The notes under the pieces are model-generated. The model did no database searches and had not been told where the DNA came from. It saw nothing but the letters and a program-made list of their open reading frames with translations. From positions 1 to 64,000 of the forward strand of contig JUEB01000001.1 in assembly GCA_000802095.1 (NCBI GenBank): a DNA stretch of 64,000 bases, in the 5' to 3' direction. Each line of letters opens with the position of its first letter. The stretch's first letter is position 1. Both the position numbers and the translations under genes were made by a program. The stretch comes from Peptococcaceae bacterium BICA1-7. GTDB lineage: Bacteria; Bacillota; Desulfotomaculia; Desulfotomaculales; Desulfocucumaceae. Below, in pieces: positions 1-64,000 of the stretch.

Positions 1-110
1 CCGCCACTAAGTCTTAAATTCGCAAGCTTCCTCTAAGACTCCGTTCGACTTGCATGTGTTAAGCACGCCGCCAGCGTTCGTCCTGAGCCAGGATCAAACT
101 CTCCATAAAA
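1..110 (-). rRNA. 16S rRNA, 5' end only
   Basis: The reverse complement holds the universally conserved start of bacterial 16S rRNA: AGAGTTTGATCCTGGCTCAG followed by the ACGAACGCTGGCGGCGTGC and ACACATGCAAGTCGA blocks. Only about the first 110 bases lie inside the window; the gene continues leftwards out of it. The exact 5' end is set by comparison with the TTTATNGGAGAG ends usual in Firmicutes and may be off by a few bases. It is the first gene of an rRNA operon transcribed leftwards, preceded by two tandem promoters. Confidence 0.97.
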
Positions 111-281
111 TCTTTTATGAAAAAGCTTGTTAGCTCTCATTTCTTTGACGTTTCCGTCTCCTCCCGGTCTCCCGGGTGAAGACTTCTCATCTGGCTTAAT
201 TGTTTCAATCCATCATTACTCTTCTGTTTAGTTTTCAAGGACCGTTTTTTCCGCCGGCGCTTATCGTGCCGGCAAGAAGTT

Positions 282-310
282 ATTCTACTCTTTTTTCGCC
301 TCCGGGTCAA
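282..310 (-). promoter_or_regulatory. rRNA operon promoter, proximal
   Basis: On the minus strand there is a -35 box TTGACC (305-310), a 17-base spacer and a -10 box TAGAAT (282-287), a near-consensus sigma-A promoter pointing at the 16S gene. The bases after the -10 box (AACTTCTTGCCGG) are repeated after the distal promoter. The leader between here and the 16S gene (111-281) has the usual non-coding rrn leader look and no ORF. Confidence 0.8.
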
Positions 311-376
311 CTGGTACTTTCTGTCACCCGGTGGCCTTTCCTTTTTCCGCCAGGCTCATAGCCCCGGCAAGAAGTT

Positions 377-405
377 ATTCTATCACTTTGCCTCCCGCCG
401 GTCAA
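377..405 (-). promoter_or_regulatory. rRNA operon promoter, distal
   Basis: A second minus-strand promoter with the same boxes and spacing: -35 TTGACC (400-405), 17-base spacer, -10 TAGAAT (377-382), followed by the same AACTTCTTGCCGG. Tandem promoters about 95 bases apart are common in front of Firmicute rRNA operons. The near identity of the two suggests a local duplication. Confidence 0.78.
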
Positions 406-479
406 CTGTTATATTTTACCATCCTGCTTTTTGCCTGAGCTTCTCCTTCCCGCCCCCGGCCCTGGATTCCCGTACTTCT

Positions 480-1202
480 CTATTCTTTCCTCAGCAGCCG
501 GCAAATAAAGAAGGGCAGGTTATACAGGAAGAACATAAATATCAGTACCAATTCCAGTGATAGTATATACCAGGGCCAGGGCCCCAGGAAGTCCAGCAGG
601 GACGGTAAATCAGGTTTGCGGCACAGGAATAGATAATTGCTCCCGGTGTAGAAATTGAATATGGCTATGACCAGGGCATAGCCGTTAGTCACCAGCACCA
701 CCCTCTTCAGGGAACCGGGGCGGGGCCGCAGTCCATCGACAAAAATCATGAAAAGGCATGCCAATATTATTGAGCCATGGGCCAGAAAGAACTGAAAAAA
801 TATGAAGTGAGGAAAGGCATACCAAAGATTCGGTGTTAAAAGCGCCTGGAACGCCCCACCCAACCCCCAGATATAGGTTATCTCGAAGATACTGTTATTT
901 TTATTAAACAGCATGACGGCAGACAGGATAACCGAAATATCACACAGCTGCAGGGGCAGCGAGTAAAACACCGACCATTCCCTAACGGCCACGCTCCAAA
1001 TTTGATAAGAGAGAGCCAGCAGCAGAATAAAAAAGGCAAAGGTATGGCGAAAAACAACGTTTAACTTTTCCTCCCTGAGCCGGCGCCTGGCTACAAAAAG
1101 CGCCAGGCAGGCCCCGGCAATGACTGCCAGGGCGGCCTGGTGAGTTGTCGAAAACAGCTGTATAGGCTGTATTTGATTTACAGAGAAATAGCTGTTAAGC
1201 AT
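480..1202 (-). CDS. YwaF/TIGR02206-type integral membrane protein
   Basis: A membrane protein of about 240 residues with six or seven hydrophobic segments. It resembles the YwaF/TIGR02206 family of conserved Firmicute membrane proteins of unknown function, including the conserved region around SLPLQLCDIS and the NLWYAFPH/HFIFFQFFLAHG segment. The start at 1202 (MLNSYFS) is chosen because an AGGGA-like site lies just upstream and it avoids overlapping the preceding cyclase gene, which ends at 1234; an in-frame extension to 1286 is possible but unlikely. No function is claimed. Being 31 bases downstream of the diguanylate cyclase, it is probably co-transcribed with it. Confidence 0.75.
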   Translation of the reverse strand: MLNSYFSVNQIQPIQLFSTTHQAALAVIAGACLALFVARRRLREEKLNVVFRHTFAFFILLLALSYQIWSVAVREWSVFYSLPLQLCDISVILSAVMLFNKNNSIFEITYIWGLGGAFQALLTPNLWYAFPHFIFFQFFLAHGSIILACLFMIFVDGLRPRPGSLKRVVLVTNGYALVIAIFNFYTGSNYLFLCRKPDLPSLLDFLGPWPWYILSLELVLIFMFFLYNLPFFICRLLRKE

Positions 1203-1233
1203 TTTTTGTTCCCTGCCCGCTAACCATATTCCA

Positions 1234-3279
1234 TCATAATCCCTCTCCTGGAGTGCACACCCTGTTGCGCCCGGTCTCCTTGGCACGGTACAGGGCCCTG
1301 TCAGCCGCTTTGATTAGCACCCCGGGGTCTTCTCCATGATTGGGGTAGGTGGACACTCCTATACTGACTGTTATTTTAGGGGGCCTGGCCATATCTATCC
1401 CGGTAAGCTTAAGTCCTGCAACGCTCTCCCTTATCCTCTCCGCAACCACCAGGGACTGTTCCATGCCTGTATTAACCAGCACGGCGGTGAATTCCTCGCC
1501 TCCGTGCCTGGCAGCCAGGTCGGCCTCCCTGAGGCACTCTTTTACGGTCTGTGAGAATACTTTCAATACCGCATCACCGGCGTCATGACCATACTGATCA
1601 TTAAATTTTTTAAAGAAATCAATATCCAGCATCAGCACGCTCATGGGCTGCCCCTGACGCCTGGAAATCTTCAGGTGCTGGATTAAAAACTCATCAAGAA
1701 ACCGCCTGTTTTTCAGGCCGGTCAGCTGATCCTCAAAGGCCTTTTCCTCCAGCGCCCTTAAAAGCCTGATGTTGCTGATGGCCGGGGTAAGGTAGTCTAT
1801 ATAGGACTGAAGAAGGGCCAGGTTATCATCACTCCAGTAGCCTGCCGGACCGCCGGCCAGGTGAGCCACACCTATGGTTTTACCGCCCACATTGAGAGGT
1901 ATGCAGACATAGCTTGGAACACCCGACTTTATATAGCCATTGTGACAGTACACATCATCATCTCTGCCGTTATACTCCTGTGGCCTGCCCGTCACATAGG
2001 ACTTACATTTTTCCAGATCAAAGTCGTTGTCATGCCCGGAACGGGAAGGCAGCCGGTAGGTGGTAATATCGTATTTATCACGGCCCATCAGGCGTATTAA
2101 CACAACAGAAGCCTCCCACCTCCTAATTACATGCTGCAAAAAGGTGCTGCATATTTCCTCCTCCGTCAGGCAGTTTAGCAGTCTGCTGGAAAAGGACCGC
2201 AGGTCGTTCAGCAGGTGGGTGGTCTCCTTTTCCCTTTTTAAGAGATTCCTCATTCTCCCCACGTTGAGGGCAATGATTAAAAATATGGCGCCCATAAAAA
2301 GGCCCATTATTATAGATAGATTCCTGATCCAGCCAGGCAGGGCATTGTAGCTCTCTTCCCGCAGGGCCACCACCTGAGCTCCGATCAACTGGCCGTATAT
2401 ATTGTGTAGAGGCCGGTACACCGCTATGTAGCCGGTGTCATTAAAAATCTCCCTGCCGGTATAGCCCTGCCCCTTTTCAAACAGGCTTTTGTATGCCTCC
2501 TGGCTCATTTTTAAACTGCCCGGGAGGGATTCCCCGTCAAAACGGTAAGCAATGCAATTATCCTTAAGAAAAACCGCATTGCTTATATTCTGGGAAGAAT
2601 AAACACTGTCAACCAGCTCGCCATTCCCGTTCAGCAGTATTCCTGTCACTATTACTCCCATTATCACACCGCTGTCATCGGTTACCGGAACGGCTACAAC
2701 CTGTACCATCCCCGATTTTTCTCCTGATTCCACCTCTTTTTGGGAGTTATTCACCCTCTCCCCTAGATGTTTTCCCAAAAGCCCTATATCCCCGGCCGGG
2801 ACACTTTCCACCGACATTACCGCCTGCCCGGTCTGAACAGCCTTTAACAGTACATTCCGGGCCGGCATGTCAAAGCCGGCCGCAGTAGTACCCAGAGCAG
2901 AGATCACCTTCCCGTCACTGTCTGTAAATGCCCAGATTTCAATATACGGGCGCTCCCTCTTCCAGCGGAGCATCAGCTCATTCAGTATAGCCGCCCTCCT
3001 GTTTAAGACGGCTTCCTTTATGTAAGGCTCCGACGCAGCCTGTGTCATTCCGTACATCATCTGGTCCATACGAACCCTGAATTCCGCGCCGGAGGCATCG
3101 GCCGACCGCCTGAGCTCGGCCAGGGACTGGTCGGACATCACTGAGGCCGCCTTATGATAAACCAGGTAGCCAAAGGCAAAGCTTAATAGTATACCGATAA
3201 GGATATACAGCAGCATCCCTTTCAGGCTTTCTTCCCTTTTTTGTTTGCCGTGAGGGCAGTATTTCCTCAAGGGTCTCAC
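1234..3279 (-). CDS. Membrane-bound diguanylate cyclase with extracytoplasmic sensor, GAF and GGDEF domains
   Basis: Predicted to make cyclic-di-GMP from two GTP at the membrane. Order: transmembrane helix at about residues 21-41, extracytoplasmic Cache-like sensor to about 315, second transmembrane helix about 318-343, GAF-like domain about 365-505, C-terminal GGDEF domain. The active-site motif is GGEEF at residues 593-597. An RxxD product-inhibition site (READ) lies exactly five residues before it, so the enzyme should be active and feedback-inhibited. The start at 3279 is GTG with a poor ribosome site; an internal ATG at 3216, directly before the first helix, is an alternative. The sensed ligand is unknown. 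Confidence 0.92.
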   Translation of the reverse strand: MRPLRKYCPHGKQKREESLKGMLLYILIGILLSFAFGYLVYHKAASVMSDQSLAELRRSADASGAEFRVRMDQMMYGMTQAASEPYIKEAVLNRRAAILNELMLRWKRERPYIEIWAFTDSDGKVISALGTTAAGFDMPARNVLLKAVQTGQAVMSVESVPAGDIGLLGKHLGERVNNSQKEVESGEKSGMVQVVAVPVTDDSGVIMGVIVTGILLNGNGELVDSVYSSQNISNAVFLKDNCIAYRFDGESLPGSLKMSQEAYKSLFEKGQGYTGREIFNDTGYIAVYRPLHNIYGQLIGAQVVALREESYNALPGWIRNLSIIMGLFMGAIFLIIALNVGRMRNLLKREKETTHLLNDLRSFSSRLLNCLTEEEICSTFLQHVIRRWEASVVLIRLMGRDKYDITTYRLPSRSGHDNDFDLEKCKSYVTGRPQEYNGRDDDVYCHNGYIKSGVPSYVCIPLNVGGKTIGVAHLAGGPAGYWSDDNLALLQSYIDYLTPAISNIRLLRALEEKAFEDQLTGLKNRRFLDEFLIQHLKISRRQGQPMSVLMLDIDFFKKFNDQYGHDAGDAVLKVFSQTVKECLREADLAARHGGEEFTAVLVNTGMEQSLVVAERIRESVAGLKLTGIDMARPPKITVSIGVSTYPNHGEDPGVLIKAADRALYRAKETGRNRVCTPGEGL

Positions 3280-3332
3280 CCCCGTATCAGTTATATTACC
3301 ATGGCTACCCGGATTGGCCTCAACTTATCTTT

Positions 3333-4301
3333 TTACCTGTTTTCATACCCGCCGAAGGGAATATAGTCCTCCACTCTCCCCAGTGGCCCCAGGCCCACAC
3401 CCTGCAGCGCCTCCTCCCGAAAAACCGGCAGGCCGGCCCTGTCCACAATGTAGCCCACATGCTCCTTGGGAAGGCTCCGGTCTATATGTTTTTCTATAAA
3501 CCCGTACATGTTGGCTGTTATTTTTAGCACCGCCTCCTCACTAATCCACCGGGCAAAGGTGCGGGCCAGCCTGGGATTCCTTTTGCCGGTCCGCCCCATT
3601 ATAACCAGCCGGTAGTACTTTTCCCCCCGGGTCCAGGCCGAGGTGGGACACTTCAGCACGCACTCGCCGCAACCCAGGCATCTCTGGTGGTCCCTTTTAA
3701 CCTTGTAGTTTGACATGTTCAGTGCCCCGGAGGACACCTTCAGGCAGTTTTTTACGCAGGCCTCACAGCCGATGCACCGCGTGGCGTCATAAACCGGCAG
3801 TACCATGCCGATAACTCCTATATCCTGCATGTGGGCCTTAATACAGTCATTGGGGCAGCCGGTAACCGCAATTTTTACATGAAAGTCGTTTGGATAAATG
3901 AGCCTCTCTATTTTACGGGCCAGATCCGTTGTATTGTAACTGGCAAAGGTGCAGACCGAGTTCCCTATACAGGCCGACACATTCCTGGTGCCTGCAGCCG
4001 GATAACCGTGGTTAAGGTCTGCTATTTCCACCCCGATAGCTGATTCCATTCCGGCCAGTAGGGGAGCTACCGCCTCGTTGACCTGGGGGATTTTAGCCAT
4101 GGGAATGCCCGGCACCTCAAAGCCCTGCCTGGTGGTTATATGAACTGTCCCGTCTCCAAAGGTTTCGGCAATGTTTTTTATAACATCAAGGCATCCAACA
4201 TCCAGCCTTCCTCCGGGAACCCTGATGCGCAGGGCGGTGACACCCCTTTTTTTAGTAACTCTGTAGGCATTTTTAATTATTTTTTTTGTATTTATATCCA
4301 C
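3333..4301 (-). CDS. asrC: Anaerobic sulfite reductase subunit C (siroheme/Fe-S catalytic subunit)
   Basis: Catalytic subunit of AsrABC, which reduces sulfite to sulfide with electrons from NADH. The siroheme-[4Fe-4S] signature is complete: C-x5-C at residues 111-117 (CIGNSVC) and CPNDC at 149-153. Two ferredoxin clusters follow (Cys 176/179/182/186 and 208/211/214/218). Length of 322 fits AsrC rather than the larger DsrA/DsrB. The start is GTG at 4301, 12 bases after the asrB stop. Last gene of the asrA-asrB-asrC order, which matches known asr operons. Confidence 0.93.
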   Translation of the reverse strand: MDINTKKIIKNAYRVTKKRGVTALRIRVPGGRLDVGCLDVIKNIAETFGDGTVHITTRQGFEVPGIPMAKIPQVNEAVAPLLAGMESAIGVEIADLNHGYPAAGTRNVSACIGNSVCTFASYNTTDLARKIERLIYPNDFHVKIAVTGCPNDCIKAHMQDIGVIGMVLPVYDATRCIGCEACVKNCLKVSSGALNMSNYKVKRDHQRCLGCGECVLKCPTSAWTRGEKYYRLVIMGRTGKRNPRLARTFARWISEEAVLKITANMYGFIEKHIDRSLPKEHVGYIVDRAGLPVFREEALQGVGLGPLGRVEDYIPFGGYENR

Positions 4302-4313
4302 CGGACAAGCCCC

Positions 4314-5108
4314 CTAATCAGTCAGCTGCGCTGCAGCTGTATAGTTAAAAACCGGCCCCTCCAGGCAAACATAGGTGTCATCTATCTTACAGTGCCCGCA
4401 CTTGCCAAGACCGCAGCACATTTTTCTCTCAAAGGACACCCATACACGGTCCTCCGGTATGCCTTTTTTAAAGAACTCCTGTGAGGCAAATTTCATCATC
4501 ACCGGGGGACCCACTATAATAACCTCGGTATTTTGCACATCTATCTTCGGCAGTCCGCTGATCAATTTAGTGATCAGCCCCACCCTGCCCTTCCACTCAC
4601 CGGTGTCGTCCCCGTCCACCGTTATCTGCACATTGATACAGGACTGCCATATATTTATTTCATCCCTGAAAAGAACATCGGAGGGACTTTTAAAACCGGC
4701 CAGAAGAGTAAGGCTTTTTAGTTCTGCAGTGTTTTTGTAAAACCGCCTGACAATGCTTTTTACCGGGGCCAGGCCAGTCCCCCCGGCGGCTATGATCAAG
4801 TCCCTGCCGGTGAATCTATCAACAGGAAAGCCTTTGCCGTAAGGCCCCCTTATAAACAGGCTGCCGCCCGGTGTAAGGGTATGAATCACATTAGTAAGCT
4901 TCCCCACCCTGCGAATGGTCATTTCGATCCACCCCGGTCCGAAGTCGCTGACAGATATGGGGGCCTCCCCCACACCCGGCAGGGAAACCTCCACAAACTG
5001 GCCGCTTTCCACTTTTATATCGGCCGCCAGCCTGAAGGTAAAGTCAATTCCTGTCTGGGGCAAAACAGACAGTATCTCTGCCTTAAAAGGCCTGTACGGA
5101 TTAGTCAT
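4314..5108 (-). CDS. asrB: Anaerobic sulfite reductase subunit B (FAD/NADH-binding)
   Basis: Flavoprotein that passes electrons from NADH to the other Asr subunits. The N-terminal half is an FAD-binding ferredoxin-reductase barrel. A nucleotide-binding loop AAGGTGLAP is seen near residue 110. A C-terminal cysteine cluster (CCGLGKCGHC, then C near residue 248) should hold the [2Fe-2S] centre of the dihydroorotate-dehydrogenase-electron-transfer type. The ATG start at 5108 has AGGTGA upstream and overlaps the end of asrA by 8 bases, indicating translational coupling. Confidence 0.93.
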   Translation of the reverse strand: MTNPYRPFKAEILSVLPQTGIDFTFRLAADIKVESGQFVEVSLPGVGEAPISVSDFGPGWIEMTIRRVGKLTNVIHTLTPGGSLFIRGPYGKGFPVDRFTGRDLIIAAGGTGLAPVKSIVRRFYKNTAELKSLTLLAGFKSPSDVLFRDEINIWQSCINVQITVDGDDTGEWKGRVGLITKLISGLPKIDVQNTEVIIVGPPVMMKFASQEFFKKGIPEDRVWVSFERKMCCGLGKCGHCKIDDTYVCLEGPVFNYTAAAQLTD

Positions 5109-6114
5109 CTTTCTTCACCTCGCCTGCCAGAGAGCTGACCTTGTTTACGCATCCGGAAAAGGATATATACTCAGGGCAAACATCATCACAGCGGCCGCAC
5201 CCCACGCACATGTCATACCCGAACCTCTTCCTGAAATCATAAATCTTGTGCATTACCTTAAAGCGCATACGGCTGCCATTATCTTTTCTGAACCCGTGCC
5301 CTCCGGCCAGTTCGGTAAACCCGTCCACCATGCACGAGGCCCACACCCTTCGCCTCTCCCCGCACCTGGGGTTATCCTCATAGAATATATCCTGCATGGT
5401 AAAGCAGGAGCAGGTGGGGCAGGAAACCGTGCAGCGCCCGCAGGCAGTGCAGCGGGAGGAATACTCCTGCCACATTTGATGATCAAAAATATTTTTATCT
5501 ATTTCTTCCGGCAGGATCACCGAGATACTGTTCTCCTCAATAAAGCGGGGAGTCATCCCGGCAGGCTTGCCGTACCTGGCAAACAGCGGGGCAAAGTGCT
5601 CATCCACGTCACAGGTCACCTGGCCCTCCCCGGGCCTTAGCAGGGCAGCGTAGCCCTCCACCCTGTTGGTGCCCATGGAAACACAGAAACAGTTTTCAAA
5701 GCTGCCGGCGCACTCCAGTATAAAAAAGACAGTTTTCCTCCTTATGGCTTCATAGTAGCTGTCCCTGAAGTCTCCGTTTTTTAGAAATATTTCATCAAGC
5801 CGCCTGAAGGCGTGCACATCGCAGGGGCGGCAGAATATAATAATACTTTTCTGGCTGACAGCGGGCTCTTTGTATTCATCCTCAGTAAAATAAAACAGTG
5901 TCTGGGTGATTGGATATATCAACTCTTTGGGCGAAAACCTCGATTTTTCGTTATACTCTATCTCATCCAGGGAGCTGATCTGCCCGTATGCCACCAGGTC
6001 TGTATCAGAATAAGCTCCTTTCCCGGAAATTCTCACCGGGGCATAAATAAGATATTCTTTCGACAACTGACTGAGAAGCCCGTCAAAGGACTGCCCGTCC
6101 AAAACATATCCCAA
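5101..6114 (-). CDS. asrA: Anaerobic sulfite reductase subunit A (4Fe-4S)
   Basis: Iron-sulfur electron-transfer subunit of AsrABC. It carries two ferredoxin-type clusters near the C-terminus: CTACGRCTVSCPTC starting at residue 222, and CVGCGRCDDVCP with cysteines at about 303/306/309/313. The body matches the AsrA/HydB-like 4Fe-4S family and its length of 337 is usual. The start is TTG at 6114, supported by GGAGGTGA six bases upstream. It lies 45 bases after the universal stress protein gene and overlaps asrB, so usp-asrA-asrB-asrC is probably one transcript. Confidence 0.93.
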   Translation of the reverse strand: MGYVLDGQSFDGLLSQLSKEYLIYAPVRISGKGAYSDTDLVAYGQISSLDEIEYNEKSRFSPKELIYPITQTLFYFTEDEYKEPAVSQKSIIIFCRPCDVHAFRRLDEIFLKNGDFRDSYYEAIRRKTVFFILECAGSFENCFCVSMGTNRVEGYAALLRPGEGQVTCDVDEHFAPLFARYGKPAGMTPRFIEENSISVILPEEIDKNIFDHQMWQEYSSRCTACGRCTVSCPTCSCFTMQDIFYEDNPRCGERRRVWASCMVDGFTELAGGHGFRKDNGSRMRFKVMHKIYDFRKRFGYDMCVGCGRCDDVCPEYISFSGCVNKVSSLAGEVKKDD

Positions 6115-6159
6115 CCTTGCTCACCTCCGTAATTATGGTGCTCCGCCACCGGCAGTCGG

Positions 6160-6588
6160 CTATTTCACCAGTGTCACCGGGCACTGGGCGAAGTGCAGCA
6201 CCTTATGGCTGATGCTCCCCAGCACAAGTCCCTTAAAGTCGCTCAGCCCCCTGGTCCCCAGTATTATCTGATCAAAGCCGCCCTCTTTGGCGTACTGGGC
6301 CACCTTAAAGCCTGGATCTCCCTCTTCAACCATCTTCTCCACCCGGTAGCCGTCATTTTCAAATATAAGCGCCTGTTGCTCCACTATTTCCCGGCCGCCC
6401 TCCATTACTTCTCTTTCTATGTCCCTTATATCCATGATAGGGGAATAATTAACCAGTTCCTTTCTGAAGTTGACCACATGGATCAAGGTTATTTCCAGGC
6501 TGCTGTTTTCTCTTAACAGGTTCAGGGCATAGTGGGCAGCCCTCCGGGAGTTATCGGACCCGTCCACCGCCAAAAGATACTTTTTCAT
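6160..6588 (-). CDS. Universal stress protein, UspA family, ATP-binding type
   Basis: A 142-residue single Usp domain. The C-terminal nucleotide-binding motif G-2x-G-9x-G-S is complete (GTRG...GS near residues 113-127), and the N-terminus YLLAVDGSDNSRRA is typical, so this is the ATP-binding subtype. The ATG start has AGGAGGGGG directly upstream. First gene of the minus-strand run leading into asrA, suggesting Usp and sulfite reductase are co-expressed under stress or anaerobiosis; this is inference. Confidence 0.92.
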   Translation of the reverse strand: MKKYLLAVDGSDNSRRAAHYALNLLRENSSLEITLIHVVNFRKELVNYSPIMDIRDIEREVMEGGREIVEQQALIFENDGYRVEKMVEEGDPGFKVAQYAKEGGFDQIILGTRGLSDFKGLVLGSISHKVLHFAQCPVTLVK

Positions 6589-6791
6589 TTTCCCCCTCCT
6601 AGCCGTTATTTGTTTAACTTATTACTATAAGCATACCACAGGCCGCCAGGCGCAAAAATGATCTTCCTCACACTGTACTGGATACTTATTCCGGTTGCTT
6701 GCGCCATTTACCCAGGCAACTGTAACAAAAAAATGGCCCGGGCATAGATTAAATGAATTGAAAAAAACAGGCAGTCGAAAAGGGGGAGAGT

Positions 6792-7817
6792 ATGAAGAAG
6801 GAAATAGTAAGGGTGAACAGCCCTGGTTTAATGCAGGCCTTTTCCAGAGTTCCGTCTCTGGTGTACCCCGAAGGGGAGATCCCTCCATCAGCAGCCTGCA
6901 TGGATAAATTCAGCCCATTGAACCCTGTTCTTGAGCATTTAATCTTTGCCAATTTTGTGGCCCTCAAAGACAACCGCCCGGTAGGAAGGATAACGGCCTC
7001 GGTGGATAAACTCGATCCCCGCCGGGAAGAAGGTTTCTGGGGGTGCTTCGAGTGTGAGGAGAACCCGGAAACAGCTGAGGTGCTTTTGGATGCCGCTGCT
7101 TATTGGCTTAAAAAAAAGGGCTGTTCCGTCATGATCGGGCCGGCCTCATTAAATACCAATGAGCAGGTGGGCCTTCTTATAAGGGGCTTTGAATACCCCC
7201 CTCTGCAGGATATGCCCTATAATCCTCCCTACTATCAGGGATTAGTGGAGGCCAGCGGACTGGACCGGGCCCACGATCTGGAGTGCTTTAACTGGGAGCT
7301 TCCGATGGAAATCCCCGGTGAAATGAAAGAACTCAAACCTATCCGGGGCCTCCGCATCAGACCGGTCAATTATATGGCATTAATGAGGGACGCCGGAATA
7401 CTGATGAAATTTCATAACAGTGCCATGTCCGGCCTGTGGGGACATATACCTTTGACCTACAATGACGCCCGGGGTTTTATGGAAAGCCTGGCCCGGCGTG
7501 TTCCTCCCCAGCTATTTCTAATCTGCGAGGTTGAGGGAAAACTGGCCGGCCTTCTCCTTTCCATCCCCCACAGAAACAGGAACGGGCTATTTGTGCGTCA
7601 CGCCGTGGGAGGAGTTATGCCGGAGTTCAGAAAAAGAGGCATTCATCTGCATATACTTAAAGAATCCTTCAGACGTTGTCACCGGCTTGGCCTCACCCGG
7701 GGAGAGGGGTCCCAGGTGGCTGAAAGCAACAGCGCCGTCAAAAAATCAGTAATCAACCCCATTTTCGGTGGAGAGACCATTAAGGCCTACCGGGTATATA
7801 AAAAGAGCTTATACTGA
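6792..7817 (+). CDS. GNAT-fold acyltransferase-like protein (YghO-like)
   Basis: A 341-residue protein resembling the uncharacterised YghO-like family. The middle part has the hallmark region with NTNEQVGLLIRGF and YNPPYYQGL, followed by a C-terminal half that looks like a GNAT acetyltransferase fold (GVMPEFRKRGI is like the acetyl-CoA loop RxxGxG/A). Substrate unknown. The ATG start has GGGGGAG upstream. Transcribed alone, diverging from the usp-asr genes and converging on uraA. Confidence 0.75.
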   Translation: MKKEIVRVNSPGLMQAFSRVPSLVYPEGEIPPSAACMDKFSPLNPVLEHLIFANFVALKDNRPVGRITASVDKLDPRREEGFWGCFECEENPETAEVLLDAAAYWLKKKGCSVMIGPASLNTNEQVGLLIRGFEYPPLQDMPYNPPYYQGLVEASGLDRAHDLECFNWELPMEIPGEMKELKPIRGLRIRPVNYMALMRDAGILMKFHNSAMSGLWGHIPLTYNDARGFMESLARRVPPQLFLICEVEGKLAGLLLSIPHRNRNGLFVRHAVGGVMPEFRKRGIHLHILKESFRRCHRLGLTRGEGSQVAESNSAVKKSVINPIFGGETIKAYRVYKKSLY

Positions 7818-7831
7818 AATTCTCATGCTGT

Positions 7832-7866
7832 CGGAATCCAGAATTCAGGAGTCAGAATCCAGAATA
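7832..7866 (+). repeat. Heptamer repeat, five units (left arm of inverted pair)
   Basis: Five consecutive 7-base units of the form C(A/G)G(A/G)A(A/G)N: CGGAATC, CAGAATT, CAGGAGT, CAGAATC, CAGAATA. The block is preceded by a segment (7811-7831) also found before the heptamer block at 53161-53181. An inverted five-unit block lies at 7965-7999. Confidence 0.8.
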
Positions 7867-7904
7867 TGTTGACTGGCAAGACTTACAACCAGCTATTACT
7901 TCAG

Positions 7905-7950
7905 TATAAGGGGCTGTAACCAAAACATGTTTTGGTTACAGCCCCTTATA
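7905..7950. repeat. 46-bp perfect palindrome between convergent genes
   Basis: Every base from 7905 to 7950 pairs symmetrically about the centre CA|TG at 7927/7928; each arm is 23 bases and contains GGGGCTGTAACC. It lies between the convergent acyltransferase and uraA genes, so it may work as a two-way transcription terminator. There is no clear T-tract after either arm, which is unusual for an intrinsic terminator. Confidence 0.9.
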
Positions 7951-7964
7951 AAAGGAATGCTTTA

Positions 7965-7999
7965 ACTTCTGACTTCTGTATTCTGAGTTCTGTATTCCG
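7965..7999 (-). repeat. Heptamer repeat, five units (right arm of inverted pair)
   Basis: Read on the minus strand this is CGGAATA, CAGAACT, CAGAATA, CAGAAGT, CAGAAGT, the same heptamer family and the same number of units as the block at 7832-7866, in opposite orientation. The two blocks enclose the 46-bp palindrome. Confidence 0.8.
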
Positions 8000-8021
8000 A
8001 CCGAAAGTCAGCGCTTTTTAG

Positions 8022-9299
8022 CTAACCCCTTTGGTCCTCGGCGGTGAGTCCCATGACGTCAAATAGTTTAAAAACAATGCTCAGTCCAATGGCCAGCACG
8101 GTGGCCAGCCCCATACCCTTCAGGCTCACTGCGCCAAAATTAAGCTGCGCCCCGCTGATGCCTATGACAAGCACCACAGAGGTCAGAATAAGGTTGCGGG
8201 CCTTGCTGTAGTCCACCCTGGCCTCTATGAGCATCCTTATGCCGGAGGCGGCTATAACCCCGAAAAGAAGCAGAGATACACCTCCCATAACGGGAGTGGG
8301 TATGCTCATTATGACTGCAGACAGCTTGCCGATAAAAGAGAGCAGAATAGCGATTACCGCCGCCCCGCCAATAACCCAGATGCTGTATACCTTGGTGATG
8401 GCCAGCACACCTATGTTTTCACCATAGGTGGTGTTGGGGGTTGAGCCGAAGAATCCGGAGAGAAGGGTGGATACACCGTTGCCCATTAGTGAGCGGTGCA
8501 GCCCCGGGTCCTTGGCCAGGTCTTTGCCCACTATGTTGCTGGTCACGAAAAGGTGGCCTATGTGCTCGGCCACCACCACCAGGGCGGCCGGAAGTATAAT
8601 AATTATGGCCGACAGGTTGAATTCCGGCCTGTAAAAGGTGGGCATGGAAAACCAGTGGGCAGCCGCTATGGGAGCTGTTTTAACCAATCCCATAAAGAAG
8701 GCCAGCCCATAGCCTGCCACCACACCGAAAAGTATGGGTATAATGGCCATGAAACCCCTGAACAGAATAGATCCCAGTATAGTTACCGCCAGTGTGAACA
8801 TTGATACTGTAATAGCCTTGGCATCAGGCACCCAGACGCTTTTGGGGTCAGGTGAGATTATTCCCGCCATCTGTGCTGCCGTGGGAATGAGCTCAAGTCC
8901 TATCACTGCCACAATGGCGCCCATTGCCGCCGCTGGAAATACAACGTCTATCCAGCGGGTCCCCGCCACTCCAATAATAAGAGCCACCACAATAAAGACG
9001 AGGCCCACCGCGATGAAGCCACCCAGGGCCGAGCCATAGCCGTATTTGCCCAAAACCACAAAAACCGGAGAAAGGAAGGCGAAGCTGGACCCCAGGTAGG
9101 CCGGGATGCGTCCCTTGCATATCAGTATGTATAAGAGCGTGCCGATGCCATTAAAAAGAAGTATGGTGGCCGGATCAACCTTGAAAAGTATGGGCACCAG
9201 CACAGTTGCCCCGAACATGGCGAAAAGATGCTGCAGGCTCAGCGGCAGCGATTGCGCCAGGGGCAGTTTTTCTTCTATTGCTATCTCTCTTCTTGCCAC
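8022..9299 (-). CDS. uraA: Uracil permease (NCS2/NAT family)
   Basis: Uracil:proton symporter of the inner membrane. About 425 residues with 12-14 hydrophobic segments. It has the family signature SLQHLFAMFGATV near the N-terminus and NTTYGENIGVLAITKVYS in the second half, typical of UraA/PyrP. The start is GTG at 9299, with GGAGGGATAG ending four bases upstream; a longer reading back to 9374 would run into upp and has no ribosome site. It follows upp by 40 bases, a classic uracil salvage operon in which the imported base is converted to UMP. Confidence 0.94.
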   Translation of the reverse strand: MARREIAIEEKLPLAQSLPLSLQHLFAMFGATVLVPILFKVDPATILLFNGIGTLLYILICKGRIPAYLGSSFAFLSPVFVVLGKYGYGSALGGFIAVGLVFIVVALIIGVAGTRWIDVVFPAAAMGAIVAVIGLELIPTAAQMAGIISPDPKSVWVPDAKAITVSMFTLAVTILGSILFRGFMAIIPILFGVVAGYGLAFFMGLVKTAPIAAAHWFSMPTFYRPEFNLSAIIIILPAALVVVAEHIGHLFVTSNIVGKDLAKDPGLHRSLMGNGVSTLLSGFFGSTPNTTYGENIGVLAITKVYSIWVIGGAAVIAILLSFIGKLSAVIMSIPTPVMGGVSLLLFGVIAASGIRMLIEARVDYSKARNLILTSVVLVIGISGAQLNFGAVSLKGMGLATVLAIGLSIVFKLFDVMGLTAEDQRG

Positions 9300-9339
9300 T
9301 AGTCTATCCCTCCAAAACACATAATAATGCCGGCTACCG

Positions 9340-9972
9340 CTATATAAGATACAGACGGTCTCCGGCGTCACCAAGGCCAGGCACTATATAAGACTTTTCA
9401 TTAAGCCCGGGGTCTATTACTGCAGTTACAATACTCACATCCGGAAATTTTTTATTAACCTGATCCAGGCCCTGCCGGACGGAGAAGGCACAAACAAGAG
9501 TAATCTGCTGCGGAGAATAGCCCTTTGCGATTACAAACTCCAATGCCTTAACACTGCTGTTTCCGGTAGCCAGCATGGGATCCAGCACCAAAACCCTGTC
9601 AAAGCCGCCTGTGTTGCTAGGCACTGTATCCAGGTAGGTGCGGGCCTCCAGTGTTTCGTGGTCCCGGTACATGCCCACATGAGCTACCCTGGCTGAGGGC
9701 AGAAGCTCCAGAAAGCTTTCCACCAGCCCCATACCGGCTCTTAGTATAGGCACCAGCAGAACCCTGCCATCCTGTGTATAGGTGCACCGGGCTTCCACTT
9801 CCAGCGGGGTTACCACCGTTCCTTCCATAGTCTTCAGATCCTTGGTGGCCTCCATCGCCAGCAGGAGCCCCAGTTTGCCCATGGCCTTCCGGAATCCTTC
9901 AATCTGTGTGTCCTTGTTGCGCAGATCCCGCAGGAAATTTCCGGCCAAGGGATGTTCTACAATTCTTACCAA
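9340..9972 (-). CDS. upp: Uracil phosphoribosyltransferase
   Basis: Converts uracil and PRPP to UMP. The PRPP-binding segment VLDPMLATGNSSVKAL and the C-terminal uracil-binding region (DPGLNEKSYIVPGLGDAGDR) are intact. I place the start at TTG 9972 (LVRIVEHPLAG) because AGGGGGG stands ten bases upstream and the resulting 210 residues equal the usual length; another TTG at 9999 adds nine residues. First gene of the upp-uraA pair. Confidence 0.95.
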   Translation of the reverse strand: MVRIVEHPLAGNFLRDLRNKDTQIEGFRKAMGKLGLLLAMEATKDLKTMEGTVVTPLEVEARCTYTQDGRVLLVPILRAGMGLVESFLELLPSARVAHVGMYRDHETLEARTYLDTVPSNTGGFDRVLVLDPMLATGNSSVKALEFVIAKGYSPQQITLVCAFSVRQGLDQVNKKFPDVSIVTAVIDPGLNEKSYIVPGLGDAGDRLYLI

Positions 9973-10118
9973 GCCTTTTTTTCCCCCCTGTTTCTCCAAT
10001 ATTATTTCATATATTTTTATTTTTCGGCAAGTCAGGCTGTTTATCCTTGCGGGTTAAAACATTTTTATAGTCCCCTCCCCTAAATGTTAATGCCAGTTCA
10101 GCTTTTAATATTCTTTAG

Positions 10119-10592
10119 CTATATATCATTGTACTCCGATATCTCCTCCAGTAAAAAATCCACCTCCTGGTGTATGCCCAATGTATCCATAGTCAGTCTC
10201 AAAACTCCCCGGTCACATTCCTTTGGGTTCCATTCCCGGTCAGTGCCCTGATCATATCCATACCTTTCACAGGCCTCATCTTTTGGCATAAACAGAATAT
10301 CGCCTTTACCGCCCCCATCTTCAAAGCTGCCTGCAGCAGCATCCAAAATAAAGGGCTCTCCCTCAAAATAAACCTCAATCCAGAAGTGACCGGTTTTTTC
10401 CCCAACCGAATTGACTAATCCTTTTTGCATAAAAACATCATATTCTTTCAGCAAAAGCAGCCCGTATATCACAGGGCTTACAGTTCTCCCCAAATGAAGC
10501 GCGCTGCAGCCGGGCATTTTTTTTTCTACCGAGTCCCCGGCCGCAGCAGCAATATTCAGTATCTCCCCAACCTGGTCAAGCTGGCACTGCAA
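10119..10592 (-). CDS. Transglutaminase-like Cys-His-Asp protein of unknown function, downstream of agrB
   Basis: About 157 residues. In order I see a cysteine followed by a helix (CSALHLGRTVSPVIYGLLLL), a histidine in a beta strand (GHFWIEVYF) and an aspartate in the next strand (FILDAAAGS). The order and spacing match the catalytic triad of the transglutaminase/cysteine-protease fold, but no close family is recognised. The TTG start at 10592 has GGAGGG six bases upstream; an ATG at 10607 is possible. It follows agrB by about 100 bases on the same strand, so a role in peptide processing or modification is conceivable but unproven. Confidence 0.6.
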   Translation of the reverse strand: MQCQLDQVGEILNIAAAAGDSVEKKMPGCSALHLGRTVSPVIYGLLLLKEYDVFMQKGLVNSVGEKTGHFWIEVYFEGEPFILDAAAGSFEDGGGKGDILFMPKDEACERYGYDQGTDREWNPKECDRGVLRLTMDTLGIHQEVDFLLEEISEYNDI

Positions 10593-10692
10593 ATTATCTC
10601 CCTCCATCGAAAGCTTTATTCTATGTCTAATACCTTAAACATTATAGCATTTTGAAAACATTTCAGGACACCAAACCTGTCCACTAGCTCCT

Positions 10693-11325
10693 TTACCTGA
10701 CTCCCACGCGCTGCAATAGAACATCGGCGGCGTTCGAAACACTGTATCCCGCCGGAGTCATGGAGAAAAGCTGCCAGGCCACACCCAGCGCGGAGGATAT
10801 TATAAAGACCCTCTCACCTGAATTAAGCAGCACTGTAATTACCATGACCCAAACTGCCGCCAGCCAAACAGCCATCAAAGCTACGGCCGCCAGCCTCAGC
10901 TTTCTGCCGTGGCTGTACTCCCCCAGGGCCTTATTATGTGTTGTGGCATATGCGTATCTATATATTATGGTAATCCCCCCCAGGCCCAATGCCCCCGGAA
11001 TAATGCTGTACAGCCAGGCCCAGTCCGATAAGGACAGGTATTGCGCACCTTTGCCCAGAGCAAGAAAGACAGCCGTCCCGATAAAAACACACCTCGTCTG
11101 TGAGGTGGCGTGGGACCCCCCGGCAAATACTCTCAACACTGATGCCGAAACCGCTGCTATCATGGCATAGGCAAAAATATTCAGAAGATAGGAGAAAACC
11201 GCCAGAACAGAATAAGCTGCGATAAAGCCCAAAAGGCTTACCATTCCGTACATTAAAACATTTTTGTCAGTGTTTTCAACCTGGCTGGAAATCTTTTGAG
11301 AAAGATTCTCCAACATACCACTCAT
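10693..11325 (-). CDS. agrB: AgrB-like peptide-processing membrane endopeptidase
   Basis: Membrane cysteine protease that cuts and cyclises the AgrD precursor. The catalytic pair is present in the motif RVFAGGSHATSQTRC: His and Cys exactly seven residues apart, as in characterised AgrB proteins. Several hydrophobic segments follow, and the length of 210 is usual. The ATG at 11325 is preferred over the GTG at 11334 because GAGGTG lies just upstream and overlaps the GTG. It lies directly after agrD, separated by a 12-bp perfect hairpin. Confidence 0.92.
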   Translation of the reverse strand: MSGMLENLSQKISSQVENTDKNVLMYGMVSLLGFIAAYSVLAVFSYLLNIFAYAMIAAVSASVLRVFAGGSHATSQTRCVFIGTAVFLALGKGAQYLSLSDWAWLYSIIPGALGLGGITIIYRYAYATTHNKALGEYSHGRKLRLAAVALMAVWLAAVWVMVITVLLNSGERVFIISSALGVAWQLFSMTPAGYSVSNAADVLLQRVGVR

Positions 11326-11341
11326 GATTATCACCTCATGA

Positions 11342-11368
11342 ATAATGGGCCGCTTGGCGGCCCATTAT
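11342..11368. repeat. Perfect 12-bp stem-loop between agrD and agrB
   Basis: Arms ATAATGGGCCGC (11342-11353) and GCGGCCCATTAT (11357-11368) with a three-base loop. It begins two bases after the agrD stop codon and ends before the agrB ribosome site. No T-run follows on the minus strand, so it is more likely a transcript-stabilising or partial attenuating hairpin that sets the AgrD:AgrB ratio than a full terminator. Confidence 0.75.
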
Positions 11369-11369
11369 C

Positions 11370-11510
11370 TCAGCAGTATTTTCCGGTAAGCTTTTCAGGA
11401 ACCTCAGGCTGGTAATGCAGGCTGGTGCAGGCAAGGGCTGCGCTTATGCTGGCCACAAAGGTGAGAATAGCAACAGCGCTCAATAACAGGTATGCTTTTA
11501 TCCTACCCAA
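11370..11510 (-). CDS. agrD: AgrD-like cyclic-lactone autoinducer precursor peptide
   Basis: A 46-residue peptide. It has a short amphipathic/hydrophobic leader (GRIKAYLLLSAVAILTF) and then ACTSLHYQPEVPEKL, which fits the Clostridial AgrD pattern: a ring-forming Cys followed by the x-P-E-V-P-E-x-L recognition tail. By analogy the mature signal would be a five-residue thiolactone starting at Cys28 (CTSLH). The start is TTG at 11510 with GGAAAGGAGGG seven bases upstream, one of the strongest ribosome sites in the window. It sits between the sensor kinase and agrB. Confidence 0.88.
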   Translation of the reverse strand: MGRIKAYLLLSAVAILTFVASISAALACTSLHYQPEVPEKLTGKYC

Positions 11511-11591
11511 TGTTTTACCCTCCTTTCCATTGCATTCCCTTTTGATAATTATAAACTACTAACTACATATCGACATTTTTTACACTTAACT

Positions 11592-12467
11592 TTATAATGC
11601 AATGGAAAATTTGGTGCCGTATTCCTTTTCACTGACCAGCTCAATCTTACCCTTATATTTTTTCTCCACTATTTCCTTGACAACATAAAGTCCCAGCCCG
11701 GTACCCCTTTCCCCTTTGGTGGTATAGCCATAGCTGAAGATATTTGTTTTATTGGGTATATAGCTTCCTGTATTAAAGACCTCAATATTAAAAATATTGC
11801 CCACCATCTTCATGGTTACACTTATCATCCTGTTATTGTCATTTACCCTGTCCCTTAGCTCAAATATAGCGTTGTCAATAAGGTTGGACAGTATCCTTAC
11901 CAGGTCCTGCTGGTTTATGTTTATTCCTGACAGGTCTGTGGTAATGTCGTATTCAAGCTTTATGCTATTTTCCAGCGCCTTCTGCCTCATCACCAGCAGC
12001 AGAACCGATATTTCAGGCATGCTCAGTCCACTGATTATTCTTATGCCATGCATTTCCTCATTAATGCCCTTTATATACTCAATAGCCAGCTGAGTCCTGC
12101 CCAGCTGCATATACCCCAGTATCACCTGCAGGTGGTTTAGAAAGTCATGCCTGTGGCAGCGCATTATCCGCAGATTCTGCTCGGAAACGTCATGGGCAAT
12201 CTTCTCATTAACCAGCTGCATTTCCAGCTCCGATGTTTTATTAAGCTCTGTAACCAGATAGGTGCTTAAAAACAAAAGCGACATACCGGTTACTACAAGC
12301 CAGATGGCGCAGTCTTTAATGGACAGAAGTGTAAACTGATACACCTCTCCTATATTGTTTATCCTCAAATAGATATGTATCGCTATGATAAGAATTAACA
12401 GCGCCTGCAGCGAGTTTATCATAACGATAAGATTCCTCAGTTGTCTTCTACGCCTCAGTCTGGTCAT
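11592..12467 (-). CDS. AgrC-type sensor histidine kinase (short membrane part)
   Basis: About 291 residues. Two hydrophobic helices at the N-terminus (about residues 10-32 and 50-75) are followed by a coiled region, the phosphoacceptor segment MRCHRHDFLNHLQVILGY typical of AgrC/CitA-like kinases, and an HATPase with the N box (LSNLIDNAIFEL) and GTGLGLYVVKEIV. The ATG at 12467 has GGAAGGTGGG upstream and overlaps the preceding membrane gene by 20 bases in another frame. Usual AgrC has five to seven membrane helices, so the sensor appears to be shared with the upstream ORF. No AgrA/LytTR regulator lies nearby. Confidence 0.88.
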   Translation of the reverse strand: MTRLRRRRQLRNLIVMINSLQALLILIIAIHIYLRINNIGEVYQFTLLSIKDCAIWLVVTGMSLLFLSTYLVTELNKTSELEMQLVNEKIAHDVSEQNLRIMRCHRHDFLNHLQVILGYMQLGRTQLAIEYIKGINEEMHGIRIISGLSMPEISVLLLVMRQKALENSIKLEYDITTDLSGININQQDLVRILSNLIDNAIFELRDRVNDNNRMISVTMKMVGNIFNIEVFNTGSYIPNKTNIFSYGYTTKGERGTGLGLYVVKEIVEKKYKGKIELVSEKEYGTKFSIAL

Positions 12468-12900
12468 GGGCAATACCCACCTTCCCAAAAACAAGGGCAG
12501 CTGCCAGAAGAACAAGAATATGAGGTGTCCCTGTTACAATCCAGATCAAAAGGGGCCTGTGGAATTGTTCCAGAAGTTTTTCTCCAATAATCACTGCGGG
12601 ATACTCAATAACCAGTATTACCGCTATGGCCAGGGCAGTGGCTATAACTACGGTGGGCTTACTATTTCCGGTAACAATCCAAATTAGAAGTGCTGTTACA
12701 ATAACATTAAAAAATATCAAAATATAATAATTAAAAGACCATATCTCCCTTACTGCCAGGTTAGACACCAGGGCCACCGAAGATGCGGCCAGTAAACCCT
12801 TTATGTTTATTCTAGTTTTTGTAATTCTGCAAATGAAGTAAAAGAGGACTATTTTCTCAATCAGCCCGTAAGGTAGCATAACCCATAAAGGAATATCCAT
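12448..12900 (-). CDS. Small polytopic membrane protein, probable sensor part of the agr receptor
   Basis: 150 residues with about five hydrophobic segments and almost no soluble part, beginning MDIPLWVMLPYGLIEKIVLF. Family not recognised. It overlaps the kinase gene by 20 bases and is first in the agr-like operon. Its topology would supply the membrane helices that the downstream kinase lacks, so I infer that the two form a split receptor, or that a once-fused AgrC was separated by a frameshift. An extended -10 promoter (TGTTATAAT at 12935-12943) lies 35 bases upstream, and a ribosome site (AGGTGGAGG) is present. Confidence 0.7.
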   Translation of the reverse strand: MDIPLWVMLPYGLIEKIVLFYFICRITKTRINIKGLLAASSVALVSNLAVREIWSFNYYILIFFNVIVTALLIWIVTGNSKPTVVIATALAIAVILVIEYPAVIIGEKLLEQFHRPLLIWIVTGTPHILVLLAAALVFGKVGIAHDQTEA

Positions 12901-12934
12901 TTATTATAATCCTCCACCTTTCAACAATAATACT

Positions 12935-12943
12935 ATTATAACA
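12935..12943 (-). promoter_or_regulatory. Extended -10 promoter of the agr-like operon
   Basis: On the minus strand the sequence TGTTATAAT matches the extended -10 consensus TGnTATAAT exactly, about 35 bases before the first gene of the operon. The region upstream is AT-rich and has no good -35 box, as expected for an extended -10 promoter or one helped by an activator. Confidence 0.55.
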
Positions 12944-13138
12944 GATATATATTAGTATATTTGTCGAACCTTGTAATAATTAACTAATATTTTGCCTATG
13001 TAATCTAATTTTACAAAAGGCTGCTTCTTGCAATAAAAGCAGGCTTAGCAATACCGGGGTCTCTACCGCCGGATAACACTTATGATCAGCTTTCCGCATA
13101 ATATGTTCTAAAATATTTGGAAAGGTGATGGTATAACT

Positions 13139-13738
13139 ATGACCTCTTATATACGGGTTTTGCACGCCTCTCCGGATACTCCGGACATTAGCGTATATGA
13201 CCATAACGGTAATATTATTGCCAATGGCCTGGTCTATTCTGATTTTACGGAATACCTGCCGGTACACTCCGGCACCTGCAAGGTAAGGTGTATTCCCCTG
13301 GGCGCCGAGGAGCCGCTAATAGATATTACTTTCAACATACCGGAAAGTACCGTCTGCACGGTGGCTGCCTGTGGAGAATTGGACAGAGTAAGTGTGCTGA
13401 CCATTTCCGAATCGCCCATGTACATTCCTCCGGACCGTGCCTGCCTTAGATTTGCAAACCTTTCCCATGACTGCCCCGAGGTGGATGTTACCCTTTCCGG
13501 GTATAATACACTTTGCAGTGGCATATCTTACGGGGAAGTATCCGGCTATACGGTTATCGATCCCGGCACATATACCCTTCATATGTCAGCCTCGGGATCC
13601 GGCAATGTTATTCTTACCGTGCCCAATCAGACCTTTTATCCAGGCAGGTACTATACTGCCTACGCAGTGGGCAGGCATGGCAACTCTTCCCTGCAGCTGC
13701 ATACTCCCCTGGACGGCATCTCCTATATTAGGGTGTAA
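13139..13738 (+). CDS. DUF4397 domain protein
   Basis: 199 residues matching the DUF4397 family: the start YIRVLHASPDTPDISVY and the repeated beta-rich pattern (CLRFANLSHDCPEVDVTL and GSYTL-like strands at 138-150) show two tandem beta modules. No signal peptide is seen, although many relatives are exported. The function of the family is unknown. It is transcribed alone, divergently from the agr-like operon, and ends in a hairpin terminator. Confidence 0.85.
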   Translation: MTSYIRVLHASPDTPDISVYDHNGNIIANGLVYSDFTEYLPVHSGTCKVRCIPLGAEEPLIDITFNIPESTVCTVAACGELDRVSVLTISESPMYIPPDRACLRFANLSHDCPEVDVTLSGYNTLCSGISYGEVSGYTVIDPGTYTLHMSASGSGNVILTVPNQTFYPGRYYTAYAVGRHGNSSLQLHTPLDGISYIRV

Positions 13739-13747
13739 CAGCATAAA

Positions 13748-13784
13748 AAAGCCGACCGTCTCAACAAATAAAACGATCGGCTTT
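13748..13784. terminator. Bidirectional hairpin terminator
   Basis: Arms AAAGCCGACCGT and ACGATCGGCTTT with one G:T-type mismatch, flanked by A and T runs. Placed between the convergent DUF4397 and MTH865-like genes. Confidence 0.75.
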
Positions 13785-13806
13785 CCATCAATTAATATTC
13801 GGATAT

Positions 13807-14046
13807 TTAAAGACCCGCCCTGCTGACTATGGTTTCTGCCACCACCTCTGCACTGGCAAACGGAAAGTCATCCACCCTTAAAAGCTTCCCGGCCTCACCG
13901 GCGGTTACCTTCAGGTCGCCTGCCACACACGTGGTTTCTGCGCCGTTTGGAAACGCTGCCAGAAGCGCTTCCGGTGAAATAATCGGAAATGCCGCCCCTT
14001 TCAGTGCCCCGATGATTTGACTTTTGATGGTTTCCCGTACTGACAT
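13807..14046 (-). CDS. MTH865-family small protein
   Basis: 79 residues matching the MTH865 family: [21 protein letters not shown], then [13 protein letters not shown] and the C-terminal [21 protein letters not shown]. Structures of the family show an EF-hand-like helical fold; the biochemical role is unknown. The start has GGAGGGTGGG upstream. A perfect GTAAA-N4-TTTAC palindrome lies 59 bases before the start, identical to one before the DUF1638/Crp operon, so both may share a regulator. Confidence 0.88.
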
Positions 14047-14104
14047 GTCCCACCCTCCTTTAAAAAGTATAAATTTAATATAAAACCACGCACTGTTTTA
14101 GTCA

Positions 14105-14118
14105 GTAAACTGCTTTAC
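14105..14118. promoter_or_regulatory. Candidate Crp/Fnr-type operator GTAAA-N4-TTTAC (copy 1)
   Basis: A 14-base dyad GTAAACTGCTTTAC, within a 16-base string AGTAAACTGCTTTACA that recurs exactly at 15830-15845. It has the 5-4-5 layout of Crp/Fnr-family sites and lies upstream of the MTH865-like gene. A Crp/Fnr regulator is encoded between the two copies. Confidence 0.6.
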
Positions 14119-14178
14119 AATGAAGCCGTCAAGTTATCCTGTATATAAAAGCCCCCTCTCCTTGATGGTGGGGGCTTA

Positions 14179-14532
14179 TCAGGGTACGGTATTTTTTTTG
14201 GCAATTATGCCCTTTAACTGCAGAAAATCGATAGATTCCTGAAGTTCCTCCTCAGTCACTCCAGCCAATTCGGCCAGGACGGGCAGTGAAATATGGCATA
14301 AATCAATTTTCTCTGCCGGACTGATCTCCTTTCGAAGAATTACGTTAACCAGTATTACAAGTATTCTGCCCACAGGTGTTTCAGCCTTTATCTCATAGAG
14401 CATATCAATCATGAAGCCCATCCGGCGTGCTTTTTGCTGAATAAACCGCAGGCAGCTTTCCTGTGACCCCTTGCCCTCCTGCTTATCCCCGGTACTGAGG
14501 TGGCCGCCTATCAATATGTCACACTCTCTCAA
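14179..14532 (-). CDS. Winged-helix protein resembling a Crp C-terminal domain, no sensor domain
   Basis: 117 residues, not assigned to a named family. The C-terminal stretch ISLPVLAELAGVTEEELQESIDFLQLKGIIAKK has the layout of the helix-turn-helix and recognition helix of Crp/Fnr proteins, and the middle (MLYEIKAETPVGRILVILVNVIL) resembles their dimer helix. There is no cyclic-nucleotide-binding fold. It overlaps the end of the true Crp/Fnr gene by 4 bases, so the two are made together; it could be a partner or modulator of that regulator. Confidence 0.6.
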   Translation of the reverse strand: MRECDILIGGHLSTGDKQEGKGSQESCLRFIQQKARRMGFMIDMLYEIKAETPVGRILVILVNVILRKEISPAEKIDLCHISLPVLAELAGVTEEELQESIDFLQLKGIIAKKNTVP

Positions 14533-15215
14533 ACAGCCTCTACTGCCTCTGAAAGCTTATCCATGTTCAGTAAAACCACCTGATGGCCCCGTGCGGCAAT
14601 TATTCCCTCCTGCCTGAGGCTGCCCATTATTTTGGTTACCATTACCCTGGAGGCATTCACCAGACTGCCTATGTCCTGGTGAGTCAGGTCAATGTTTATA
14701 ACAACGCCTTCAGAAGTAGAAACTCCGTAATCATGAGCCAGCCTGAGGAATGTGGCGGCCATCCTACCCCTGACATCCCTGAAGGCTATGCTGGCCACCT
14801 GATCCGTGTAGTCATTTAGCTTTTTCCCCAACAACTGTATTATTTTAAGAGATACAGTAGAATTCTCCAGCAGTATGGCAAAGTGTTCCCTTTTGCAGGA
14901 ACAGATAAATGTGTCCTCCAGGGCCTGGGCGCTCATTGTATGCAGGGTGTCCTCAAAGAAGGTGTTTTCTCCAAACATATCATCCTCCTTAAGAATATCA
15001 AGGGTTATCTCCCTGCCCTCCCCGGATACCTTGTACAGTCTCACCTTCCCGTATTTAATAAGATAAATAGTATCAGCAGTCCCGCCTTCCCTAAAGATAA
15101 ACTCATTCCTGCGGTAAACCCTCTTCCCTGCCAGCTCCCCTATTTTCTCCTTTTCCTCATAATCCAGGGTTGAAAATATATCCAGTTCTTTCATACATCT
15201 TATCTTTGCCATCAT
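14529..15215 (-). CDS. Crp/Fnr-family transcription regulator
   Basis: 228 residues: an N-terminal cyclic-nucleotide-binding-like beta barrel (about 10-120), a long dimer helix and a C-terminal winged helix (LTHQDIGSLVNASRVMVTKIMGSL). Some cysteines are present (C7 and the CSC near 111-113), but the Fnr iron-sulfur pattern is not, so the effector cannot be told. The start overlaps the end of the DUF1638 gene by 4 bases. Two identical palindromes flank this cluster and are the natural candidates for its operators. Confidence 0.92.
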   Translation of the reverse strand: MMAKIRCMKELDIFSTLDYEEKEKIGELAGKRVYRRNEFIFREGGTADTIYLIKYGKVRLYKVSGEGREITLDILKEDDMFGENTFFEDTLHTMSAQALEDTFICSCKREHFAILLENSTVSLKIIQLLGKKLNDYTDQVASIAFRDVRGRMAATFLRLAHDYGVSTSEGVVINIDLTHQDIGSLVNASRVMVTKIMGSLRQEGIIAARGHQVVLLNMDKLSEAVEAV

Positions 15216-15775
15216 AAGACTCCTTCACAGGCCTTACTGACTATTTCCCTGAAGATATCCAGATCCACCTGCATTATTTCAACAGGCACCTGGGTGTAGT
15301 CATAGAATTCTATTATCTTTTCTTCATCCAGCGGGATTAATCCTGTATCAAGAACTATTATGCGGTCATATAGGCCAAAATTCTGCCTGGCATCAACAGC
15401 ATCCCATTTCATGGCCCCGGTGAATATGTTTCTCCAGTTTTCAAGCCAGCCGGCAGTCATATAAAAATTAAATCCCTCTGAATTCAAATGGCCTAGTTTG
15501 TCCCCTAAAAACATCTCAATACAGTTCTGGGACTGGGCCAGTTTCGCACCGCGACCGGCCGCCAGTTTTTCGATGTCAGGGTGACAGCGTGTGCCTATTA
15601 TAAGAGGAACATCGCGCTCTTGTGTTGAATCTATAGCATTGATAAGAGCCCTTTCCAATTTATCTGTATCTGTATGTAGCGCCGGGTCAAGATATACAAT
15701 ATCTACATCCTTTCCCCGGGTTATGTAATCCAATTCATGACGAATTATGCCGCAGCCTATAATTTTTCTGGTCAT
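15212..15775 (-). CDS. DUF1638 domain protein
   Basis: About 187 residues with the marks of DUF1638: IIGTRCHPDIEKL, the NCIEMFLGDKLG segment, the TAGWLENWR motif and an aspartate-rich C-terminus. The family often sits near corrinoid and methyl-transfer genes, but its role is not known. The start ATG at 15775 has GGGAGG seven bases upstream; the ATG at 15790 is inside that site's reach and less likely. First gene of a tightly overlapping operon with the Crp/Fnr and winged-helix genes. Confidence 0.85.
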   Translation of the reverse strand: MTRKIIGCGIIRHELDYITRGKDVDIVYLDPALHTDTDKLERALINAIDSTQERDVPLIIGTRCHPDIEKLAAGRGAKLAQSQNCIEMFLGDKLGHLNSEGFNFYMTAGWLENWRNIFTGAMKWDAVDARQNFGLYDRIIVLDTGLIPLDEEKIIEFYDYTQVPVEIMQVDLDIFREIVSKACEGVL

Positions 15776-15830
15776 TGCATATCCTCCCATGATTTTTTTA
15801 ATATATTAGCAAATATCAGCCCTGCAATAA

Positions 15831-15844
15831 GTAAACTGCTTTAC
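15831..15844. promoter_or_regulatory. Candidate Crp/Fnr-type operator GTAAA-N4-TTTAC (copy 2)
   Basis: Same 14-base dyad, with one identical base on each side, as at 14105-14118. It lies in the divergent region between the DUF1638-Crp operon (minus) and the flavin-binding protein (plus), 56 and 52 bases from the two starts, and could control both. Confidence 0.6.
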
Positions 15845-15895
15845 AGAACTCTTTATTGATTTGATTTAATATAATAAAAAAAGGAGGTACCCCCT

Positions 15896-16225
15896 ATGTG
15901 CGATTGCTGTGCTCATCACAACACTGTATTGACGCCGGAGATCAAAGAGGTGGTTGGACAGGCGCCCTTTATTCCCATTGCCACCGTTTCCGGGGACGGG
16001 CAGCCTCACTTGATTGTGGCCGGAAAAGTAAAGGAAATACGTGGGGACAACACTATAGTATTCGGGGTTTACAAAATGGAAAAAACCCGGCGGAATATTG
16101 CCGAGAGCGGCCTTATGCAGGTGGCGGCAGTGTCCGGCAAAAAGGGCTACCGCCTGTCCGGCAGGGCCAGTGTTGAGGGTGAAGAAGTTCTTCTTACCGT
16201 TTATACAGCCGAATCTCTTTTATAA
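15896..16225 (+). CDS. Pyridoxamine 5'-phosphate oxidase-like flavin-binding protein
   Basis: 109 residues with the split-barrel FMN-binding fold: PFIPIATVSGDGQPHLIVAGKVKEI and the KTRRNI...MQVAAVSGKKGYRLSGRASV core. It begins MCDCC, an unusual cysteine-rich N-terminus. Short single-domain members bind FMN and are thought to be oxidoreductases or flavin carriers; no substrate is inferred. A strong AAAGGAGG site precedes the ATG. Divergent from the Crp/Fnr operon, sharing its candidate operator. Confidence 0.85.
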   Translation: MCDCCAHHNTVLTPEIKEVVGQAPFIPIATVSGDGQPHLIVAGKVKEIRGDNTIVFGVYKMEKTRRNIAESGLMQVAAVSGKKGYRLSGRASVEGEEVLLTVYTAESLL

Positions 16226-16266
16226 GGCCTGGATGTTGTTACTGGAGAGCTTAATACAAAGAAGAC

Positions 16267-16303
16267 AAAAAGTACTCAGGAAGCCTTTCCCGGGTACTTT
16301 TTT
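16267..16303 (+). terminator. Intrinsic terminator after the flavin-binding gene
   Basis: Arms AAAAAGTACTCAGG and CCCGGGTACTTTTT (two G:U-compatible mismatches) followed by T's. The rest of the gap to the next gene (16304-16550) is AT-rich, with a C7 run near 16466, and shows no ORF of note. Confidence 0.75.
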
Positions 16304-16550
16304 GCAGTCAAGGTTTTCATTTCACAGACAGGTTTTATTGAGGAACATCCTCCACCCCTGTATAAAAAAAACCGGTCAGTGCTCTTGCCATATAATCACA
16401 CCAACTCACCTAAAAAATAATATTTTCAAATATTTAAGACAATTATTATATATTTTTTCATTTCACCCCCCCAAAAAAACATTTTACTTTCGAATATAGT
16501 AGTATCTTAGGTTCATTTTTATGGTAATTTTTACCAATGGGGGTAATAAT

Positions 16551-17294
16551 ATGCCATCCACATGCAGTGGATTATTGGATGAAGGCTCATATATTGAGGA
16601 ACTTAAAAAGCAGAATAACGAACTGCTTAATATAAACTATAGGCTTCAAAGAATGATATACCAGACTTATTCATTATACGCTTCACTTAACCATACAGGC
16701 CATAGCAGCCCCGACATAAATAATAAGGAAGCATATTTTAAAACCATCACGGCGCTCACCTCGACCATTGACGCAAAAGACACCTATACAAGGAATCACT
16801 CAAAGAATGTAGCCCGGTATGCCGTGTCCCTTGGAAAGAGCCTGGGTCTTTCTGAAAAAGAGCTTACCGGCATGCGTTACGGCGCTGTTTTACACGATAT
16901 CGGTAAAATAGGGATTCCCGATGCTATCTTAAACAAGCCTGGAAAATTAACTGAGGATGAATTCAAAATAATCATGGGTCATCCGTCCATTGGGGCCAGC
17001 ATCCTGGCTCCCATAGACTTCCTCAAGGATTCCAGGGACATTGTTGAGCACCATCATGAGCGTTATGATGGCTGTGGATACCCTTTCGGATTAAAAGGGG
17101 AGTCCATCCCCTTTGCCGCCCGGATTGTAGGTATTGTCGACTCGTGGGACGCCATGACCTCGGACCGTTCTTACCGCTGTGCCCTCAGTAGGGAAAAAGC
17201 CATAAGACAGCTGGAAGACGGTTCAGGAAGCCAATTTGACCCTATCATGGTAAAAACCTTTATCAATTCGGTTATAAGCTCTCTCTCCTCATAA
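16551..17294 (+). CDS. HD-GYP cyclic-di-GMP phosphodiesterase
   Basis: 247 residues. An N-terminal segment with a short coiled region (about 10-40) precedes a complete HD-GYP domain: the HD pair in VLHDIGKIGIPD, the second histidine region MGHPSIGASIL, HHERYDGCGYP, and VDSWDAMTSDRSYR. All metal ligands appear present, so hydrolysis of cyclic-di-GMP is expected. The ATG at 16551 is preceded by TGGGGGT; an in-frame ATG at 16521 is less likely. No partner gene is adjacent. Confidence 0.92.
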   Translation: MPSTCSGLLDEGSYIEELKKQNNELLNINYRLQRMIYQTYSLYASLNHTGHSSPDINNKEAYFKTITALTSTIDAKDTYTRNHSKNVARYAVSLGKSLGLSEKELTGMRYGAVLHDIGKIGIPDAILNKPGKLTEDEFKIIMGHPSIGASILAPIDFLKDSRDIVEHHHERYDGCGYPFGLKGESIPFAARIVGIVDSWDAMTSDRSYRCALSREKAIRQLEDGSGSQFDPIMVKTFINSVISSLSS

Positions 17295-17409
17295 TTACCC
17301 GGTAACGGCCTTTACGGTATATATCCAGGCTTACCCCGTTCACAGCCTTCAAAATCTGGCTCCGCTTAAGCTAAAATAATTTTTGAGATCTTTTATTTCC
17401 AGTAATACT

Positions 17410-18423
17410 TTATTTTTCTCCAATTTCACATACCCCTCTATGTCCCGGCGCCTGGGGATGCATAAGCCAGCAGGCGGCGCTGTGCCCGGTAAAATCCCCC
17501 GTCATTTCCGGCTCCTCAAGGGAACATATCTTCATGGCCATGCTGCAGCGGGGCCAGAAGGCGCAGCCCCGCGGGGGGCTGATCAGGTCCGGGGGCCGCC
17601 CGGCTATGGACCTCAGCGGCTTATCGCCACTGCTGTCCAGCCTGGGTACCGATCCAAGCAGCCCACTGGTATAAGGGTGCAGCGGCGACCTGAACAAATC
17701 CCTGGTGGGGCCTGACTCCACCAGCTTGCCGGCGTACATTACCATAACCCTCTGGGCAAAGCCCGCCACAACAGCCAGGTCGTGGGTAATCAGTATCACC
17801 GCAGTGCCGGTCCTACCCCTCAGCTCCTGCAGGAGCTCCATTATCTGGGCCTGAATGGTCACGTCCAGGGCAGTGGTGGGCTCGTCGGCAATTAAAAGCC
17901 GTGGTCTGCAGGCCAGGGCCATGGCTATCATCACCCTCTGCCGCATGCCGCCGCTTAATTCATGGGGGTACTGCCTGAGCCTCCTCTCCGGCTGGCTGAT
18001 ACCCACCAGCTTCAGCAGCTCCAGAGCCCTGGCCGCAATCTGGTCCCTGCTCTCACGGCTGTGCCGGCTTAAGACCTCGGCGATCTGGTTTCCGGCAGTC
18101 ATGGTGGGATTTAAAGAGGTCATGGGGTCCTGAAATATAATGCTTATATCTTTACCCCTGATCTTTTCCATTTCCCGCTCGGGCTTTAAAACCAGGTCCT
18201 CTCCGGCAAAATAAACAGACCCGCATACTATCCTGCCGGGGGGTGAGGGTATAAGCCCCATCACCGACAGGGCGGTGATGCTTTTGCCGCAGCCGGACTC
18301 CCCCACCAGGGCCACAGCCTCACCCTGCCCCACTGAAAAACTGACTCCCCGCACAGCCTGCACCTCTCCGGCGCATGTGGAAAAGTGTACCCGGAGGTTA
18401 TCAATTTCAAGCAATTTCTCCAT
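17410..18423 (-). CDS. Oligopeptide/dipeptide ABC transporter ATPase (OppD/DppD type)
   Basis: 337 residues: Walker A GESGCGKS, Q-loop IFQDPMTSLNP, ABC signature LSGGMRQRV, Walker B LLIADEPTTALD, switch H in LITHDLAVV. The C-terminal oligopeptide-type extension carries the Cys-rich stretch seen in OppD/DppD (CAFWPRC...C...C). It energises peptide import with the permeases encoded upstream. No OppF partner follows, so either this ATPase works as a homodimer or a second is elsewhere. Last gene of the four-gene minus-strand operon. Confidence 0.93.
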   Translation of the reverse strand: MEKLLEIDNLRVHFSTCAGEVQAVRGVSFSVGQGEAVALVGESGCGKSITALSVMGLIPSPPGRIVCGSVYFAGEDLVLKPEREMEKIRGKDISIIFQDPMTSLNPTMTAGNQIAEVLSRHSRESRDQIAARALELLKLVGISQPERRLRQYPHELSGGMRQRVMIAMALACRPRLLIADEPTTALDVTIQAQIMELLQELRGRTGTAVILITHDLAVVAGFAQRVMVMYAGKLVESGPTRDLFRSPLHPYTSGLLGSVPRLDSSGDKPLRSIAGRPPDLISPPRGCAFWPRCSMAMKICSLEEPEMTGDFTGHSAACWLMHPQAPGHRGVCEIGEK

Positions 18424-18432
18424 TGTGTCCTC

Positions 18433-19347
18433 CTATTGGCGCAGCCGGGGGTCCAGTGCGTCCCGCAGGCCATCGCCGAGAAAATTAAAGGCCAGCATGG
18501 TAATGCTTATAAAAAAGGCCGGGAAAAATAGCTGCCAGGGATAAGACCTGAGGCCCTGAATGCCGTCGCTGGCCAGTGACCCCCAACTGGCCATGGGCGC
18601 GCTCACACCCAGGCCCAGAAAGCTTAAAAAGGCCTCGGCAAATATGGCATTGGGCACCAGTAGAGTCATGGTAACAATTATGGGTCCCATGGTGTTGGGG
18701 ATAAGGTGGCGTGTCAATATACGCCAAGTGCCCGCCCCCAGCGTGCGGGCGGCCAGCACGAACTCCTGCTCCTTAAGAGACAGCACCTGGCCCCGGACGA
18801 TCCGGGCCATGTCCAGCCAGTAGACCATGCCCAGGGCAATCAGTATGGCCCTGAGGCCGGTATCCAGCGCCATCATCATCACTATAACGTATAGCATGAA
18901 GGGAATGCCGTAAAACACTTCCACTATACGCATCATAATATCGTCCACACGGCCCCCTATAAAGGCTGATACACTTCCATAAAGCACCCCGATAAAAAAA
19001 CAAATAAAACTGGTAAAAAGACCAATTGTCAGGGAAATCCGGGCGCCTATCCAAACCCTTGAAAATAAATCACGCCCCAGCGAGTCGGTGCCAAACCAGT
19101 AGCCCCCGCCGGGCGGCCTGTTGGCCAGGGACAAATTCTGGGCGTCATAGGCGCTGCCCGATAGATGAGGCCCTATTCCGGCCATTATCCCCAGGAATAT
19201 AATAATGAGTATTCCGGACAAGGCCAGCCTGTTTTTTTTGAGGCTGCGCCACACATCACTCCAGTACCCCGGAGACTCCCGTCCCATTTGCTCTCCCGCC
19301 AGTTCCGGGGCGTTAAGGGGCGTAAATAATTCCTGCTGATACTGCAT
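18433..19347 (-). CDS. Oligopeptide/dipeptide ABC transporter permease (OppC/DppC type)
   Basis: 304 residues. A cytoplasmic N-terminus precedes the first helix (about residues 39-60), then the large loop with WFGTDSLGRDLFSRVWIGARISL, which is diagnostic for OppC/DppC, and the EAA coupling segment VLAARTLGAGTWRILTRHLIPN. Ten bases separate it from the ATPase gene and six from the OppB-type gene. Confidence 0.93.
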   Translation of the reverse strand: MQYQQELFTPLNAPELAGEQMGRESPGYWSDVWRSLKKNRLALSGILIIIFLGIMAGIGPHLSGSAYDAQNLSLANRPPGGGYWFGTDSLGRDLFSRVWIGARISLTIGLFTSFICFFIGVLYGSVSAFIGGRVDDIMMRIVEVFYGIPFMLYVIVMMMALDTGLRAILIALGMVYWLDMARIVRGQVLSLKEQEFVLAARTLGAGTWRILTRHLIPNTMGPIIVTMTLLVPNAIFAEAFLSFLGLGVSAPMASWGSLASDGIQGLRSYPWQLFFPAFFISITMLAFNFLGDGLRDALDPRLRQ

Positions 19348-19353
19348 GCCCCG

Positions 19354-20292
19354 TCATACCTCCTTCCGGTCCACCAGCCTGACTCTGGGGTCAATAAACA
19401 TATAGGCCAGGTCCACCAGAAAATTCATCAGCATTAAAAAAGCTGCGTAAAAGATTGTCACTCCCAGTATTACGGTATAATCCCGGTCCCCTATGCTGGC
19501 CACGTAATACCTCCCCAGCCCGGGAATGGCAAAAATATTTTCCACCACGAAGCTGCCGGTGAAAATGGTGGCCACCAGGGTGCCCAGGTAGGAAATAACG
19601 GGGGTTATGGCGTTGCGCACAGCATGCCGCCACACCGCCAGCCGCTCGGACAGCCCCTTGGCCCTGGCGGTGCGCATGTAGTCCTGGCCCAAAACCTCCA
19701 GCATGCTGGACCTCATCAGACGGGCCAAAAAGGCCATGGGCAGGGCGGAAAGGGCCAGGGCCGGCATTACCGCCTGCCGGGGAGTTCCCCACATGGCCGG
19801 GGGCAGCAGATCCAGGCGGTAGGCCAAAACATACATAAGCAGCCCGGCCAGTATGAAGCCTGGCACAGAAAAACCAAGGTTGGCCAGAAACATGGAAAGA
19901 TAGTCCGGCCACCTGTTGCGGCGCAGGGCTGAAATGATTCCCGCCGGCAGCCCCACCAGGATCGCCAGAGAAATGGCCAGGCACCCCAGGGTGGCTGAAA
20001 CAGGAAAGCCGTCTTTAATTATGCCGTTAACGGTACGGTTTTCGTATTTGAAGGAGGGACCCAGGTCACCCTGCAGCAGGTTGCCCAGATAGTCTGTGTA
20101 CTGCTTCCACAGAGGATCATTGAAGTGGTAGCGGGCATTTATATTATCCAGTATGGCCGGCGGCAGCTTTTTTTCACTGGCAAAGGGGCCGCCTGGAGCA
20201 ATATGCATAATGGTAAAGGTAAGGGTTATGATGAGCCACAGAGCAGCCAGCATGGTCGCCAGGCGTCGGAGAATATATCTGGCCAAAAGCAA
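19354..20292 (-). CDS. Oligopeptide/dipeptide ABC transporter permease (OppB/DppB type)
   Basis: 312 residues, beginning with MLLARYILRRLATMLAALWLI typical of OppB/DppB, then HFNDPLWKQYTDYLGNLLQGDLG, the EAA segment (YMRTARAKGLSERLAVWRHAVRNA) and a C-terminal VDLAYMFIDPRVRL. It forms the membrane channel together with the OppC-type subunit. A gap of about 110 bases separates it from the binding-protein gene, a usual place for processing in such operons. Confidence 0.93.
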   Translation of the reverse strand: MLLARYILRRLATMLAALWLIITLTFTIMHIAPGGPFASEKKLPPAILDNINARYHFNDPLWKQYTDYLGNLLQGDLGPSFKYENRTVNGIIKDGFPVSATLGCLAISLAILVGLPAGIISALRRNRWPDYLSMFLANLGFSVPGFILAGLLMYVLAYRLDLLPPAMWGTPRQAVMPALALSALPMAFLARLMRSSMLEVLGQDYMRTARAKGLSERLAVWRHAVRNAITPVISYLGTLVATIFTGSFVVENIFAIPGLGRYYVASIGDRDYTVILGVTIFYAAFLMLMNFLVDLAYMFIDPRVRLVDRKEV

Positions 20293-20402
20293 AACCTCCC
20301 GGAATTGACCATCTGAGAATCACTGTAAAAGAGGGTACACGGGAAATCCGTATACCCCCTGTCAATTTCTTTAGCGCCTAAATAAAAATGGCAGTAATTA
20401 AG

Positions 20403-22022
20403 CTATTCAACATAGGCCCACTTAAACTCGGCCTCCAGTCCGAAGGGAGGAATGATTACATTCTTTAAGCTGGATTTTATCAGTATGGGCTGGGTGTAGA
20501 AATAAACCGGCATGATGGGCATCTCTTCCATCAGTATACTTTCCGACCTGTGCATATCCTCCACCCGGGCCTTGGGGTTGCCGGCATCGGTGGACTTGGC
20601 GGCATCGATCAGCCTGTCGTATTCCTTGTTGCTCCATCCGGTAAGGTTGTTGCCCCCATCGGTGACAAACATGTCCGCGAAGGTCATGGCGTCCATGTAG
20701 TCCGGGGTCCAACTGGCTCGGACGATGTCATAATTGAGGTTTTGCATGTCATTGAGGTAGGTTTGCCACTCCTTATTCTGCAGGGTGACATTTATGTTCA
20801 GGTTCTTTTTCCACATGGCCTGAATGGCCTCGGCTATGGCCTTATGCTGGTCGTTGTTGTTATACATGATGGATACTGCCGGGAAGCCCTTGCCATCGGG
20901 ATAGCCGGCCCCAGCCAGAAGTTCCCTGGCCTGATCCAGATCCTCCCTGAAGAAATCACCGCCGGTCTTCCTAAAGTCCCCGCCACCCGGCTCAGGCACG
21001 CCAAAGGGAATGTAGGCGTATGCCGGCAGCTGTTCGCCCTTGCATACATCCCTTACTATGGCCTGCCGGTCAATGGCCAGAGCCAGTGCCCTGCGCACCC
21101 GGGGGTCGTTAAAGGGCTTCTTGGTCACGTTAAACCGGTAGAAATATGAAGACATATTGGGCATGATCTTAAATTCCGGATTGCCTTTCAGCCCGGCAAT
21201 TTCCTGTATCGGCACATTGTACTGGATGTCCAGCTGCCCGGCCTTGAACATATTGAAGCCGGTGGTGTTATTGTCCACCAGATAGAAGTGCAGCTCATCA
21301 AGCTTGACGTTGGCAGCGTCCCAGTAATTGGGGTTCTTTACACATTTGATGACCTGATTATGGTCCCAGGAAACCATCTTGAAAGGCCCGTTGCCTATGT
21401 AATTTTCCGGGGAGGCTATCCAGTCCGGGTGAGCGCTGACAACCTTGCTGTTCACGGGAAACAGAGTCTGGAAGGAAGTCAGTCCGAGGAATTGAGGGGA
21501 CGGGGCCTTCAGTATCACCTGCAGTGTTTTATCGTCCAGCGCCTTAGCGGCCACATCCTTATCGCTGCCCTTTCCCGTGTTGTACTCTTCAGCTCCCTTT
21601 ATGTAATAAAGCTGATAGGCATACTCCGAGGCCAGCTTGGGGTCCAGCGCCCTCAGCCAGCCGTCCACAAAGCCCTGGGCGGTTACAGGATCGCCGTTGC
21701 TCCACCTGGCATCCCTTAGCTTGAAGGTGTAGGTCAGCCCGTCGGGGGATATGGTCCAGCTCTCGGCTATGCCGGGAGCTGGCTCGTTCTTGTTGTTATA
21801 CCTTGTCAGTCCCTCAAACATGGCGTTTATGATGGTCATTTCAGGAATTCCCGTAGCCATTCCCGGATCGAGGGTCTGGGGTTCTGCCGAAGCATTATAT
21901 CTGATTATCTGCTGCCCGGCAGTTTCCTTTGGACCGGATGGTCCTCCGCAGCCAGTCAGTATAAGCGCCATTACACTCACTATGCATACCAGCCCCAGAA
22001 ACCTTCTTTGCTTAAACAACAA
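20403..22022 (-). CDS. Peptide ABC transporter substrate-binding lipoprotein (OppA/DppA type)
   Basis: 539 residues. A signal peptide ends in the lipobox LTGC (Cys at about residue 25), so the mature protein is lipid-anchored outside the membrane. The family 5 solute-binding fold is clear: YNASAEPQTLDPGMATG, then LTYTFKLRDARWSNGDPVTAQGF and the FKMVSWDHN region. Peptide preference cannot be read from sequence. First gene of the operon with the two permeases and the ATPase. Confidence 0.93.
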   Translation of the reverse strand: MLFKQRRFLGLVCIVSVMALILTGCGGPSGPKETAGQQIIRYNASAEPQTLDPGMATGIPEMTIINAMFEGLTRYNNKNEPAPGIAESWTISPDGLTYTFKLRDARWSNGDPVTAQGFVDGWLRALDPKLASEYAYQLYYIKGAEEYNTGKGSDKDVAAKALDDKTLQVILKAPSPQFLGLTSFQTLFPVNSKVVSAHPDWIASPENYIGNGPFKMVSWDHNQVIKCVKNPNYWDAANVKLDELHFYLVDNNTTGFNMFKAGQLDIQYNVPIQEIAGLKGNPEFKIMPNMSSYFYRFNVTKKPFNDPRVRRALALAIDRQAIVRDVCKGEQLPAYAYIPFGVPEPGGGDFRKTGGDFFREDLDQARELLAGAGYPDGKGFPAVSIMYNNNDQHKAIAEAIQAMWKKNLNINVTLQNKEWQTYLNDMQNLNYDIVRASWTPDYMDAMTFADMFVTDGGNNLTGWSNKEYDRLIDAAKSTDAGNPKARVEDMHRSESILMEEMPIMPVYFYTQPILIKSSLKNVIIPPFGLEAEFKWAYVE

Positions 22023-22414
22023 CTTTTCGTTCCTCCTTAACCATTATTTCTTTTACATATAGTTAAGAAACTAATTATATTGCCCCTGTTGATCAACGCC
22101 TTAGCTAATATATAACAGGTACCGCTGAAATTACTTAGATTTTATCATAAGATGATTATTTTATCAATTTATCGATTAAAATACCATAATTCATGGCTGT
22201 GCTCATTAGGCAGATTAACTAAAGAATAGTGGCATTAAATATACAACATTCTTTTAGATACATATTTCGACAAATTAATCAACTATCCAAGTCCTATCAT
22301 TTGCTCAAATTGGTTCAAATGCTGGTGGTCTTTTTTTCGATGCAATTTTTACTTATCCAATGACAATAATAACTAAAGTTCTTGTAATGCGAAAAAAATT
22401 AAAACCTCCTGGGA
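22023..22414. other. Gene-free region between opp-type operon and first TerC gene
   Basis: About 390 AT-rich bases. I looked for the yybP-ykoY riboswitch that precedes the second TerC gene and see neither its GGGGAGTAG element nor a terminator here. The region must hold the promoter for the binding-protein gene on the minus strand, but no box is convincing. Confidence 0.5.
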
Positions 22415-23092
22415 GTGGTAAGCATAACAGCAACGGAAATAATTATGGCTGTAATTAGTATCATTATTATTGATATTGTGCTGGGCGGCGACAACGCTAT
22501 CATAATCGCCCTTGCCAGCAGGGCCCTGCCATCTGAGCAGCGGAAAAAAGCAATAATATACGGCACAATAGGCGCTGTAGCAGTTCGGATAACCTTAACA
22601 GGCCTGGCCCTGTATCTGTTAAAAATCCCCCTGCTGCAATTTGCGGGAGGTTTATTACTGGTCTGGATCGCCTTCAAACTTTTGCTGGAAGAAAAAGCTG
22701 TGGAATTTAAGGAAGGGAAAAGTGTGATAGACGCCATCAAAATAATTATTGTGGCAGATGTGGTGATGGGTGTGGATAATGTCATAGCTATAGCTGGTGC
22801 TGCTCACGGCAGCCTTTTGCTGGTTATCCTGGGATTGGTGATAAGTGTGCCTATTATAGTGTGGGGAAGCACAATTATACTTAAATGGCTTGAGCGTTTT
22901 CCGGTTATTGTTTATATAGGTGCGGGGGTACTGGCGTGGACTGCAGGAAAGATGATTACCGCTGATGTAATCATTTACCGGGAGATTGGCCAATATATTC
23001 CTTACTTTGATCTGGCTGTACCGGCTATTATCTTGCTGATAGTTACCGGTACCGGCTATTATATTAACCGAAATGTGAGATATAAAGTTTGA
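22415..23092 (+). CDS. TerC/YjbE-family membrane protein, copy 1 (start codon altered)
   Basis: 225 residues, about seven hydrophobic segments, with the TerC metal-site signature VLGGDNAIIIAL and the second copy VVMGVDNVIAIAGA. YjbE/TerC proteins are linked to manganese efflux or protein metalation. It is nearly identical to the copy at 26451, at DNA level too. Where copy 2 has ATG after GGGAGTGAAAAGC, copy 1 has ATA after GGGAGTGGTAAGC. The start given is an upstream GTG that overlaps the ribosome site; ATA at 22424 or ATG at 22445 are alternatives. No riboswitch precedes it. Confidence 0.82.
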   Translation: MVSITATEIIMAVISIIIIDIVLGGDNAIIIALASRALPSEQRKKAIIYGTIGAVAVRITLTGLALYLLKIPLLQFAGGLLLVWIAFKLLLEEKAVEFKEGKSVIDAIKIIIVADVVMGVDNVIAIAGAAHGSLLLVILGLVISVPIIVWGSTIILKWLERFPVIVYIGAGVLAWTAGKMITADVIIYREIGQYIPYFDLAVPAIILLIVTGTGYYINRNVRYKV

Positions 23093-23242
23093 GCACTCCA
23101 CTTTAGGATATACCCATTAATTTATACTACTTTAATATTCCGTATATTTGACACCTACACTAATTAATTGTACTTATTCATTTTAAACATAAAATAACGG
23201 AATAACAACCGGCTCTTCTTGCGTACTGAAAACAAACTAACT

Positions 23243-24430
23243 TCACCTATTCAATTTTTTTATCCTTTTTTTAACAAAAGGCTTACCCCTGCCTGGGTCT
23301 ACTATGGCTCCTCTAAATACTTCTTTTCGATTGATTTTTATATTTAAGTCTCTTTCATACCTTCTGATTAAGGCTAACTCTCTATCAGTTACGATGGAAA
23401 CAGAGGTGCCGGCCTCACCGCTTCTGCCTGTTCTACCGGCTCTATGCAAATATTCCATTGGATCCTCAGGTACATCTAAGTTAAAAATATGGGTTACCCC
23501 TTTAATATCCAAACCTCTGGCAGCAATATCCGACGCTACCAGAAGTTGAATTTCTTCACCCCTGAATCCTTCCAGAGCTCTTTGCCGCTCTTCCTTTGAC
23601 GCCCTTCCATATATCATGTAAGCCTTATAGTTATGATATTGAAGCTTTTCTGTGGTCTTTTGGATATCTTCACTGATATTTACAAACACAATGGCTTTTT
23701 TAAGTTTAAAGGCCGATATCAGTTTTCTTAAAATATCAAACTTGTCTCTTTGAGCCGGGGCGGTGAAATAAACATGGGATATATTGGGGTTTACCGGTTG
23801 TCTATCTTCAATCCTCACAACTTCTGCGTCAATCAATAATTCCTTTGCTACAGCTAATGCTCTTTGGTCAATATGCGCTGCAAAAACCATCAATTGCCTG
23901 TCCTTCATTGTGGTTTTAATAACAGCTTTTACTCCATCCAAATTATTTTGATCCAGCAGTCTGTCACCTTCATCAATGACAATGGTTTTAACGGTATGGG
24001 CATTTATTTTCTTCCTGCTTATAAGCTCCAGTATTCTTCCGACTGAACCCACAATAATATGGGGCTTCTCTCTCAAGGCCTCGACCTGTCTTGTTATATT
24101 GACTTCCCCCATAATGGCGGCAGAAGTTACAGGCACACCGGAATTTTCTGATAAAAATTTTATCTGTTTATCGATTTGCATAACCAGTTCATGGGTGGGC
24201 GCCAAAATAATAGCCTGCATTTCTCTTTTTTGGCTATCAACTTTTTGAAAAAGAGGCAACAAATAAGCCAATGTCTTGCCGCTCCCGGTTTGCGACTGGC
24301 CTATGACGTTCTTATTTTTCAGCGCCAAGGGTATTGCTTTGGCCTGAATCTCTGTGGGCTGTGTGATTCCCCCCTTATTCAGGCCGCCTATAAGTTTTGA
24401 ATTTACTCCTGTTTCAGCAAAGGTTGTCAT
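23243..24430 (-). CDS. DEAD-box-type RNA helicase with variant motifs
   Basis: 395 residues, two RecA-like domains without long extensions. Motif I is SQTGSGKT and motif VI HRAGRTGR, with the GRASKEERQ and VASDIAARGLDI segments intact. Motif II reads DEGD rather than DEAD and the SAT motif III is replaced by AAH (MVFAAH), so coupling of ATP hydrolysis to unwinding may be changed. The size resembles B. subtilis YfmL, a compact helicase linked to ribosome assembly and cold growth; that assignment is a guess. The ATG has CAGGAGA upstream. Transcribed alone. Confidence 0.88.
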   Translation of the reverse strand: MTTFAETGVNSKLIGGLNKGGITQPTEIQAKAIPLALKNKNVIGQSQTGSGKTLAYLLPLFQKVDSQKREMQAIILAPTHELVMQIDKQIKFLSENSGVPVTSAAIMGEVNITRQVEALREKPHIIVGSVGRILELISRKKINAHTVKTIVIDEGDRLLDQNNLDGVKAVIKTTMKDRQLMVFAAHIDQRALAVAKELLIDAEVVRIEDRQPVNPNISHVYFTAPAQRDKFDILRKLISAFKLKKAIVFVNISEDIQKTTEKLQYHNYKAYMIYGRASKEERQRALEGFRGEEIQLLVASDIAARGLDIKGVTHIFNLDVPEDPMEYLHRAGRTGRSGEAGTSVSIVTDRELALIRRYERDLNIKINRKEVFRGAIVDPGRGKPFVKKRIKKLNR

Positions 24431-24530
24431 GTTATCTCCTGTCGCCTAATAATAGCCATGGGTATTTATCATTATACTTATCTTACCCTGAATCCCAGAA
24501 TTATTTATACACCCGCCCAACTCACTGGCT

Positions 24531-25409
24531 TTATTCTTTGAAAATGCCCCAGTGCGCCGGACGAATTAGTGACGGGGGTAACTTTGTGCCAGTATCCCCG
24601 TTCGCTGAGTTGAGTTGTGCCTGGGTGAGAAAGATACTCTTGGTAAGGTCGGCTCCTCTGATGTCAGCATCCCGGAAATCAGCCCCGATGAAATCAGACC
24701 CACTGAGGTCAGTTCCTCTGAGGTCAGCAGCAATAAGATAGGCTCCTCTCAAGTTGGCTCCTCTGAGGTCAATTCTTCTGAGGTCGGCAGCAATAAGGCT
24801 GGCTCCCCGGCCGAAGGCCTTCTGACGTCCAGAATGAGCCTTCTGCTCCCGGCGGGCTTCTGCTCTCACAAGCTCACTGGTCTTTAGAAGCAGAGTATTA
24901 ACCTCTGCCCGGTGTACTGCCACGTCCAGCTCCATGAGAGAATCGGGGCTTTTGTGAGTGAGTCGTTCCGTCTCGTCGAGCATGGAGCTGAGAGCGCCAT
25001 GAATAGGACCGGCTGGTTGTAACGTCAGTGCTTCTGTCAGATACCAGAGCAACTCATGGAGTTCCCGCATGATTAAGAACACCTGAAACATTTGATTCGC
25101 CGATTCCGGGACTTTCCGCCAGTTGTGTCCACCGAAGCTGACCTGAGAAACCTTTTGTCCCGTGCCGAAGCAGTCAAAAGCATTGCAGCCTTTAAGGCCC
25201 CGTTCCCTGAGGCTTTTGTGAACACAACAGCGAAAATCCGGTTGCAGGTTGAGGCAGGGCTGACCTGCGTCTTTGTCTATTGGGAAGCCTTCCGAAGCTG
25301 AAAAATATAGTGCGACACAGCACAAACCGAAACAGTTTTCGCAGTCAGCCCGCAGATTGAGGCGGCTCTTATCTGGGAAAGGTGCTGAATTCTGGTGATC
25401 CTCTGACAA
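24531..25409 (-). CDS. Pentapeptide-repeat protein with cysteine-rich N-terminus
   Basis: 292 residues. The N-terminal 80 residues hold many cysteines (CENCFGLCC, later CCVHK, C and C near residues 74-79). A helical middle follows, then about ten pentapeptide repeats of A(D/N)LRG type from about residue 205 to 265, which should form a right-handed quadrilateral beta-helix. A TTG start at 25409 with AGGGGA upstream is assumed. Function unknown; the cysteines could bind metal or form disulfides. Confidence 0.82.
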   Translation of the reverse strand: MSEDHQNSAPFPDKSRLNLRADCENCFGLCCVALYFSASEGFPIDKDAGQPCLNLQPDFRCCVHKSLRERGLKGCNAFDCFGTGQKVSQVSFGGHNWRKVPESANQMFQVFLIMRELHELLWYLTEALTLQPAGPIHGALSSMLDETERLTHKSPDSLMELDVAVHRAEVNTLLLKTSELVRAEARREQKAHSGRQKAFGRGASLIAADLRRIDLRGANLRGAYLIAADLRGTDLSGSDFIGADFRDADIRGADLTKSIFLTQAQLNSANGDTGTKLPPSLIRPAHWGIFKE

Positions 25410-25719
25410 TATCTGGTTCCCCTTTTTTTATAGGATATGGGAGTTCTAAAAAATTATGGATTACCTTTTGCTTTGCCTGCAGCATTAATACTTTCTGTAG
25501 CCTGAAAAACCAGAAACCACTCCAAGCGCCGGATAGATACCACCAGACCCCTCCTGCCGGTGCGATTATATATTATCTATTATAAATATACTAATCAAGA
25601 GAAATATTACTTTTTAATCACAGCTTATCCACATAACCAAACAGATTTTCAATTTTTGGATGGTTCACATTAGCTGCTTTAAAAAAAATTTTACCGTATA
25701 TATAAGCATAACGTTACAC
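25410..25719. other. Gene-free region upstream of merR-type gene
   Basis: About 310 bases between the divergent pentapeptide-repeat gene and the MerR-type gene. AT-rich; no ORF with a ribosome site is seen. It ends in the MerR promoter described next. Confidence 0.5.
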
Positions 25720-25748
25720 TGTACAGTTTTACGGCTTTACTGTATAAT
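25720..25748 (+). promoter_or_regulatory. Promoter of merR-type gene with dyad over the -35 box
   Basis: -35 box TGTACA (25720-25725), 17-base spacer, -10 box TATAAT (25743-25748) preceded by TG. The 10-base palindrome ACTGTACAGT (25718-25727) covers the -35 box and could be a regulator site, probably autoregulation by the MerR protein. Confidence 0.6.
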
Positions 25749-25774
25749 GATTATGAGGTGATTCCCATGGGGAG

Positions 25775-26221
25775 TTGAAACAGTACAGAATTGGCGAGGT
25801 TGCTGAAAAAGCAGGCCTCAGCAAGCGCACAATAGACTATTATACAAATCTGGGTCTGCTCAAATCTGTACGCTCTGAAAGTAATTACAGGTATTACTCG
25901 GAGGAAGCAATTATCCGCCTCAAAATCATTGAGAATATGAAGTCAAAAAGGTATACCCTGGAAGAAATTAGAGAGCACATTGCCGTGCTTGATGAAAAGC
26001 TGGGACAGTCCGTTGAATGTAGTCAGACCGGAGGTGTAGACAGGGATTTTCTTATAGGCCAGATAAAACAGCTGGAAGAAGAATTAGCCCTGCTTGAACC
26101 GGTGCTGGCCAATGTTGATAGCGGTCAAGGCTCTCTGCAGGTAAAGCAGAAATTAATTCAAAGCATGACACTGATACATGTACTTATTATTTATATAAAC
26201 GAAATGGCTGCCCTGGTGTAG
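25775..26221 (+). CDS. MerR-family transcription regulator
   Basis: 148 residues: N-terminal MerR winged helix (YRIGEVAEKAGLSKRTIDYYTNLGLL, then RYYSEEAIIRLKIIENMKSK) and a coiled dimer helix at the C-terminus (about 85-110). Only one cysteine (C88) is seen, so classic heavy-metal sensing by several cysteines is unlikely. The TTG start overlaps the stop of a three-codon ATG reading frame (ATG GGG AGT TGA at 25767-25778) that has the better-placed GAGGTG site. The next gene downstream is the riboswitch-controlled TerC/YjbE copy. Confidence 0.88.
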   Translation: MKQYRIGEVAEKAGLSKRTIDYYTNLGLLKSVRSESNYRYYSEEAIIRLKIIENMKSKRYTLEEIREHIAVLDEKLGQSVECSQTGGVDRDFLIGQIKQLEEELALLEPVLANVDSGQGSLQVKQKLIQSMTLIHVLIIYINEMAALV

Positions 26222-26260
26222 TTCAGAGGGCGCTATATTAAAAAAGAATAATAAAAGAAT

Positions 26261-26403
26261 TAAAGGGGAGTAGTAAGCGTTTTAACGTGGGTAAAGTCAA
26301 CAGTCCCGGTTTTAAAACCTGGCTTTACCGTTGGCATACTGCCAATTAACGAGACCTTTAACAAAACCACCCCGGGTGGCTTAGTTAAAGGTCTCGTTTT
26401 TTG
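26261..26403 (+). promoter_or_regulatory. yybP-ykoY manganese riboswitch with terminator
   Basis: The family's conserved parts are present in order: AAAGGGGAGTAG (26263-26274), the GGTAAAGTCAACAGTCCCGG strand, its partner GGCTTTACCGTTGGCATACT, GCCAAT and CGAGACCTTT. The last part also forms the left arm of a perfect 15-bp terminator stem (26348-26362 with 26384-26398) followed by T's. Known riboswitches of this class turn genes on when Mn2+ is bound. It controls the TerC/YjbE gene that starts 48 bases later. Confidence 0.93.
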
Positions 26404-26450
26404 TAAGTTTCACCTATCCATGGGCAATAATTATTAAGGGAGTGAAAAGC

Positions 26451-27143
26451 ATGACAGCACCGGAAATTCTTTTGGCAGTTATTAGTATTATTATCATTGA
26501 TATCGTGCTGGGCGGTGATAATGCCATAATAATCGCCCTTGCCAGCAGGGCCTTACCGTCTGAGCAGCGGAAAAAAGCAATAATATACGGCACCTTAGGC
26601 GCTGTTGTAGTGCGTATAGCCCTAACAGGCGTGGCCCTGTATTTGTTGAAAATACCCCTGCTGCAATTTACGGGAGGTGTATTGCTGGTCTGGATCGCTT
26701 TTAAGCTTTTGCTGGAAGAAAAAAATGTGGAATGTAAAGAAGGCAAAAGCTTGATGGATGCTGTCAAGATAATTGTTGTGGCAGATGTGGTGATGGGTAT
26801 TGATAATGTCATAGCAATAGCCGGTGCTGCTCACGGCAGTCTTTTGCTGGTTGTCCTGGGGTTGGTCATCAGTGTACCTATTATAGTATGGGGAAGCACA
26901 GTGATACTTAAATGGCTTGAGCGTTTTCCGGTTATTGTTTATATAGGGGCGGGGGTTCTGGCGTGGACTGCAGGCAAGATGATTACCGCTGATGTAATTA
27001 TATACCGGGAGGTTGGCCAGTATATTCCTTACTTTGATTTTGCTGTGCCGGCTGTTATTTTGCTGATAGTTACCGGGACGGGCTATTATATCAACAGATA
27101 TGTGAGATGCAGGCCATCCATGAAGGACCGTTCTATAGATTAG
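26451..27143 (+). CDS. TerC/YjbE-family membrane protein, copy 2 (manganese-riboswitch controlled)
   Basis: 230 residues and about seven membrane segments. It carries both TerC signatures, VLGGDNAIIIAL and VVMGIDNVIAIAGA, with the paired aspartates thought to bind metal. The ATG at 26451 follows AAGGGAG at proper spacing. The manganese riboswitch upstream makes an Mn2+ efflux or Mn2+-handling role likely. Nearly identical to the gene at 22415 apart from the C-terminus, where this copy has a longer polar tail (RPSMKDRSID). Confidence 0.92.
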   Translation: MTAPEILLAVISIIIIDIVLGGDNAIIIALASRALPSEQRKKAIIYGTLGAVVVRIALTGVALYLLKIPLLQFTGGVLLVWIAFKLLLEEKNVECKEGKSLMDAVKIIVVADVVMGIDNVIAIAGAAHGSLLLVVLGLVISVPIIVWGSTVILKWLERFPVIVYIGAGVLAWTAGKMITADVIIYREVGQYIPYFDFAVPAVILLIVTGTGYYINRYVRCRPSMKDRSID

Positions 27144-27176
27144 AATTGGTTAAACCATAACGATAAAGGAAATGTC

Positions 27177-27336
27177 TGTAATGTTTCTCGCAGAATGAGG
27201 TTGTGGAAATTGTCAGGAAAAACGTTAAAACCGTAGAACACATAAATATGGAAACAATTGCAGACGATAAGGTACAGGGATGGAAAAGAATTTATTCTTC
27301 ACAGCATGAATTAAAAGCATCTGCTGAAAATGTTTA
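27177..27336 (+). pseudogene. Remnant of a cation-efflux (CDF) protein C-terminus
   Basis: A reading frame without a start codon encodes EVVEIVRKNVKTVEHINME followed by TIADDKVQGWKR and ends in TAA. It resembles the C-terminal end of the CDF protein encoded just downstream (KKLDIVKEINIEIVADDNINDW). It follows a stop codon and lacks any ribosome site, so it is read as a leftover of a deleted or recombined CDF gene. Confidence 0.5.
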
Positions 27337-27340
27337 ATAA

Positions 27341-27367
27341 CCTGCCTCATCAGAGGCAGGTTTCTTT
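27341..27367 (+). terminator. Hairpin terminator before the CDF gene
   Basis: Arms CCTGCCTC and GAGGCAGG around a four-base loop, followed by TTTCTTT. It separates the TerC copy 2 transcript and CDF remnant from the CDF gene. Confidence 0.8.
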
Positions 27368-27391
27368 CGATATAAGGACGGTGTATTTAAA

Positions 27392-28369
27392 TTGCATTCT
27401 TCCGGGTTCAAGGCGGTATGGATAGCACTTTTCGCCAATCTTTCAATTTTTTTAACAAAAGCTATAGCTGCATGGGTAGGCAACAGTGCGGCCATGTTCT
27501 CTGAGGCGCTTCACTCACTCTCTGACCTGGTAAACAGCATATTTTTGTTGATCGGTATGAAGCTGGCGTGCCGCCCGCCAGACATCGAACACCCCTTCGG
27601 CTATGGCAAAGAGGTATATTTCTGGTCATTCATAGCCTCGGTTTTCATGTTTGGTGTCACCAGCATGGGCTCGTTGACCAGAGGATACCACCAGGTTGTT
27701 AATCCCCATCCTATAGCAGCAGTTGAGATAATAATTATCGCACTGTCGCTAGCAGTACTTTTTGAGATATATGCTGTCAGTGCAGCCATGCGTGCGGTAA
27801 TAAAGGACGTTGGTATAAAGGTAAAGGGATTTAAGATAATACCTGCATCAATAAAAAACATTAACCATGTGGCCAACCCTGCTGTTAAATTTGTATTCTG
27901 GGAGGACCTTGCGGCACTGGCGGGCGTTATGCTGGCCCTTACCGCAGTCTTTGTCAGTGAGGTAACAAACAACATTGTTTATGACGGAATTGCCTCAATA
28001 TTAATTGGCATTATGCTGGGAACACTGGCTATTATGCTGGCCTACGAAAACAGGGATATGATTGTGGGAAGGGCAGCTCACCCCAATATAGTAAGAAGAA
28101 TTGGAGATGTAGCTATAAAAACACCCGGAGTCACCGATGTGAAGGATATTAAAACAATGTATATAGGTGCTCACTCCCTCCTGGTCAACATGACCATTGA
28201 AATAAAGCCAAGGCTCAACATTGAGCTGGCAGACGATATTGTTGCCGAGGTGGAGGAAAGAATTGTTAAAAAGCTGGATATTGTAAAAGAGATTAATATT
28301 GAAATTGTGGCTGATGACAACATAAATGACTGGGAAAAAGAAAAAGAGGAACTTAACTGCAAACTGTAA
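27392..28369 (+). CDS. Cation diffusion facilitator (CDF) transporter
   Basis: 325 residues, six membrane helices and a cytoplasmic C-terminal domain. The first metal-site helix has HSLSD (EALHSLSDLVNS), the HxxxD form usual in CDF proteins; the second site reads WEDLAALAGV, with the usual HxxxD replaced by E-D-x-x-A, a change found in one branch of the family. Predicted to export a divalent cation. The TTG start has AAGGACGG upstream. Next to the manganese-regulated TerC gene and DedA, so manganese or iron is a fair guess as the substrate. Confidence 0.88.
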   Translation: MHSSGFKAVWIALFANLSIFLTKAIAAWVGNSAAMFSEALHSLSDLVNSIFLLIGMKLACRPPDIEHPFGYGKEVYFWSFIASVFMFGVTSMGSLTRGYHQVVNPHPIAAVEIIIIALSLAVLFEIYAVSAAMRAVIKDVGIKVKGFKIIPASIKNINHVANPAVKFVFWEDLAALAGVMLALTAVFVSEVTNNIVYDGIASILIGIMLGTLAIMLAYENRDMIVGRAAHPNIVRRIGDVAIKTPGVTDVKDIKTMYIGAHSLLVNMTIEIKPRLNIELADDIVAEVEERIVKKLDIVKEINIEIVADDNINDWEKEKEELNCKL

Positions 28370-28423
28370 TCTTTTAATATGCATAGAGATAATTAATTAA
28401 TAAAAAATGCGAGGTATGCTGAT

Positions 28424-29047
28424 TTGCAATATATTCACTTACTTATCACGGAATTAAACAAAATTGCCATAGCACTTATTGAAACCTTTAATTACTGGGG
28501 TATTTTTATAGGAATGGTTATTGAGAGCTCCTGTATCCCGTTGCCCAGTGAAGCTATAATGTTGTTTGGAGGATTCCTGGTGGCTTTCGGCACACTTAAT
28601 TTCTGGGGTGTGGTAGCAGCGGGAGTCTTAGGTAACGTCGTAGGTTCAGTATTAACCTATTGGGCCGGCGCAAAAGGTGGACGCCCACTTATAGAGAGGT
28701 ATGGCAAGTACATTTTTATAAACAAAAAACATCTGGAAAAGGCTGACCAGTGGTTTATGCGGTATGGCGACTGGACGGTATTCTTTTGCAGGAACCTGCC
28801 GGTTGTGAGAACTTTTATTTCTCTGCCTGCCGGCATATCCAGAATGAGTTTCAAGAAATTTTTTATATTCACCTTTGCAGGCTGTATCCCCTGGAATATA
28901 GCTTTAACTTATTTAGGGCTCAAACTGGGACAAAACTGGCATGCAGTTGAACCCTTTTTACGGCCGGTAAGCTATATTATAGTGATAGCCCTATTAGTGG
29001 GTATAATATATTTCATCATAAGAAATATGAAAATTAAATTCTCTTAA
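28424..29047 (+). CDS. DedA-family membrane protein
   Basis: 207 residues. Typical DedA motifs: FIGMVIESSCIPLPSEAIMLFGGF, the loop FVAFGT, GSVLTYWAGAKGGRPLIERYG and FFCRNLPVVRTFISLPAGISRM. DedA proteins act as lipid flippases/scramblases and in membrane-potential homeostasis. A TTG start at 28424 with GAGGTATGC upstream is assumed. It follows the CDF gene by 54 bases and may be co-transcribed. Confidence 0.92.
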   Translation: MQYIHLLITELNKIAIALIETFNYWGIFIGMVIESSCIPLPSEAIMLFGGFLVAFGTLNFWGVVAAGVLGNVVGSVLTYWAGAKGGRPLIERYGKYIFINKKHLEKADQWFMRYGDWTVFFCRNLPVVRTFISLPAGISRMSFKKFFIFTFAGCIPWNIALTYLGLKLGQNWHAVEPFLRPVSYIIVIALLVGIIYFIIRNMKIKFS

Positions 29048-29168
29048 CTGTGCCTATAGCATATTTGTATGGAAGCAGCCGGTGTGATTTGGACTACTAT
29101 TTCGGCCGGCAGCACCCGGGCAGTATTCAGAAGATGGCTATGGCCACAATTGTTTATTGTTTGTGACT

Positions 29169-29224
29169 AAAGAGATCTTATTCAGGCAATGTCTTAGATA
29201 AGCCTGGATAAGGTCTCTTTTTAA
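29169..29224 (+). terminator. Strong hairpin terminator
   Basis: 19-base arms (29169-29187 with 29202-29220) with two G:U-compatible mismatches, beginning AAAGAGATC and ending TCTCTTT with further T's. It ends the CDF-dedA transcript. The remaining bases up to 29387 show no gene. Confidence 0.85.
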
Positions 29225-29387
29225 TTTCTTTTATGATTTTCATCCAGAGTGCCGACCTGTAGAAATTCTTCTGAATTTCACCATTCCTCATATTTGACAA
29301 TAAGATTGCACAAACGGCATCAATTAAGTATAGAATAAGGGGAATAAGTTAGCAATTTAAGGAACTGGCACATTTGTCCTGGATTAC

Positions 29388-29852
29388 CTATAAACATTGC
29401 TTTACAAATTTTTCCGGCATTGAGATGCGTTTTGCGGTTTCTTCAATAGAGAATCCTTTGCTCAAGAATCTTCTTGCCACGCTCTCCATGGATTCACCAA
29501 CTTCAACAATGTGCATATCAGGATCATAAAATCTTATAACGCGCTGTCCCCAAGGCTGTTCTTTTATTCCATGTATATATTCCACAGAACCGTATTCTTT
29601 AAGCTTTTTAAGCATACCATCCAAATTATCTTCTTCAAAATACAATTCACTGTTATTTGATCTTTGAGTTATGTCTTTTGAGCTAAAACTAAGCAATTCC
29701 AAAAAATGTGATTTTAAATGTATAGAAAAGCCACCTTCGAAAGACACATTTTCACCAAAGTCATATTTTACTTTTTGATCAAGCACATTCTCGTAAAATC
29801 TTCTGGAAATACCAATATCATCAACAACTATAAGAGGACATATAAATTTCAA
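29388..29852 (-). CDS. Glyoxalase/VOC-family protein
   Basis: 154 residues of the vicinal-oxygen-chelate fold: LKFICPLIVVDDIGISRRFY, the strand VSFEGGFSIHL, LYFEEDNLDGML, and WGQRVIRFYDPDMHIVEVGE. A C-terminal helical tail (about 120-154) is typical of a Clostridial subfamily. The start is TTG at 29852, with AAGAAGG seven bases upstream and family members starting at the same place; a longer reading exists. Substrate unknown. Confidence 0.82.
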   Translation of the reverse strand: MKFICPLIVVDDIGISRRFYENVLDQKVKYDFGENVSFEGGFSIHLKSHFLELLSFSSKDITQRSNNSELYFEEDNLDGMLKKLKEYGSVEYIHGIKEQPWGQRVIRFYDPDMHIVEVGESMESVARRFLSKGFSIEETAKRISMPEKFVKQCL

Positions 29853-29985
29853 TTTACTACCTTCTTTCATATTGTTGTCAAAAGAACCGTTACCTCGTGT
29901 CATGGTGTCTTCTGCTGTATAATATGGAACAATGGGACTTTGCATTTTTTACAACTTCCCATCATTTGACGGAGATGCCAAAGGT

Positions 29986-30495
29986 TCAACAACAATCAGT
30001 TGTTCCGCTGATTCCATATAATGCATCCGGAACTAATTCACACGCCATTACATTTTCATCAGGAATATTGTATGTATGTTTGATGCCTAAATTAACAGCA
30101 GTTTTAAAACCAAATCTATGGTAATAAGCAGGATCACCAACAAGAATCACTGAGGTGTATCCCATCCCCTTTGCCAATTTGAAACTCTCCTTTATCAAGT
30201 TGGAGCCTACTCCTCTATATCGATACTCTAAAGCAACTGAAATAGGTGCCAAGAGAAGTGTTTCATATTTATTGCCGTTATTAACAATATAGGTTTTTGT
30301 TAACATTATATGTCCAATCAGTTTACCGTTTTCTTCAGCAACCAGAGCCAGTTCCGGAATATAATTGCCGTTGCTGCGCAGTTGATTGACAAAATCCTGT
30401 TCTTTACCGTTTGTAACTTTTGCTGTTTGAAAAGCAACTTTAACCAAATCATATATCTGAGAAAATTCTTCCGGTGTTTCTCTTCTGATAATCAT
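29986..30495 (-). CDS. GNAT-family N-acetyltransferase
   Basis: 169 residues: IIRRETPEEFSQIYDLVKVAF, then the acetyl-CoA loop LEYRYRGVGSNLI (RxxGxG/A) and VILVGDPAYYHRFGFKTA, which places it in the YhbS-like subgroup of predicted N-acetyltransferases. The acceptor is unknown. The ATG start has AAAGGATAA upstream. Adjacent to the VOC gene, with a gap of about 130 bases; the pair may be co-transcribed. Confidence 0.88.
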   Translation of the reverse strand: MIIRRETPEEFSQIYDLVKVAFQTAKVTNGKEQDFVNQLRSNGNYIPELALVAEENGKLIGHIMLTKTYIVNNGNKYETLLLAPISVALEYRYRGVGSNLIKESFKLAKGMGYTSVILVGDPAYYHRFGFKTAVNLGIKHTYNIPDENVMACELVPDALYGISGTTDCC

Positions 30496-30591
30496 TTTTA
30501 TTATCCTTTCTGTTATATGGGAAGTTCTATTATCTTAATAATTTTCCTCAATAGCTACTATAATGAGTCAGAGAACCTTACCGATACCTTA

Positions 30592-31971
30592 TTACCAAAC
30601 CAGGGCTTTACCCACCAGATCTATTAATCCCTTTACTTCCACGCCCAGTTCATGTTCTTTCACCATTGGATTGAGCTGAGCTTTACAGATTGAGCAAGGA
30701 GCGCACAGTATGCCGTCACCGTTTGCACCTACGCCGGTGGCTCTTACCAGTTCAGCCTTTTTGGCAGAAAGCTTGATACGGCGCTGGTACATTTCAGGGT
30801 CATCAAACAGTATGCCCGAACCGCCGCCGCAGCAGAAGGTCCAGTCCCGGTTGGGGGTCATCTCCCGAAAGTCCGCCACGCTGGCCCGCATCACCGTGCG
30901 CAGGTTTTCCTGCAGGTCGCAGGCACGGGCATAGTTGCAGGGGTCATGCAGGGTGACCGGCCTGCTATTCCTGGCGGGATCCAGTTTCAGCTGGTTGGTT
31001 TTAATGTAATACGCCACCTCGTCGTGTATGTGGGTGATGGGCCACCTCACCGGGCGGTCGGCCATGGTCGGTATGTACATCTTGGCCGCGCGCCAGCCGT
31101 GCCCGCACTCGCCCCAGACAATCTTTTTAACGCCCAGCTGCTGGGCCGCGTCCAAAAGGCGCATGACATTATGGCGCTGGGTAAACCGCTGGTCAAACAG
31201 GAAACCGAAATTTCCAGCTTCGGCTACAATGCTGGGTATGGTCCAGTTGGCGCCGATGTAGGTAAAAAACAGGCCCGCCCCCTTCAAAGTGTACTCGTTC
31301 AGAAGGAAGTCCGCCGAAGAGGGGATGAAAAGAATATCGGCATCAGGCTTATCCACAGGAAAGGTCATCTGAACTCCGAACTCATCCAGTATATCGTCGG
31401 CCAGAAACTCCAGGGTGTCGATTAGGCCTGGCTTGGGAAGGTTGGTGTGGTTGCCGACCCTTTCCATGGCTGCGCCCACGTTGGCGTGCAGCTTGGGGGT
31501 AATCCCCAGCCAGTGCAGAATCTGGCGGCCCACGAAGGTGACCTCGCAGGTGTCAATGCCGAAGGGGCAGGAGCGGGCGCACCTGCGGCACTCACTGCAC
31601 TGGTAAAAGTATGAATACCACTCCTCAAGCACATCCAGGCTGATATCCTCGGCCCCCACCAACTTGCCGAACCATCTTCCCTCCAGGGTGAAATACCGCT
31701 TGTAAATCTTGCGGATCAATTCAGCCCTGTTGGTGGGAATATTCCTGGGGTCTTTCGTCCCCAGGTAGGTGTGGCAGTTTTCCGCACAGGCGCCGCATTT
31801 CACGCAGGATTCCATGGCCATGACAAAGGAACGGTATTTTTTGCACATCTCATCCAGGTACTGGAGAGCCTTCCGGCACTTCTGGTCATCGGGTGTGGGA
31901 TCGATGTGAATTTTTCTCATCTCCCTGTCATTAGCCCGGACAGGTTGTACCATGTCTTTATACACAGGCAT
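30592..31971 (-). CDS. dsrK: DsrK/HdrD-type iron-sulfur protein, not accompanied by DsrM
   Basis: 459 residues. The N-terminus holds two [4Fe-4S] ferredoxin motifs: CVKCGACAENC and CSECRRCARSCPFG. The C-terminal half has CCG domains of the HdrD/DsrK kind, with the non-cubane cluster cysteines in DPCNYARACD and CCGGGSGILFDD plus CAPCSICKAQ. DsrK carries electrons to sulfite reduction through DsrC, as part of the DsrMK(JOP) membrane complex. Here neither dsrM nor dsrC is adjacent and the start (ATG, GGGGGC upstream) and ends stand alone. TmcB/HmeD paralogues are possible alternatives. Confidence 0.85.
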   Translation of the reverse strand: MPVYKDMVQPVRANDREMRKIHIDPTPDDQKCRKALQYLDEMCKKYRSFVMAMESCVKCGACAENCHTYLGTKDPRNIPTNRAELIRKIYKRYFTLEGRWFGKLVGAEDISLDVLEEWYSYFYQCSECRRCARSCPFGIDTCEVTFVGRQILHWLGITPKLHANVGAAMERVGNHTNLPKPGLIDTLEFLADDILDEFGVQMTFPVDKPDADILFIPSSADFLLNEYTLKGAGLFFTYIGANWTIPSIVAEAGNFGFLFDQRFTQRHNVMRLLDAAQQLGVKKIVWGECGHGWRAAKMYIPTMADRPVRWPITHIHDEVAYYIKTNQLKLDPARNSRPVTLHDPCNYARACDLQENLRTVMRASVADFREMTPNRDWTFCCGGGSGILFDDPEMYQRRIKLSAKKAELVRATGVGANGDGILCAPCSICKAQLNPMVKEHELGVEVKGLIDLVGKALVW

Positions 31972-32087
31972 CTTAGGGGCCCCCTTCCATAAGAGCGTAC
32001 ACCGGTATTGTTTTTAATATAATGCCGCTCACCAAAAAGATAGCTCAAATGGAGAGAGAAATCTTGAGTTTTTTTACTGAAATCAAT

Positions 32088-32945
32088 TTAAATGACGGGA
32101 ATGTGCAAATAAAATTTGCCTGTTTGCCTGTAATCCTCGGAAAACAATTCAAAAAAATCAAAACCAACACTATTGTTTAAGGAAAGCCCGGACACCCGGA
32201 ACCATTTATCCAGATCCTCCGTTACCGTACGAGATACCGCTGCCATAAAGCCCGGGTACACAAATACGGCGTATCTGGTTGCGGGAATAATCCTCTCCGT
32301 TAATCCGGAATGGTCTCCCCGGTGTTCCTCTGCGGCTATGCCGTAAAAACCAAATCTGCGGGACGGGTCCCCGCTGTCACTGCCGCCAATGCCAAACCAT
32401 CTCCTGGCAGGGCCTCGGTCAACGTACTCATCACAGCAATTATAGTAAATGCGGACCATTTCTTCCATCTCACAGGGGCACTCCGGGTTGAAAGAAACTT
32501 CCTTTCCCAGCAGTTTTATTTCATTCAGCTCCCGGCAGCAGTGGTCGACAACAATACCTTCTCTTTTATTTTTAAAGTCTCGGGCGGGGATATACATTTC
32601 TTCCACCAGCGGCATGAATACTCTCTCTTTCCTGAAGCGGCTGGGTGTAACACGAAACATTTTAAAAAAGTCCCGGGTGAACTGCTCATGGGAATTGAAG
32701 CCGTACTGAAAGGCAATGTCCGCCACATTGCGGTCCGTTGCCTCCCACAAGGCGTTGGCGGCTGCCGAAAGCTTTCGTCCCAGAATATATGATTTCACGG
32801 TCTGATTGGTCAGTGCCTGAAAGATGCGGTAAAAATGGGTGGGGGAAACATAATACCGGGCTGCCAGCTCCTCCAGGGACAATTGGCGGTGCAAATTGGA
32901 CTCGATATATTGTATGGCGTCATTAACTATTTCGATATATCTCAT
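32088..32945 (-). CDS. AraC-family regulator with N-terminal HTH and C-terminal GyrI-like effector domain
   Basis: About 285 residues. The double helix-turn-helix is at the N-terminus (LSLEELAARYYVSPTHFYRIF and VADIAFQYGFNSHEQFTRDF), followed by an effector-binding GyrI-like domain to the C-terminus, the Rob/SoxS-like layout reversed relative to AraC. Such regulators answer to small hydrophobic compounds. Start ATG at 32945 with GAGGGAAG upstream; a GTG at 32957 is an alternative. Transcribed alone. Confidence 0.9.
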   Translation of the reverse strand: MRYIEIVNDAIQYIESNLHRQLSLEELAARYYVSPTHFYRIFQALTNQTVKSYILGRKLSAAANALWEATDRNVADIAFQYGFNSHEQFTRDFFKMFRVTPSRFRKERVFMPLVEEMYIPARDFKNKREGIVVDHCCRELNEIKLLGKEVSFNPECPCEMEEMVRIYYNCCDEYVDRGPARRWFGIGGSDSGDPSRRFGFYGIAAEEHRGDHSGLTERIIPATRYAVFVYPGFMAAVSRTVTEDLDKWFRVSGLSLNNSVGFDFFELFSEDYRQTGKFYLHIPVI

Positions 32946-33133
32946 GACTTCCCTCACTTATTAAATGAATTTAACTTCTCCTTTCCATTACTATGTATTA
33001 CCAAACAAAGAGGATATTTCCTGCTGTATACGGCTAAAAAAAACTGCCCCTGAAAAATTACCTTTTGAGAGCAGCCCATCCTTTTCCAACAATCCAGCAA
33101 GGCGGCAGAACACTTTTTTGCATTTAAATTATG

Positions 33134-33173
33134 AAACAGCCTATTTTTCGAGAATAAAAAAGTAGGCTGTTTT
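33134..33173. terminator. Hairpin terminator between EamA and AraC-type genes
   Basis: Arms AAACAGCCTA and TAGGCTGTTT around an AT-rich loop, with A/T runs on both sides so it could act in either direction. It lies after the EamA transporter gene on the minus strand. Confidence 0.7.
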
Positions 33174-33237
33174 GCTTATCCGGACTCTTTTAAGATTCAA
33201 TAATATGGATAATGGAAAGTAAAATTTTTGTTAAAAA

Positions 33238-34137
33238 CTATACATAATGCTTATTTTGAAAATTATTGTTAGGCATTGTTTTTCGGTGGAATAGTTCTCC
33301 GAATGCGGCACCGCCAAGAATCAACACTGCACCGATGATTTGCACGGTGTCCATTATTTCATTTAAGAAAATTGCTGAAAAAATGACGGCTGAAAGCGGC
33401 TCCAGATAGCCGCAGATTGCCACTGTCTGCACAGGCAGGTCACCAATGGAAGAAAAGTAAAAATAGCAACCAATACCAGTATTTACAATGCCGAGAACCA
33501 GAATCGGGATAACGCTGCCCGGCTCAATATGGAGAGCAAAGCCCTGCTTGATACCCAGGAAAATCGCAACAGTCAGAAAGCTTGTAATCAACTGCCACAT
33601 GGAGTTTTCAAATCCGGTAATGCTCTTTGCCTTCTTATTAAAAATCACCATACAGGCGTACATGACAGCAGACATGATACCGCAGAGCACGCCCCATATG
33701 TTTTTTCCCTCAGACAAAATCTGCATATTTACAAAGAACATACCGGCCAGCACGGCGATGAAACCAAGAACTTTCGCCCATGTTATCTTTTCTTTAAAAA
33801 GAATTGGTGAAAGAATCATAACAATCACCGGACCACAGTAATAGGCAAGTGTCGCAACACTGACGTTGATCTGCCGATAAGCTTCATACAGGAACATCCA
33901 GCTGGTACCCATTGCCACACCGGAAATCATCAGATAAAGAAAGTGTGCTTTCTCCTCTAGGAAACGCGCTTTCTGGCGGGTTGCTATAAATATCATCGCC
34001 AGAAGCATACTGCCGATTAGAGTTCTTGTAAAAACGATCTCATAGCTGCTTAATAAGATATAGCTTGCGACAATGCCGTTCAGACCGAACATCATTAAAG
34101 CTGCAATATATTTAAAATAAGCTTTTCTCGTTTTCAT
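33238..34137 (-). CDS. EamA/DMT-family transporter
   Basis: 299 residues with ten membrane helices in two EamA repeats (each starting near residues 5 and 145). The first repeat has LNGIVASYILLSSYEIVFTR, the second GVLCGIMSAVMYACMVIF. Substrate cannot be read; relatives export amino acids or metabolites. Start ATG at 34137 with GGGAG upstream. It is divergent from a LysR-type gene, the classical arrangement of a regulator and its target exporter. Confidence 0.9.
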   Translation of the reverse strand: MKTRKAYFKYIAALMMFGLNGIVASYILLSSYEIVFTRTLIGSMLLAMIFIATRQKARFLEEKAHFLYLMISGVAMGTSWMFLYEAYRQINVSVATLAYYCGPVIVMILSPILFKEKITWAKVLGFIAVLAGMFFVNMQILSEGKNIWGVLCGIMSAVMYACMVIFNKKAKSITGFENSMWQLITSFLTVAIFLGIKQGFALHIEPGSVIPILVLGIVNTGIGCYFYFSSIGDLPVQTVAICGYLEPLSAVIFSAIFLNEIMDTVQIIGAVLILGGAAFGELFHRKTMPNNNFQNKHYV

Positions 34138-34254
34138 ATTATTCTCCCACACTTGAAATTAAACAGCTATAATATATCATAATTTTTAACAAAACATATA
34201 CGAATGTTTATCGTGCTATTCATGATAAAATCAAATGTATCATGGGGGTGCAAT

Positions 34255-35133
34255 ATGAACATTCAGAAATATAGGGCATTTGTAAAAGCCGTGGAATACG
34301 GCAGCTTCACAAAGGCTGCTGAAGCGCTGAACTATACTCAGTCCGGTGTCAGCCGGATGATCAGCGATCTGGAAACAGAGTGGGGCGTTTCTCTTCTTGA
34401 AAGAGGCAAAGCCGGTGTCAGACTTACATCAGACGGGTTAAAACTGTTGCCCATGCTGCAGCGTATATGCAACGAGCAGGAAATGCTTATGGCACAGGTC
34501 GATAACCTACACGATATGCAGTCGGGGCTGATTCGCATCGGCACCTTTTCCAGTGTGGCAACTCACTGGCTTCCAATCATGATCAAGAGGTTTAAGAAGG
34601 ACTATCCTAAGATCGACTTTGAGCTGTTGCTTGGCGATTACACAGAAATCGAAAGCTGGATTCAGGAAGGCCGTGTGGATTTCGGATTTCTACGGCTTCC
34701 GACGAGTATTGAACTGGAAACTGTCCCTCTGGAAAAAGACCGCTTACTTGTCGTGCTGCCGGAGGATCACCCGTTTGCAGATTGTGACAAGTTTCCGATG
34801 AAAGAATTGGAGAAGAATCCGTTTATGCTGCTGGAAAAGGGTGCAAAAGCGGAAATCTCTGCGATTTTTGAGCGAAATCATCTCACTCCGCAGGTGCATT
34901 TTACGACCTGGGATGACTATGCTATTATGTCCATGGTGGAAAACGGTCTGGGCATCAGCATCCTTCCGGAACTGATTCTGCAGCGTATCCCCTACCATAT
35001 CATCACAAAGGAACTGGAGGTGCCTGCATACCGAAGCATCGGCATAGCCATGCGGAATCAAAAGTCGCTTTCCCTTGCCGTGCGGCGTTTTCTAGAATAT
35101 CTGCCATACAGAAAAAGAGTACAGGAGCCTTGA
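34255..35133 (+). CDS. LysR-family transcription regulator
   Basis: 292 residues: N-terminal HTH (YRAFVKAVEYGSFTKAAEALN, YTQSGVSRMISDLE) and a C-terminal periplasmic-binding-protein-like effector domain (from about residue 90). Start ATG at 34255 preceded by GGGGGTG; an ATG at 34204 is not supported by a ribosome site. It probably controls the divergent EamA transporter from the shared 117-base intergenic region. Confidence 0.92.
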   Translation: MNIQKYRAFVKAVEYGSFTKAAEALNYTQSGVSRMISDLETEWGVSLLERGKAGVRLTSDGLKLLPMLQRICNEQEMLMAQVDNLHDMQSGLIRIGTFSSVATHWLPIMIKRFKKDYPKIDFELLLGDYTEIESWIQEGRVDFGFLRLPTSIELETVPLEKDRLLVVLPEDHPFADCDKFPMKELEKNPFMLLEKGAKAEISAIFERNHLTPQVHFTTWDDYAIMSMVENGLGISILPELILQRIPYHIITKELEVPAYRSIGIAMRNQKSLSLAVRRFLEYLPYRKRVQEP

Positions 35134-35627
35134 CATTCCTGCACTCTATAAACTTCCAGTTATATGTATTAGTTGAATTTTAACAAATTCAAAGCATGGC
35201 TAGAATATAATGCATCACACTCATTGGAATAGCACCATTCTATATCTTGGCAAAAAGCTAATAGCTTAACATTACGCATAACAAGTCAGAAACGTCTCTC
35301 ACTTTTTTATTTAACGGGGACTCTTCCTTTTTCCGCCACTTTTTCCACCATTCTTATAACCCTAATTATTTCCTCAATCAACCTATATAAGCAGAACCGA
35401 ACTATCCTTGAACCATCTGCCCTGTCCCACTTCAAATATTCTACCAAATTGTAACTTTTAATGTCTGCAAATAATGTCGATATTTTAAAATATATACTTT
35501 GTAAATCATTCCCCAACAACACATGACGGTAAAGAAAAATCTACCTCCGGGCGACCCAATAGCGACATTCATAGGGGCAGGGAAAAACAACCCCGCTTGT
35601 TAACCTTTCGCAGGCTGCACTAATGGT

Positions 35628-35655
35628 CGTCGGACGTAGGGCGTCAGACGTCGGA
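35628..35655 (+). repeat. Heptamer repeat, four units, left arm of inverted pair
   Basis: Units CGTCGGA, CGTAGGG, CGTCAGA, CGTCGGA in direct succession. A block of three units (CGTCGGG, CGTCAGT, CGTCAGA) lies inverted at 35687-35707, 31 bases further on. Confidence 0.75.
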
Positions 35656-35686
35656 ATATATGACAGATACCTCACGCTTTAAGAGC

Positions 35687-35707
35687 CCCGACGACTGACG
35701 TCTGACG
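35687..35707 (-). repeat. Heptamer repeat, three units, right arm of inverted pair
   Basis: Minus-strand reading CGTCGGG, CGTCAGT, CGTCAGA; inverted relative to the block at 35628-35655. The pair could form a long imperfect hairpin. Confidence 0.75.
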
Positions 35708-35929
35708 ACAGCTTACTGAATTATCCGGTTCAGCCGGAGAACCCGTTGACATTTGGGGTTGTTTTTCCAGGCCAGCCACATAGTTGGCTTTTAAGTGTCC
35801 ACAAACCATATTTCAACATAAAAATAGAAGCCCTAAAAACCAAGGCTTCTTTAGATAGGCAAATATTTACTGCAACAAAAATATTCTCCACAGCTCCGCA
35901 TAACACCGGTGGTCTGTGGCACATTTTCC

Positions 35930-37375
35930 TCACATGAGAAGCGGCAGGCGTATAGAAAACAGGCTGCCGTGGCCGGGCTTGCTCTCAGCAGCAAGGGTGC
36001 CGCCCATCCGCTTGACCGCTTCCTGGGCAATGGCCAGGCCCAGGCCGGTGCCGGGTATGGACTGGGTGTCCACGCCGCGGTGGAACCGGTCAAAAATGTA
36101 AGGGATCTCCTCCGGAGCAATACCCGGGCCGGAGTCCCGCACCATGAAGACTGCCTCATTGCCGTCCACCTGAAGTGTCAGCCCCACCTCCCCGCCGGGC
36201 TCAGTATACTTGCAGGCGTTGTCCATGAGATTGTCCAGGGCCAGTTCCAGCAAGTGCTGGCTGACCGGCGCCTGCACTGTGTTCTGGGGGCAGGCTGTGG
36301 TCAGACGTAGGCCGCTCTCCTCGGCCAGGGCCTGGTACCGAGGCTCCAGGCGGCGCATCTCCTCGCAGAGATCGGTAGGCTCAAGGGCCGTGTCGCTGCC
36401 CTCGGCCAGGTTGGCTATTTGCAGCAGGCCGGTGATCACCTGCTCCATGCGCTCAATCTGCCGGCCAATGATCGGCGACACCTGCTGCAGCCGCTCAGGG
36501 CGCTCGGTGAGCACATCATTGTAGGCCCGCAAGGTGGCCACCGGAGTCTTTAGCTCGTGAGCGGCATCGGAGGCAAAGCGCCTGGCGGTATCCCGCTCCG
36601 CGGCCAGGGAGCGGAAGGATTCCCGCAGGTACAGGACCATCCGGTTAAAATGATCTCCCAGCCGGTCCAGCTCACTGATGCCCGACCGTTCCACCTTCCC
36701 CAGGAAGTTTCCCCCGGCCACCGCCTCAGTGGCCGCCACCAGGCGGGAAAGCGGGCGGGCCAGCCATTGGCTTAAGAGCCAGCCAATAAGCACGGCCAGC
36801 CCCAGGGCCAGGACCAGCACCTCCAGCACCTGGCGGTACAGGTTGGACAGTACAGATCCTGACGAGGGGCTCAAGGTAAAACGGTAGGTGGTTATTGAGG
36901 AACCCCCTCGGGATTCGGTCACCGCCGGAAGGGAAAAGGAGCTTTCACCCGGCCTGGATGTATACAGAATCCCCCCTATTTTGCCGGCTGCCAGAGGGGT
37001 TGCTTCAACCGGGAAAGTGGGTTTAACCATTACCCTGCCGTCGGGAAGCGCAGTCTTTCCGGGAGAGAAATAGATTTTTAGCCCGTCCGTAACTCCCTCT
37101 TTTCCCAGCATCGCCGTCTCCACTTCAATGCGCACATCAGGAAAGTCTTTCCGCAGAAGAGCAAGAATCTCTTCCCCGGAGAGATTCCGCATCTGGGCTT
37201 CCTCCAGCACACTTACGGCCTGCTTTAGATACAGTGCCTGTTGGGATCTCTGCACAGAAATGGCGTACATGGACAGGGCGTTGGAAAATATATAGCCGGA
37301 AAAGGTGAGCAGCAGCAAGGCCAGGGCCACAAAGCTGAAAATAAGCCGTGTGCGCAGACTCCGCAAGACTTTCAT
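35930..37375 (-). CDS. Sensor histidine kinase of a two-component system
   Basis: 481 residues: membrane helix at about 10-32, an extracytoplasmic domain, second membrane helix about 180-203, HAMP linker, HisKA (SDAAHELKTPVATLRAY; His about 274) and HATPase with LDNLMDNACKYTEPG, DSGPGIAPEEIPYIFDRF and GTGLGLAIAQEAVK. Its reading frame overlaps the end of the response regulator by a base (TAATG), so they are coupled. Signal unknown. Confidence 0.93.
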   Translation of the reverse strand: MKVLRSLRTRLIFSFVALALLLLTFSGYIFSNALSMYAISVQRSQQALYLKQAVSVLEEAQMRNLSGEEILALLRKDFPDVRIEVETAMLGKEGVTDGLKIYFSPGKTALPDGRVMVKPTFPVEATPLAAGKIGGILYTSRPGESSFSLPAVTESRGGSSITTYRFTLSPSSGSVLSNLYRQVLEVLVLALGLAVLIGWLLSQWLARPLSRLVAATEAVAGGNFLGKVERSGISELDRLGDHFNRMVLYLRESFRSLAAERDTARRFASDAAHELKTPVATLRAYNDVLTERPERLQQVSPIIGRQIERMEQVITGLLQIANLAEGSDTALEPTDLCEEMRRLEPRYQALAEESGLRLTTACPQNTVQAPVSQHLLELALDNLMDNACKYTEPGGEVGLTLQVDGNEAVFMVRDSGPGIAPEEIPYIFDRFHRGVDTQSIPGTGLGLAIAQEAVKRMGGTLAAESKPGHGSLFSIRLPLLM

Positions 37376-38064
37376 TATTCTTCCTCCCGCAGTTTATATC
37401 CCACACCCCGCACGCTGACGATGTACCGGGGTTTTTCCGGATCGTCCCCCAGCTTGGCCCGCAGGTTGCGCACATGGACGTTGACCGTCAGCGGGCTTCC
37501 TGTGTTGCGGTCAGTCTGCCAGAGGGACTCCATCAGCATCTCCCGGGTGAAGATCATCCCGGGCCGCCGGGCCAGGGCAAGGAGCACCTGGTATTCGCTG
37601 GCGGTAAGCGCAAGCCGTTCCCGGTCCTGATAGACAGACTGCCTCTCCGGCAGAATGAGCAGGTTGTGCACACGGATGCGTTTTTCCTCCCCCGGCTGTG
37701 TTTGGGCGCGCCGCAGGAGCGCCCGCACCCGGGCCCGCAGCTCCCGCATGCCGAAGGGCTTGACCAGGTAGTCGTCGCCGCCCAGCTCCAGGCCCACCAC
37801 CTTGTCTGTCTCGGACCCGCGGGCGGTAAGAAAAAGCACCGGTATGTTGCTGGTGCGCCGCAACTCCCGGCAGATGTCGAAACCGTTCATTTCGGGCAGC
37901 CGGACATCGAGTATGACCAGGTCGTGCTCACCGGATGCTGCCCGGGCAAGTCCCGTGGCGCCGTCGGCCACGTGCTCCACCCGCCAGCCCTCGTCCTCAA
38001 TTCCCATTTTTATAGCCCCGGCCAGGTCGAGATCATCTTCCACCAGAAGCACCACCGCTGACAC
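37375..38064 (-). CDS. OmpR/PhoB-family response regulator
   Basis: 229 residues: receiver domain with acidic pair EDD (residues 9-11), phospho-acceptor Asp in LVILDVRLPEMNG and Lys in DYLVKPFG, then an OmpR-type winged helix (RLALTASEYQVLLAL, VNVHVRNLRAKLGDDP, IVSVRGVGYKL). Start GTG at 38064 with GAGGGGGG upstream. It may control the secreted repeat-protein gene just upstream, which is a guess based on position. Confidence 0.94.
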   Translation of the reverse strand: MSAVVLLVEDDLDLAGAIKMGIEDEGWRVEHVADGATGLARAASGEHDLVILDVRLPEMNGFDICRELRRTSNIPVLFLTARGSETDKVVGLELGGDDYLVKPFGMRELRARVRALLRRAQTQPGEEKRIRVHNLLILPERQSVYQDRERLALTASEYQVLLALARRPGMIFTREMLMESLWQTDRNTGSPLTVNVHVRNLRAKLGDDPEKPRYIVSVRGVGYKLREEE

Positions 38065-38198
38065 GGCACGCCCCCCTCTCCCGAAATATCTTTCTCTATC
38101 ACGCTAAAAGACTGTAAGACCAGCCCTTAAAGGCCGGGGATAAACAGTCTGTATAGCTCGAAACCCTATCCTGAAAGTATTGAATGTCTTTTATAAAC

Positions 38199-38225
38199 CA
38201 CAGAGAACACAGAGATCACAGAGAA
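38199..38225 (+). repeat. Nonamer repeat CACAGAGA(A/T), three units
   Basis: CACAGAGAA, CACAGAGAT and CACAGAGAA directly repeated in the 360-base gap between the repeat protein and the response regulator. The rest of the gap shows no gene. Confidence 0.6.
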
Positions 38226-38423
38226 TTATTCTCAAGCATTACTCTTAGGTTGAATAGTGGAAAATCGGATTTTTAAGAAAGGCATGTCTAAAGGGAAAGT
38301 TCAGCCGGTGAAATCAGAGATTTCGAGCTTCACTTATATTTTATCACCTTTGCTAAGGGTGTCCAATTTATCAGAAGGAAGGCCGACTAGAGTTGCCTCC
38401 AGCCGGCCCGCAGCCTGAAATTA

Positions 38424-39581
38424 TTAGTTCTGGCTATCGTCAGAAGCCGGTTCTGTAGCTGAATAGAAGAACATCTGCCCGCCGGAAACCCCGCCTCCCA
38501 GCGGACCTTCTTTGATCACCACACCGGAGAATCCCACGGCCTCTCTCACTGCATCGGCCTGCTGCTGGCTGATGATCCCCTGGTCCACCATCTGACTGAC
38601 CGGGTCTTTAAAATCAGCCAGGTTTTGCTTGATGTACTGCCTATTCTCCTGCAGATCGCTGTTCTTCACCTGGTCTAAAATATCCTTCATCTTCTGGTCA
38701 TTGGCTGCCAGGAAGTCGAGAATCTGGCCGGTCTGGTCCTGAGTAATAGTCCCCTTGGCTGCCAGGACGTCCAGATTGGCCTGCAGCTGTTCAGGCGACG
38801 GTTTCTGCATACGCGCCACTGTCGGCAGGGACGGCATTGCCTGTCTCAGTGCGCCGGCCTGTTGCTGGTTGATGATCCCCTGGTCAACAATCCGGCTGAC
38901 CGGGTCCTTTATGTCGCCCAGATTTTCCTTAAAGCTCTGGATCCCTTGTTCCTTGCTCACATCCTCTACCTGCTCAAGCATACTCTGCATCCTTTGCTTT
39001 TCAGCCGCCAGGAATTCGAGAATCTGGCCTGCCTGGTCCCGGGTGATGGTCCCCTCGCCCACCAGCTTGTCAAGGCTTGTCTGCCACTGCTGCTGCATCT
39101 GCCGGCCGGCAATGTCATCCATTTTATCCCTGATGGCCTGGGCCTGGTCCTGGGTGATGGTCCCCCTGTCTACCAGATCCTTCAGAGGATCGACAAACTT
39201 TGCCACCAGTTTCGGCCCATCCATTTTGATTGCCCCTTCAGCTGGCGGCGTGACCTTGAACACCGGTTTTTCCGGAGTTTTGTTTTCAAAATAAGTGAGC
39301 ACTTCATCAGATTGGGCCTGGGTGATGGTTCCCGCGGTCACCAGGTCAGCCAGGGCCTCCTTCAGCACATTTTGATTGGCTGCCATATTAAGTTTGTTTG
39401 AAATGATTACTTTGCCGGCAGCAGCCGTACCAGGGCTTCCGGACACCCACCGCACGTTCGGCGAAAGGTCCTGGCCGCTGGCGGAGTTATCGGCGGCCAG
39501 GGACAGACCACCGGTGGAAGCCACCAGTCCCGCCATCAGAATGCCTGTAGCCACTACTTTACTTAACTTCTTGTTTTTCAT
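38424..39581 (-). CDS. Secreted protein with repeated GTITQDQA helical modules
   Basis: 385 residues. A signal peptide (KKLSKVVATGILMAGLVAS, cut after SLAA near residue 30) leads to an exported helical protein. It contains at least six copies of a module around LxxxGTITQDQAxxIL (for example at residues 80-95, 135-150, 170-188, 228-248, 268-290, 335-355) in which G(T/I)I(T/N/S)(Q/R)(D/Q)QA is invariant. This pattern is seen in uncharacterised secreted proteins of Clostridia. Function unknown; the two-component genes lie downstream after a 360-base gap. Confidence 0.8.
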   Translation of the reverse strand: MKNKKLSKVVATGILMAGLVASTGGLSLAADNSASGQDLSPNVRWVSGSPGTAAAGKVIISNKLNMAANQNVLKEALADLVTAGTITQAQSDEVLTYFENKTPEKPVFKVTPPAEGAIKMDGPKLVAKFVDPLKDLVDRGTITQDQAQAIRDKMDDIAGRQMQQQWQTSLDKLVGEGTITRDQAGQILEFLAAEKQRMQSMLEQVEDVSKEQGIQSFKENLGDIKDPVSRIVDQGIINQQQAGALRQAMPSLPTVARMQKPSPEQLQANLDVLAAKGTITQDQTGQILDFLAANDQKMKDILDQVKNSDLQENRQYIKQNLADFKDPVSQMVDQGIISQQQADAVREAVGFSGVVIKEGPLGGGVSGGQMFFYSATEPASDDSQN

Positions 39582-40004
39582 GAATCATTCTCCTTTCGAT
39601 TATCCATTAAATAATGAGGTCTTAGATTTCCTTATGGGTTCTTCTTATCTCCTCCCTGCGCCAGTGCATTGGGCCGTTCCAGCGCCCGATGTTATTAAAC
39701 CACAGGTCTGTTTAGATTCAAGCCAGTATTTGATTAAGAAATCTACTCCATTAACGGCGGGCCGGGGAGCTGATTATTAAGGCCTCCCTCCCACCACAGG
39801 AAGCGGCCAGGACACTTGATATTGAAGACCTTCTGCACCGAAAGCCAAAGGAGCTTTCCGTGGACAGCGGCAAATAATACCGGTACCGCAAAGGCCCCTG
39901 CTACCATTTAGAGAAAGCTGTTATTGACAGTATAATTAAAAATAGACTACAATCAATTTGAATATTATCGAAATGTAATATAATCAACAGGGAGCTTTCC
40001 TAAC
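39582..40004. other. Gene-free region with a small gene remnant
   Basis: About 420 bases between the divergent repeat-protein gene and the ArsR-type gene, containing the fragment at 39797-39877 and otherwise no feature of note. Confidence 0.5.
39797..39877 (+). pseudogene. Possible fragment of a FlaA1/EpsC-type sugar epimerase
   Basis: A short open stretch encodes QEAARTLDIEDLLHRKPKEL and ends in TAA. The (R)xxxIEDLLxRxPxEL pattern matches the linker in front of the Rossmann domain in FlaA1/EpsC-type nucleotide-sugar dehydratases. No start codon, no ribosome site and no further domain are present, so it can only be a remnant, if real. Confidence 0.35.
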
Positions 40005-40307
40005 GTGGATATTAAGAAAATGGCAAAAATATTTAAGGCTCTTTCCAATCCCAATCGATTAGAATTATTTTTAAAAATTGTTGACGCCCGTGAATCCAGT
40101 TTTCAAACGGGCTGTGACTGTTTTGTCACAGATATCATCGACTCCTTAAATATTGGCGCCCCTACTATCTCGCACCACATTAAAGAATTGGCTAATGCTG
40201 ATTTAGTCATCACAGAAAGAAGAGGGAAATTTTTGACCTGTCGAGTCAATGAAAAATTGGTTGCTGAAATAAGTAAGCTGTTAGCATTGCAGCAATCGCC
40301 TAAATAA
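40005..40307 (+). CDS. ArsR-family transcription regulator
   Basis: 100 residues of a winged helix: MAKIFKALSNPNRLELFLKI, TDIIDSLNIGAPTISHHIKEL and the wing VITERRGKFLTCRVN. The pair of cysteines C38/C40 (GCDCF) lies just before the recognition helices and could be a metal or redox site. The GTG start has AGGGAG upstream. Probably represses itself and the downstream Rossmann-fold gene. Confidence 0.9.
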   Translation: MDIKKMAKIFKALSNPNRLELFLKIVDARESSFQTGCDCFVTDIIDSLNIGAPTISHHIKELANADLVITERRGKFLTCRVNEKLVAEISKLLALQQSPK

Positions 40308-40424
40308 TACAATTCACCCGAAGGCTAATGGGGAATTATATTTTTATTATATATTTCGATATTTATAAAATTTTAATAATATCAAATAAAGATATAAATG
40401 AATTCAGGCTATGGAGGGATTTTC

Positions 40425-41093
40425 ATGAAAGTCATTATTTTTGGAGCTACGGGGATGGTCGGCCGAGGTGTCTTGCGGGAATGTTTGCTTGACTCTGAAG
40501 TACAAGCCGTTCTAACGGTTGGACGAAGTGCAACAGGGCTGCAGCATGAAAAGCTGAGTGAGATCGTACACAAGGATTTACAGGATCTTTCTACAATCGA
40601 AGGCCATCTTTCGGATTACGATGCGTGCTTTTTCTGTCTTGGTGTAAGTTCAACAGGAATGGCGGAGCAAAACTATCAGCGCGTGACCTATGATATCACA
40701 TTGGCAGTGGCCCAGACTTTGGTTAAACTTAACGCCGGCATGACATTTATCTACGTGTCGGGAGCTGGCGTAGACAACACCGAGAAGGGGCGCGTCATGT
40801 GGGCCAGAGTGAAGGGTAAAACAGAAAACGCGCTGCTGCGTCTGCCATTCAAGGCCGCGTATATGTTCCGCCCCGGGTACATTCAACCGATGCATGGAAT
40901 TGTATCTAAAACAAAGTTGTACAGGGTAATGTATGCTGTGGTGGGTCCGCTCTATCCTGTGTGGAAGAGGCTTTTCCCGGAGTATGTCACAACGACAGAG
41001 ATTGTGGGACGCGCCATGATTAAAGCCGCCAGGCAAGGAGCTCCAAAACCATTTATAGAAAATAAGGACATCAACAGTATTACCTGTGCTTGA
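40425..41093 (+). CDS. NAD(P)-binding Rossmann-fold protein (atypical SDR)
   Basis: 222 residues. Nucleotide-binding loop GATGMVGRG at the N-terminus, then VLTVGRS and CFFCLGVSSTGM; YVSGAGVD replaces the SDR active site, as in atypical short-chain dehydrogenases of the YwnB/NmrA kind. Start ATG at 40425 with GGAGGG upstream. It follows the ArsR-type gene by about 120 bases. Substrate unknown. Confidence 0.85.
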   Translation: MKVIIFGATGMVGRGVLRECLLDSEVQAVLTVGRSATGLQHEKLSEIVHKDLQDLSTIEGHLSDYDACFFCLGVSSTGMAEQNYQRVTYDITLAVAQTLVKLNAGMTFIYVSGAGVDNTEKGRVMWARVKGKTENALLRLPFKAAYMFRPGYIQPMHGIVSKTKLYRVMYAVVGPLYPVWKRLFPEYVTTTEIVGRAMIKAARQGAPKPFIENKDINSITCA

Positions 41094-41273
41094 CGGCACT
41101 CAGGCATAACTGGGGTGGTTAGCCTTGTAGAACGCTGACAGTTCCGTGCTATCCGAATTATCTAAAGCTGGGCAGTTTTTCTGCTATTTCAATGCTCAAG
41201 CTATCTTTTCAGCTTGAGTTCTTTTGCTTGCCTAACTTGGTATAATTGACTTAAAATAATGGGAATTTGCAAT

Positions 41274-42452
41274 TTATACTAAAAACATTTCCCTTTCAGT
41301 AACAGATAGTATTTCACATCCATTTTCTTTAATTAAAACCATATCTTCCAATTTTACCGCACCATGTTCTGGGTGCGTCAAATGAATTTCAATAGTTATT
41401 GTAAAATTACTCCTTAAGACAAAGTCAGATTTTTCAAATAATATGGGTGGCTCATTAGCATCCAAACCTATTCCATGACCAATAAAGTTACCCTTCCTCG
41501 GTGCTAACCCCAGAAAATAATCTTCGACACCTAATCGGCGAGCACAAGAACACGCTATGCCAAATAGCTCACTACATTTTATTCCGTCTCTCAAATAAGC
41601 CATGACATTATCTGAAATATCCCTAAGAGCCTTAAATAAATCTGTAACCTCTGCACAGGCTTTACCCAAGACATATGTACGCGTTTCATCACTATGATAG
41701 CCCTGGTAACAAGTAGGTATGTCAACTACAATTATATCTCCACTTTTTATTTTTCTTAAAGACGGTCCTGCGGGTACTGCTGGACTAAGGCCAATACCAG
41801 TAATTGTATTGGAAAAACCACTTACCTTAAACAGGTTTTCACCAGAAGAAAGTGGGCCACGACTTATATAAAAATCAAAATTTCTCATAGATAATATTCC
41901 TTCGTGCCCGGCTTTTCTATGGGCATATTCAACTTCCGCCGCAAGTTCCAGCTCTGTCATTCCTTCAGAAAGCACCTCAAGAACTCTTTGTTGGCCAGCT
42001 TTCATTATATTACAAGCTGCTCTAATTAAGTCAATTTCTTCCTGATCCTTTTTCATTCTTTGTATCATTATTTCTTCCGAAATATTAACTGGTTTGAAAC
42101 CAGAAAATATACTCATTATCTTTAAAAATAGTTCTGCAGGAATAACATCCAATTCCAGCCCTAAATGTCCCTTATTAATACCTAATTCTATTAATTTTAA
42201 CAAAATTTCCTTAAAACTACCATTTTTGAGAATTTTGCTATTGTCTATCCATGTTTCGTTCAACACAAAATCCAATGCCCTTCTTACAATTAGAAAATAA
42301 TCGTTTTGGGTTACTACTAAAATACAGGGCTGTGCTGTTCCGGTATAATAAAAAATATCTCTAGAAAGAATAAGGACAGCGGCTTTTATTTCTAACTCCA
42401 AAAGTCTTTTTTGAAATATTTTTAATCTCATCGTCTTATTATTACTTATCAT
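41274..42452 (-). CDS. M24-family metallopeptidase (Xaa-Pro aminopeptidase-like)
   Basis: 392 residues. The C-terminal pita-bread domain has all five metal ligands in order: Asp in IIVVDIPTC, Asp in HSDETRTYV, His in GHGIGLDANE, Glu in ITIEIHL and Glu in VKLEDMVLI. The N-terminal creatinase-like domain is about 130 residues. Likely a cytosolic dipeptidase or aminopeptidase. Start ATG with AGGAG upstream. Confidence 0.92.
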   Translation of the reverse strand: MISNNKTMRLKIFQKRLLELEIKAAVLILSRDIFYYTGTAQPCILVVTQNDYFLIVRRALDFVLNETWIDNSKILKNGSFKEILLKLIELGINKGHLGLELDVIPAELFLKIMSIFSGFKPVNISEEIMIQRMKKDQEEIDLIRAACNIMKAGQQRVLEVLSEGMTELELAAEVEYAHRKAGHEGILSMRNFDFYISRGPLSSGENLFKVSGFSNTITGIGLSPAVPAGPSLRKIKSGDIIVVDIPTCYQGYHSDETRTYVLGKACAEVTDLFKALRDISDNVMAYLRDGIKCSELFGIACSCARRLGVEDYFLGLAPRKGNFIGHGIGLDANEPPILFEKSDFVLRSNFTITIEIHLTHPEHGAVKLEDMVLIKENGCEILSVTEREMFLV

Positions 42453-42689
42453 TTCCAGAACTCCTTTCCTAATTTATGGCAAGGTTGTAACACCATACTT
42501 GCTAAACAACTGATTAAACCGGCAGTAATTGAAATAAAGGGTTCTATAATCTCAACGATAAGTTTAACGATAGCCCTGCTTCCCATAGGCGCTTTTCAAT
42601 TTCATTATTGTTAGCGGGCATTGTGCTTTTTTCTCCTGTGTCATAGATTTGGAACAATTCTTTGCCCCTCTGCTAATTTAGGATTTATA

Positions 42690-42869
42690 TTATTTCTTTT
42701 TATAAACGTTCAACCCAACTTTAACCTCTTCGCGGCTAGGAATGCTAACATTGCCTTCAGTGGAGGCAATAATTATGGTCTTGCCCGATGAGGACGGTCC
42801 ATACTCCTTTGATATGTCCACCTTTATGGTAAGTATTTCTCCTTCTAAATTCATCTCAACGTTTTTCAT
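42690..42869 (-). CDS. Small conserved protein of unknown function
   Basis: 59 residues: VEMNLEGEILTIKVDISKEY, then GPSSSGKTIIIASTEGN and VKVGLNVYKK. I recognise this as a widespread short conserved protein in anaerobic bacteria in which the SGKTxxxAST(E/R)GN segment is nearly invariant; its function is unknown. The ATG has AAAGGTGG upstream. It is too short to be caught by usual length limits. Beta-rich pattern, no membrane segment. Confidence 0.75.
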   Translation of the reverse strand: MKNVEMNLEGEILTIKVDISKEYGPSSSGKTIIIASTEGNVSIPSREEVKVGLNVYKKK

Positions 42870-43123
42870 GGGTGCTCAGCCACCTTTAATTATATTTTTA
42901 GGAACTGACAGCATGGTGTCGTGACTTTCAATTACTATAAAGATGAGTATTCTTCCATATTTTTTTAATCTCCTGCCAACGAATGAATTGGGTAAAGGAT
43001 TTATCTAAAATGGTAAATATATGCAGGTGTTGACCGGGAAGAATTTTATTTTTATTACAGTAGTTACAGTCTCAATTTTTTTGACAGAACCAACACAAGC
43101 AACGTGAGAACTGAAACAGGGTA
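42870..43123. other. Gene-free region
   Basis: About 250 bases between divergent genes, AT-rich, ending in the MarR promoter described next. I see no further feature. Confidence 0.45.
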
Positions 43124-43152
43124 TTGATTTTGAATGTTAACATGTTTACAAT
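43124..43152 (+). promoter_or_regulatory. Promoter of marR-type gene with dyad in the spacer
   Basis: -35 TTGATT (43124-43129), 17-base spacer, -10 TACAAT (43147-43152). The spacer holds TGTTAACATG, an imperfect dyad around GTTAAC. A palindrome between the two boxes is a usual operator place, so the MarR protein may repress itself here. Confidence 0.65.
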
Positions 43153-43172
43153 GAGCAGAGAGAGGTGATTTT

Positions 43173-43631
43173 TTGAGCCCGACGGTGGACAACAGAGACC
43201 GCTACCTGGCTATACGGGCTGTTATTGAGCTGGGTGAAGCAGCCCAGGCCCTTGAGGACATCATGTCCACTCACTTGGCCCGCTTTGGGCTGTCCCCGCC
43301 CAAGTTCAGGGCCCTGGTGGAGCTGCATATGGCCGGGGACCGGGGGCTTAACCAGTCTGAGCTCAGCAGGAAACTGAAGGTTTCCAGGGCCAACATCACC
43401 GGACTTATCGATCGTATGGAAAAGGACGGGCTGGTGACCAGGGAATTACACCCCACTGATAAGAGGGCTTTTCATGTAGCACTTTCGGAAAGGGCTGAAG
43501 GAATGGTCAACGCCTTCCTGCCTGCGCATAACGACTTTGTGCACAGGGCCATGTCCGGGCTGGAGTACAGTGAAAAGGAAACTCTTATTGCACTGCTGGG
43601 AAAAATGAAAAAGGGTTTTGATGAACTATAA
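43173..43631 (+). CDS. MarR-family transcription regulator
   Basis: 152 residues with the MarR winged helix: LNQSELSRKLKVSRANITGLIDRMEKDGLVTRE and the wing HPTDKRAFHVALSE, including the conserved DxR. Start TTG at 43173 with GAGAGGTG upstream. Followed after 23 bases by a zinc-ribbon/wHTH gene that may be in the same transcript. Confidence 0.92.
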   Translation: MSPTVDNRDRYLAIRAVIELGEAAQALEDIMSTHLARFGLSPPKFRALVELHMAGDRGLNQSELSRKLKVSRANITGLIDRMEKDGLVTRELHPTDKRAFHVALSERAEGMVNAFLPAHNDFVHRAMSGLEYSEKETLIALLGKMKKGFDEL

Positions 43632-43654
43632 TCACAACCAAGGAGGCTGTTAAA

Positions 43655-44023
43655 ATGATCTGTGACCGTTGCAAGGAAACCATACCCGAAGGCGACGATG
43701 TATTTGATCACTACGGAAAGAATCTGTGTGAGGACTGCTACATAGGGGCGGTACAGCCCCCCAGGTCCTGTGACCCTACGGCGGTGGACAGCGCCCGCTC
43801 CACCAGGGCCATGCTGGGACAGTCGGGGACCCAGGGGCTGACTCCTATTCAGAAGAGAATCTACGAACTCATATGCGAGAAGGGGAAAATATCAAGGGAA
43901 GAATTATTTAAAAGCTTTGAGCTGCCCCAGTGGGAAATGGAAAAGCAGTTCGCCATACTGAGGCACTGCGAGCTGGTCCGGGCCACAAAGGAAGATGGGA
44001 TAATATATGTGACAACCCTGTAA
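43655..44023 (+). CDS. Zinc-ribbon plus winged-helix protein
   Basis: 122 residues. N-terminal CxxC pairs (CDRCKE at 3-6 and CEDC at about 25-28) form a probable LIM/rubredoxin-like zinc knuckle. A C-terminal winged helix begins near residue 65 (LTPIQKRIYELICEKGKISREELFKSFEL). Unknown function, likely a small DNA-binding regulator. The ATG start follows AAGGAGG. Probably co-transcribed with the MarR gene. Confidence 0.8.
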   Translation: MICDRCKETIPEGDDVFDHYGKNLCEDCYIGAVQPPRSCDPTAVDSARSTRAMLGQSGTQGLTPIQKRIYELICEKGKISREELFKSFELPQWEMEKQFAILRHCELVRATKEDGIIYVTTL

Positions 44024-44050
44024 TCTCACAGGTCTTTTACCCTGAAGATA

Positions 44051-44108
44051 ACGCCCATAATGGGCGTAAGACTAGAGCTGCCCTCAAAACTTTGCGGGCA
44101 GCTTCTTG
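44051..44108 (+). terminator. Two consecutive hairpins, probable terminator
   Basis: First hairpin ACGCCCATAATGGGCGT (44051-44067), then AGCTGCCC with GGGCAGCT (44076-44103), followed by TCTTG. They lie after the zinc-ribbon gene and before the oppositely read hydratase gene. Confidence 0.65.
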
Positions 44109-44156
44109 ATACTATAGAAAATTATGCTATGGGCAGGGCTTTAAATAGCATACTCT

Positions 44157-44567
44157 TTAGGAGAATTCGACCTGGTCATTTTTAACCACTGCCTCCCCTG
44201 CAACCACTTCCTTGCCCAGCTGGTTGGTGCAGACAGTCTCCAGCCGCGCCCTTTTCTTTTCCCGGTTTATCTCCACCACCCGCACCGTGGCCGTCACCGT
44301 ATCCCCTAGCCTGACCGGCGCCAGAAATTTGAGAGACTGAGAAAGGTATATGGTGCCCAGCCCGGGCAGTATAGTCCCCAGCACGGTGGAGATAAGGCCG
44401 GACACCAGCATTCCATGAGCTATACGCCCCTTAAAAATAGTATTTCTGGCGTACTCTTCGTCCAGGTGGACGCTGTTGCTGTCGCCGGTTATTTTTGCAT
44501 ATAAAGCTACTTCCTCCTCACCAATGGTCCTGGTATAGGAAGCGCTGTCGCCAACCTTAATAATCAT
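44157..44567 (-). CDS. MaoC-like (R)-specific enoyl-CoA hydratase
   Basis: 136 residues of a hot-dog fold. The catalytic signature is complete: ITGDSNSVHLDEEYARNTIF with the Asp and His, then GRIAHGMLVSGLIS. PhaJ-like enzymes hydrate trans-2-enoyl-CoA to (R)-3-hydroxyacyl-CoA; other MaoC proteins take different acyl-CoAs. No partner gene lies close. Confidence 0.9.
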   Translation of the reverse strand: MIIKVGDSASYTRTIGEEEVALYAKITGDSNSVHLDEEYARNTIFKGRIAHGMLVSGLISTVLGTILPGLGTIYLSQSLKFLAPVRLGDTVTATVRVVEINREKKRARLETVCTNQLGKEVVAGEAVVKNDQVEFS

Positions 44568-44882
44568 CTTTTTAGCTCTCCGTTTTTAGTTTTTTCATCA
44601 CCCAGGCCATGTTTCTGGCAACCTCTAACATGCGGCCTGATTCAGATATTAAGTTTTATTCTAAACAGCTTATCAAATTCCTGCTAAATAAATATTAGTC
44701 GCATTTATTCCAAGATCCAACCCAAAACCAGTGTAAGGTTGAAATAATGCAGAAAGTTAAAGGGAGCCGGCATATGCCCGTAGAATATGTTTTCATACTG
44801 CCGGATTGACGAATACATGAAGAAAAAGTCATTGAATAAGAGGCTCTTTACAACGATGAAGATTTCGAGGGGGATACTGAAA

Positions 44883-45368
44883 TTGAAGATTTTCACCAGG
44901 TCAAAGCATATCACCTGTGACAGGACTGAGGACAACCTGCTGGAAACCAGGTCAGGGCTTCTGGACACCGTTCATGAGATAGAGGTGCTTATTACCACCG
45001 ACATTGCCAGAAGGGAAATAATAAAAGCCTCGGCAGTAATCTTAAGAGCCCCTTACCTTATCTGCTCCAAAGCGGCCGGGCGGGCGGAAGGCCTTGCCGG
45101 GCTTAAAATAGACCAGTCAAAAATAAGCTCCCGGATAGTTGATCTGGTGGGGGGGCCCGAGGGCTGCTCACACCTGTTCGACCTGACCCTGGACGCCGTA
45201 AAAGCCATAAAGCAAAGTCTGTATGTTTTTACCCCGGGGGAATATGAGGAAAGGATGCGCACCTTCGACGGACTGCTCAGGAACACCTGCTACGCTCACA
45301 GCCAGTCCCTGGAAGAAAAGATGCAGTCGCATCGTCACCCAAACGTTATTATTGACAGGGAGAAGTAA
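44883..45368 (+). CDS. DUF2889 domain protein
   Basis: About 161 residues that resemble DUF2889: KIFTRSKHITCDRTEDNLL, an ITTDIARREIIKASA segment, RAPYLICSKAAGRAEGLAGL and GCSHLFDLTLDAVKAIKQ. The function of the family is unknown, though the C-H-D pattern hints at metal binding. Start TTG at 44883 has AGGGGG upstream and matches the usual start of the family; a longer reading back to 44787 lacks a ribosome site. The gap 44568-44882 shows nothing else. Confidence 0.75.
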   Translation: MKIFTRSKHITCDRTEDNLLETRSGLLDTVHEIEVLITTDIARREIIKASAVILRAPYLICSKAAGRAEGLAGLKIDQSKISSRIVDLVGGPEGCSHLFDLTLDAVKAIKQSLYVFTPGEYEERMRTFDGLLRNTCYAHSQSLEEKMQSHRHPNVIIDREK

Positions 45369-45481
45369 CCTACCCGGATTTATACCCCTTTTTTATCCGA
45401 AAGATTTTCCGCCGGCGGGGAAATAATATTAGTGAGGACTGGGTCTTACAGGCTGTTAACGAGATAAAGAGGGGTGATTTT

Positions 45482-46363
45482 GTGAGCCGGGAGATTTTCG
45501 ACATCTGCATTGTGGGCAGTGGGCCGGCGGGGCTATCGGCGGCGGTGAACGCTCACGTGCGGAGAAAAAAGATATTGCTGTTCAGTGGCGAGTCAGGCCT
45601 GTCAAAGGTCAATCTGTCACCCAGGGTAGACAACTACCTGGGTTTTCCGGCCATTAACGGAAACGATCTCTACCAAAAATTCAAGGAGCACGTGGAGGAG
45701 TTTAAAATACCGCTGGTACCGCAGAAGGTGCAGACCATCGGCCCAATGGACAGCCTGTTCATGCTGCAGGCCAGGGATACAGTTTATGAGAGCAAAGCGG
45801 TTATTATCGCCACCGGGGTGGCGGCGCAAAAGCTCATCAGGGGAGAAGATGCCTTTGTGGGCAGGGGCATAAGCTACTGCGCCACCTGTGACGGCCCCCT
45901 CTACCAGGGTAAAGTAGTCACGGTGCTGGACTACACCGGCGAAGGGGCCGAAGAGTCCCACTTCCTTGCGGATTTCTGCAGTAAAGTTTACTATGTGAAC
46001 ATGACCAAAAAGTCCCCTGCCTTTAAGAAGACAAATATTGAGGTGATCACCGGAGACCCTCCGGAGGAGATAACCGGAGGAGACACCGTGTCCACCCTTA
46101 AAACAAAGAGCAGGACTGTTGATACCGACGGAGTTTTCATTTTCAGGGAAACATACCCTCCGGGGGAGCTTGTGCCGGGGATGGAAATAGAAGGTGGCTC
46201 TGTAAAGGTAAACAGAAAAATGGAAACCAATATCAGGGGGCTGTATGCGGCAGGAGACTGTGCCGGCAAGCCCTATCAGGTGGCCAAGTCAGTGGGCGAG
46301 GGACAGACAGCCGCCTTAAATGCGGTGGCCTATATAGACGCCCTGGAGCTTGCCGACACTTGA
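45482..46363 (+). CDS. Thioredoxin-reductase-like flavoprotein lacking the NADPH motif
   Basis: 293 residues. FAD-binding GSGPAGLSAA near the N-terminus, redox-active CATC (CATCDGPLY), and the C-terminal GLYAAGDCAG segment are as in thioredoxin reductase. The NADPH site is not: the usual GGGxSAxEEA reads DYTGEGAEESHFL and the HRR-type basic motif reads NMTKK. It therefore resembles NADPH-independent members such as the ferredoxin-dependent flavin thioredoxin reductases of Clostridia. Start GTG with GAGGGGTG upstream. It precedes the NuoE-like gene by about 180 bases. Confidence 0.85.
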   Translation: MSREIFDICIVGSGPAGLSAAVNAHVRRKKILLFSGESGLSKVNLSPRVDNYLGFPAINGNDLYQKFKEHVEEFKIPLVPQKVQTIGPMDSLFMLQARDTVYESKAVIIATGVAAQKLIRGEDAFVGRGISYCATCDGPLYQGKVVTVLDYTGEGAEESHFLADFCSKVYYVNMTKKSPAFKKTNIEVITGDPPEEITGGDTVSTLKTKSRTVDTDGVFIFRETYPPGELVPGMEIEGGSVKVNRKMETNIRGLYAAGDCAGKPYQVAKSVGEGQTAALNAVAYIDALELADT

Positions 46364-46470
46364 TTAATAACCATAGCAGTATATAATTATGAAAGGGGGA
46401 AAAGTAAAAACTGCAATAATAACCCCCCGGGCCGGCAGTCCACAAATCCGGCCCTGGCTGTTTTATTTTA

Positions 46471-46494
46471 AAATATACCCCGTGGGGTATATTT
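46471..46494. promoter_or_regulatory. Perfect palindrome upstream of nuoE-like gene, CsoR/CstR-type operator candidate
   Basis: Eleven-base arms AAATATACCCC and GGGGTATATTT around GT, 47 bases before the nuoE-like start. The core TATACCCC-N2-GGGGTATA resembles operators of the CsoR/CstR family, which sense Cu(I) or persulfides. No CsoR-type gene is in the window. Confidence 0.6.
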
Positions 46495-46541
46495 ATGATA
46501 TACTACTGATTAACCAAGATGATCTATAAGGAGATGCTGAT

Positions 46542-47060
46542 GTGATACTCACTGAAGAGGAAAAAAGAGAGGCTGTGGAAAAAAGCCGGGAGATATTGAA
46601 AAGACATGATTCTTCCAAAGGGTCTCTGATACCTGTCCTGCAGGAAGTGCAGTCCGTGCTGGGCTATGTCCCCCCGGACGCCATGCAGGAGGTGGCCGGC
46701 CATTTCAACATTCCGTCAGTGGACGTGTACGGTGTGGTCACCTTCTACAACCAGTTCCGGCTCACCCCGCCGGGCAAAAATCAGGTTAAGATTTGCATGG
46801 GCACCGCCTGCCACATGAGGGGGGCAGGCATAATAATGGAGTCCTGGGAAAGGGTGCTCGGCATCAAAGTGGGAGAAACCACCCTGGACAGGGAGTTCAG
46901 TCTGGAGAGGGTGGCCTGCGTGGGCTGCTGCACACTGGCCCCGGTGGCTGTTGTAAACGAAGCGGTGCACGGCAAAATGACCCCCACCAAGGTGGACGGA
47001 ATGCTTTTCTCCCACCGCCTGGCCAATCCAAAGGAGAAGGAGGAGAAGCCCGGTGAGTAA
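46542..47060 (+). CDS. NuoE-like [2Fe-2S] subunit
   Basis: 172 residues of the 24-kDa NADH-dehydrogenase/hydrogenase-C type. A helical N-terminus (VQSVLGYVPPDAMQEVAGHFNI) leads to the thioredoxin-fold [2Fe-2S] domain: C-x4-C in CMGTACHMRG and C-x3-C in CVGCCTLAP. The start is GTG at 46542 with AAGGAGA upstream. It overlaps the NuoF-like gene by 8 bases. Serves to carry electrons from the NADH/FMN unit. Confidence 0.93.
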   Translation: MILTEEEKREAVEKSREILKRHDSSKGSLIPVLQEVQSVLGYVPPDAMQEVAGHFNIPSVDVYGVVTFYNQFRLTPPGKNQVKICMGTACHMRGAGIIMESWERVLGIKVGETTLDREFSLERVACVGCCTLAPVAVVNEAVHGKMTPTKVDGMLFSHRLANPKEKEEKPGE

Positions 47061-48963
47061 CAAAAATGCTTCCCCGGCCCTGGAGCAGCTCCGGGACCAG
47101 GCTATAAAGAATAGGGCGTCACTAGAAGGAAAGACTCTGATACTGGTGGGCACGGCCACCTGCGGGCGGGCCGTGGGCGCACTGGATGTGGTCAGGGTCT
47201 TTCGGGAAGAAATTGAAAGGCTTCAGCTGGACGCCGCCGTTATTGAGGTGGGCTGCATGGGGCACTGCTATGCCGAGCCCATGGCGGTTATATACAAACC
47301 GGGGGAGCCCGGTATATGCTACGGCTATCTAAATGAGGGGATAGCAGCAAGGCTTCCCCAGGACTACCTGGTGGAAGGGGACCCGTGCGCTGAGTTCGCC
47401 CTTGCCGCCATGGAGGTTCACGAATATATCCCCACCTTCCAGGACTTCCCCAGAGGCTTAATAGAGCAAAAAGCAGTAATGGAGCACTGCGGCTACATTG
47501 ACCCCGAAAACATTGAAAACTACCTGGCCGTGGGAGGATACGGCTCCCTGGCCGCAGCCCTTGACCGGAATCCCTCAGAGGTAATCGGTGAGATTAAGGA
47601 TTCCGTCCTCCGGGGCAGGGGCGGCGCTGGATTCCCCACCGGCCTCAAGTGGGAGATGTGCGGCGGCTCCCAGGAAAAAACAAGGTACGTTATTTGCAAC
47701 GCCGACGAGGGAGACCCCGGCGCCTTCATGGACCGCACCATACTGGAGTCCAATCCCCATCTGGTTATAGAGGGGCTGGCCATTGCGGCTTATTGCGCCG
47801 GGGCTGCCAAGGCGTACTTTTACGTCCGGGCCGAGTACCCCCTGGCAGTGGAAAGGATTAAAAAGGCCCTGCAGCAGGCCGAAAAACTGGGCATAATAGG
47901 CAAATCAATGCTGGGCACCAAATACAGCCTTGACATAGAGGTCTTCCAGGGGTCAGGAGCCTTTGTTTGCGGAGAAGAGACCGCTCTCATTGCCTCCATG
48001 GAGGGAGAGCCGGGACTGCCCCGCCACCGCCCCCCCTACCCTGCCGTGGCCGGGCTGTTTGGCAAGCCCACGGTGATAGACAATGTCAAAACACTGTCTT
48101 ATGTCCCCCTTATTATCAAAAACGGGGCCGGCTGGTTCAGGTCTATCGGCACCGAAAAAAGCCCCGGAACAGCCATCTTCGCCCTGGCCGGTAAACTGGT
48201 CAACACAGGTCTTGCCGAGGTGCCCATGGGCACCACTTTAAGCCAGATAATCTATGATGTGGGCAGCGGGATTGCCGGGAATAAAAAATTTAAGGCCGTT
48301 CAGATAGGGGGCCCCTCCGGCGGGTGTCTACCGGAAGAAACGCTGGACACCCCCGTTGACTATGAGTCACTGTCAAAGGCCGGAGCCATGATGGGGTCCG
48401 GAGGCATGGTGGTGCTGGATGAAGGCGACTGCATGGTGGAAATAGCCAGGTTCTTCCTGGATTTCACCCAGAAGGAGTCCTGCGGCAAATGCACCTTCTG
48501 CAGGCTGGGAACAAAGCATATGCTGGACATCCTGGAGCGCATAACCAAGGGGGAAGGACGGCCCGAAGATATAAACCTGCTCCTGGAGCTGGCCGAAGAT
48601 GTAAGGGCCGGGTCGCTGTGCAACCTGGGCAAAACAGCCCCCAACCCTGTTTTGAGTACCCTGAGGTACTTCCGCCAGGAGTACGATGCCCATATAAATG
48701 AAAAGCGCTGCCCCTCTCTTATGTGCAAAGACCTTATAGCCTATTATATACTGCCGGATAAATGTGAGCGGTCCTGCGACGCCTGTGTGGGAAGCTGCCC
48801 GGTGGAGGCCATTTTCAGCAATGAGGACAGGATAAAGGTAATCAACCAGGAAAAATGCGTCAAGTGCGACAGCTGCCTGGTGGCCTGCCCTCCCCAGTAC
48901 AGGGCGGTCATCAAGGTCTCTCCCCCTGATGAGGTGCTGCGCAGAGAAAAGGGGGTGAAGTAA
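47053..48963 (+). CDS. NuoF-like NADH:ferredoxin/NAD subunit with FMN
   Basis: 636 residues. An N-terminal [2Fe-2S] thioredoxin-like domain (GTATCGRA..., GCMGHC) is followed by the FMN/NADH Nuo51 domain (GRGGAGFPTGLKWE, CNADEGDPGAFMDR), a SLBB domain, the [4Fe-4S] bundle (ESCGKCTFCRLG...GSLCNLG) and two C-terminal ferredoxin clusters (CDACVGSCPVEA, CVKCDSCLVACP). This matches HydB/NuoF of NAD-linked hydrogenases and formate dehydrogenases. GTG start at 47053; overlaps the next gene by one base (TAATG). Confidence 0.94.
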   Translation: MSNKNASPALEQLRDQAIKNRASLEGKTLILVGTATCGRAVGALDVVRVFREEIERLQLDAAVIEVGCMGHCYAEPMAVIYKPGEPGICYGYLNEGIAARLPQDYLVEGDPCAEFALAAMEVHEYIPTFQDFPRGLIEQKAVMEHCGYIDPENIENYLAVGGYGSLAAALDRNPSEVIGEIKDSVLRGRGGAGFPTGLKWEMCGGSQEKTRYVICNADEGDPGAFMDRTILESNPHLVIEGLAIAAYCAGAAKAYFYVRAEYPLAVERIKKALQQAEKLGIIGKSMLGTKYSLDIEVFQGSGAFVCGEETALIASMEGEPGLPRHRPPYPAVAGLFGKPTVIDNVKTLSYVPLIIKNGAGWFRSIGTEKSPGTAIFALAGKLVNTGLAEVPMGTTLSQIIYDVGSGIAGNKKFKAVQIGGPSGGCLPEETLDTPVDYESLSKAGAMMGSGGMVVLDEGDCMVEIARFFLDFTQKESCGKCTFCRLGTKHMLDILERITKGEGRPEDINLLLELAEDVRAGSLCNLGKTAPNPVLSTLRYFRQEYDAHINEKRCPSLMCKDLIAYYILPDKCERSCDACVGSCPVEAIFSNEDRIKVINQEKCVKCDSCLVACPPQYRAVIKVSPPDEVLRREKGVK

Positions 48964-49604
48964 TGGCCGGCAAAATAAAAATAACCATTGATGGCAAAGA
49001 GATAGAGGCTTCTCCCGGTGAAAAGATACTGTGGGCCGCCCTGGATAACGGAATCTATATCCCGCACCTCTGCGCCGGGAGGGACCATCACCCGCCGTCG
49101 GCCTCCTGCCGCCTGTGCTTTGTGGAGATAGAGGGCTACCCACAGCCGGTGACCTCCTGCACCCAGGAAGTAACCGGGGGAATGGTCATCAGCACACGCA
49201 GTGAGAGATTGGACCGTATTGTGGGGACAGGATTTGAAATGATCATGACCAACCACCTGACCGACTGCAAGGCCTGTCCCAAAAACCGCAGCTGCGAGCT
49301 GCAAAAGATTGCCAGGGAGCGAAAGTTCAGGCTGAAGCCACCCCGGCTGCCCAGACTGGACAGGGAACTGCCGGTAGATGACTCCGCCGACGGAATAAAA
49401 CACGATCCCAATAAGTGTGTGCTGTGCGGGCACTGTATCAGGGCCTGCAGGGAAAAGGGCGCAGGGGTGCTGGGATTTGCCCGGCGGGGATTTGAGCGTG
49501 TGGTGACCACCTTCAACGGCGCCCCCTTGGGAGAAAGCGGCTGCAACAGCTGCACCGCCTGTACCCTGGTTTGTCCGGTGGGAGCCCTTACACTTAAGGT
49601 ATAA
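48963..49604 (+). CDS. NuoG/HydA N-terminal-like Fe-S subunit without catalytic domain
   Basis: 213 residues. An N-terminal [2Fe-2S] ferredoxin (CAGRDHHPPSASCRLC), the His-Cys3 [4Fe-4S] site (HLTDCKACPKNRSC), then two ferredoxin clusters (CVLCGHCIRACREK and CNSCTACTLVCPVG). It stops there; neither the H-cluster of [FeFe]-hydrogenase nor a molybdopterin domain follows and a terminator comes after. It probably links NuoE/F to a catalytic subunit (hydrogenase, formate dehydrogenase or Hdr) encoded elsewhere. Confidence 0.92.
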   Translation: MAGKIKITIDGKEIEASPGEKILWAALDNGIYIPHLCAGRDHHPPSASCRLCFVEIEGYPQPVTSCTQEVTGGMVISTRSERLDRIVGTGFEMIMTNHLTDCKACPKNRSCELQKIARERKFRLKPPRLPRLDRELPVDDSADGIKHDPNKCVLCGHCIRACREKGAGVLGFARRGFERVVTTFNGAPLGESGCNSCTACTLVCPVGALTLKV

Positions 49605-49622
49605 ATATAAGATAGGCATAAA

Positions 49623-49654
49623 AGGGCTGCAACCTTTCAAAGGTGTGCAGCCCT
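49623..49654 (+). terminator. Strong terminator of the nuoEFG-like operon
   Basis: Long perfect hairpin starting AGGGCTGCAACCTTT and ending AAAGGTGTGCAGCCCT (one bulge), followed by CTTCATTTCC. It closes the transcript after the NuoG-like gene. Confidence 0.85.
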
Positions 49655-50109
49655 CTTCATTTCCTGTATCCGATAAACTATTAACATCCAATTGAAGATT
49701 GATGAACTATGTTAATATGTTATATATTTTGAAATTAATTGTTGAATTTGCAAAAAAATAATTGATATTTATACTTTTTGCTTTTATAATGATATTATAA
49801 AAAATAGAATGCCAGGCAGCTCAAGGGAATAGCACCAGTGCGCATAGTCCTAGGCCCTTTTTCTCATGGCATGTATGACTATTGTCTCACACACACTTAC
49901 TTCCTCTTCCATAATGGGAGTTTAATCCTGTTGGATTAACTAAAACACCAGGCTGATTGCAGCTATCAACTGGCTTATTGAATACCCACCGTTTAAAGTT
50001 GATATATGTTGATCTGCGCCAGATATCGACCATAAAGGATATAAATCTTTATTATTAATAAAAATAGTGTTAAAAATATTTAAATATTGCCTTATGGGGG
50101 TGAAATGCG
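49655..50109. other. Gene-free region
   Basis: About 450 AT-rich bases. 49795-49868 holds an AT-rich promoter-like stretch followed by a GC-richer segment ending in CCCTTTTTCTC, which could be a small RNA with its own terminator; I cannot support this further. Confidence 0.4.
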
Positions 50110-50265
50110 ATGACTTTTCCCGTTCTGCTAATCCGAATTGAAAAAATGAAAAGGCGTCTGCAATGTGTGGCAAGCCCTGACAAGAGGCTTAAGCTAAGCC
50201 AGGAACTGGACAAGCTGCTAAACGAGTATTACCGGATAAGGATGACCGAAAGCACTCTGCTATAA
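50110..50265 (+). CDS. Spo0E-like sporulation regulatory phosphatase
   Basis: 51 residues. The family signature SQELDKLLNEYYR is complete, with the preceding helix LLIRIEKMKRRLQ. Spo0E proteins dephosphorylate Spo0A~P and delay sporulation. It shows that the host sporulates or descends from a spore former. Start ATG with GGGGGTGAAAT upstream. A perfect terminator follows the stop. Confidence 0.88.
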   Translation: MTFPVLLIRIEKMKRRLQCVASPDKRLKLSQELDKLLNEYYRIRMTESTLL

Positions 50266-50284
50266 TAAAATCAATAATATTGTC

Positions 50285-50326
50285 GGGATAAAAAAAATGA
50301 CCCTTAAAGGTCATTTTTTTTATCCC
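50285..50326. terminator. Bidirectional terminator between spo0E-like and dam genes
   Basis: 18-base perfect arms, from GGGATAAAAAAAATGACC (50285-50302) to its complement at 50309-50326. The A/T runs allow termination on both strands, between the convergent genes. Confidence 0.9.
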
Positions 50327-50327
50327 T

Positions 50328-51173
50328 CTATTTAAGCCAGCTGCAGATAAGCAGCTCACCAACCGGCCCCCTCCGGTCCCCCTTTGAATTAATTGACCGG
50401 TTGGCAGTTAGAGCTATAACACCCCTCCCATAACGCCCATACAGCTCCCTTATAAAAGGCGTGTCGCTGTTGCTTAGCATGACCAGGCAGCCCCTTTGGT
50501 GAAGCTCGTTAAACATATCCGCCAGCTTTTCCTGCTCCCTGGCACCGAAGGAAAGGTTGGTAAAGTCAGTAAAACTGGCAGTCCGGCTGAGCGGGAAATA
50601 GGGAGGATCGAAATATACAAAATCCCCCGGGCGGGCATTATCGAGCACCACTGAATAATCAGCCCTGAATATTTTGGCCCCTGAAAGGGCCCTGTTTGCC
50701 GCTAAAAGCAAGTCAGCATCAAGAAATTTGGGCCTTTTGTACCTGCCAAAGGGAACATTGAACTCCCCTTTTTTATTCACCCGGTATAGTCCGTTGAAAC
50801 AGGTTTTGTTAAGATAAATAAGCCTTGAGGCCCTTTGCACCTCACTGAGTCTGCTCACATCGGCGGACCTTAAGCTGTAATAATAATCCTCTTCGTTGCT
50901 GTGGCGGGAAAGGTCTTCTATAAGCCGGTCGACATCGGTCTGGAGGACCCTGTACATATTGACCAGCTCATCATTATAGTCCGACAGGTAGGCCACCGCA
51001 GGAGCCAGGTGAAAAAACACCGCCCCTCCTCCCAGGAAAGGCTCGTGATAGGCGGAAAAATCACCCGGGAAATAATCCTGGTACCGGGAAAGCATCTGCC
51101 GCTTACCCCCGGCCCACTTGATCACCGGCTGGGCCTTGGGTCCCGGCGCCACGCTGTCAACCCTTGTCAGCAT
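50328..51173 (-). CDS. dam: DNA adenine methylase (Dam family)
   Basis: 281 residues of a D12-class N6-adenine methyltransferase: AdoMet loop KWAGGKRQML at the N-terminus, GGGAVFFHL, KTCFNGLYRVN (target recognition region) and the catalytic DPPYFPLS. It should methylate adenine in GATC. No restriction enzyme is adjacent, so it is an orphan methylase. Start ATG with AAAGGAG upstream. Confidence 0.92.
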   Translation of the reverse strand: MLTRVDSVAPGPKAQPVIKWAGGKRQMLSRYQDYFPGDFSAYHEPFLGGGAVFFHLAPAVAYLSDYNDELVNMYRVLQTDVDRLIEDLSRHSNEEDYYYSLRSADVSRLSEVQRASRLIYLNKTCFNGLYRVNKKGEFNVPFGRYKRPKFLDADLLLAANRALSGAKIFRADYSVVLDNARPGDFVYFDPPYFPLSRTASFTDFTNLSFGAREQEKLADMFNELHQRGCLVMLSNSDTPFIRELYGRYGRGVIALTANRSINSKGDRRGPVGELLICSWLK

Positions 51174-51254
51174 ATAAATCGCTCCTTTTTAAAGGGGGCC
51201 GCCTCCGCTTTAGGACTATCCGGCCCTTCACCCCGCAACAAAGGCAGCAGTATA

Positions 51255-52022
51255 CTACCGGCTGTTGGGAAGTAAATTTGCTATTTTTTTCAGCATACCA
51301 CTGTTCCCGGCTGCATTTATGAACCAGTAAACCGCTGATTTGAGCATATGATTGTCGTCCCTTAACGACTTAAGGAAAACCTCCCTGTCAAATCCAGCCT
51401 CCTTGATCAGGAACTTATTCTTATTGATAAAGTCAATGAAAGCATCGGTATCATAGCAAACCATTCTGAAAAGGCTGCGGATAACCCCGTCCAGGGCGGC
51501 ATCGCCGGTAAACCTGACCAGCATGGGAATGTTTTTAAAAGAGGCCTCTATATCCTCATAGGGTGCCATCTCCTGGGACTGCATCCACTCTGTAACTGTC
51601 CACTCCCTGCTCTCATTGAGCCCCTGGCACTTTTTGCTGTCAAAGGCGAATTTATAGGACCCGGGTCCGGCTATGTCAACAGGGGCCATGCGGCAGGACC
51701 AGGGCCGCACATCATACACCGAGCAGCCCTTGGCAGTAACAAAGGGACATTGCAGCAGGTCCTCTTCATTCATTTTAAGGTATACCACGGGAAAAATAAC
51801 CATTGGAGGCCCTATCTCCACAGTATGCTCTTTTAAAAACTGGGCCGAGGAAAGGCCCAGCTTCTTTTTAAGACGGTACACATCGTAAGGAGTCAAAAAA
51901 ATGTTTATATCCCTGCAGCACTGCCCAAAGCAGGGAAGATCCCCGTGGCAGTCAAATCTGAATTTCTCCTCCGGACCGAAAAAACTGTTTTCCGAAAGCT
52001 TATTCCCACTATTCACGTCCAT
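51255..52022 (-). CDS. YkgJ-family cysteine-cluster protein
   Basis: 255 residues. N-terminal CHGDLPCFGQCCRDINIFLTPYDV and the middle QCPFVTAKGCSVYDVRPWSCR carry the Cys pattern (CxxxxxCCxxx...C...C...C) of the YkgJ family, proposed to bind zinc or an iron-sulfur cluster. The C-terminal half is poorly conserved. A paralogue lies just upstream at 52241-53068. Function unknown. Confidence 0.85.
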   Translation of the reverse strand: MDVNSGNKLSENSFFGPEEKFRFDCHGDLPCFGQCCRDINIFLTPYDVYRLKKKLGLSSAQFLKEHTVEIGPPMVIFPVVYLKMNEEDLLQCPFVTAKGCSVYDVRPWSCRMAPVDIAGPGSYKFAFDSKKCQGLNESREWTVTEWMQSQEMAPYEDIEASFKNIPMLVRFTGDAALDGVIRSLFRMVCYDTDAFIDFINKNKFLIKEAGFDREVFLKSLRDDNHMLKSAVYWFINAAGNSGMLKKIANLLPNSR

Positions 52023-52183
52023 TTATATTATCCCTTTCCAAACAGGCTATAGGTTATTTGATTATATTTTAGAGTTTCTACATATTACCTCTAAAAACCT
52101 TCCCCAGGCAACCGGGCCGTCAAGAAGAAAAAAAATCAGGTCCGGCCAATATGCTTTATTTAGCCTATAAGGAGTGCCCAAAC

Positions 52184-52211
52184 CATTCTGACTCCTGTCT
52201 CCTGTATTCCG
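52184..52211 (-). repeat. Heptamer repeat, four units
   Basis: On the minus strand: CGGAATA, CAGGAGA, CAGGAGT, CAGAATG. Same family as those at 7.8-8.0, 35.6 and 53.2 kb. Located between the two YkgJ-family genes. Confidence 0.75.
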
Positions 52212-52240
52212 ACCGGGGAGCAGTGCCTATAAGCGTCTCT

Positions 52241-53068
52241 TCAGGAGTCCTTTCCTGTAGCCAGTATCCCCTTTACCCGGTCCATCAGGTTAAAGTCTTC
52301 CCTTTCCTCATCCCCATCTTTCACCAGTGGGCCGAAGCCAAACCCGGCTGCCATCTCAGTGAGAAAAACCTTTAATGCCCTCATACGCCTTAAGTAAAAC
52401 TCCTCGTGCCCCACTTCCTCCACCGGAATGCCCATTTTGGCCCTGAGCACCTCCGGACCGTAGAGAAAAGGCATAATCATCCGGGCTATTTTGCTGTTCA
52501 TCCAGCGCCTGGACTCCAGTTTCACGTTTACATAGTTTATTAGCTCAAAATATATATCCGACCGGTTGTAATATTCCAGGGAGCCGGCATCATCCAGCCA
52601 CTCTTTGAGGGTCCACTGCCTGGACGCGCTATGGCCGAAACAAAAGGCCTGCTTTTCCACCATAAAATACTTTTCCTCTTTGCCGCCCTCCGGAGTAAAC
52701 CGCACCGCTCGGCCCACCGGGTAGGTTCTGCAGTTTCTGGACCTGGCCGGGTATACAGAGCACCTGCCGCCCTCCAGCATAAAGGCGCAAGTACCTCTCT
52801 CGGCATCATACAGTTTGACATAGGGCCAATTTGTATGGGGGTCCTCCTCAATTTCACAGTACTTTTCCAGAAAGTCTTTCCCGCTCATACCCAGATGCCG
52901 GGCCATGGTCTCCACATCCCAGGGGTCCAGCATTATTTTTATGGTATTGCAGCACCTTCCCATGCAGCGGTCATCACACTCAAAACTAAAGGCATCCTCC
53001 ATGCCCAGCTCACCCGCGTCTCCCCTTTCAAATTTTTCAACAGTATCCCGGTGCATTTTTAGAGACAT
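52241..53068 (-). CDS. YkgJ-family cysteine-cluster protein, paralogue
   Basis: 275 residues with the same Cys pattern as its neighbour: CDDRCMGRCCNTIKIMLDPWDV, CAFMLEGGRCSVYPARSRNCRTYPVG and a later C (AFCFGHS). The two proteins align over their first 180 residues, differing in the C-terminus, so they arose by duplication. Start ATG at 53068 with AGTATGTC upstream (weak); an alternative start is not obvious. Function unknown. Confidence 0.83.
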   Translation of the reverse strand: MSLKMHRDTVEKFERGDAGELGMEDAFSFECDDRCMGRCCNTIKIMLDPWDVETMARHLGMSGKDFLEKYCEIEEDPHTNWPYVKLYDAERGTCAFMLEGGRCSVYPARSRNCRTYPVGRAVRFTPEGGKEEKYFMVEKQAFCFGHSASRQWTLKEWLDDAGSLEYYNRSDIYFELINYVNVKLESRRWMNSKIARMIMPFLYGPEVLRAKMGIPVEEVGHEEFYLRRMRALKVFLTEMAAGFGFGPLVKDGDEEREDFNLMDRVKGILATGKDS

Positions 53069-53180
53069 ACTCTCTTCCCCCTCACTTTATTTCTCTTCGT
53101 CGTTTTTTCTTTATTTAGTATTTACTCCAGAAACTATCCGGTGGCATAATAAAATATACTATACTGAAATACTATGCGGT

Positions 53181-53215
53181 CGGGAGACAGGAGTCAGAAT
53201 ACAGAATTCAGAATT
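53181..53215 (+). repeat. Heptamer repeat, five units
   Basis: Units CGGGAGA, CAGGAGT, CAGAATA, CAGAATT, CAGAATT. The 20 bases before it (ATACTGAAAT.CTATGC) match those before the block at 7832, so the two belong to the same dispersed element. An opposite-strand piece (GAATTCTGACTC) lies at 53269-53280. Confidence 0.8.
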
Positions 53216-53328
53216 CAGGCATTCCCACAAGTGAAATAAGGCTTATTAACCAGGCCGCAGGCATGAATGAATTCTGACTCGAAAAAAAAATACAGTATAA
53301 GCATTTTTTTTCAAGGTAGGTGATCATA

Positions 53329-53553
53329 ATGCCGGAGCGCCTTGGGGTGTTGTACAATCCTGCTAACGGCCGGGTAAAAACTATAAAGTATTCCGGCAGC
53401 CCCCTGGTAATAAAAGAATCCTCCTGACTGTGCAGAAACAGAGTCTCCCAGGGCTGGGAGTTTTACCCTTTAAGCGAGGCCGGAGTAAAAGACCTAGTTT
53501 ACTTCGATGGCAACTGGCATATACCCTCCCCAACCGGGGAAAAAGATGAATAG
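53329..53553 (+). CDS. Small ORF with in-frame UGA and following hairpin (candidate selenoprotein or nonsense pseudogene)
   Basis: ATG at 53329 with AAGGTAGGTGATCATA upstream opens a frame of 74 codons to TAG at 53551, broken by one in-frame TGA at codon 33 (53425-53427). The part before (PERLGVLYNPANGRVKTIKY) and after it (GVKDLVYFDGNWHIPSPTGE) reads as one protein-like sequence. 17 bases after TGA is the hairpin CTCCCA-GGGC-TGGGAG (53445-53460), so the loop, starting with GG, lies 23 bases after the UGA, within the range for bacterial SECIS elements. A cysteine lies two residues after the UGA. Either selenocysteine insertion, a nonsense mutation or a sequence error is possible; no family is recognised. 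Confidence 0.45.
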
Positions 53554-53705
53554 CCGAACAGAGGAATGGGGACACACCTGCTGAAGTTTACTTAGTCCTT
53601 TGGAGACAGGAATGTCCCCGATCGGTACTTACTTTGGGGTCTGAGGAATGTCCCCGATGCATAAACGGCGGGGAGACTTAATGATAGTACCTGTGGTAAA
53701 ATAGA

Positions 53706-53727
53706 AAGCCGCCTTTATAGACGGCTT
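53706..53727. terminator. Small hairpin after tandem GGGGACA segment
   Basis: Arms AAGCCGCC and GACGGCTT, one mismatch, six-base loop. It lies in a gene-free segment (53554-53810) which also carries repeats of GAATGTCCCCGAT (at about 53609 and 53644) with an inverted GGGGACA at 53575, the look of a worn mobile or REP-like element. Confidence 0.5.
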
Positions 53728-53817
53728 AATCCAATTTCCAAAGTGATAAAAGCATTTTTTTCAGAGGGCAACCGGCCTCAAGACCAAACCAATAAGAATT
53801 GCCCCGGCCAACTCCTG

Positions 53818-53941
53818 TCTCCCGTCTCCTGACCGCTGGTACTACCCCCAAGCAGTCTCCTGACCTGAGGTAATACCCTAAAGCTGTCTCCTGACCAGAA
53901 GTATTACCCTCAAGCTGTCTCCTGACCGGAGGCACTACCCT
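53818..53941. repeat. Tandem 31-bp repeat, four copies
   Basis: Copies at 53818-53848, 53849-53879, 53880-53910 and 53911-53941, each with the core GTCTCCTGACC and an ending of ACCC. The first copy is the most divergent and merges with three heptamer units (53811-53831). The array ends 9 bases before the stop codon of the SulP gene. Confidence 0.85.
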
Positions 53942-53949
53942 GAAGCATC

Positions 53950-55806
53950 CTACTTTTTGAGCATAACATCCACGGCGTAAATCTCGGCCCGCAGAAAGGG
54001 CTCCTCCAGCATTCTCTCCAGCATTCTTACGAACCCGGTCACTGGATTCAGGCCCGAGGCGGCCACCGGCTTCAAATCCTCCACCACCTGGGCGGCAGTC
54101 TGCCTGGCCACTGCCGGCATCTCCTTCAGATAAGCTTCAGCCACAGACATGGACCTGCACAGTGAACCGAAAATTTCCCTCTCTGACATAAAAACATTTT
54201 CTTTTCCCACCAGCCCGGTGATGTGGGCCTTTTCCAGGGACCTGTATATGTCAGGCCTTACCCCGCTTATGATAACTTTCCTGCCCTCTCCGGAGGATCT
54301 TTTTATAAAGGTCTCAATTATCTCCAGGCAGGTGATGTCAATTGATGAAACGCTGCACATGTTGAGCACCATCACCCTTGAGCCTGTGCAGGAAGCCCTG
54401 TCAAGCTTTTCATCAAGGTCCATGGAGGACCCGAAATAAAGGTCTCCCCCAATGTCGATGGCAGCTACCGGAGATTCTGAAGCAGAGGACAATTCAGCCT
54501 CCCTGAAGCTTCCGGGACCGGCCCCCTCCAGCAGCCGCACCCCGGCGGCCCCGGTATTCTTAAGGAAAAGCACTATTGATATGGCTACCCCTGAGTATAT
54601 GGCATATTCCAGGTCCGGCGCCAGAATGGTGGCCGCAAAGGTAACCGCCAGCACGGTAGCATCATTTCTGTTGGAGGTCAGCACCTTCCTCACCGCATTT
54701 TTATCAATCATGGAGTAGGCCACCACCATGATGACCCCGGCCAGTGCCGCGCTGGGTATGAATTTGGCGTAGGGGGCCAGGAAAAGCAAAATCACCAGTA
54801 TGGCCACACCTGTAAGCACCCCGGCAAGCCTTGTCCTGCCGCCGTTTTGATAGGCTATGGCAGACCTTGTGAAGGAGCCGGAGCCGGCGATACTGCCCAG
54901 AAACGCTCCCCCCATATTGGCCATGCCCTGACCTATAAATTCCTGGTTGGAGTCAAGCTTCTGCTGTGTCTGGGCGGCTATGGCCTTGGAAATGGACACC
55001 GCCTCCACCAGACCTATTATGGCTATAACCGCAGCGCCCCCGGCAAGCTGGCCCATCAAACCAGGATCCAAGCTAATCATATTAAAGGGAGGAATAGCCG
55101 AGGGTATATTTCCGGTCAGCTTTATCCCAAATCTGCCCAGGTCAAGTATCATGACGGCCGCCGCGCAGAAAACCAGACCCAGCAGCGCCCCGGGAAGATT
55201 CTTGTTTATTTTTTTAAGTATAACGGTCACCAGAATGGTGCCCAGGCCCAGCCCAAAGGCTATGTAATTAATCTGATCAATGTGCTCCACGGTAAGCATT
55301 ACCTTTTCGATGGTGGAGTGATGCCCCTGGGGCAGGCTTATGCCCAGCAGCTGGTTGAACTGCCCCAGGGCTATAATCACCCCGGCCCCGGCGGTAAAGC
55401 CCACTATAACCGAGTGGGAAACGTAGTTCACCAGCTTGCCCAGCTTGAGCACGCCCATAATAAACTGTATGGCCCCCACCATAAAGGTGAGCAGGAACAG
55501 CATTTCATAAAAATTCTGCTGACCGGCATACATCCCCATTGTCCCGGCAATCAGCAGTGATATGGCATTGGTGGGGCCGGTGGCCAGGTGGTTTGAATTG
55601 CCGAAGGCTGAGCCCAGTATGGCCAGCACTATGGCCGCATACAGCCCGTAAACCGGTTCCACCCCGGCTATTATGGCATAGGCCATGGACTGTGGCAGGG
55701 CCACCACGGCCACCGTCAGGGCCGCTACAATATCGTTCCTTAGATAATCTTTCCTATATGTAGTTACTGTTTCATATAAAGGGAAAAACTTTCTCAACTT
55801 ACCCAT
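53950..55806 (-). CDS. SulP-family anion transporter with STAS domain
   Basis: 618 residues: membrane part of 10-14 segments (about 20-410) starting YRKDYLRNDIVAALTVAVVALPQSMAYAIIAGV, with the signature GPTNAISLLIAGTMG; then a STAS domain (about 440-545) and an extra C-terminal helical tail of about 60 residues (ending LNPVTGFVRMLERMLEEPFLRAEIYAVDVMLKK). Expected to import sulfate or another anion. Start ATG at 55806 lacks a strong ribosome site. A separate 50-aa peptide at 56176-56328 resembles this tail. Confidence 0.92.
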   Translation of the reverse strand: MGKLRKFFPLYETVTTYRKDYLRNDIVAALTVAVVALPQSMAYAIIAGVEPVYGLYAAIVLAILGSAFGNSNHLATGPTNAISLLIAGTMGMYAGQQNFYEMLFLLTFMVGAIQFIMGVLKLGKLVNYVSHSVIVGFTAGAGVIIALGQFNQLLGISLPQGHHSTIEKVMLTVEHIDQINYIAFGLGLGTILVTVILKKINKNLPGALLGLVFCAAAVMILDLGRFGIKLTGNIPSAIPPFNMISLDPGLMGQLAGGAAVIAIIGLVEAVSISKAIAAQTQQKLDSNQEFIGQGMANMGGAFLGSIAGSGSFTRSAIAYQNGGRTRLAGVLTGVAILVILLFLAPYAKFIPSAALAGVIMVVAYSMIDKNAVRKVLTSNRNDATVLAVTFAATILAPDLEYAIYSGVAISIVLFLKNTGAAGVRLLEGAGPGSFREAELSSASESPVAAIDIGGDLYFGSSMDLDEKLDRASCTGSRVMVLNMCSVSSIDITCLEIIETFIKRSSGEGRKVIISGVRPDIYRSLEKAHITGLVGKENVFMSEREIFGSLCRSMSVAEAYLKEMPAVARQTAAQVVEDLKPVAASGLNPVTGFVRMLERMLEEPFLRAEIYAVDVMLKK

Positions 55807-56111
55807 CTCTTTTCATTCATTTGGTTATTAATTCACATGCCACCGCAACTCTTAATCAATTTAGCATTGTACTATGATCCCCTTAAAAGCAAGATGTCTT
55901 TATTCACGCTGCATACACCTCCGAAACACCAAGTGATTTATTTTATATGTATAGAAAACCAAGGTTATATAGACATCATGTTACTTCTATTTAAATTATA
56001 TTTATCCTTCCACTTTTTCAATAATAATAAATTCTTATAAATATCGACCTAATTTGTTGTTATCTATTATATATTATAATGATAGAACTAATTTCAAATA
56101 GGAGAGTGCAA
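55807..56111. other. Gene-free AT-rich region
   Basis: About 300 bases between the SulP gene and the small SulP-tail peptide gene. No riboswitch or clear promoter recognised. Confidence 0.4.
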
Positions 56112-56115
56112 TTAA

Positions 56116-56154
56116 AAGCACAACCCCCTCCTTAAAGGAGAGGGTTGTATGCTT
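56116..56154 (-). terminator. Terminator of the SulP-tail peptide gene
   Basis: On the minus strand, AAGCATACAACCCTCTCC pairs with GGAGGGGGTTGTGCTT around TTTAA, followed by TTAATT. It follows the stop of the 50-aa peptide gene by 22 bases. Confidence 0.75.
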
Positions 56155-56175
56155 ATCTGAATTTTTTACCATAGC

Positions 56176-56328
56176 CTATACTTGTTTCAGCCTGGCCGTG
56201 AACTTGCCGGGGCGAATAACATTATTCTTCCTGTCATTACTCTTCAATAGCTCTGCCCTGTATATCTCGGCCTCGTAGAAAGGTCTTTCCAGAACCCTTT
56301 CAAACCATTCTTTAACAACATTAATCAT
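56176..56328 (-). CDS. 50-aa peptide resembling the SulP C-terminal tail
   Basis: 50 residues: INVVKEWFERVLERPFYEAEI, then YRAELLKSNDRKNN and FTARLKQV. The segment (F)xRxLE(R/E)PFxxAEIYxxxxL matches the last 25 residues of the SulP protein encoded 370 bases downstream. It has a good ribosome site (GGGGAGCTGATATAA) and its own terminator, so it appears to be a real, separately made small protein. No membrane segment. Function unknown; a regulator or dimer partner of SulP is one possibility. Confidence 0.65.
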   Translation of the reverse strand: MINVVKEWFERVLERPFYEAEIYRAELLKSNDRKNNVIRPGKFTARLKQV

Positions 56329-56653
56329 TTATATCAGCTCCCCGTACTGGAATATCCGTGCTTTGATTTTATTTTATACCTTAATGCAGTAATACTAAAC
56401 AGAAATACCGTTAATTGTCGCTTTGCCTAGGCAAAAGTTTCACAAAATCCATTAAGCTGGGATAAGTTTTCACAATTGAGGGTAGCCTGCTGTTCTTTGG
56501 TCAGGCCTCCATCACCAGTATTCCCCAATAAACCTTTTTAAATTGCATATGCCGGAACAACCCTAAGGCGCCCCGGCAGCTTTACACTTATTGACCGATC
56601 AAATATATGTTCGGTATAATTACCATATAAAAAATTATCTGGGAGATAGATAT

Positions 56654-57064
56654 ATGAATACACAGAATTATCCTGATCTTGACCTTCTGGTGGCCAGTCA
56701 TGGTCACCTGTGTCCCGGTCTGGCCATGGGCTACCGGGCTGCCCGGTACGCCCTGAAGATGGTGGACAGGGGACCGGGGCTGACGGTATACACCAGCAGC
56801 GGCGGCTGTCCCATGCACGCCATCGAAATGCTGACCGGGTGCTCCCGGGGCAGCGGCACAGTGATCACGACGGACGGTGAGGGCTGGGCCTTTTATGACA
56901 GTCAGTCTGATGAGGGCTTCCGCATAACCCTTAAAAAGGAGCTGGCGGGTACTGACGGGGACAGGGACAGGCACACCGAGCTGCTGCTCACTCTCCCGGA
57001 TAACGCCCTCTTTAACATGGAGGCCTTCAGCCCTCCCGGCGGCAGTAACGGGAGCAGGGCTTAA
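56654..57064 (+). CDS. FmdE-family protein
   Basis: 136 residues of the FmdE (formylmethanofuran dehydrogenase subunit E) type: SHGHLCPGLAMGYRAARYAL near the N-terminus and SGGCPMHAIEMLTGCSRGSG with conserved cysteines that could bind a metal. In bacteria these proteins often stand near molybdenum or C1 enzymes, but here none is near. Start ATG at 56654 with GGGAGATA upstream. The stop lies 5 bases before the MrfA start, so both are probably co-transcribed. Confidence 0.88.
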   Translation: MNTQNYPDLDLLVASHGHLCPGLAMGYRAARYALKMVDRGPGLTVYTSSGGCPMHAIEMLTGCSRGSGTVITTDGEGWAFYDSQSDEGFRITLKKELAGTDGDRDRHTELLLTLPDNALFNMEAFSPPGGSNGSRA

Positions 57065-57069
57065 TACCA

Positions 57070-59313
57070 ATGAACGCGGCAGAACTGATTGAGAGAATAA
57101 TGACCAGCCGGCACTACCGGGGCCAGATAGAGCACATTGAAGCCATCCCCCGCCGGGAAGCTGTGTACGGAGAGCTGTCCTCTCCTCTCCACCGGCTTCT
57201 GCAGTCTGCCCTGGAGGATAAAGGAATTAAATCACTTTATCTGCACCAGGCCAGGGCTGTGGAAAAAGTCCGGAGGGGCAGGCATATTGTGGTGGTAACC
57301 CCCACCGCCTCGGGTAAGAGCCTGTGCTACAACCTCCCTGTGCTGGACCGGCTGCTGCAGGAGCCCCGATCCTCGGCCCTTTATCTTTTCCCCACCAAGT
57401 CCCTGGGCCAGGACCAGTTGGAGGGACTTAGAAATTTTGATCTGCCCATTTCCGCCGGCATATACGACGGAGATACCCCGGACAGCGAAAAGGCGCCCTT
57501 AAGGGAAAGGGCCGGCATTATAATAAGTAACCCCGATATGGTCCACCGGGGAATACTGCCCAACCACCTTAAATGGCACCGGTTTTTTTCCAGCCTAAGG
57601 TATATCGTTATCGATGAGCTGCACAACTACCGGGGAGTTTTCGGAACCCACACCGCCCACATAATCAGGCGCCTGAGAAGGATTTGCGCCCATTACGGGT
57701 CCCATCCCGTTTTTATACTCTGCTCCGCCACCATTGCCAACCCTTCGGATCATGCCGGCCGCCTGACCGGACTGCCGGTTTCGGTGGTGGATGATAACGG
57801 GGCCCCCAGGGGCAGTATTTCTTTCCTGCTGTGGAAGCCTCCCCACCTCCTTTCCTATCTGAAGGAGGCCGCCTGGCTCCTGGGGCTGTGCATGGAGAGC
57901 AGATTCAGGACCATAGCCTTCTCCCGCTCCCGGCAGGTGGCCGAGCGGATACTGAGGTTTGCCAGGGGGCACCTGGACCCCAAAAAATCCGAAAGGCTCA
58001 TGGCCTACCGGGGAGGATACCTGGCTGCTGAAAGGCGGAAAATTGAAAAGGAGCTTTTCAGCGGCTCTCTTTTGGGGGTGGTCTCTACCAACGCACTGGA
58101 GCTGGGCATCGATGTGGGAAGCCTTGATGTATGCATAATTGCCGGCTTTCCGGGAACCATTGCCTCCACCTGGCAGCAGGCCGGCAGGGTGGGCCGGCAA
58201 AGCAGTGACTCGGTGGTCATATTCATAGCGGTGGAAAATCCGCTGGACCAGTATTTTATCAGAAACACCCGGGCTCTTTTCGACCGCCCCAGCGAGAACG
58301 CCCTGGTGGACCCCTCCAATCCTTACCTTCTTATGGGCCACGCCCTGTGCGCAGCCCACGAAATACCGGTCACCGGAGGGGATCGCCTGCTGTGGAATGA
58401 CACCTTCGGCGATGTGCTGGCACTGCTGGAGGAAGACGGGCTGCTGGCGCTGTCGGAAGGCATTTATTACTACAACGGACAGTTTTACCCCTCTGAAAGG
58501 GTAAGTATAAGATCAAGCTCCTCACAGATCTACCATCTTCGTGACACCGGCGGAAATAATCGCCTGGTAGGTATGCTGGACGGCTCTTCGGCACTGTCGG
58601 AGGTTTATCCCGGGGCGGTTTACATGCATCAGGGGGAGAGTTTTGTTGTCAGGGACCTTGATACCCAAACTGCCACCGCCTACCTGGAGAGAGGCCGGAC
58701 CGACTACTACACCATGTGCCGCAGGGAAAAGAGCACAGAAATAATCTCATTAACCAGAAATAAGAGAATAAGGGGAGTGGAGGTTCATACCGGGCAAATC
58801 AGGGTCACCACCCGGGTGACCGGCTTTATTAAAAAGCATGAGACCACTGGGCAGGTGCTGGGCGGCGCTGATCTTGACCTCCCCAGACAGGTGATGGAAA
58901 CCACCGGAACCTGGATGGTATTTGACCACCTGGTGGAAAAAGAGGTAAAAAGGCAGGGCTATGACCTGATGGGGGGGCTGCACGCTCTGGAGCACGCCGC
59001 CATAGGACTGCTTCCCTTATTCTCCATGTGTGACAGAAACGACCTGGGGGGCCTTTCCACCACCCGGCACAGTCAGACCGGAAGGCCCACAGTGTTTATA
59101 CACGACTCCTGCCAGGGAGGGGTTGGCTTTTCTGAAAAGGGCTATGATGAAATAGAAGGTCTTTTGGAAGAAACCCTCAGGGCCATTTCATCCTGCGGGT
59201 GCCCGGACGGCTGTCCGTCCTGCATACAGTCTCCCAAGTGCTCCAACTTTAACCGCCCGCTGGACAAGGAATGCGCCGTGCTGATTCTGCGCCTGGTTAC
59301 AGGAAAGACATAA
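57070..59313 (+). CDS. mrfA: MrfA/YprA-type DEAH helicase (mitomycin repair)
   Basis: 747 residues, about the length of B. subtilis MrfA. Helicase motifs: Walker A TPTASGKS, DELH in VIDELHNYRG, CSATIANPSDH, QAGRVGRQSSDSVV. The C-terminal DUF1998 domain has the four-cysteine metal site SCGCPDGCPSCIQSPKC. MrfA unwinds damaged DNA with 3'-5' polarity and works with the MrfB nuclease to repair mitomycin C lesions. ATG start at 57070. Downstream gene follows after 72 bases. Confidence 0.93.
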   Translation: MNAAELIERIMTSRHYRGQIEHIEAIPRREAVYGELSSPLHRLLQSALEDKGIKSLYLHQARAVEKVRRGRHIVVVTPTASGKSLCYNLPVLDRLLQEPRSSALYLFPTKSLGQDQLEGLRNFDLPISAGIYDGDTPDSEKAPLRERAGIIISNPDMVHRGILPNHLKWHRFFSSLRYIVIDELHNYRGVFGTHTAHIIRRLRRICAHYGSHPVFILCSATIANPSDHAGRLTGLPVSVVDDNGAPRGSISFLLWKPPHLLSYLKEAAWLLGLCMESRFRTIAFSRSRQVAERILRFARGHLDPKKSERLMAYRGGYLAAERRKIEKELFSGSLLGVVSTNALELGIDVGSLDVCIIAGFPGTIASTWQQAGRVGRQSSDSVVIFIAVENPLDQYFIRNTRALFDRPSENALVDPSNPYLLMGHALCAAHEIPVTGGDRLLWNDTFGDVLALLEEDGLLALSEGIYYYNGQFYPSERVSIRSSSSQIYHLRDTGGNNRLVGMLDGSSALSEVYPGAVYMHQGESFVVRDLDTQTATAYLERGRTDYYTMCRREKSTEIISLTRNKRIRGVEVHTGQIRVTTRVTGFIKKHETTGQVLGGADLDLPRQVMETTGTWMVFDHLVEKEVKRQGYDLMGGLHALEHAAIGLLPLFSMCDRNDLGGLSTTRHSQTGRPTVFIHDSCQGGVGFSEKGYDEIEGLLEETLRAISSCGCPDGCPSCIQSPKCSNFNRPLDKECAVLILRLVTGKT

Positions 59314-59385
59314 GCCTTATACTAAAGCTCTTATACTGCCGGAAAAGCCACCAGGTGTACTAAAACCTTCCGGGGGACGAATTGT

Positions 59386-60345
59386 ATGAGTATTTTTGAA
59401 CGGCTGAATAAAATTAAAAGCAGGCGGGATAGCCCCGGCCCCAAAAGGGAAACAGACCAATCACCGGGGGTAATACCGGGGGGAAGAGAAATAACCGGCA
59501 CGCTGGGCAGTTTTCTTCTATTTGAGAGCGCCGAGCCTGACTGCTGCTGCTTGCCTATCTTCACCGGAGGCCTGGCCGGAAACCTTAAACTGATCAGGGG
59601 CATAGGCCCGGTGACCGAGGAGAGGCTGAAAGAGGAGGGACTGGCTACCCTGGAAAGCCTCCTGGACCATCCCCGCTGGGGCAGCCAGGCACACCTGGTC
59701 AAAAGGCTTATCGAGGAAAAAAGAACAGCTGAAATAAGGAGACTGGGGGCCCCCGACAGGGATTTGCTGTGTTTTTTCGCTCCCCGGGACATAGTTTTTC
59801 TGGACATTGAGTCAACCGGGCTTTGGGCCAGCCAGCCGCTGTTTTTAATAGGCCTGCTGTACCCAGACGGGAATAAAATGGTGGCGCAGCAGTTCTTTGC
59901 CCGCCACTACAGCGAGGAAAAGGCCCTTTTGGAGGCCGTCCACAGGCGCCTTAAGGACTTCAGTGTAATTGTCACCTTTAACGGCAAAAGATTTGATATT
60001 CCCTATATGGAGGGCAGATCAGTGGAGCACCGGCTTTTTCACCGGTACCGCCACTTTCAGGTGGACCTCCTGCACCACGCCCGGAGGCACTTCTCACCGG
60101 TCCTTCCCGACTGCAGGCTGGCCACCCTTGAGGAGAGAGTCCTGGGAGTGATCAGGAAAGATGACATCCCCGGACACCTGATCCCGGAAACCTATCACAG
60201 GTTTGTGCGGACCCGGGACCAGGGACTGATACTACCGGTCATAAGCCATAACAGAACCGACCTGCTGTCCATGGCCCGGCTTTTTTACCTGGTGGGTGAA
60301 AAAACGGTGGAAACAGGAGGGGGCACACAGCAAACAGGGGTCTAG
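59386..60345 (+). CDS. mrfB: MrfB/YprB-type DNA-repair exonuclease
   Basis: 319 residues. N-terminal helix-hairpin-helix (LIRGIGPVTEERLKEEGLATLESLL) and a C-terminal RNase-H-like DEDD exonuclease domain: DIVFLDIESTGLW (DxE), VTFNGKRFDIPYM (D) and ISHNRTDLLSMARL (D). Somewhat shorter than the 413-residue B. subtilis protein. It acts with MrfA in mitomycin repair. ATG start with GGGGGACG upstream. It converges on dinB; only 12 bases separate the stops. Confidence 0.9.
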   Translation: MSIFERLNKIKSRRDSPGPKRETDQSPGVIPGGREITGTLGSFLLFESAEPDCCCLPIFTGGLAGNLKLIRGIGPVTEERLKEEGLATLESLLDHPRWGSQAHLVKRLIEEKRTAEIRRLGAPDRDLLCFFAPRDIVFLDIESTGLWASQPLFLIGLLYPDGNKMVAQQFFARHYSEEKALLEAVHRRLKDFSVIVTFNGKRFDIPYMEGRSVEHRLFHRYRHFQVDLLHHARRHFSPVLPDCRLATLEERVLGVIRKDDIPGHLIPETYHRFVRTRDQGLILPVISHNRTDLLSMARLFYLVGEKTVETGGGTQQTGV

Positions 60346-60357
60346 GCATCCATTATA

Positions 60358-61551
60358 CTATTCCTTACCAACTCCTTCCCCGGGGCCACTCCCCCTCCCC
60401 AAAAGCCTTCCCCTTACCAGGGCGTTCTCTCCAAATCTGTCCAGCAGGTCGTCCAGGGCACTGTTAAGTTTCCTGCTGCGGTCTTTTTGCCGGTCGGGGA
60501 AAAGGGCCTCCGGTATTGTCTCCCTGTCAGCCAGGCGGCTGGTGGAGACACCTATGAGCCTCACCGGCGTCACCTTGTTCCAGTTACTGTCCAGCAGCGC
60601 CTCTGCAGCTTTATAAACACTGATCCCGTCACTGGTATGTCCGGACAGGGTTATGGCCCTGGTGACAGTCTTCAGATCGGGATATTTAATCTTGAGGGTT
60701 ACCCCCTGACAGACCAGGCCCTGCCTTCTTAAGACCCGGCATATATAGTCCGACATATCCAGCAGAGTATCCAGCAGAACCTGCCTGTCATTTATATCCG
60801 AGGGAAAGGTAATTTCCCTGCCCACGGATTTAGCCCTCCTTTGAGGGATTACAGGCCTGGGGTCTATACCCCTGGCCATCTGGTAAAGGCGCTCACCAGC
60901 CACACCAAAACAGCCGGTCAGGTACTGCAGGCTTAGCCCCTTAAGGTCGGTAACTGTTTTAATCCCTATTCTCTCCAGTTTCTCAACAGTCTGGGGACCC
61001 ACTCCCCAGAGGGATGAAATGGTCAGGCCCGCTAAAAACCCCTCCACGTCTCCGACTACTGTAAGCCCTTCAGGCTTTTTCCAGTCAGAGGCCAGCTTGG
61101 CGATAAACTTGTTGGGGCCAATCCCCACCGACGCCGTCAGGTTTAATTGGCTCTTTATATCGGCCTGAACCATTTTTCCTATGGCCTCAGCCCCGCCAAA
61201 AAGCTTCAGGGAGCCGGTCACGTCCATAAAGGCCTCATCCAGGGATACCGGCTCAATTACAGGAGTGTAGCGGCGCAGTATACCCATAAGCCTGTCGGAA
61301 ACCAGAGCATATTTTTTATGATCCGGGGGCACCAGCACCAGCCCGGGGCAAAGCCTCAGGGCGGTAGCAGTGGGCATGGCTGAACGGACGCCGAATTTTC
61401 TGGCCTCGTAGGAGGCAGTGGCGATCACCCCCCTCTCTTCCGCCTTCCCGCCAACTGCCAGAGGCGCTCCCCGCAGTGCAGGATTGTCCCTTTGCTCAAC
61501 GGAGGCAAAAAAAGCATCCATATCCACATGTACTATAACAGTTGAAGCCAT
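60358..61551 (-). CDS. dinB: DNA polymerase IV (Y-family)
   Basis: 397 residues with the Y-family signatures: VDMDAFFASVEQRDNP, SYEARKFGVRSAM, SLDEAFMDVTGS (catalytic Asp-Glu) and the little-finger region RLIGVSTSRLADRE. It copies past damaged bases. I see no canonical QLxLF clamp motif at the C-terminus. It faces the MrfAB genes, so three DNA-damage genes are clustered. Start ATG; no LexA box visible in the upstream 200 bases, which contain an ATAACATATAA inverted repeat. Confidence 0.93.
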   Translation of the reverse strand: MASTVIVHVDMDAFFASVEQRDNPALRGAPLAVGGKAEERGVIATASYEARKFGVRSAMPTATALRLCPGLVLVPPDHKKYALVSDRLMGILRRYTPVIEPVSLDEAFMDVTGSLKLFGGAEAIGKMVQADIKSQLNLTASVGIGPNKFIAKLASDWKKPEGLTVVGDVEGFLAGLTISSLWGVGPQTVEKLERIGIKTVTDLKGLSLQYLTGCFGVAGERLYQMARGIDPRPVIPQRRAKSVGREITFPSDINDRQVLLDTLLDMSDYICRVLRRQGLVCQGVTLKIKYPDLKTVTRAITLSGHTSDGISVYKAAEALLDSNWNKVTPVRLIGVSTSRLADRETIPEALFPDRQKDRSRKLNSALDDLLDRFGENALVRGRLLGRGSGPGEGVGKE

Positions 61552-61752
61552 AGACCTTACCCCTAACCTAAAAATTCTAACAATTATCCGGTTGTTAAAT
61601 ATATATTTTATTATTCACTGTCTACATTATATACTTGAGTAAATAACATATAAATTATATTATATGTTATAAAGTGAATATTAATTATGGGCAGGTTACC
61701 TTTTTCACAGGCTACTATGCTGCATGGGAATTACTTTTACCTGGAGAATTAA

Positions 61753-62403
61753 ATGATGTACAGTGAAAACAGTTTATTAGAAATACTAAAAGCAATATCC
61801 GTTAAAGACACCCCTGGCAGCATTGAGGAGTTGGCACTATTTTTGTCCAAAACGGAGAGTATTGCAGGTATTCATTCCATCAGGGTATCGGGTTACGCTG
61901 TCATAACCGCAAGAGAAATGGGTCTTCCTGAGGAGTTGATAGCCAGCCTTCATGTGTCATCACTACTGCATGATATAGGAAAATTACTGATACCCCATGG
62001 CATTCTTTATAAAACAGGAAGCCTGTCCGAAGAGGAAACTGCACTGATACAGCAGCACCCGCTGCAGGGAAGCAGCATGCTTAATAAAATTGAGCGCTAC
62101 CGGCAATACTCCGACATAGTGCTCTATCACCATGAGTTTTTTAACGGCCAGGGCTACCCACACAGGCTTTCCGGATCTGATATTCCGCTTCTCTCCAGGA
62201 TAATAGCAGTTGCCGACGCATACGAGGCCATGACCTCAGACCGCCCGTACAGAAAAGGATTCTCACACAGGGAAGCGGTTAACCGATTTAGGATAAGCCG
62301 GCATATACAATGGGACCCGGACATTACGGATTCTTTTTTACGGGCCATTAAAGGCTTTTCGGGCAGCATCGGTATAATAAGCGGAACAATAGACCAGTTG
62401 TGA
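61753..62403 (+). CDS. HD-GYP protein with altered GYP motif
   Basis: 216 residues, HD domain only. HSIRVSGYAVITAREMG, VSSLLHDIGKLLIP (HD pair), IQQHPLQGSSML, and HHEFFNGQGYPHRL: the usual HHExxDGxGYP has Asn for Asp. VADAYEAMTSDRPYR is intact. Activity may be kept or reduced. ATG at 61753 (or 61756) with GGAGAATT upstream. Second HD-GYP gene of the window. Confidence 0.9.
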   Translation: MMYSENSLLEILKAISVKDTPGSIEELALFLSKTESIAGIHSIRVSGYAVITAREMGLPEELIASLHVSSLLHDIGKLLIPHGILYKTGSLSEEETALIQQHPLQGSSMLNKIERYRQYSDIVLYHHEFFNGQGYPHRLSGSDIPLLSRIIAVADAYEAMTSDRPYRKGFSHREAVNRFRISRHIQWDPDITDSFLRAIKGFSGSIGIISGTIDQL

Positions 62404-62716
62404 TATAAATCGATGTAATGATATCGGTTTCATCTAATGGAGCTGTACTGCAGCCTTATAATAATTACAAAAAACCTTGTCATTCTCCTGGCCCTCAATA
62501 GCTAAAAAGCATTACGGCATGGAAGTCTTTGTAGCAACGGAAGGCCGTTAGAATAAAAATCAGGCCGCAGTGTCAGTAAACAATGTTCAAAACCCTTAAA
62601 ATGCTATTAATACAGTAAAAAAATGCAAAAATTCGGCTAGATTAATAATTTTAAAGAGTTTGATCAACTGAAGCTATTGATAATCACTTTTTAGTATGTA
62701 AATTATTGAAATAGCA
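62404..62716. other. Gene-free region
   Basis: About 310 bases between the HD-GYP gene and the promoter of the next gene. Nothing of note. Confidence 0.4.
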
Positions 62717-62745
62717 TTGACAATAGTGTTATCTTTGTTTAGAAT
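62717..62745 (+). promoter_or_regulatory. Consensus sigma-A promoter
   Basis: -35 TTGACA (62717-62722), 17-base spacer, -10 TAGAAT (62740-62745). It lies 42 bases before the start of the small conserved protein and is the best promoter outside the rRNA region. Confidence 0.85.
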
Positions 62746-62787
62746 TAGCAAGTGTAATATTTTTCTTGGATGAAAGGAGTTGATTAT

Positions 62788-63093
62788 ATGGCCTTTGAAA
62801 TCTATAAACCACGTGGCGAAAGACAAGAAAAAGCCCCTATAGTATCTTTATCAAAAACATCTATAGTACTTAATAATGTAGCAAGAGAAAAAATAGGGAC
62901 TTCCCGGATTGAACTGGCATATGATAGACATGGAAAGACAGTTCGTATCCGTGGTGTTGAAGAAGGCGGCATGGAGATCAAGAAAACCAAGGTTTTTGGT
63001 AAGGGCTTCTTCAACCAGTTCGGCATTAACAAAAAGGGAAAATTTGAGGCAAGGTACGAGCCTACCGAAAACTCCCTGTACGTTAAGCTATAA
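62788..63093 (+). CDS. Conserved small protein of unknown function
   Basis: 101 residues beginning AFEIYKPRGERQEKAPIVSLSKTSIVLNNVAREKIG with YDRHGKTVRIRGVEEG and a final EARYEPTENSLYVKL; beta-rich and basic. I do not recognise the family, but the N-terminal FEIYKPRGER pattern is typical of a group of small Clostridial proteins. Strong AAAGGAG ribosome site, consensus promoter and perfect terminator suggest high expression. Confidence 0.75.
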   Translation: MAFEIYKPRGERQEKAPIVSLSKTSIVLNNVAREKIGTSRIELAYDRHGKTVRIRGVEEGGMEIKKTKVFGKGFFNQFGINKKGKFEARYEPTENSLYVKL

Positions 63094-63094
63094 T

Positions 63095-63135
63095 AATATA
63101 ATCCCGCTTTCCTAAATGCGGGATTATATTTTTTC
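63095..63135 (+). terminator. Perfect terminator
   Basis: Arms AATATAATCCCGC (63095-63107) and GCGGGATTATATT (63118-63130), followed by TTTT. It ends the small protein transcript. Confidence 0.92.
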
Positions 63136-63347
63136 AACCATGTTTATAATATCAACTACTATGCCAGAACCCGCCTACCACACCCCCTACTACAATTCTT
63201 ATAATTCCCCATTGACTATATTTGCTGAAGGACTATTATATTTGTATATAGAATTTGTCAGTGAGGCACAACAACTCCCTGCCTTTATAGCAACGGTGGA
63301 TATGTGTTTTTTGGTCTTCCACAATTCATAACTGGAGGCATAATGGA

Positions 63348-64000
63348 ATGACCCCATTAAAACTGAATCAAAAAATATATGTCTTAAAGCCGGAATACAG
63401 GGAAACTTTTATTTCAGTTATTGAGCAAATAGAAGAAAAAAAGGAAATAACCATCGCCCTCCCCCTGTCCCAGTCCTCTCCGCTGCCTGCAAGGATAGGA
63501 GATCTGCTTACCATAAGGATACCCTCGGAATCTTTTTGCATGGAGTTTACAACATCTGTAAAACAGGTAAAGATGGACAATATACCGCTGTACGTGCTTG
63601 CATACCCCGACCGGTTTAATAGGGTACAGCTTAGAAAGCATGTGCGGATTAAAACACTGTTGGAAATACAATACTGCAGGATGCCCCTTTCAGGAGAGAA
63701 ACCGGACTTTCAGAAGGCTATGGCGCTTGATATTAGCGCCGGGGGAATGAAAATATCGGTGCCCGGTGAAATAGAGGAGGGGGAAACGCTTCTGGTGGCC
63801 TTTGAACTGCCGATTAAGGCCGTGGTTCACAGATTTGAGCTGGAGACCACTGTAATGCGCTCTTTCAAAGTGGAAAAAGTTAAAAGAATTGTTTTCCAGC
63901 TGGGACTTTTATTCAATGACACAACCAGCGCCCAGAGGGATATAATATTTAGCTACATATTCAGCAGGATGGCCGATCTGAGGAAAAGTGGAAAGGCCTG
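63348..64000 (+). CDS. PilZ-domain protein (YcgR-like), cut by window end
   Basis: At least 217 residues; the gene runs off the window. An N-terminal YcgR-like domain (about 1-95, KIYVLKPEYRETFISVIEQIEE) is followed by PilZ, with the cyclic-di-GMP motifs RKHVR (RxxxR) near residue 95 and DISAGGMKIS (D/NxSxxG) near 130. Such proteins act as flagellar brakes or transduce cyclic-di-GMP. Start ATG at 63348 with GGAGG upstream, overlapping the short ATG GAA TGA frame at 63343. Confidence 0.9.
   Translation, partial: MTPLKLNQKIYVLKPEYRETFISVIEQIEEKKEITIALPLSQSSPLPARIGDLLTIRIPSESFCMEFTTSVKQVKMDNIPLYVLAYPDRFNRVQLRKHVRIKTLLEIQYCRMPLSGEKPDFQKAMALDISAGGMKISVPGEIEEGETLLVAFELPIKAVVHRFELETTVMRSFKVEKVKRIVFQLGLLFNDTTSAQRDIIFSYIFSRMADLRKSGKA

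Follow-up and report, generated by a model that had tools for sequence, protein, structure and literature searches.

A candidate family of small selenocysteine-only selenoproteins in Desulfotomaculum-like bacteria

Selenoproteins of the E. coli fdhF type, decoded by SelB, share an in-frame UGA, a hairpin within the coding region (the bSECIS) whose loop begins with G, and a host that possesses the sel machinery. The rules for the hairpin are explicit: a loop of 3–9 nt with G in the first two positions, a stem of 4–16 bp, a distance of 16–37 nt from the UGA and a minimum free energy of ≤ −7.5 kcal/mol (PMC13188914). A catalogue of 2026 recognizes 119 prokaryotic selenoprotein families (PMC13188914). 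GrdA, the selenoprotein A of glycine reductase, is a small family with Sec and without Cys homologues; D. reducens is listed there with eight selenoproteins, which belong to families other than the one described here (PMC1794560).

The locus reported here lies in a window of 64,000 nucleotides (the whole stretch of DNA that was analyzed) and is like the fdhF-type genes in all three respects: an in-frame UGA, a G-first-loop hairpin in the coding region 23 nt further on, and sel machinery in the host. A family of this description is nevertheless absent from the 119 catalogued families (PMC13188914) and, as judged from Pfam and NCBIfam models (which cover all but a few listed families, those defined by cd or PTHR entries) and from the listing, bears no sequence relation to any of them. 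With GrdA it shares small size and Sec without Cys homologues, but there is no match to PF04723, and where GrdA has CxxU the new family has mostly U-x-C. The U-x-C spacing recurs in the thioredoxin-like Sec.2 proteins (PF13192) and in the SO_0444 efflux family (NF033936), yet neither model matches; the SelW-like and ‘CC/Se motif’ (NF041239, Moorella) clostridial selenoproteins are likewise small and stand-alone, but differ in motif order and sequence and also give no model match.

Scans of all 16 family members against Pfam-A and NCBIfam 20.0 returned no significant match, and sequence and fold searches of the PDB returned no family or structure (fold: none at E ≤ 0.001); a match to a ryanodine receptor covers 18 residues only and was taken as chance. 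The family was not found in the literature on selenoproteins that concerns Desulfotomaculum, Desulfoscipio or Peptococcaceae, although deposited, unpublished annotation may exist. The best reading of the sequences is that they represent a new family of small, Sec-only selenoproteins, most members of which carry U-x-C.

The gene and its homologues

The gene occupies positions 53329–53553 of the forward strand: an ATG at 53329, a single in-frame TGA at 53425–53427 and a terminating TAG at 53551–53553. With TGA read as Sec, the product is a protein of 74 residues, MPERLGVLYNPANGRVKTIKYSGSPLVIKESS-U-LCRNRVSQGWEFYPLSEAGVKDLVYFDGNWHIPSPTGEKDE, with Sec at residue 33 and, on inspection by eye, no apparent signal peptide or membrane stretch. 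The region ahead of the start (53310–53328) holds a Shine-Dalgarno-like AAGGTAGGTGATC followed by ATA and the ATG, and comparable G-rich sites lie 5′ of several homologues. The open frame with its ribosome site and lone TGA, as described by the first-pass annotation, is thus confirmed in the sequence. Because the flanking genes sit on the opposite strand, the gene appears to form its own transcription unit. GGGGACA / AATGTCCCCGAT motifs are repeated at 53560–53660.

A search of 100 relatives returned 15 further distinct loci (E-values 2e-35 to 1e-8), 29–78% identical to the window protein. Each has exactly one internal stop, which is always TGA, and in all 16 loci (window gene included) it aligns to one column. 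These loci are distributed among 14 genomes, 9 genera and 5 families (f1, f4, f6, f12 and f16) of a single order. Run over 113 genomes of the class, a profile built from them picks out those 14 genomes again, which represent 9 of the 55 genera; a sample of 398 genomes from the phylum adds no member, and plasmids and viral contigs yielded no relatives. The protein tree groups the homologues by host family, and two f12 genomes possess two paralogues. Among the hosts (names inferred) are isolates with closed chromosomes: the D. acetoxidans type strain (4,545,624 bp; PMC3035247), D. gibsoniae Groll (4,855,529 bp; PMC4148979) and Desulfoscipio sp. L (4,259,676 bp; PMC12896167). One homologue (L041) comes from a record whose label says Actinobacteria MAG; a contig of identical length (25,743 bp) exists in G002, a genome of the window's own genus, and the label is doubtful and looks wrong.

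The first-pass annotation had named, as signs that would support a selenoprotein, Cys, Ser or U at the UGA column of homologues together with a conserved hairpin. The U (TGA) is there in every member and the hairpin is conserved, but whole-genome searches extended to the 113 class and 398 phylum genomes found no homologue in which this codon stands for Cys or another standard amino acid, including the Arg or Trp that would have spoken against a selenoprotein; distant Cys relatives may exist beyond the reach of the profile. Matches with sense codons at weak E-values (L025–L040, L059–L061) are fragments of other genes, for example alanyl-tRNA synthetase-like, or noise, and were attributed to chance. 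As found in these genomes, the family is confined to Desulfotomaculum-like sulfate reducers and their relatives, and has always UGA and never Cys.

Protein-level purifying selection acts on both sides of the UGA, as the earlier description of protein-like sequence had implied: pooled for the close pairs, pS/pN stands at 0.68/0.13 in the 27 codons before it and at 0.53/0.15 in the 16 codons after it, in the same frame. Only two of the 43 ungapped codon columns are without any variation, namely the TGA and one Trp TGG. Across the 16 loci the invariant residues are G6, L8, P25, U33, G42, W43, L56 and W63.

The machinery for Sec insertion, which had been named as a check, is present in the bacterium's own genome: selB (2.2e-102), an adjoining SelA-like ORF (L001:2610–4019, named selA by sequence and position rather than by model), a tRNA-Sec with anticodon UCA, selD with an in-frame UGA (5.8e-120) and two fdhA genes, again with in-frame UGA. 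Co-occurrence with selB is satisfied but not discriminating, since 110 of the 113 class genomes have the gene. Simple reassignment of UGA was rejected: it is unlikely in two of the hosts because their homologues (L014 and L017) also terminate on TGA.

Residues, neighbours and putative function

Sec is the sole invariant redox-capable residue of the family. The Cys two residues on (TGC at 53431–53433, giving U-L-C), pointed out in the first-pass annotation, is present in the window gene but shared by only 11 of the 16 members; two paralogues have U-Q-H, and ULV, ULS and ULA occur once each. The U-Q-H group (L016 and L043; G030:C1:2258512 and G018:C24:298) has a small conserved protein of ∼90 aa (cluster 35) just upstream and a helicase-like gene downstream. 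Homologues with Cys at the Sec column are usual for bacterial selenoproteins, though not obligatory, and they are the one sign of support that was expected and not seen. The usual pairing of Sec with Cys therefore cannot mark the column as a redox site, which counts against the reading. Since no version with Cys turned up and Sec alone is both redox-capable and invariant, the chemistry of the family seems to need selenium.

An AlphaFold2 model built from two sequences (the window protein and one homologue) is weak, with a mean pLDDT of 58.5; it shows two strands, a helix starting at Sec and three further strands, and a thioredoxin fold is not evident. A reactive selenol at the start of a helix would have a lowered pKa. 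The 74-residue product would act in the cytosol, either as a selenol redox protein or as one whose selenol serves as a ligand. A selenenyl-sulfide probably links the selenol to the Cys two positions further along or, in members that lack this Cys, to a partner thiol.

Two adjoining genes on the reverse strand encode proteins of the CxxCxxCC domain family (PF03692, by model match): one at 52241–53068, transcribed divergently from the selenoprotein gene, the other at 51255–52022. Together (51255–53068) they make up half of the genome's four such genes, and the same arrangement is found in the sister genome G002. The neighbours differ by host family: by model, PF03692 genes lie beside the selenoprotein gene in f1 and a few kb off in f12, while in f16 inspection of the sequences indicates macrodomain-like and threonine synthase-like genes, with HdrABC-like genes further off. 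No gene context is conserved between host families, and no operon partner is named.

On the other side of the selenoprotein gene is a SulP-type transporter gene (53950–55806, reverse strand). Just past its end, at 53824–53947, a 31-bp unit (GTCTCCTGACCGGAGGTACTACCCTCAAGCA) is repeated in tandem, in four imperfect copies. A 50-aa ORF at 56176–56328 (reverse strand; VVKEWFERVLERPFYEAEIYRAELLK) is similar to the C-terminal end of the SulP-type protein (GFVRMLERMLEEPFLRAEIYAVDVMLKK) and may be what is left of a duplicate.

Selenol redox chemistry is probably the function to be favoured, its main rival being a role in metal handling, in which the selenol would provide a metal site or the protein would act as a metal-handling accessory rather than in thiol-disulfide exchange. 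The link with the PF03692 neighbours is no more than suggestive: only 4–8 such genes exist per genome, yet two of four adjoin the selenoprotein gene here and in the genus sister, in a second family (G018) one lies at a distance of ∼2.4 kb, and a similar neighbour accompanies the D. acetoxidans paralogue. Replacement of U-x-C by U-Q-H in one paralogue group points the same way. Against this, the association was spotted only in hindsight, no operon unites these genes with the selenoprotein gene, and the other three host families have no PF03692 neighbour by model match. We consider a metal role unlikely, but not so unlikely as to be disregarded, and continue to favour selenol redox chemistry.

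The hairpin and decoding of the UGA

The hairpin, CTCCCA-GGGC-TGGGAG, lies at 53445–53460 of the forward strand: a stem of 6 bp (53445–53450 with 53455–53460) closes a GGGC loop (53451–53454) separated from the UGA by 23 nt. With a predicted energy of −8.1 kcal/mol it fits the bSECIS rules, and the match in spacing and loop claimed for it earlier holds across a conserved element. Twelve of the 16 members satisfy every rule, including the energy limit and an uninterrupted stem. The other four fall short of −7.5 kcal/mol when a perfect stem is required: three are weaker (L013, L016 and L043) and one has a mismatch (L019).

Taken alone, the hairpin is weak evidence, because shuffling the local 56-nt stretch does not make it fold any worse (z = 0.62) and because hairpins that fit the model at ≤ −7.5 kcal/mol follow 73 of the window's 2036 TGAs (3.6%). 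What raises the candidate above chance is that 15 other distinct homologues share the TGA column and that the hairpin covaries. The stem (21–26 with 31–36) is kept throughout the gapless alignment A2, and two of its C-G pairs are invariant. The outer pair 21–36 occurs as five pair types (GC, CG, AU, UA and GU), with both sides changed in six sequences, and the outer pair 22–35 as four (GC, UG, UA and GU), with both sides changed in five. The covariation score is 0.296, compared to 0.097 for shuffles (0 of 500 reach the observed value) and ≤ 0.223 for slid registers. Searches of Rfam gave sub-threshold chance matches only, none on the selenoprotein gene; a match to a consensus terminator on the minus strand (53460–53445) is this hairpin seen from the opposite strand and falls within chance numbers.

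Sec insertion at residue 33 is, we infer, almost certain. UGA codon 33 would be decoded by SelB carrying Sec-tRNA(UCA), the hairpin 23 nt downstream would direct insertion, and translation would continue past the UGA to the TAG. The reading as a whole – a standalone gene for a small Sec-only selenoprotein, decoded by SelB via the hairpin and with a selenol redox or selenol-ligand role – is very probably correct on the sequences compared.

A different form of recoding would dispense with selenium: near-cognate readthrough (inserting, for example, Trp), or a programmed leaky stop that yields forms of 32 and 74 residues. Leaky UGA codons are known in general, the UGA is followed by C in many members, and UGA followed by C is a leaky context; some stopping at UGA occurs in any selenoprotein gene. 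But the hosts possess complete Sec machinery, which they use on fdhA and selD; a covarying hairpin at bSECIS distance and with the required loop G is expected for SelB specifically; and none of the members has a Trp codon at this column, though relaxed readthrough would permit one. We therefore regard readthrough as very unlikely.

Returning to SelB-dependent insertion, the hairpin itself could be a by-product of conservation of the A/S-Q-G-W protein motif, with some other element, or none, directing Sec insertion. The core of the stem does coincide with the conserved codons GCC/TCC-CAG-GGY-TGG. Since the stem overlaps these codons, every member was recoded synonymously 300 times: for many single members the recodings fold nearly as well, only some standing out, and the signal belongs to the family as a whole. 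Family-wide, the mean hairpin energy of −10.44 kcal/mol lies below all 300 trials (−7.84 kcal/mol, sd 0.69). Furthermore, the residue after the Trp covaries with the Ala/Ser four residues before it such that pairs are kept (TCC with GAG/GGA, GCC with GCY/GTC). Such pair-keeping codon changes count against a by-product because protein constraint does not predict them, and we hold this explanation to be highly improbable.

A nonsense mutation, or an error of sequencing, in an otherwise ordinary small gene was left equally open by the first-pass annotation, and a single genome with an unexceptional lone hairpin could not exclude it. This origin of the UGA is excluded with near certainty by the same codon being UGA in 16 distinct loci of 14 genomes, closed chromosomes included, and by the lack of any intact version with a sense codon. 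The suggestion of a new small selenoprotein made in the same annotation is, by comparison, well supported by the universally conserved UGA, the covarying hairpin and the sel machinery.

Significance of a Sec-only family

A Sec-only state would be rare among selenoproteins, and GrdA is the known precedent. As to a fuller evolutionary picture – a family that arose and stayed Sec-only (no Cys form occurs in the sampled phylum), with a fold unseen so far, confined to Desulfotomaculum-like bacteria and with selenium indispensable for its reaction – we judge the case evenly balanced.

Most selenoprotein searches pair UGA with Cys in homologues and would miss a family that has no Cys form; standard annotation, for its part, would give this gene as a 32-residue fragment or not at all. 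It would add one more family to the selenoproteome of Desulfotomaculum-like bacteria, and it is carried by cultured type strains. It may be one of the few cases, like GrdA, in which Sec seems irreplaceable by Cys, and as such would offer a clean test case for what selenium, but not sulfur, can do.
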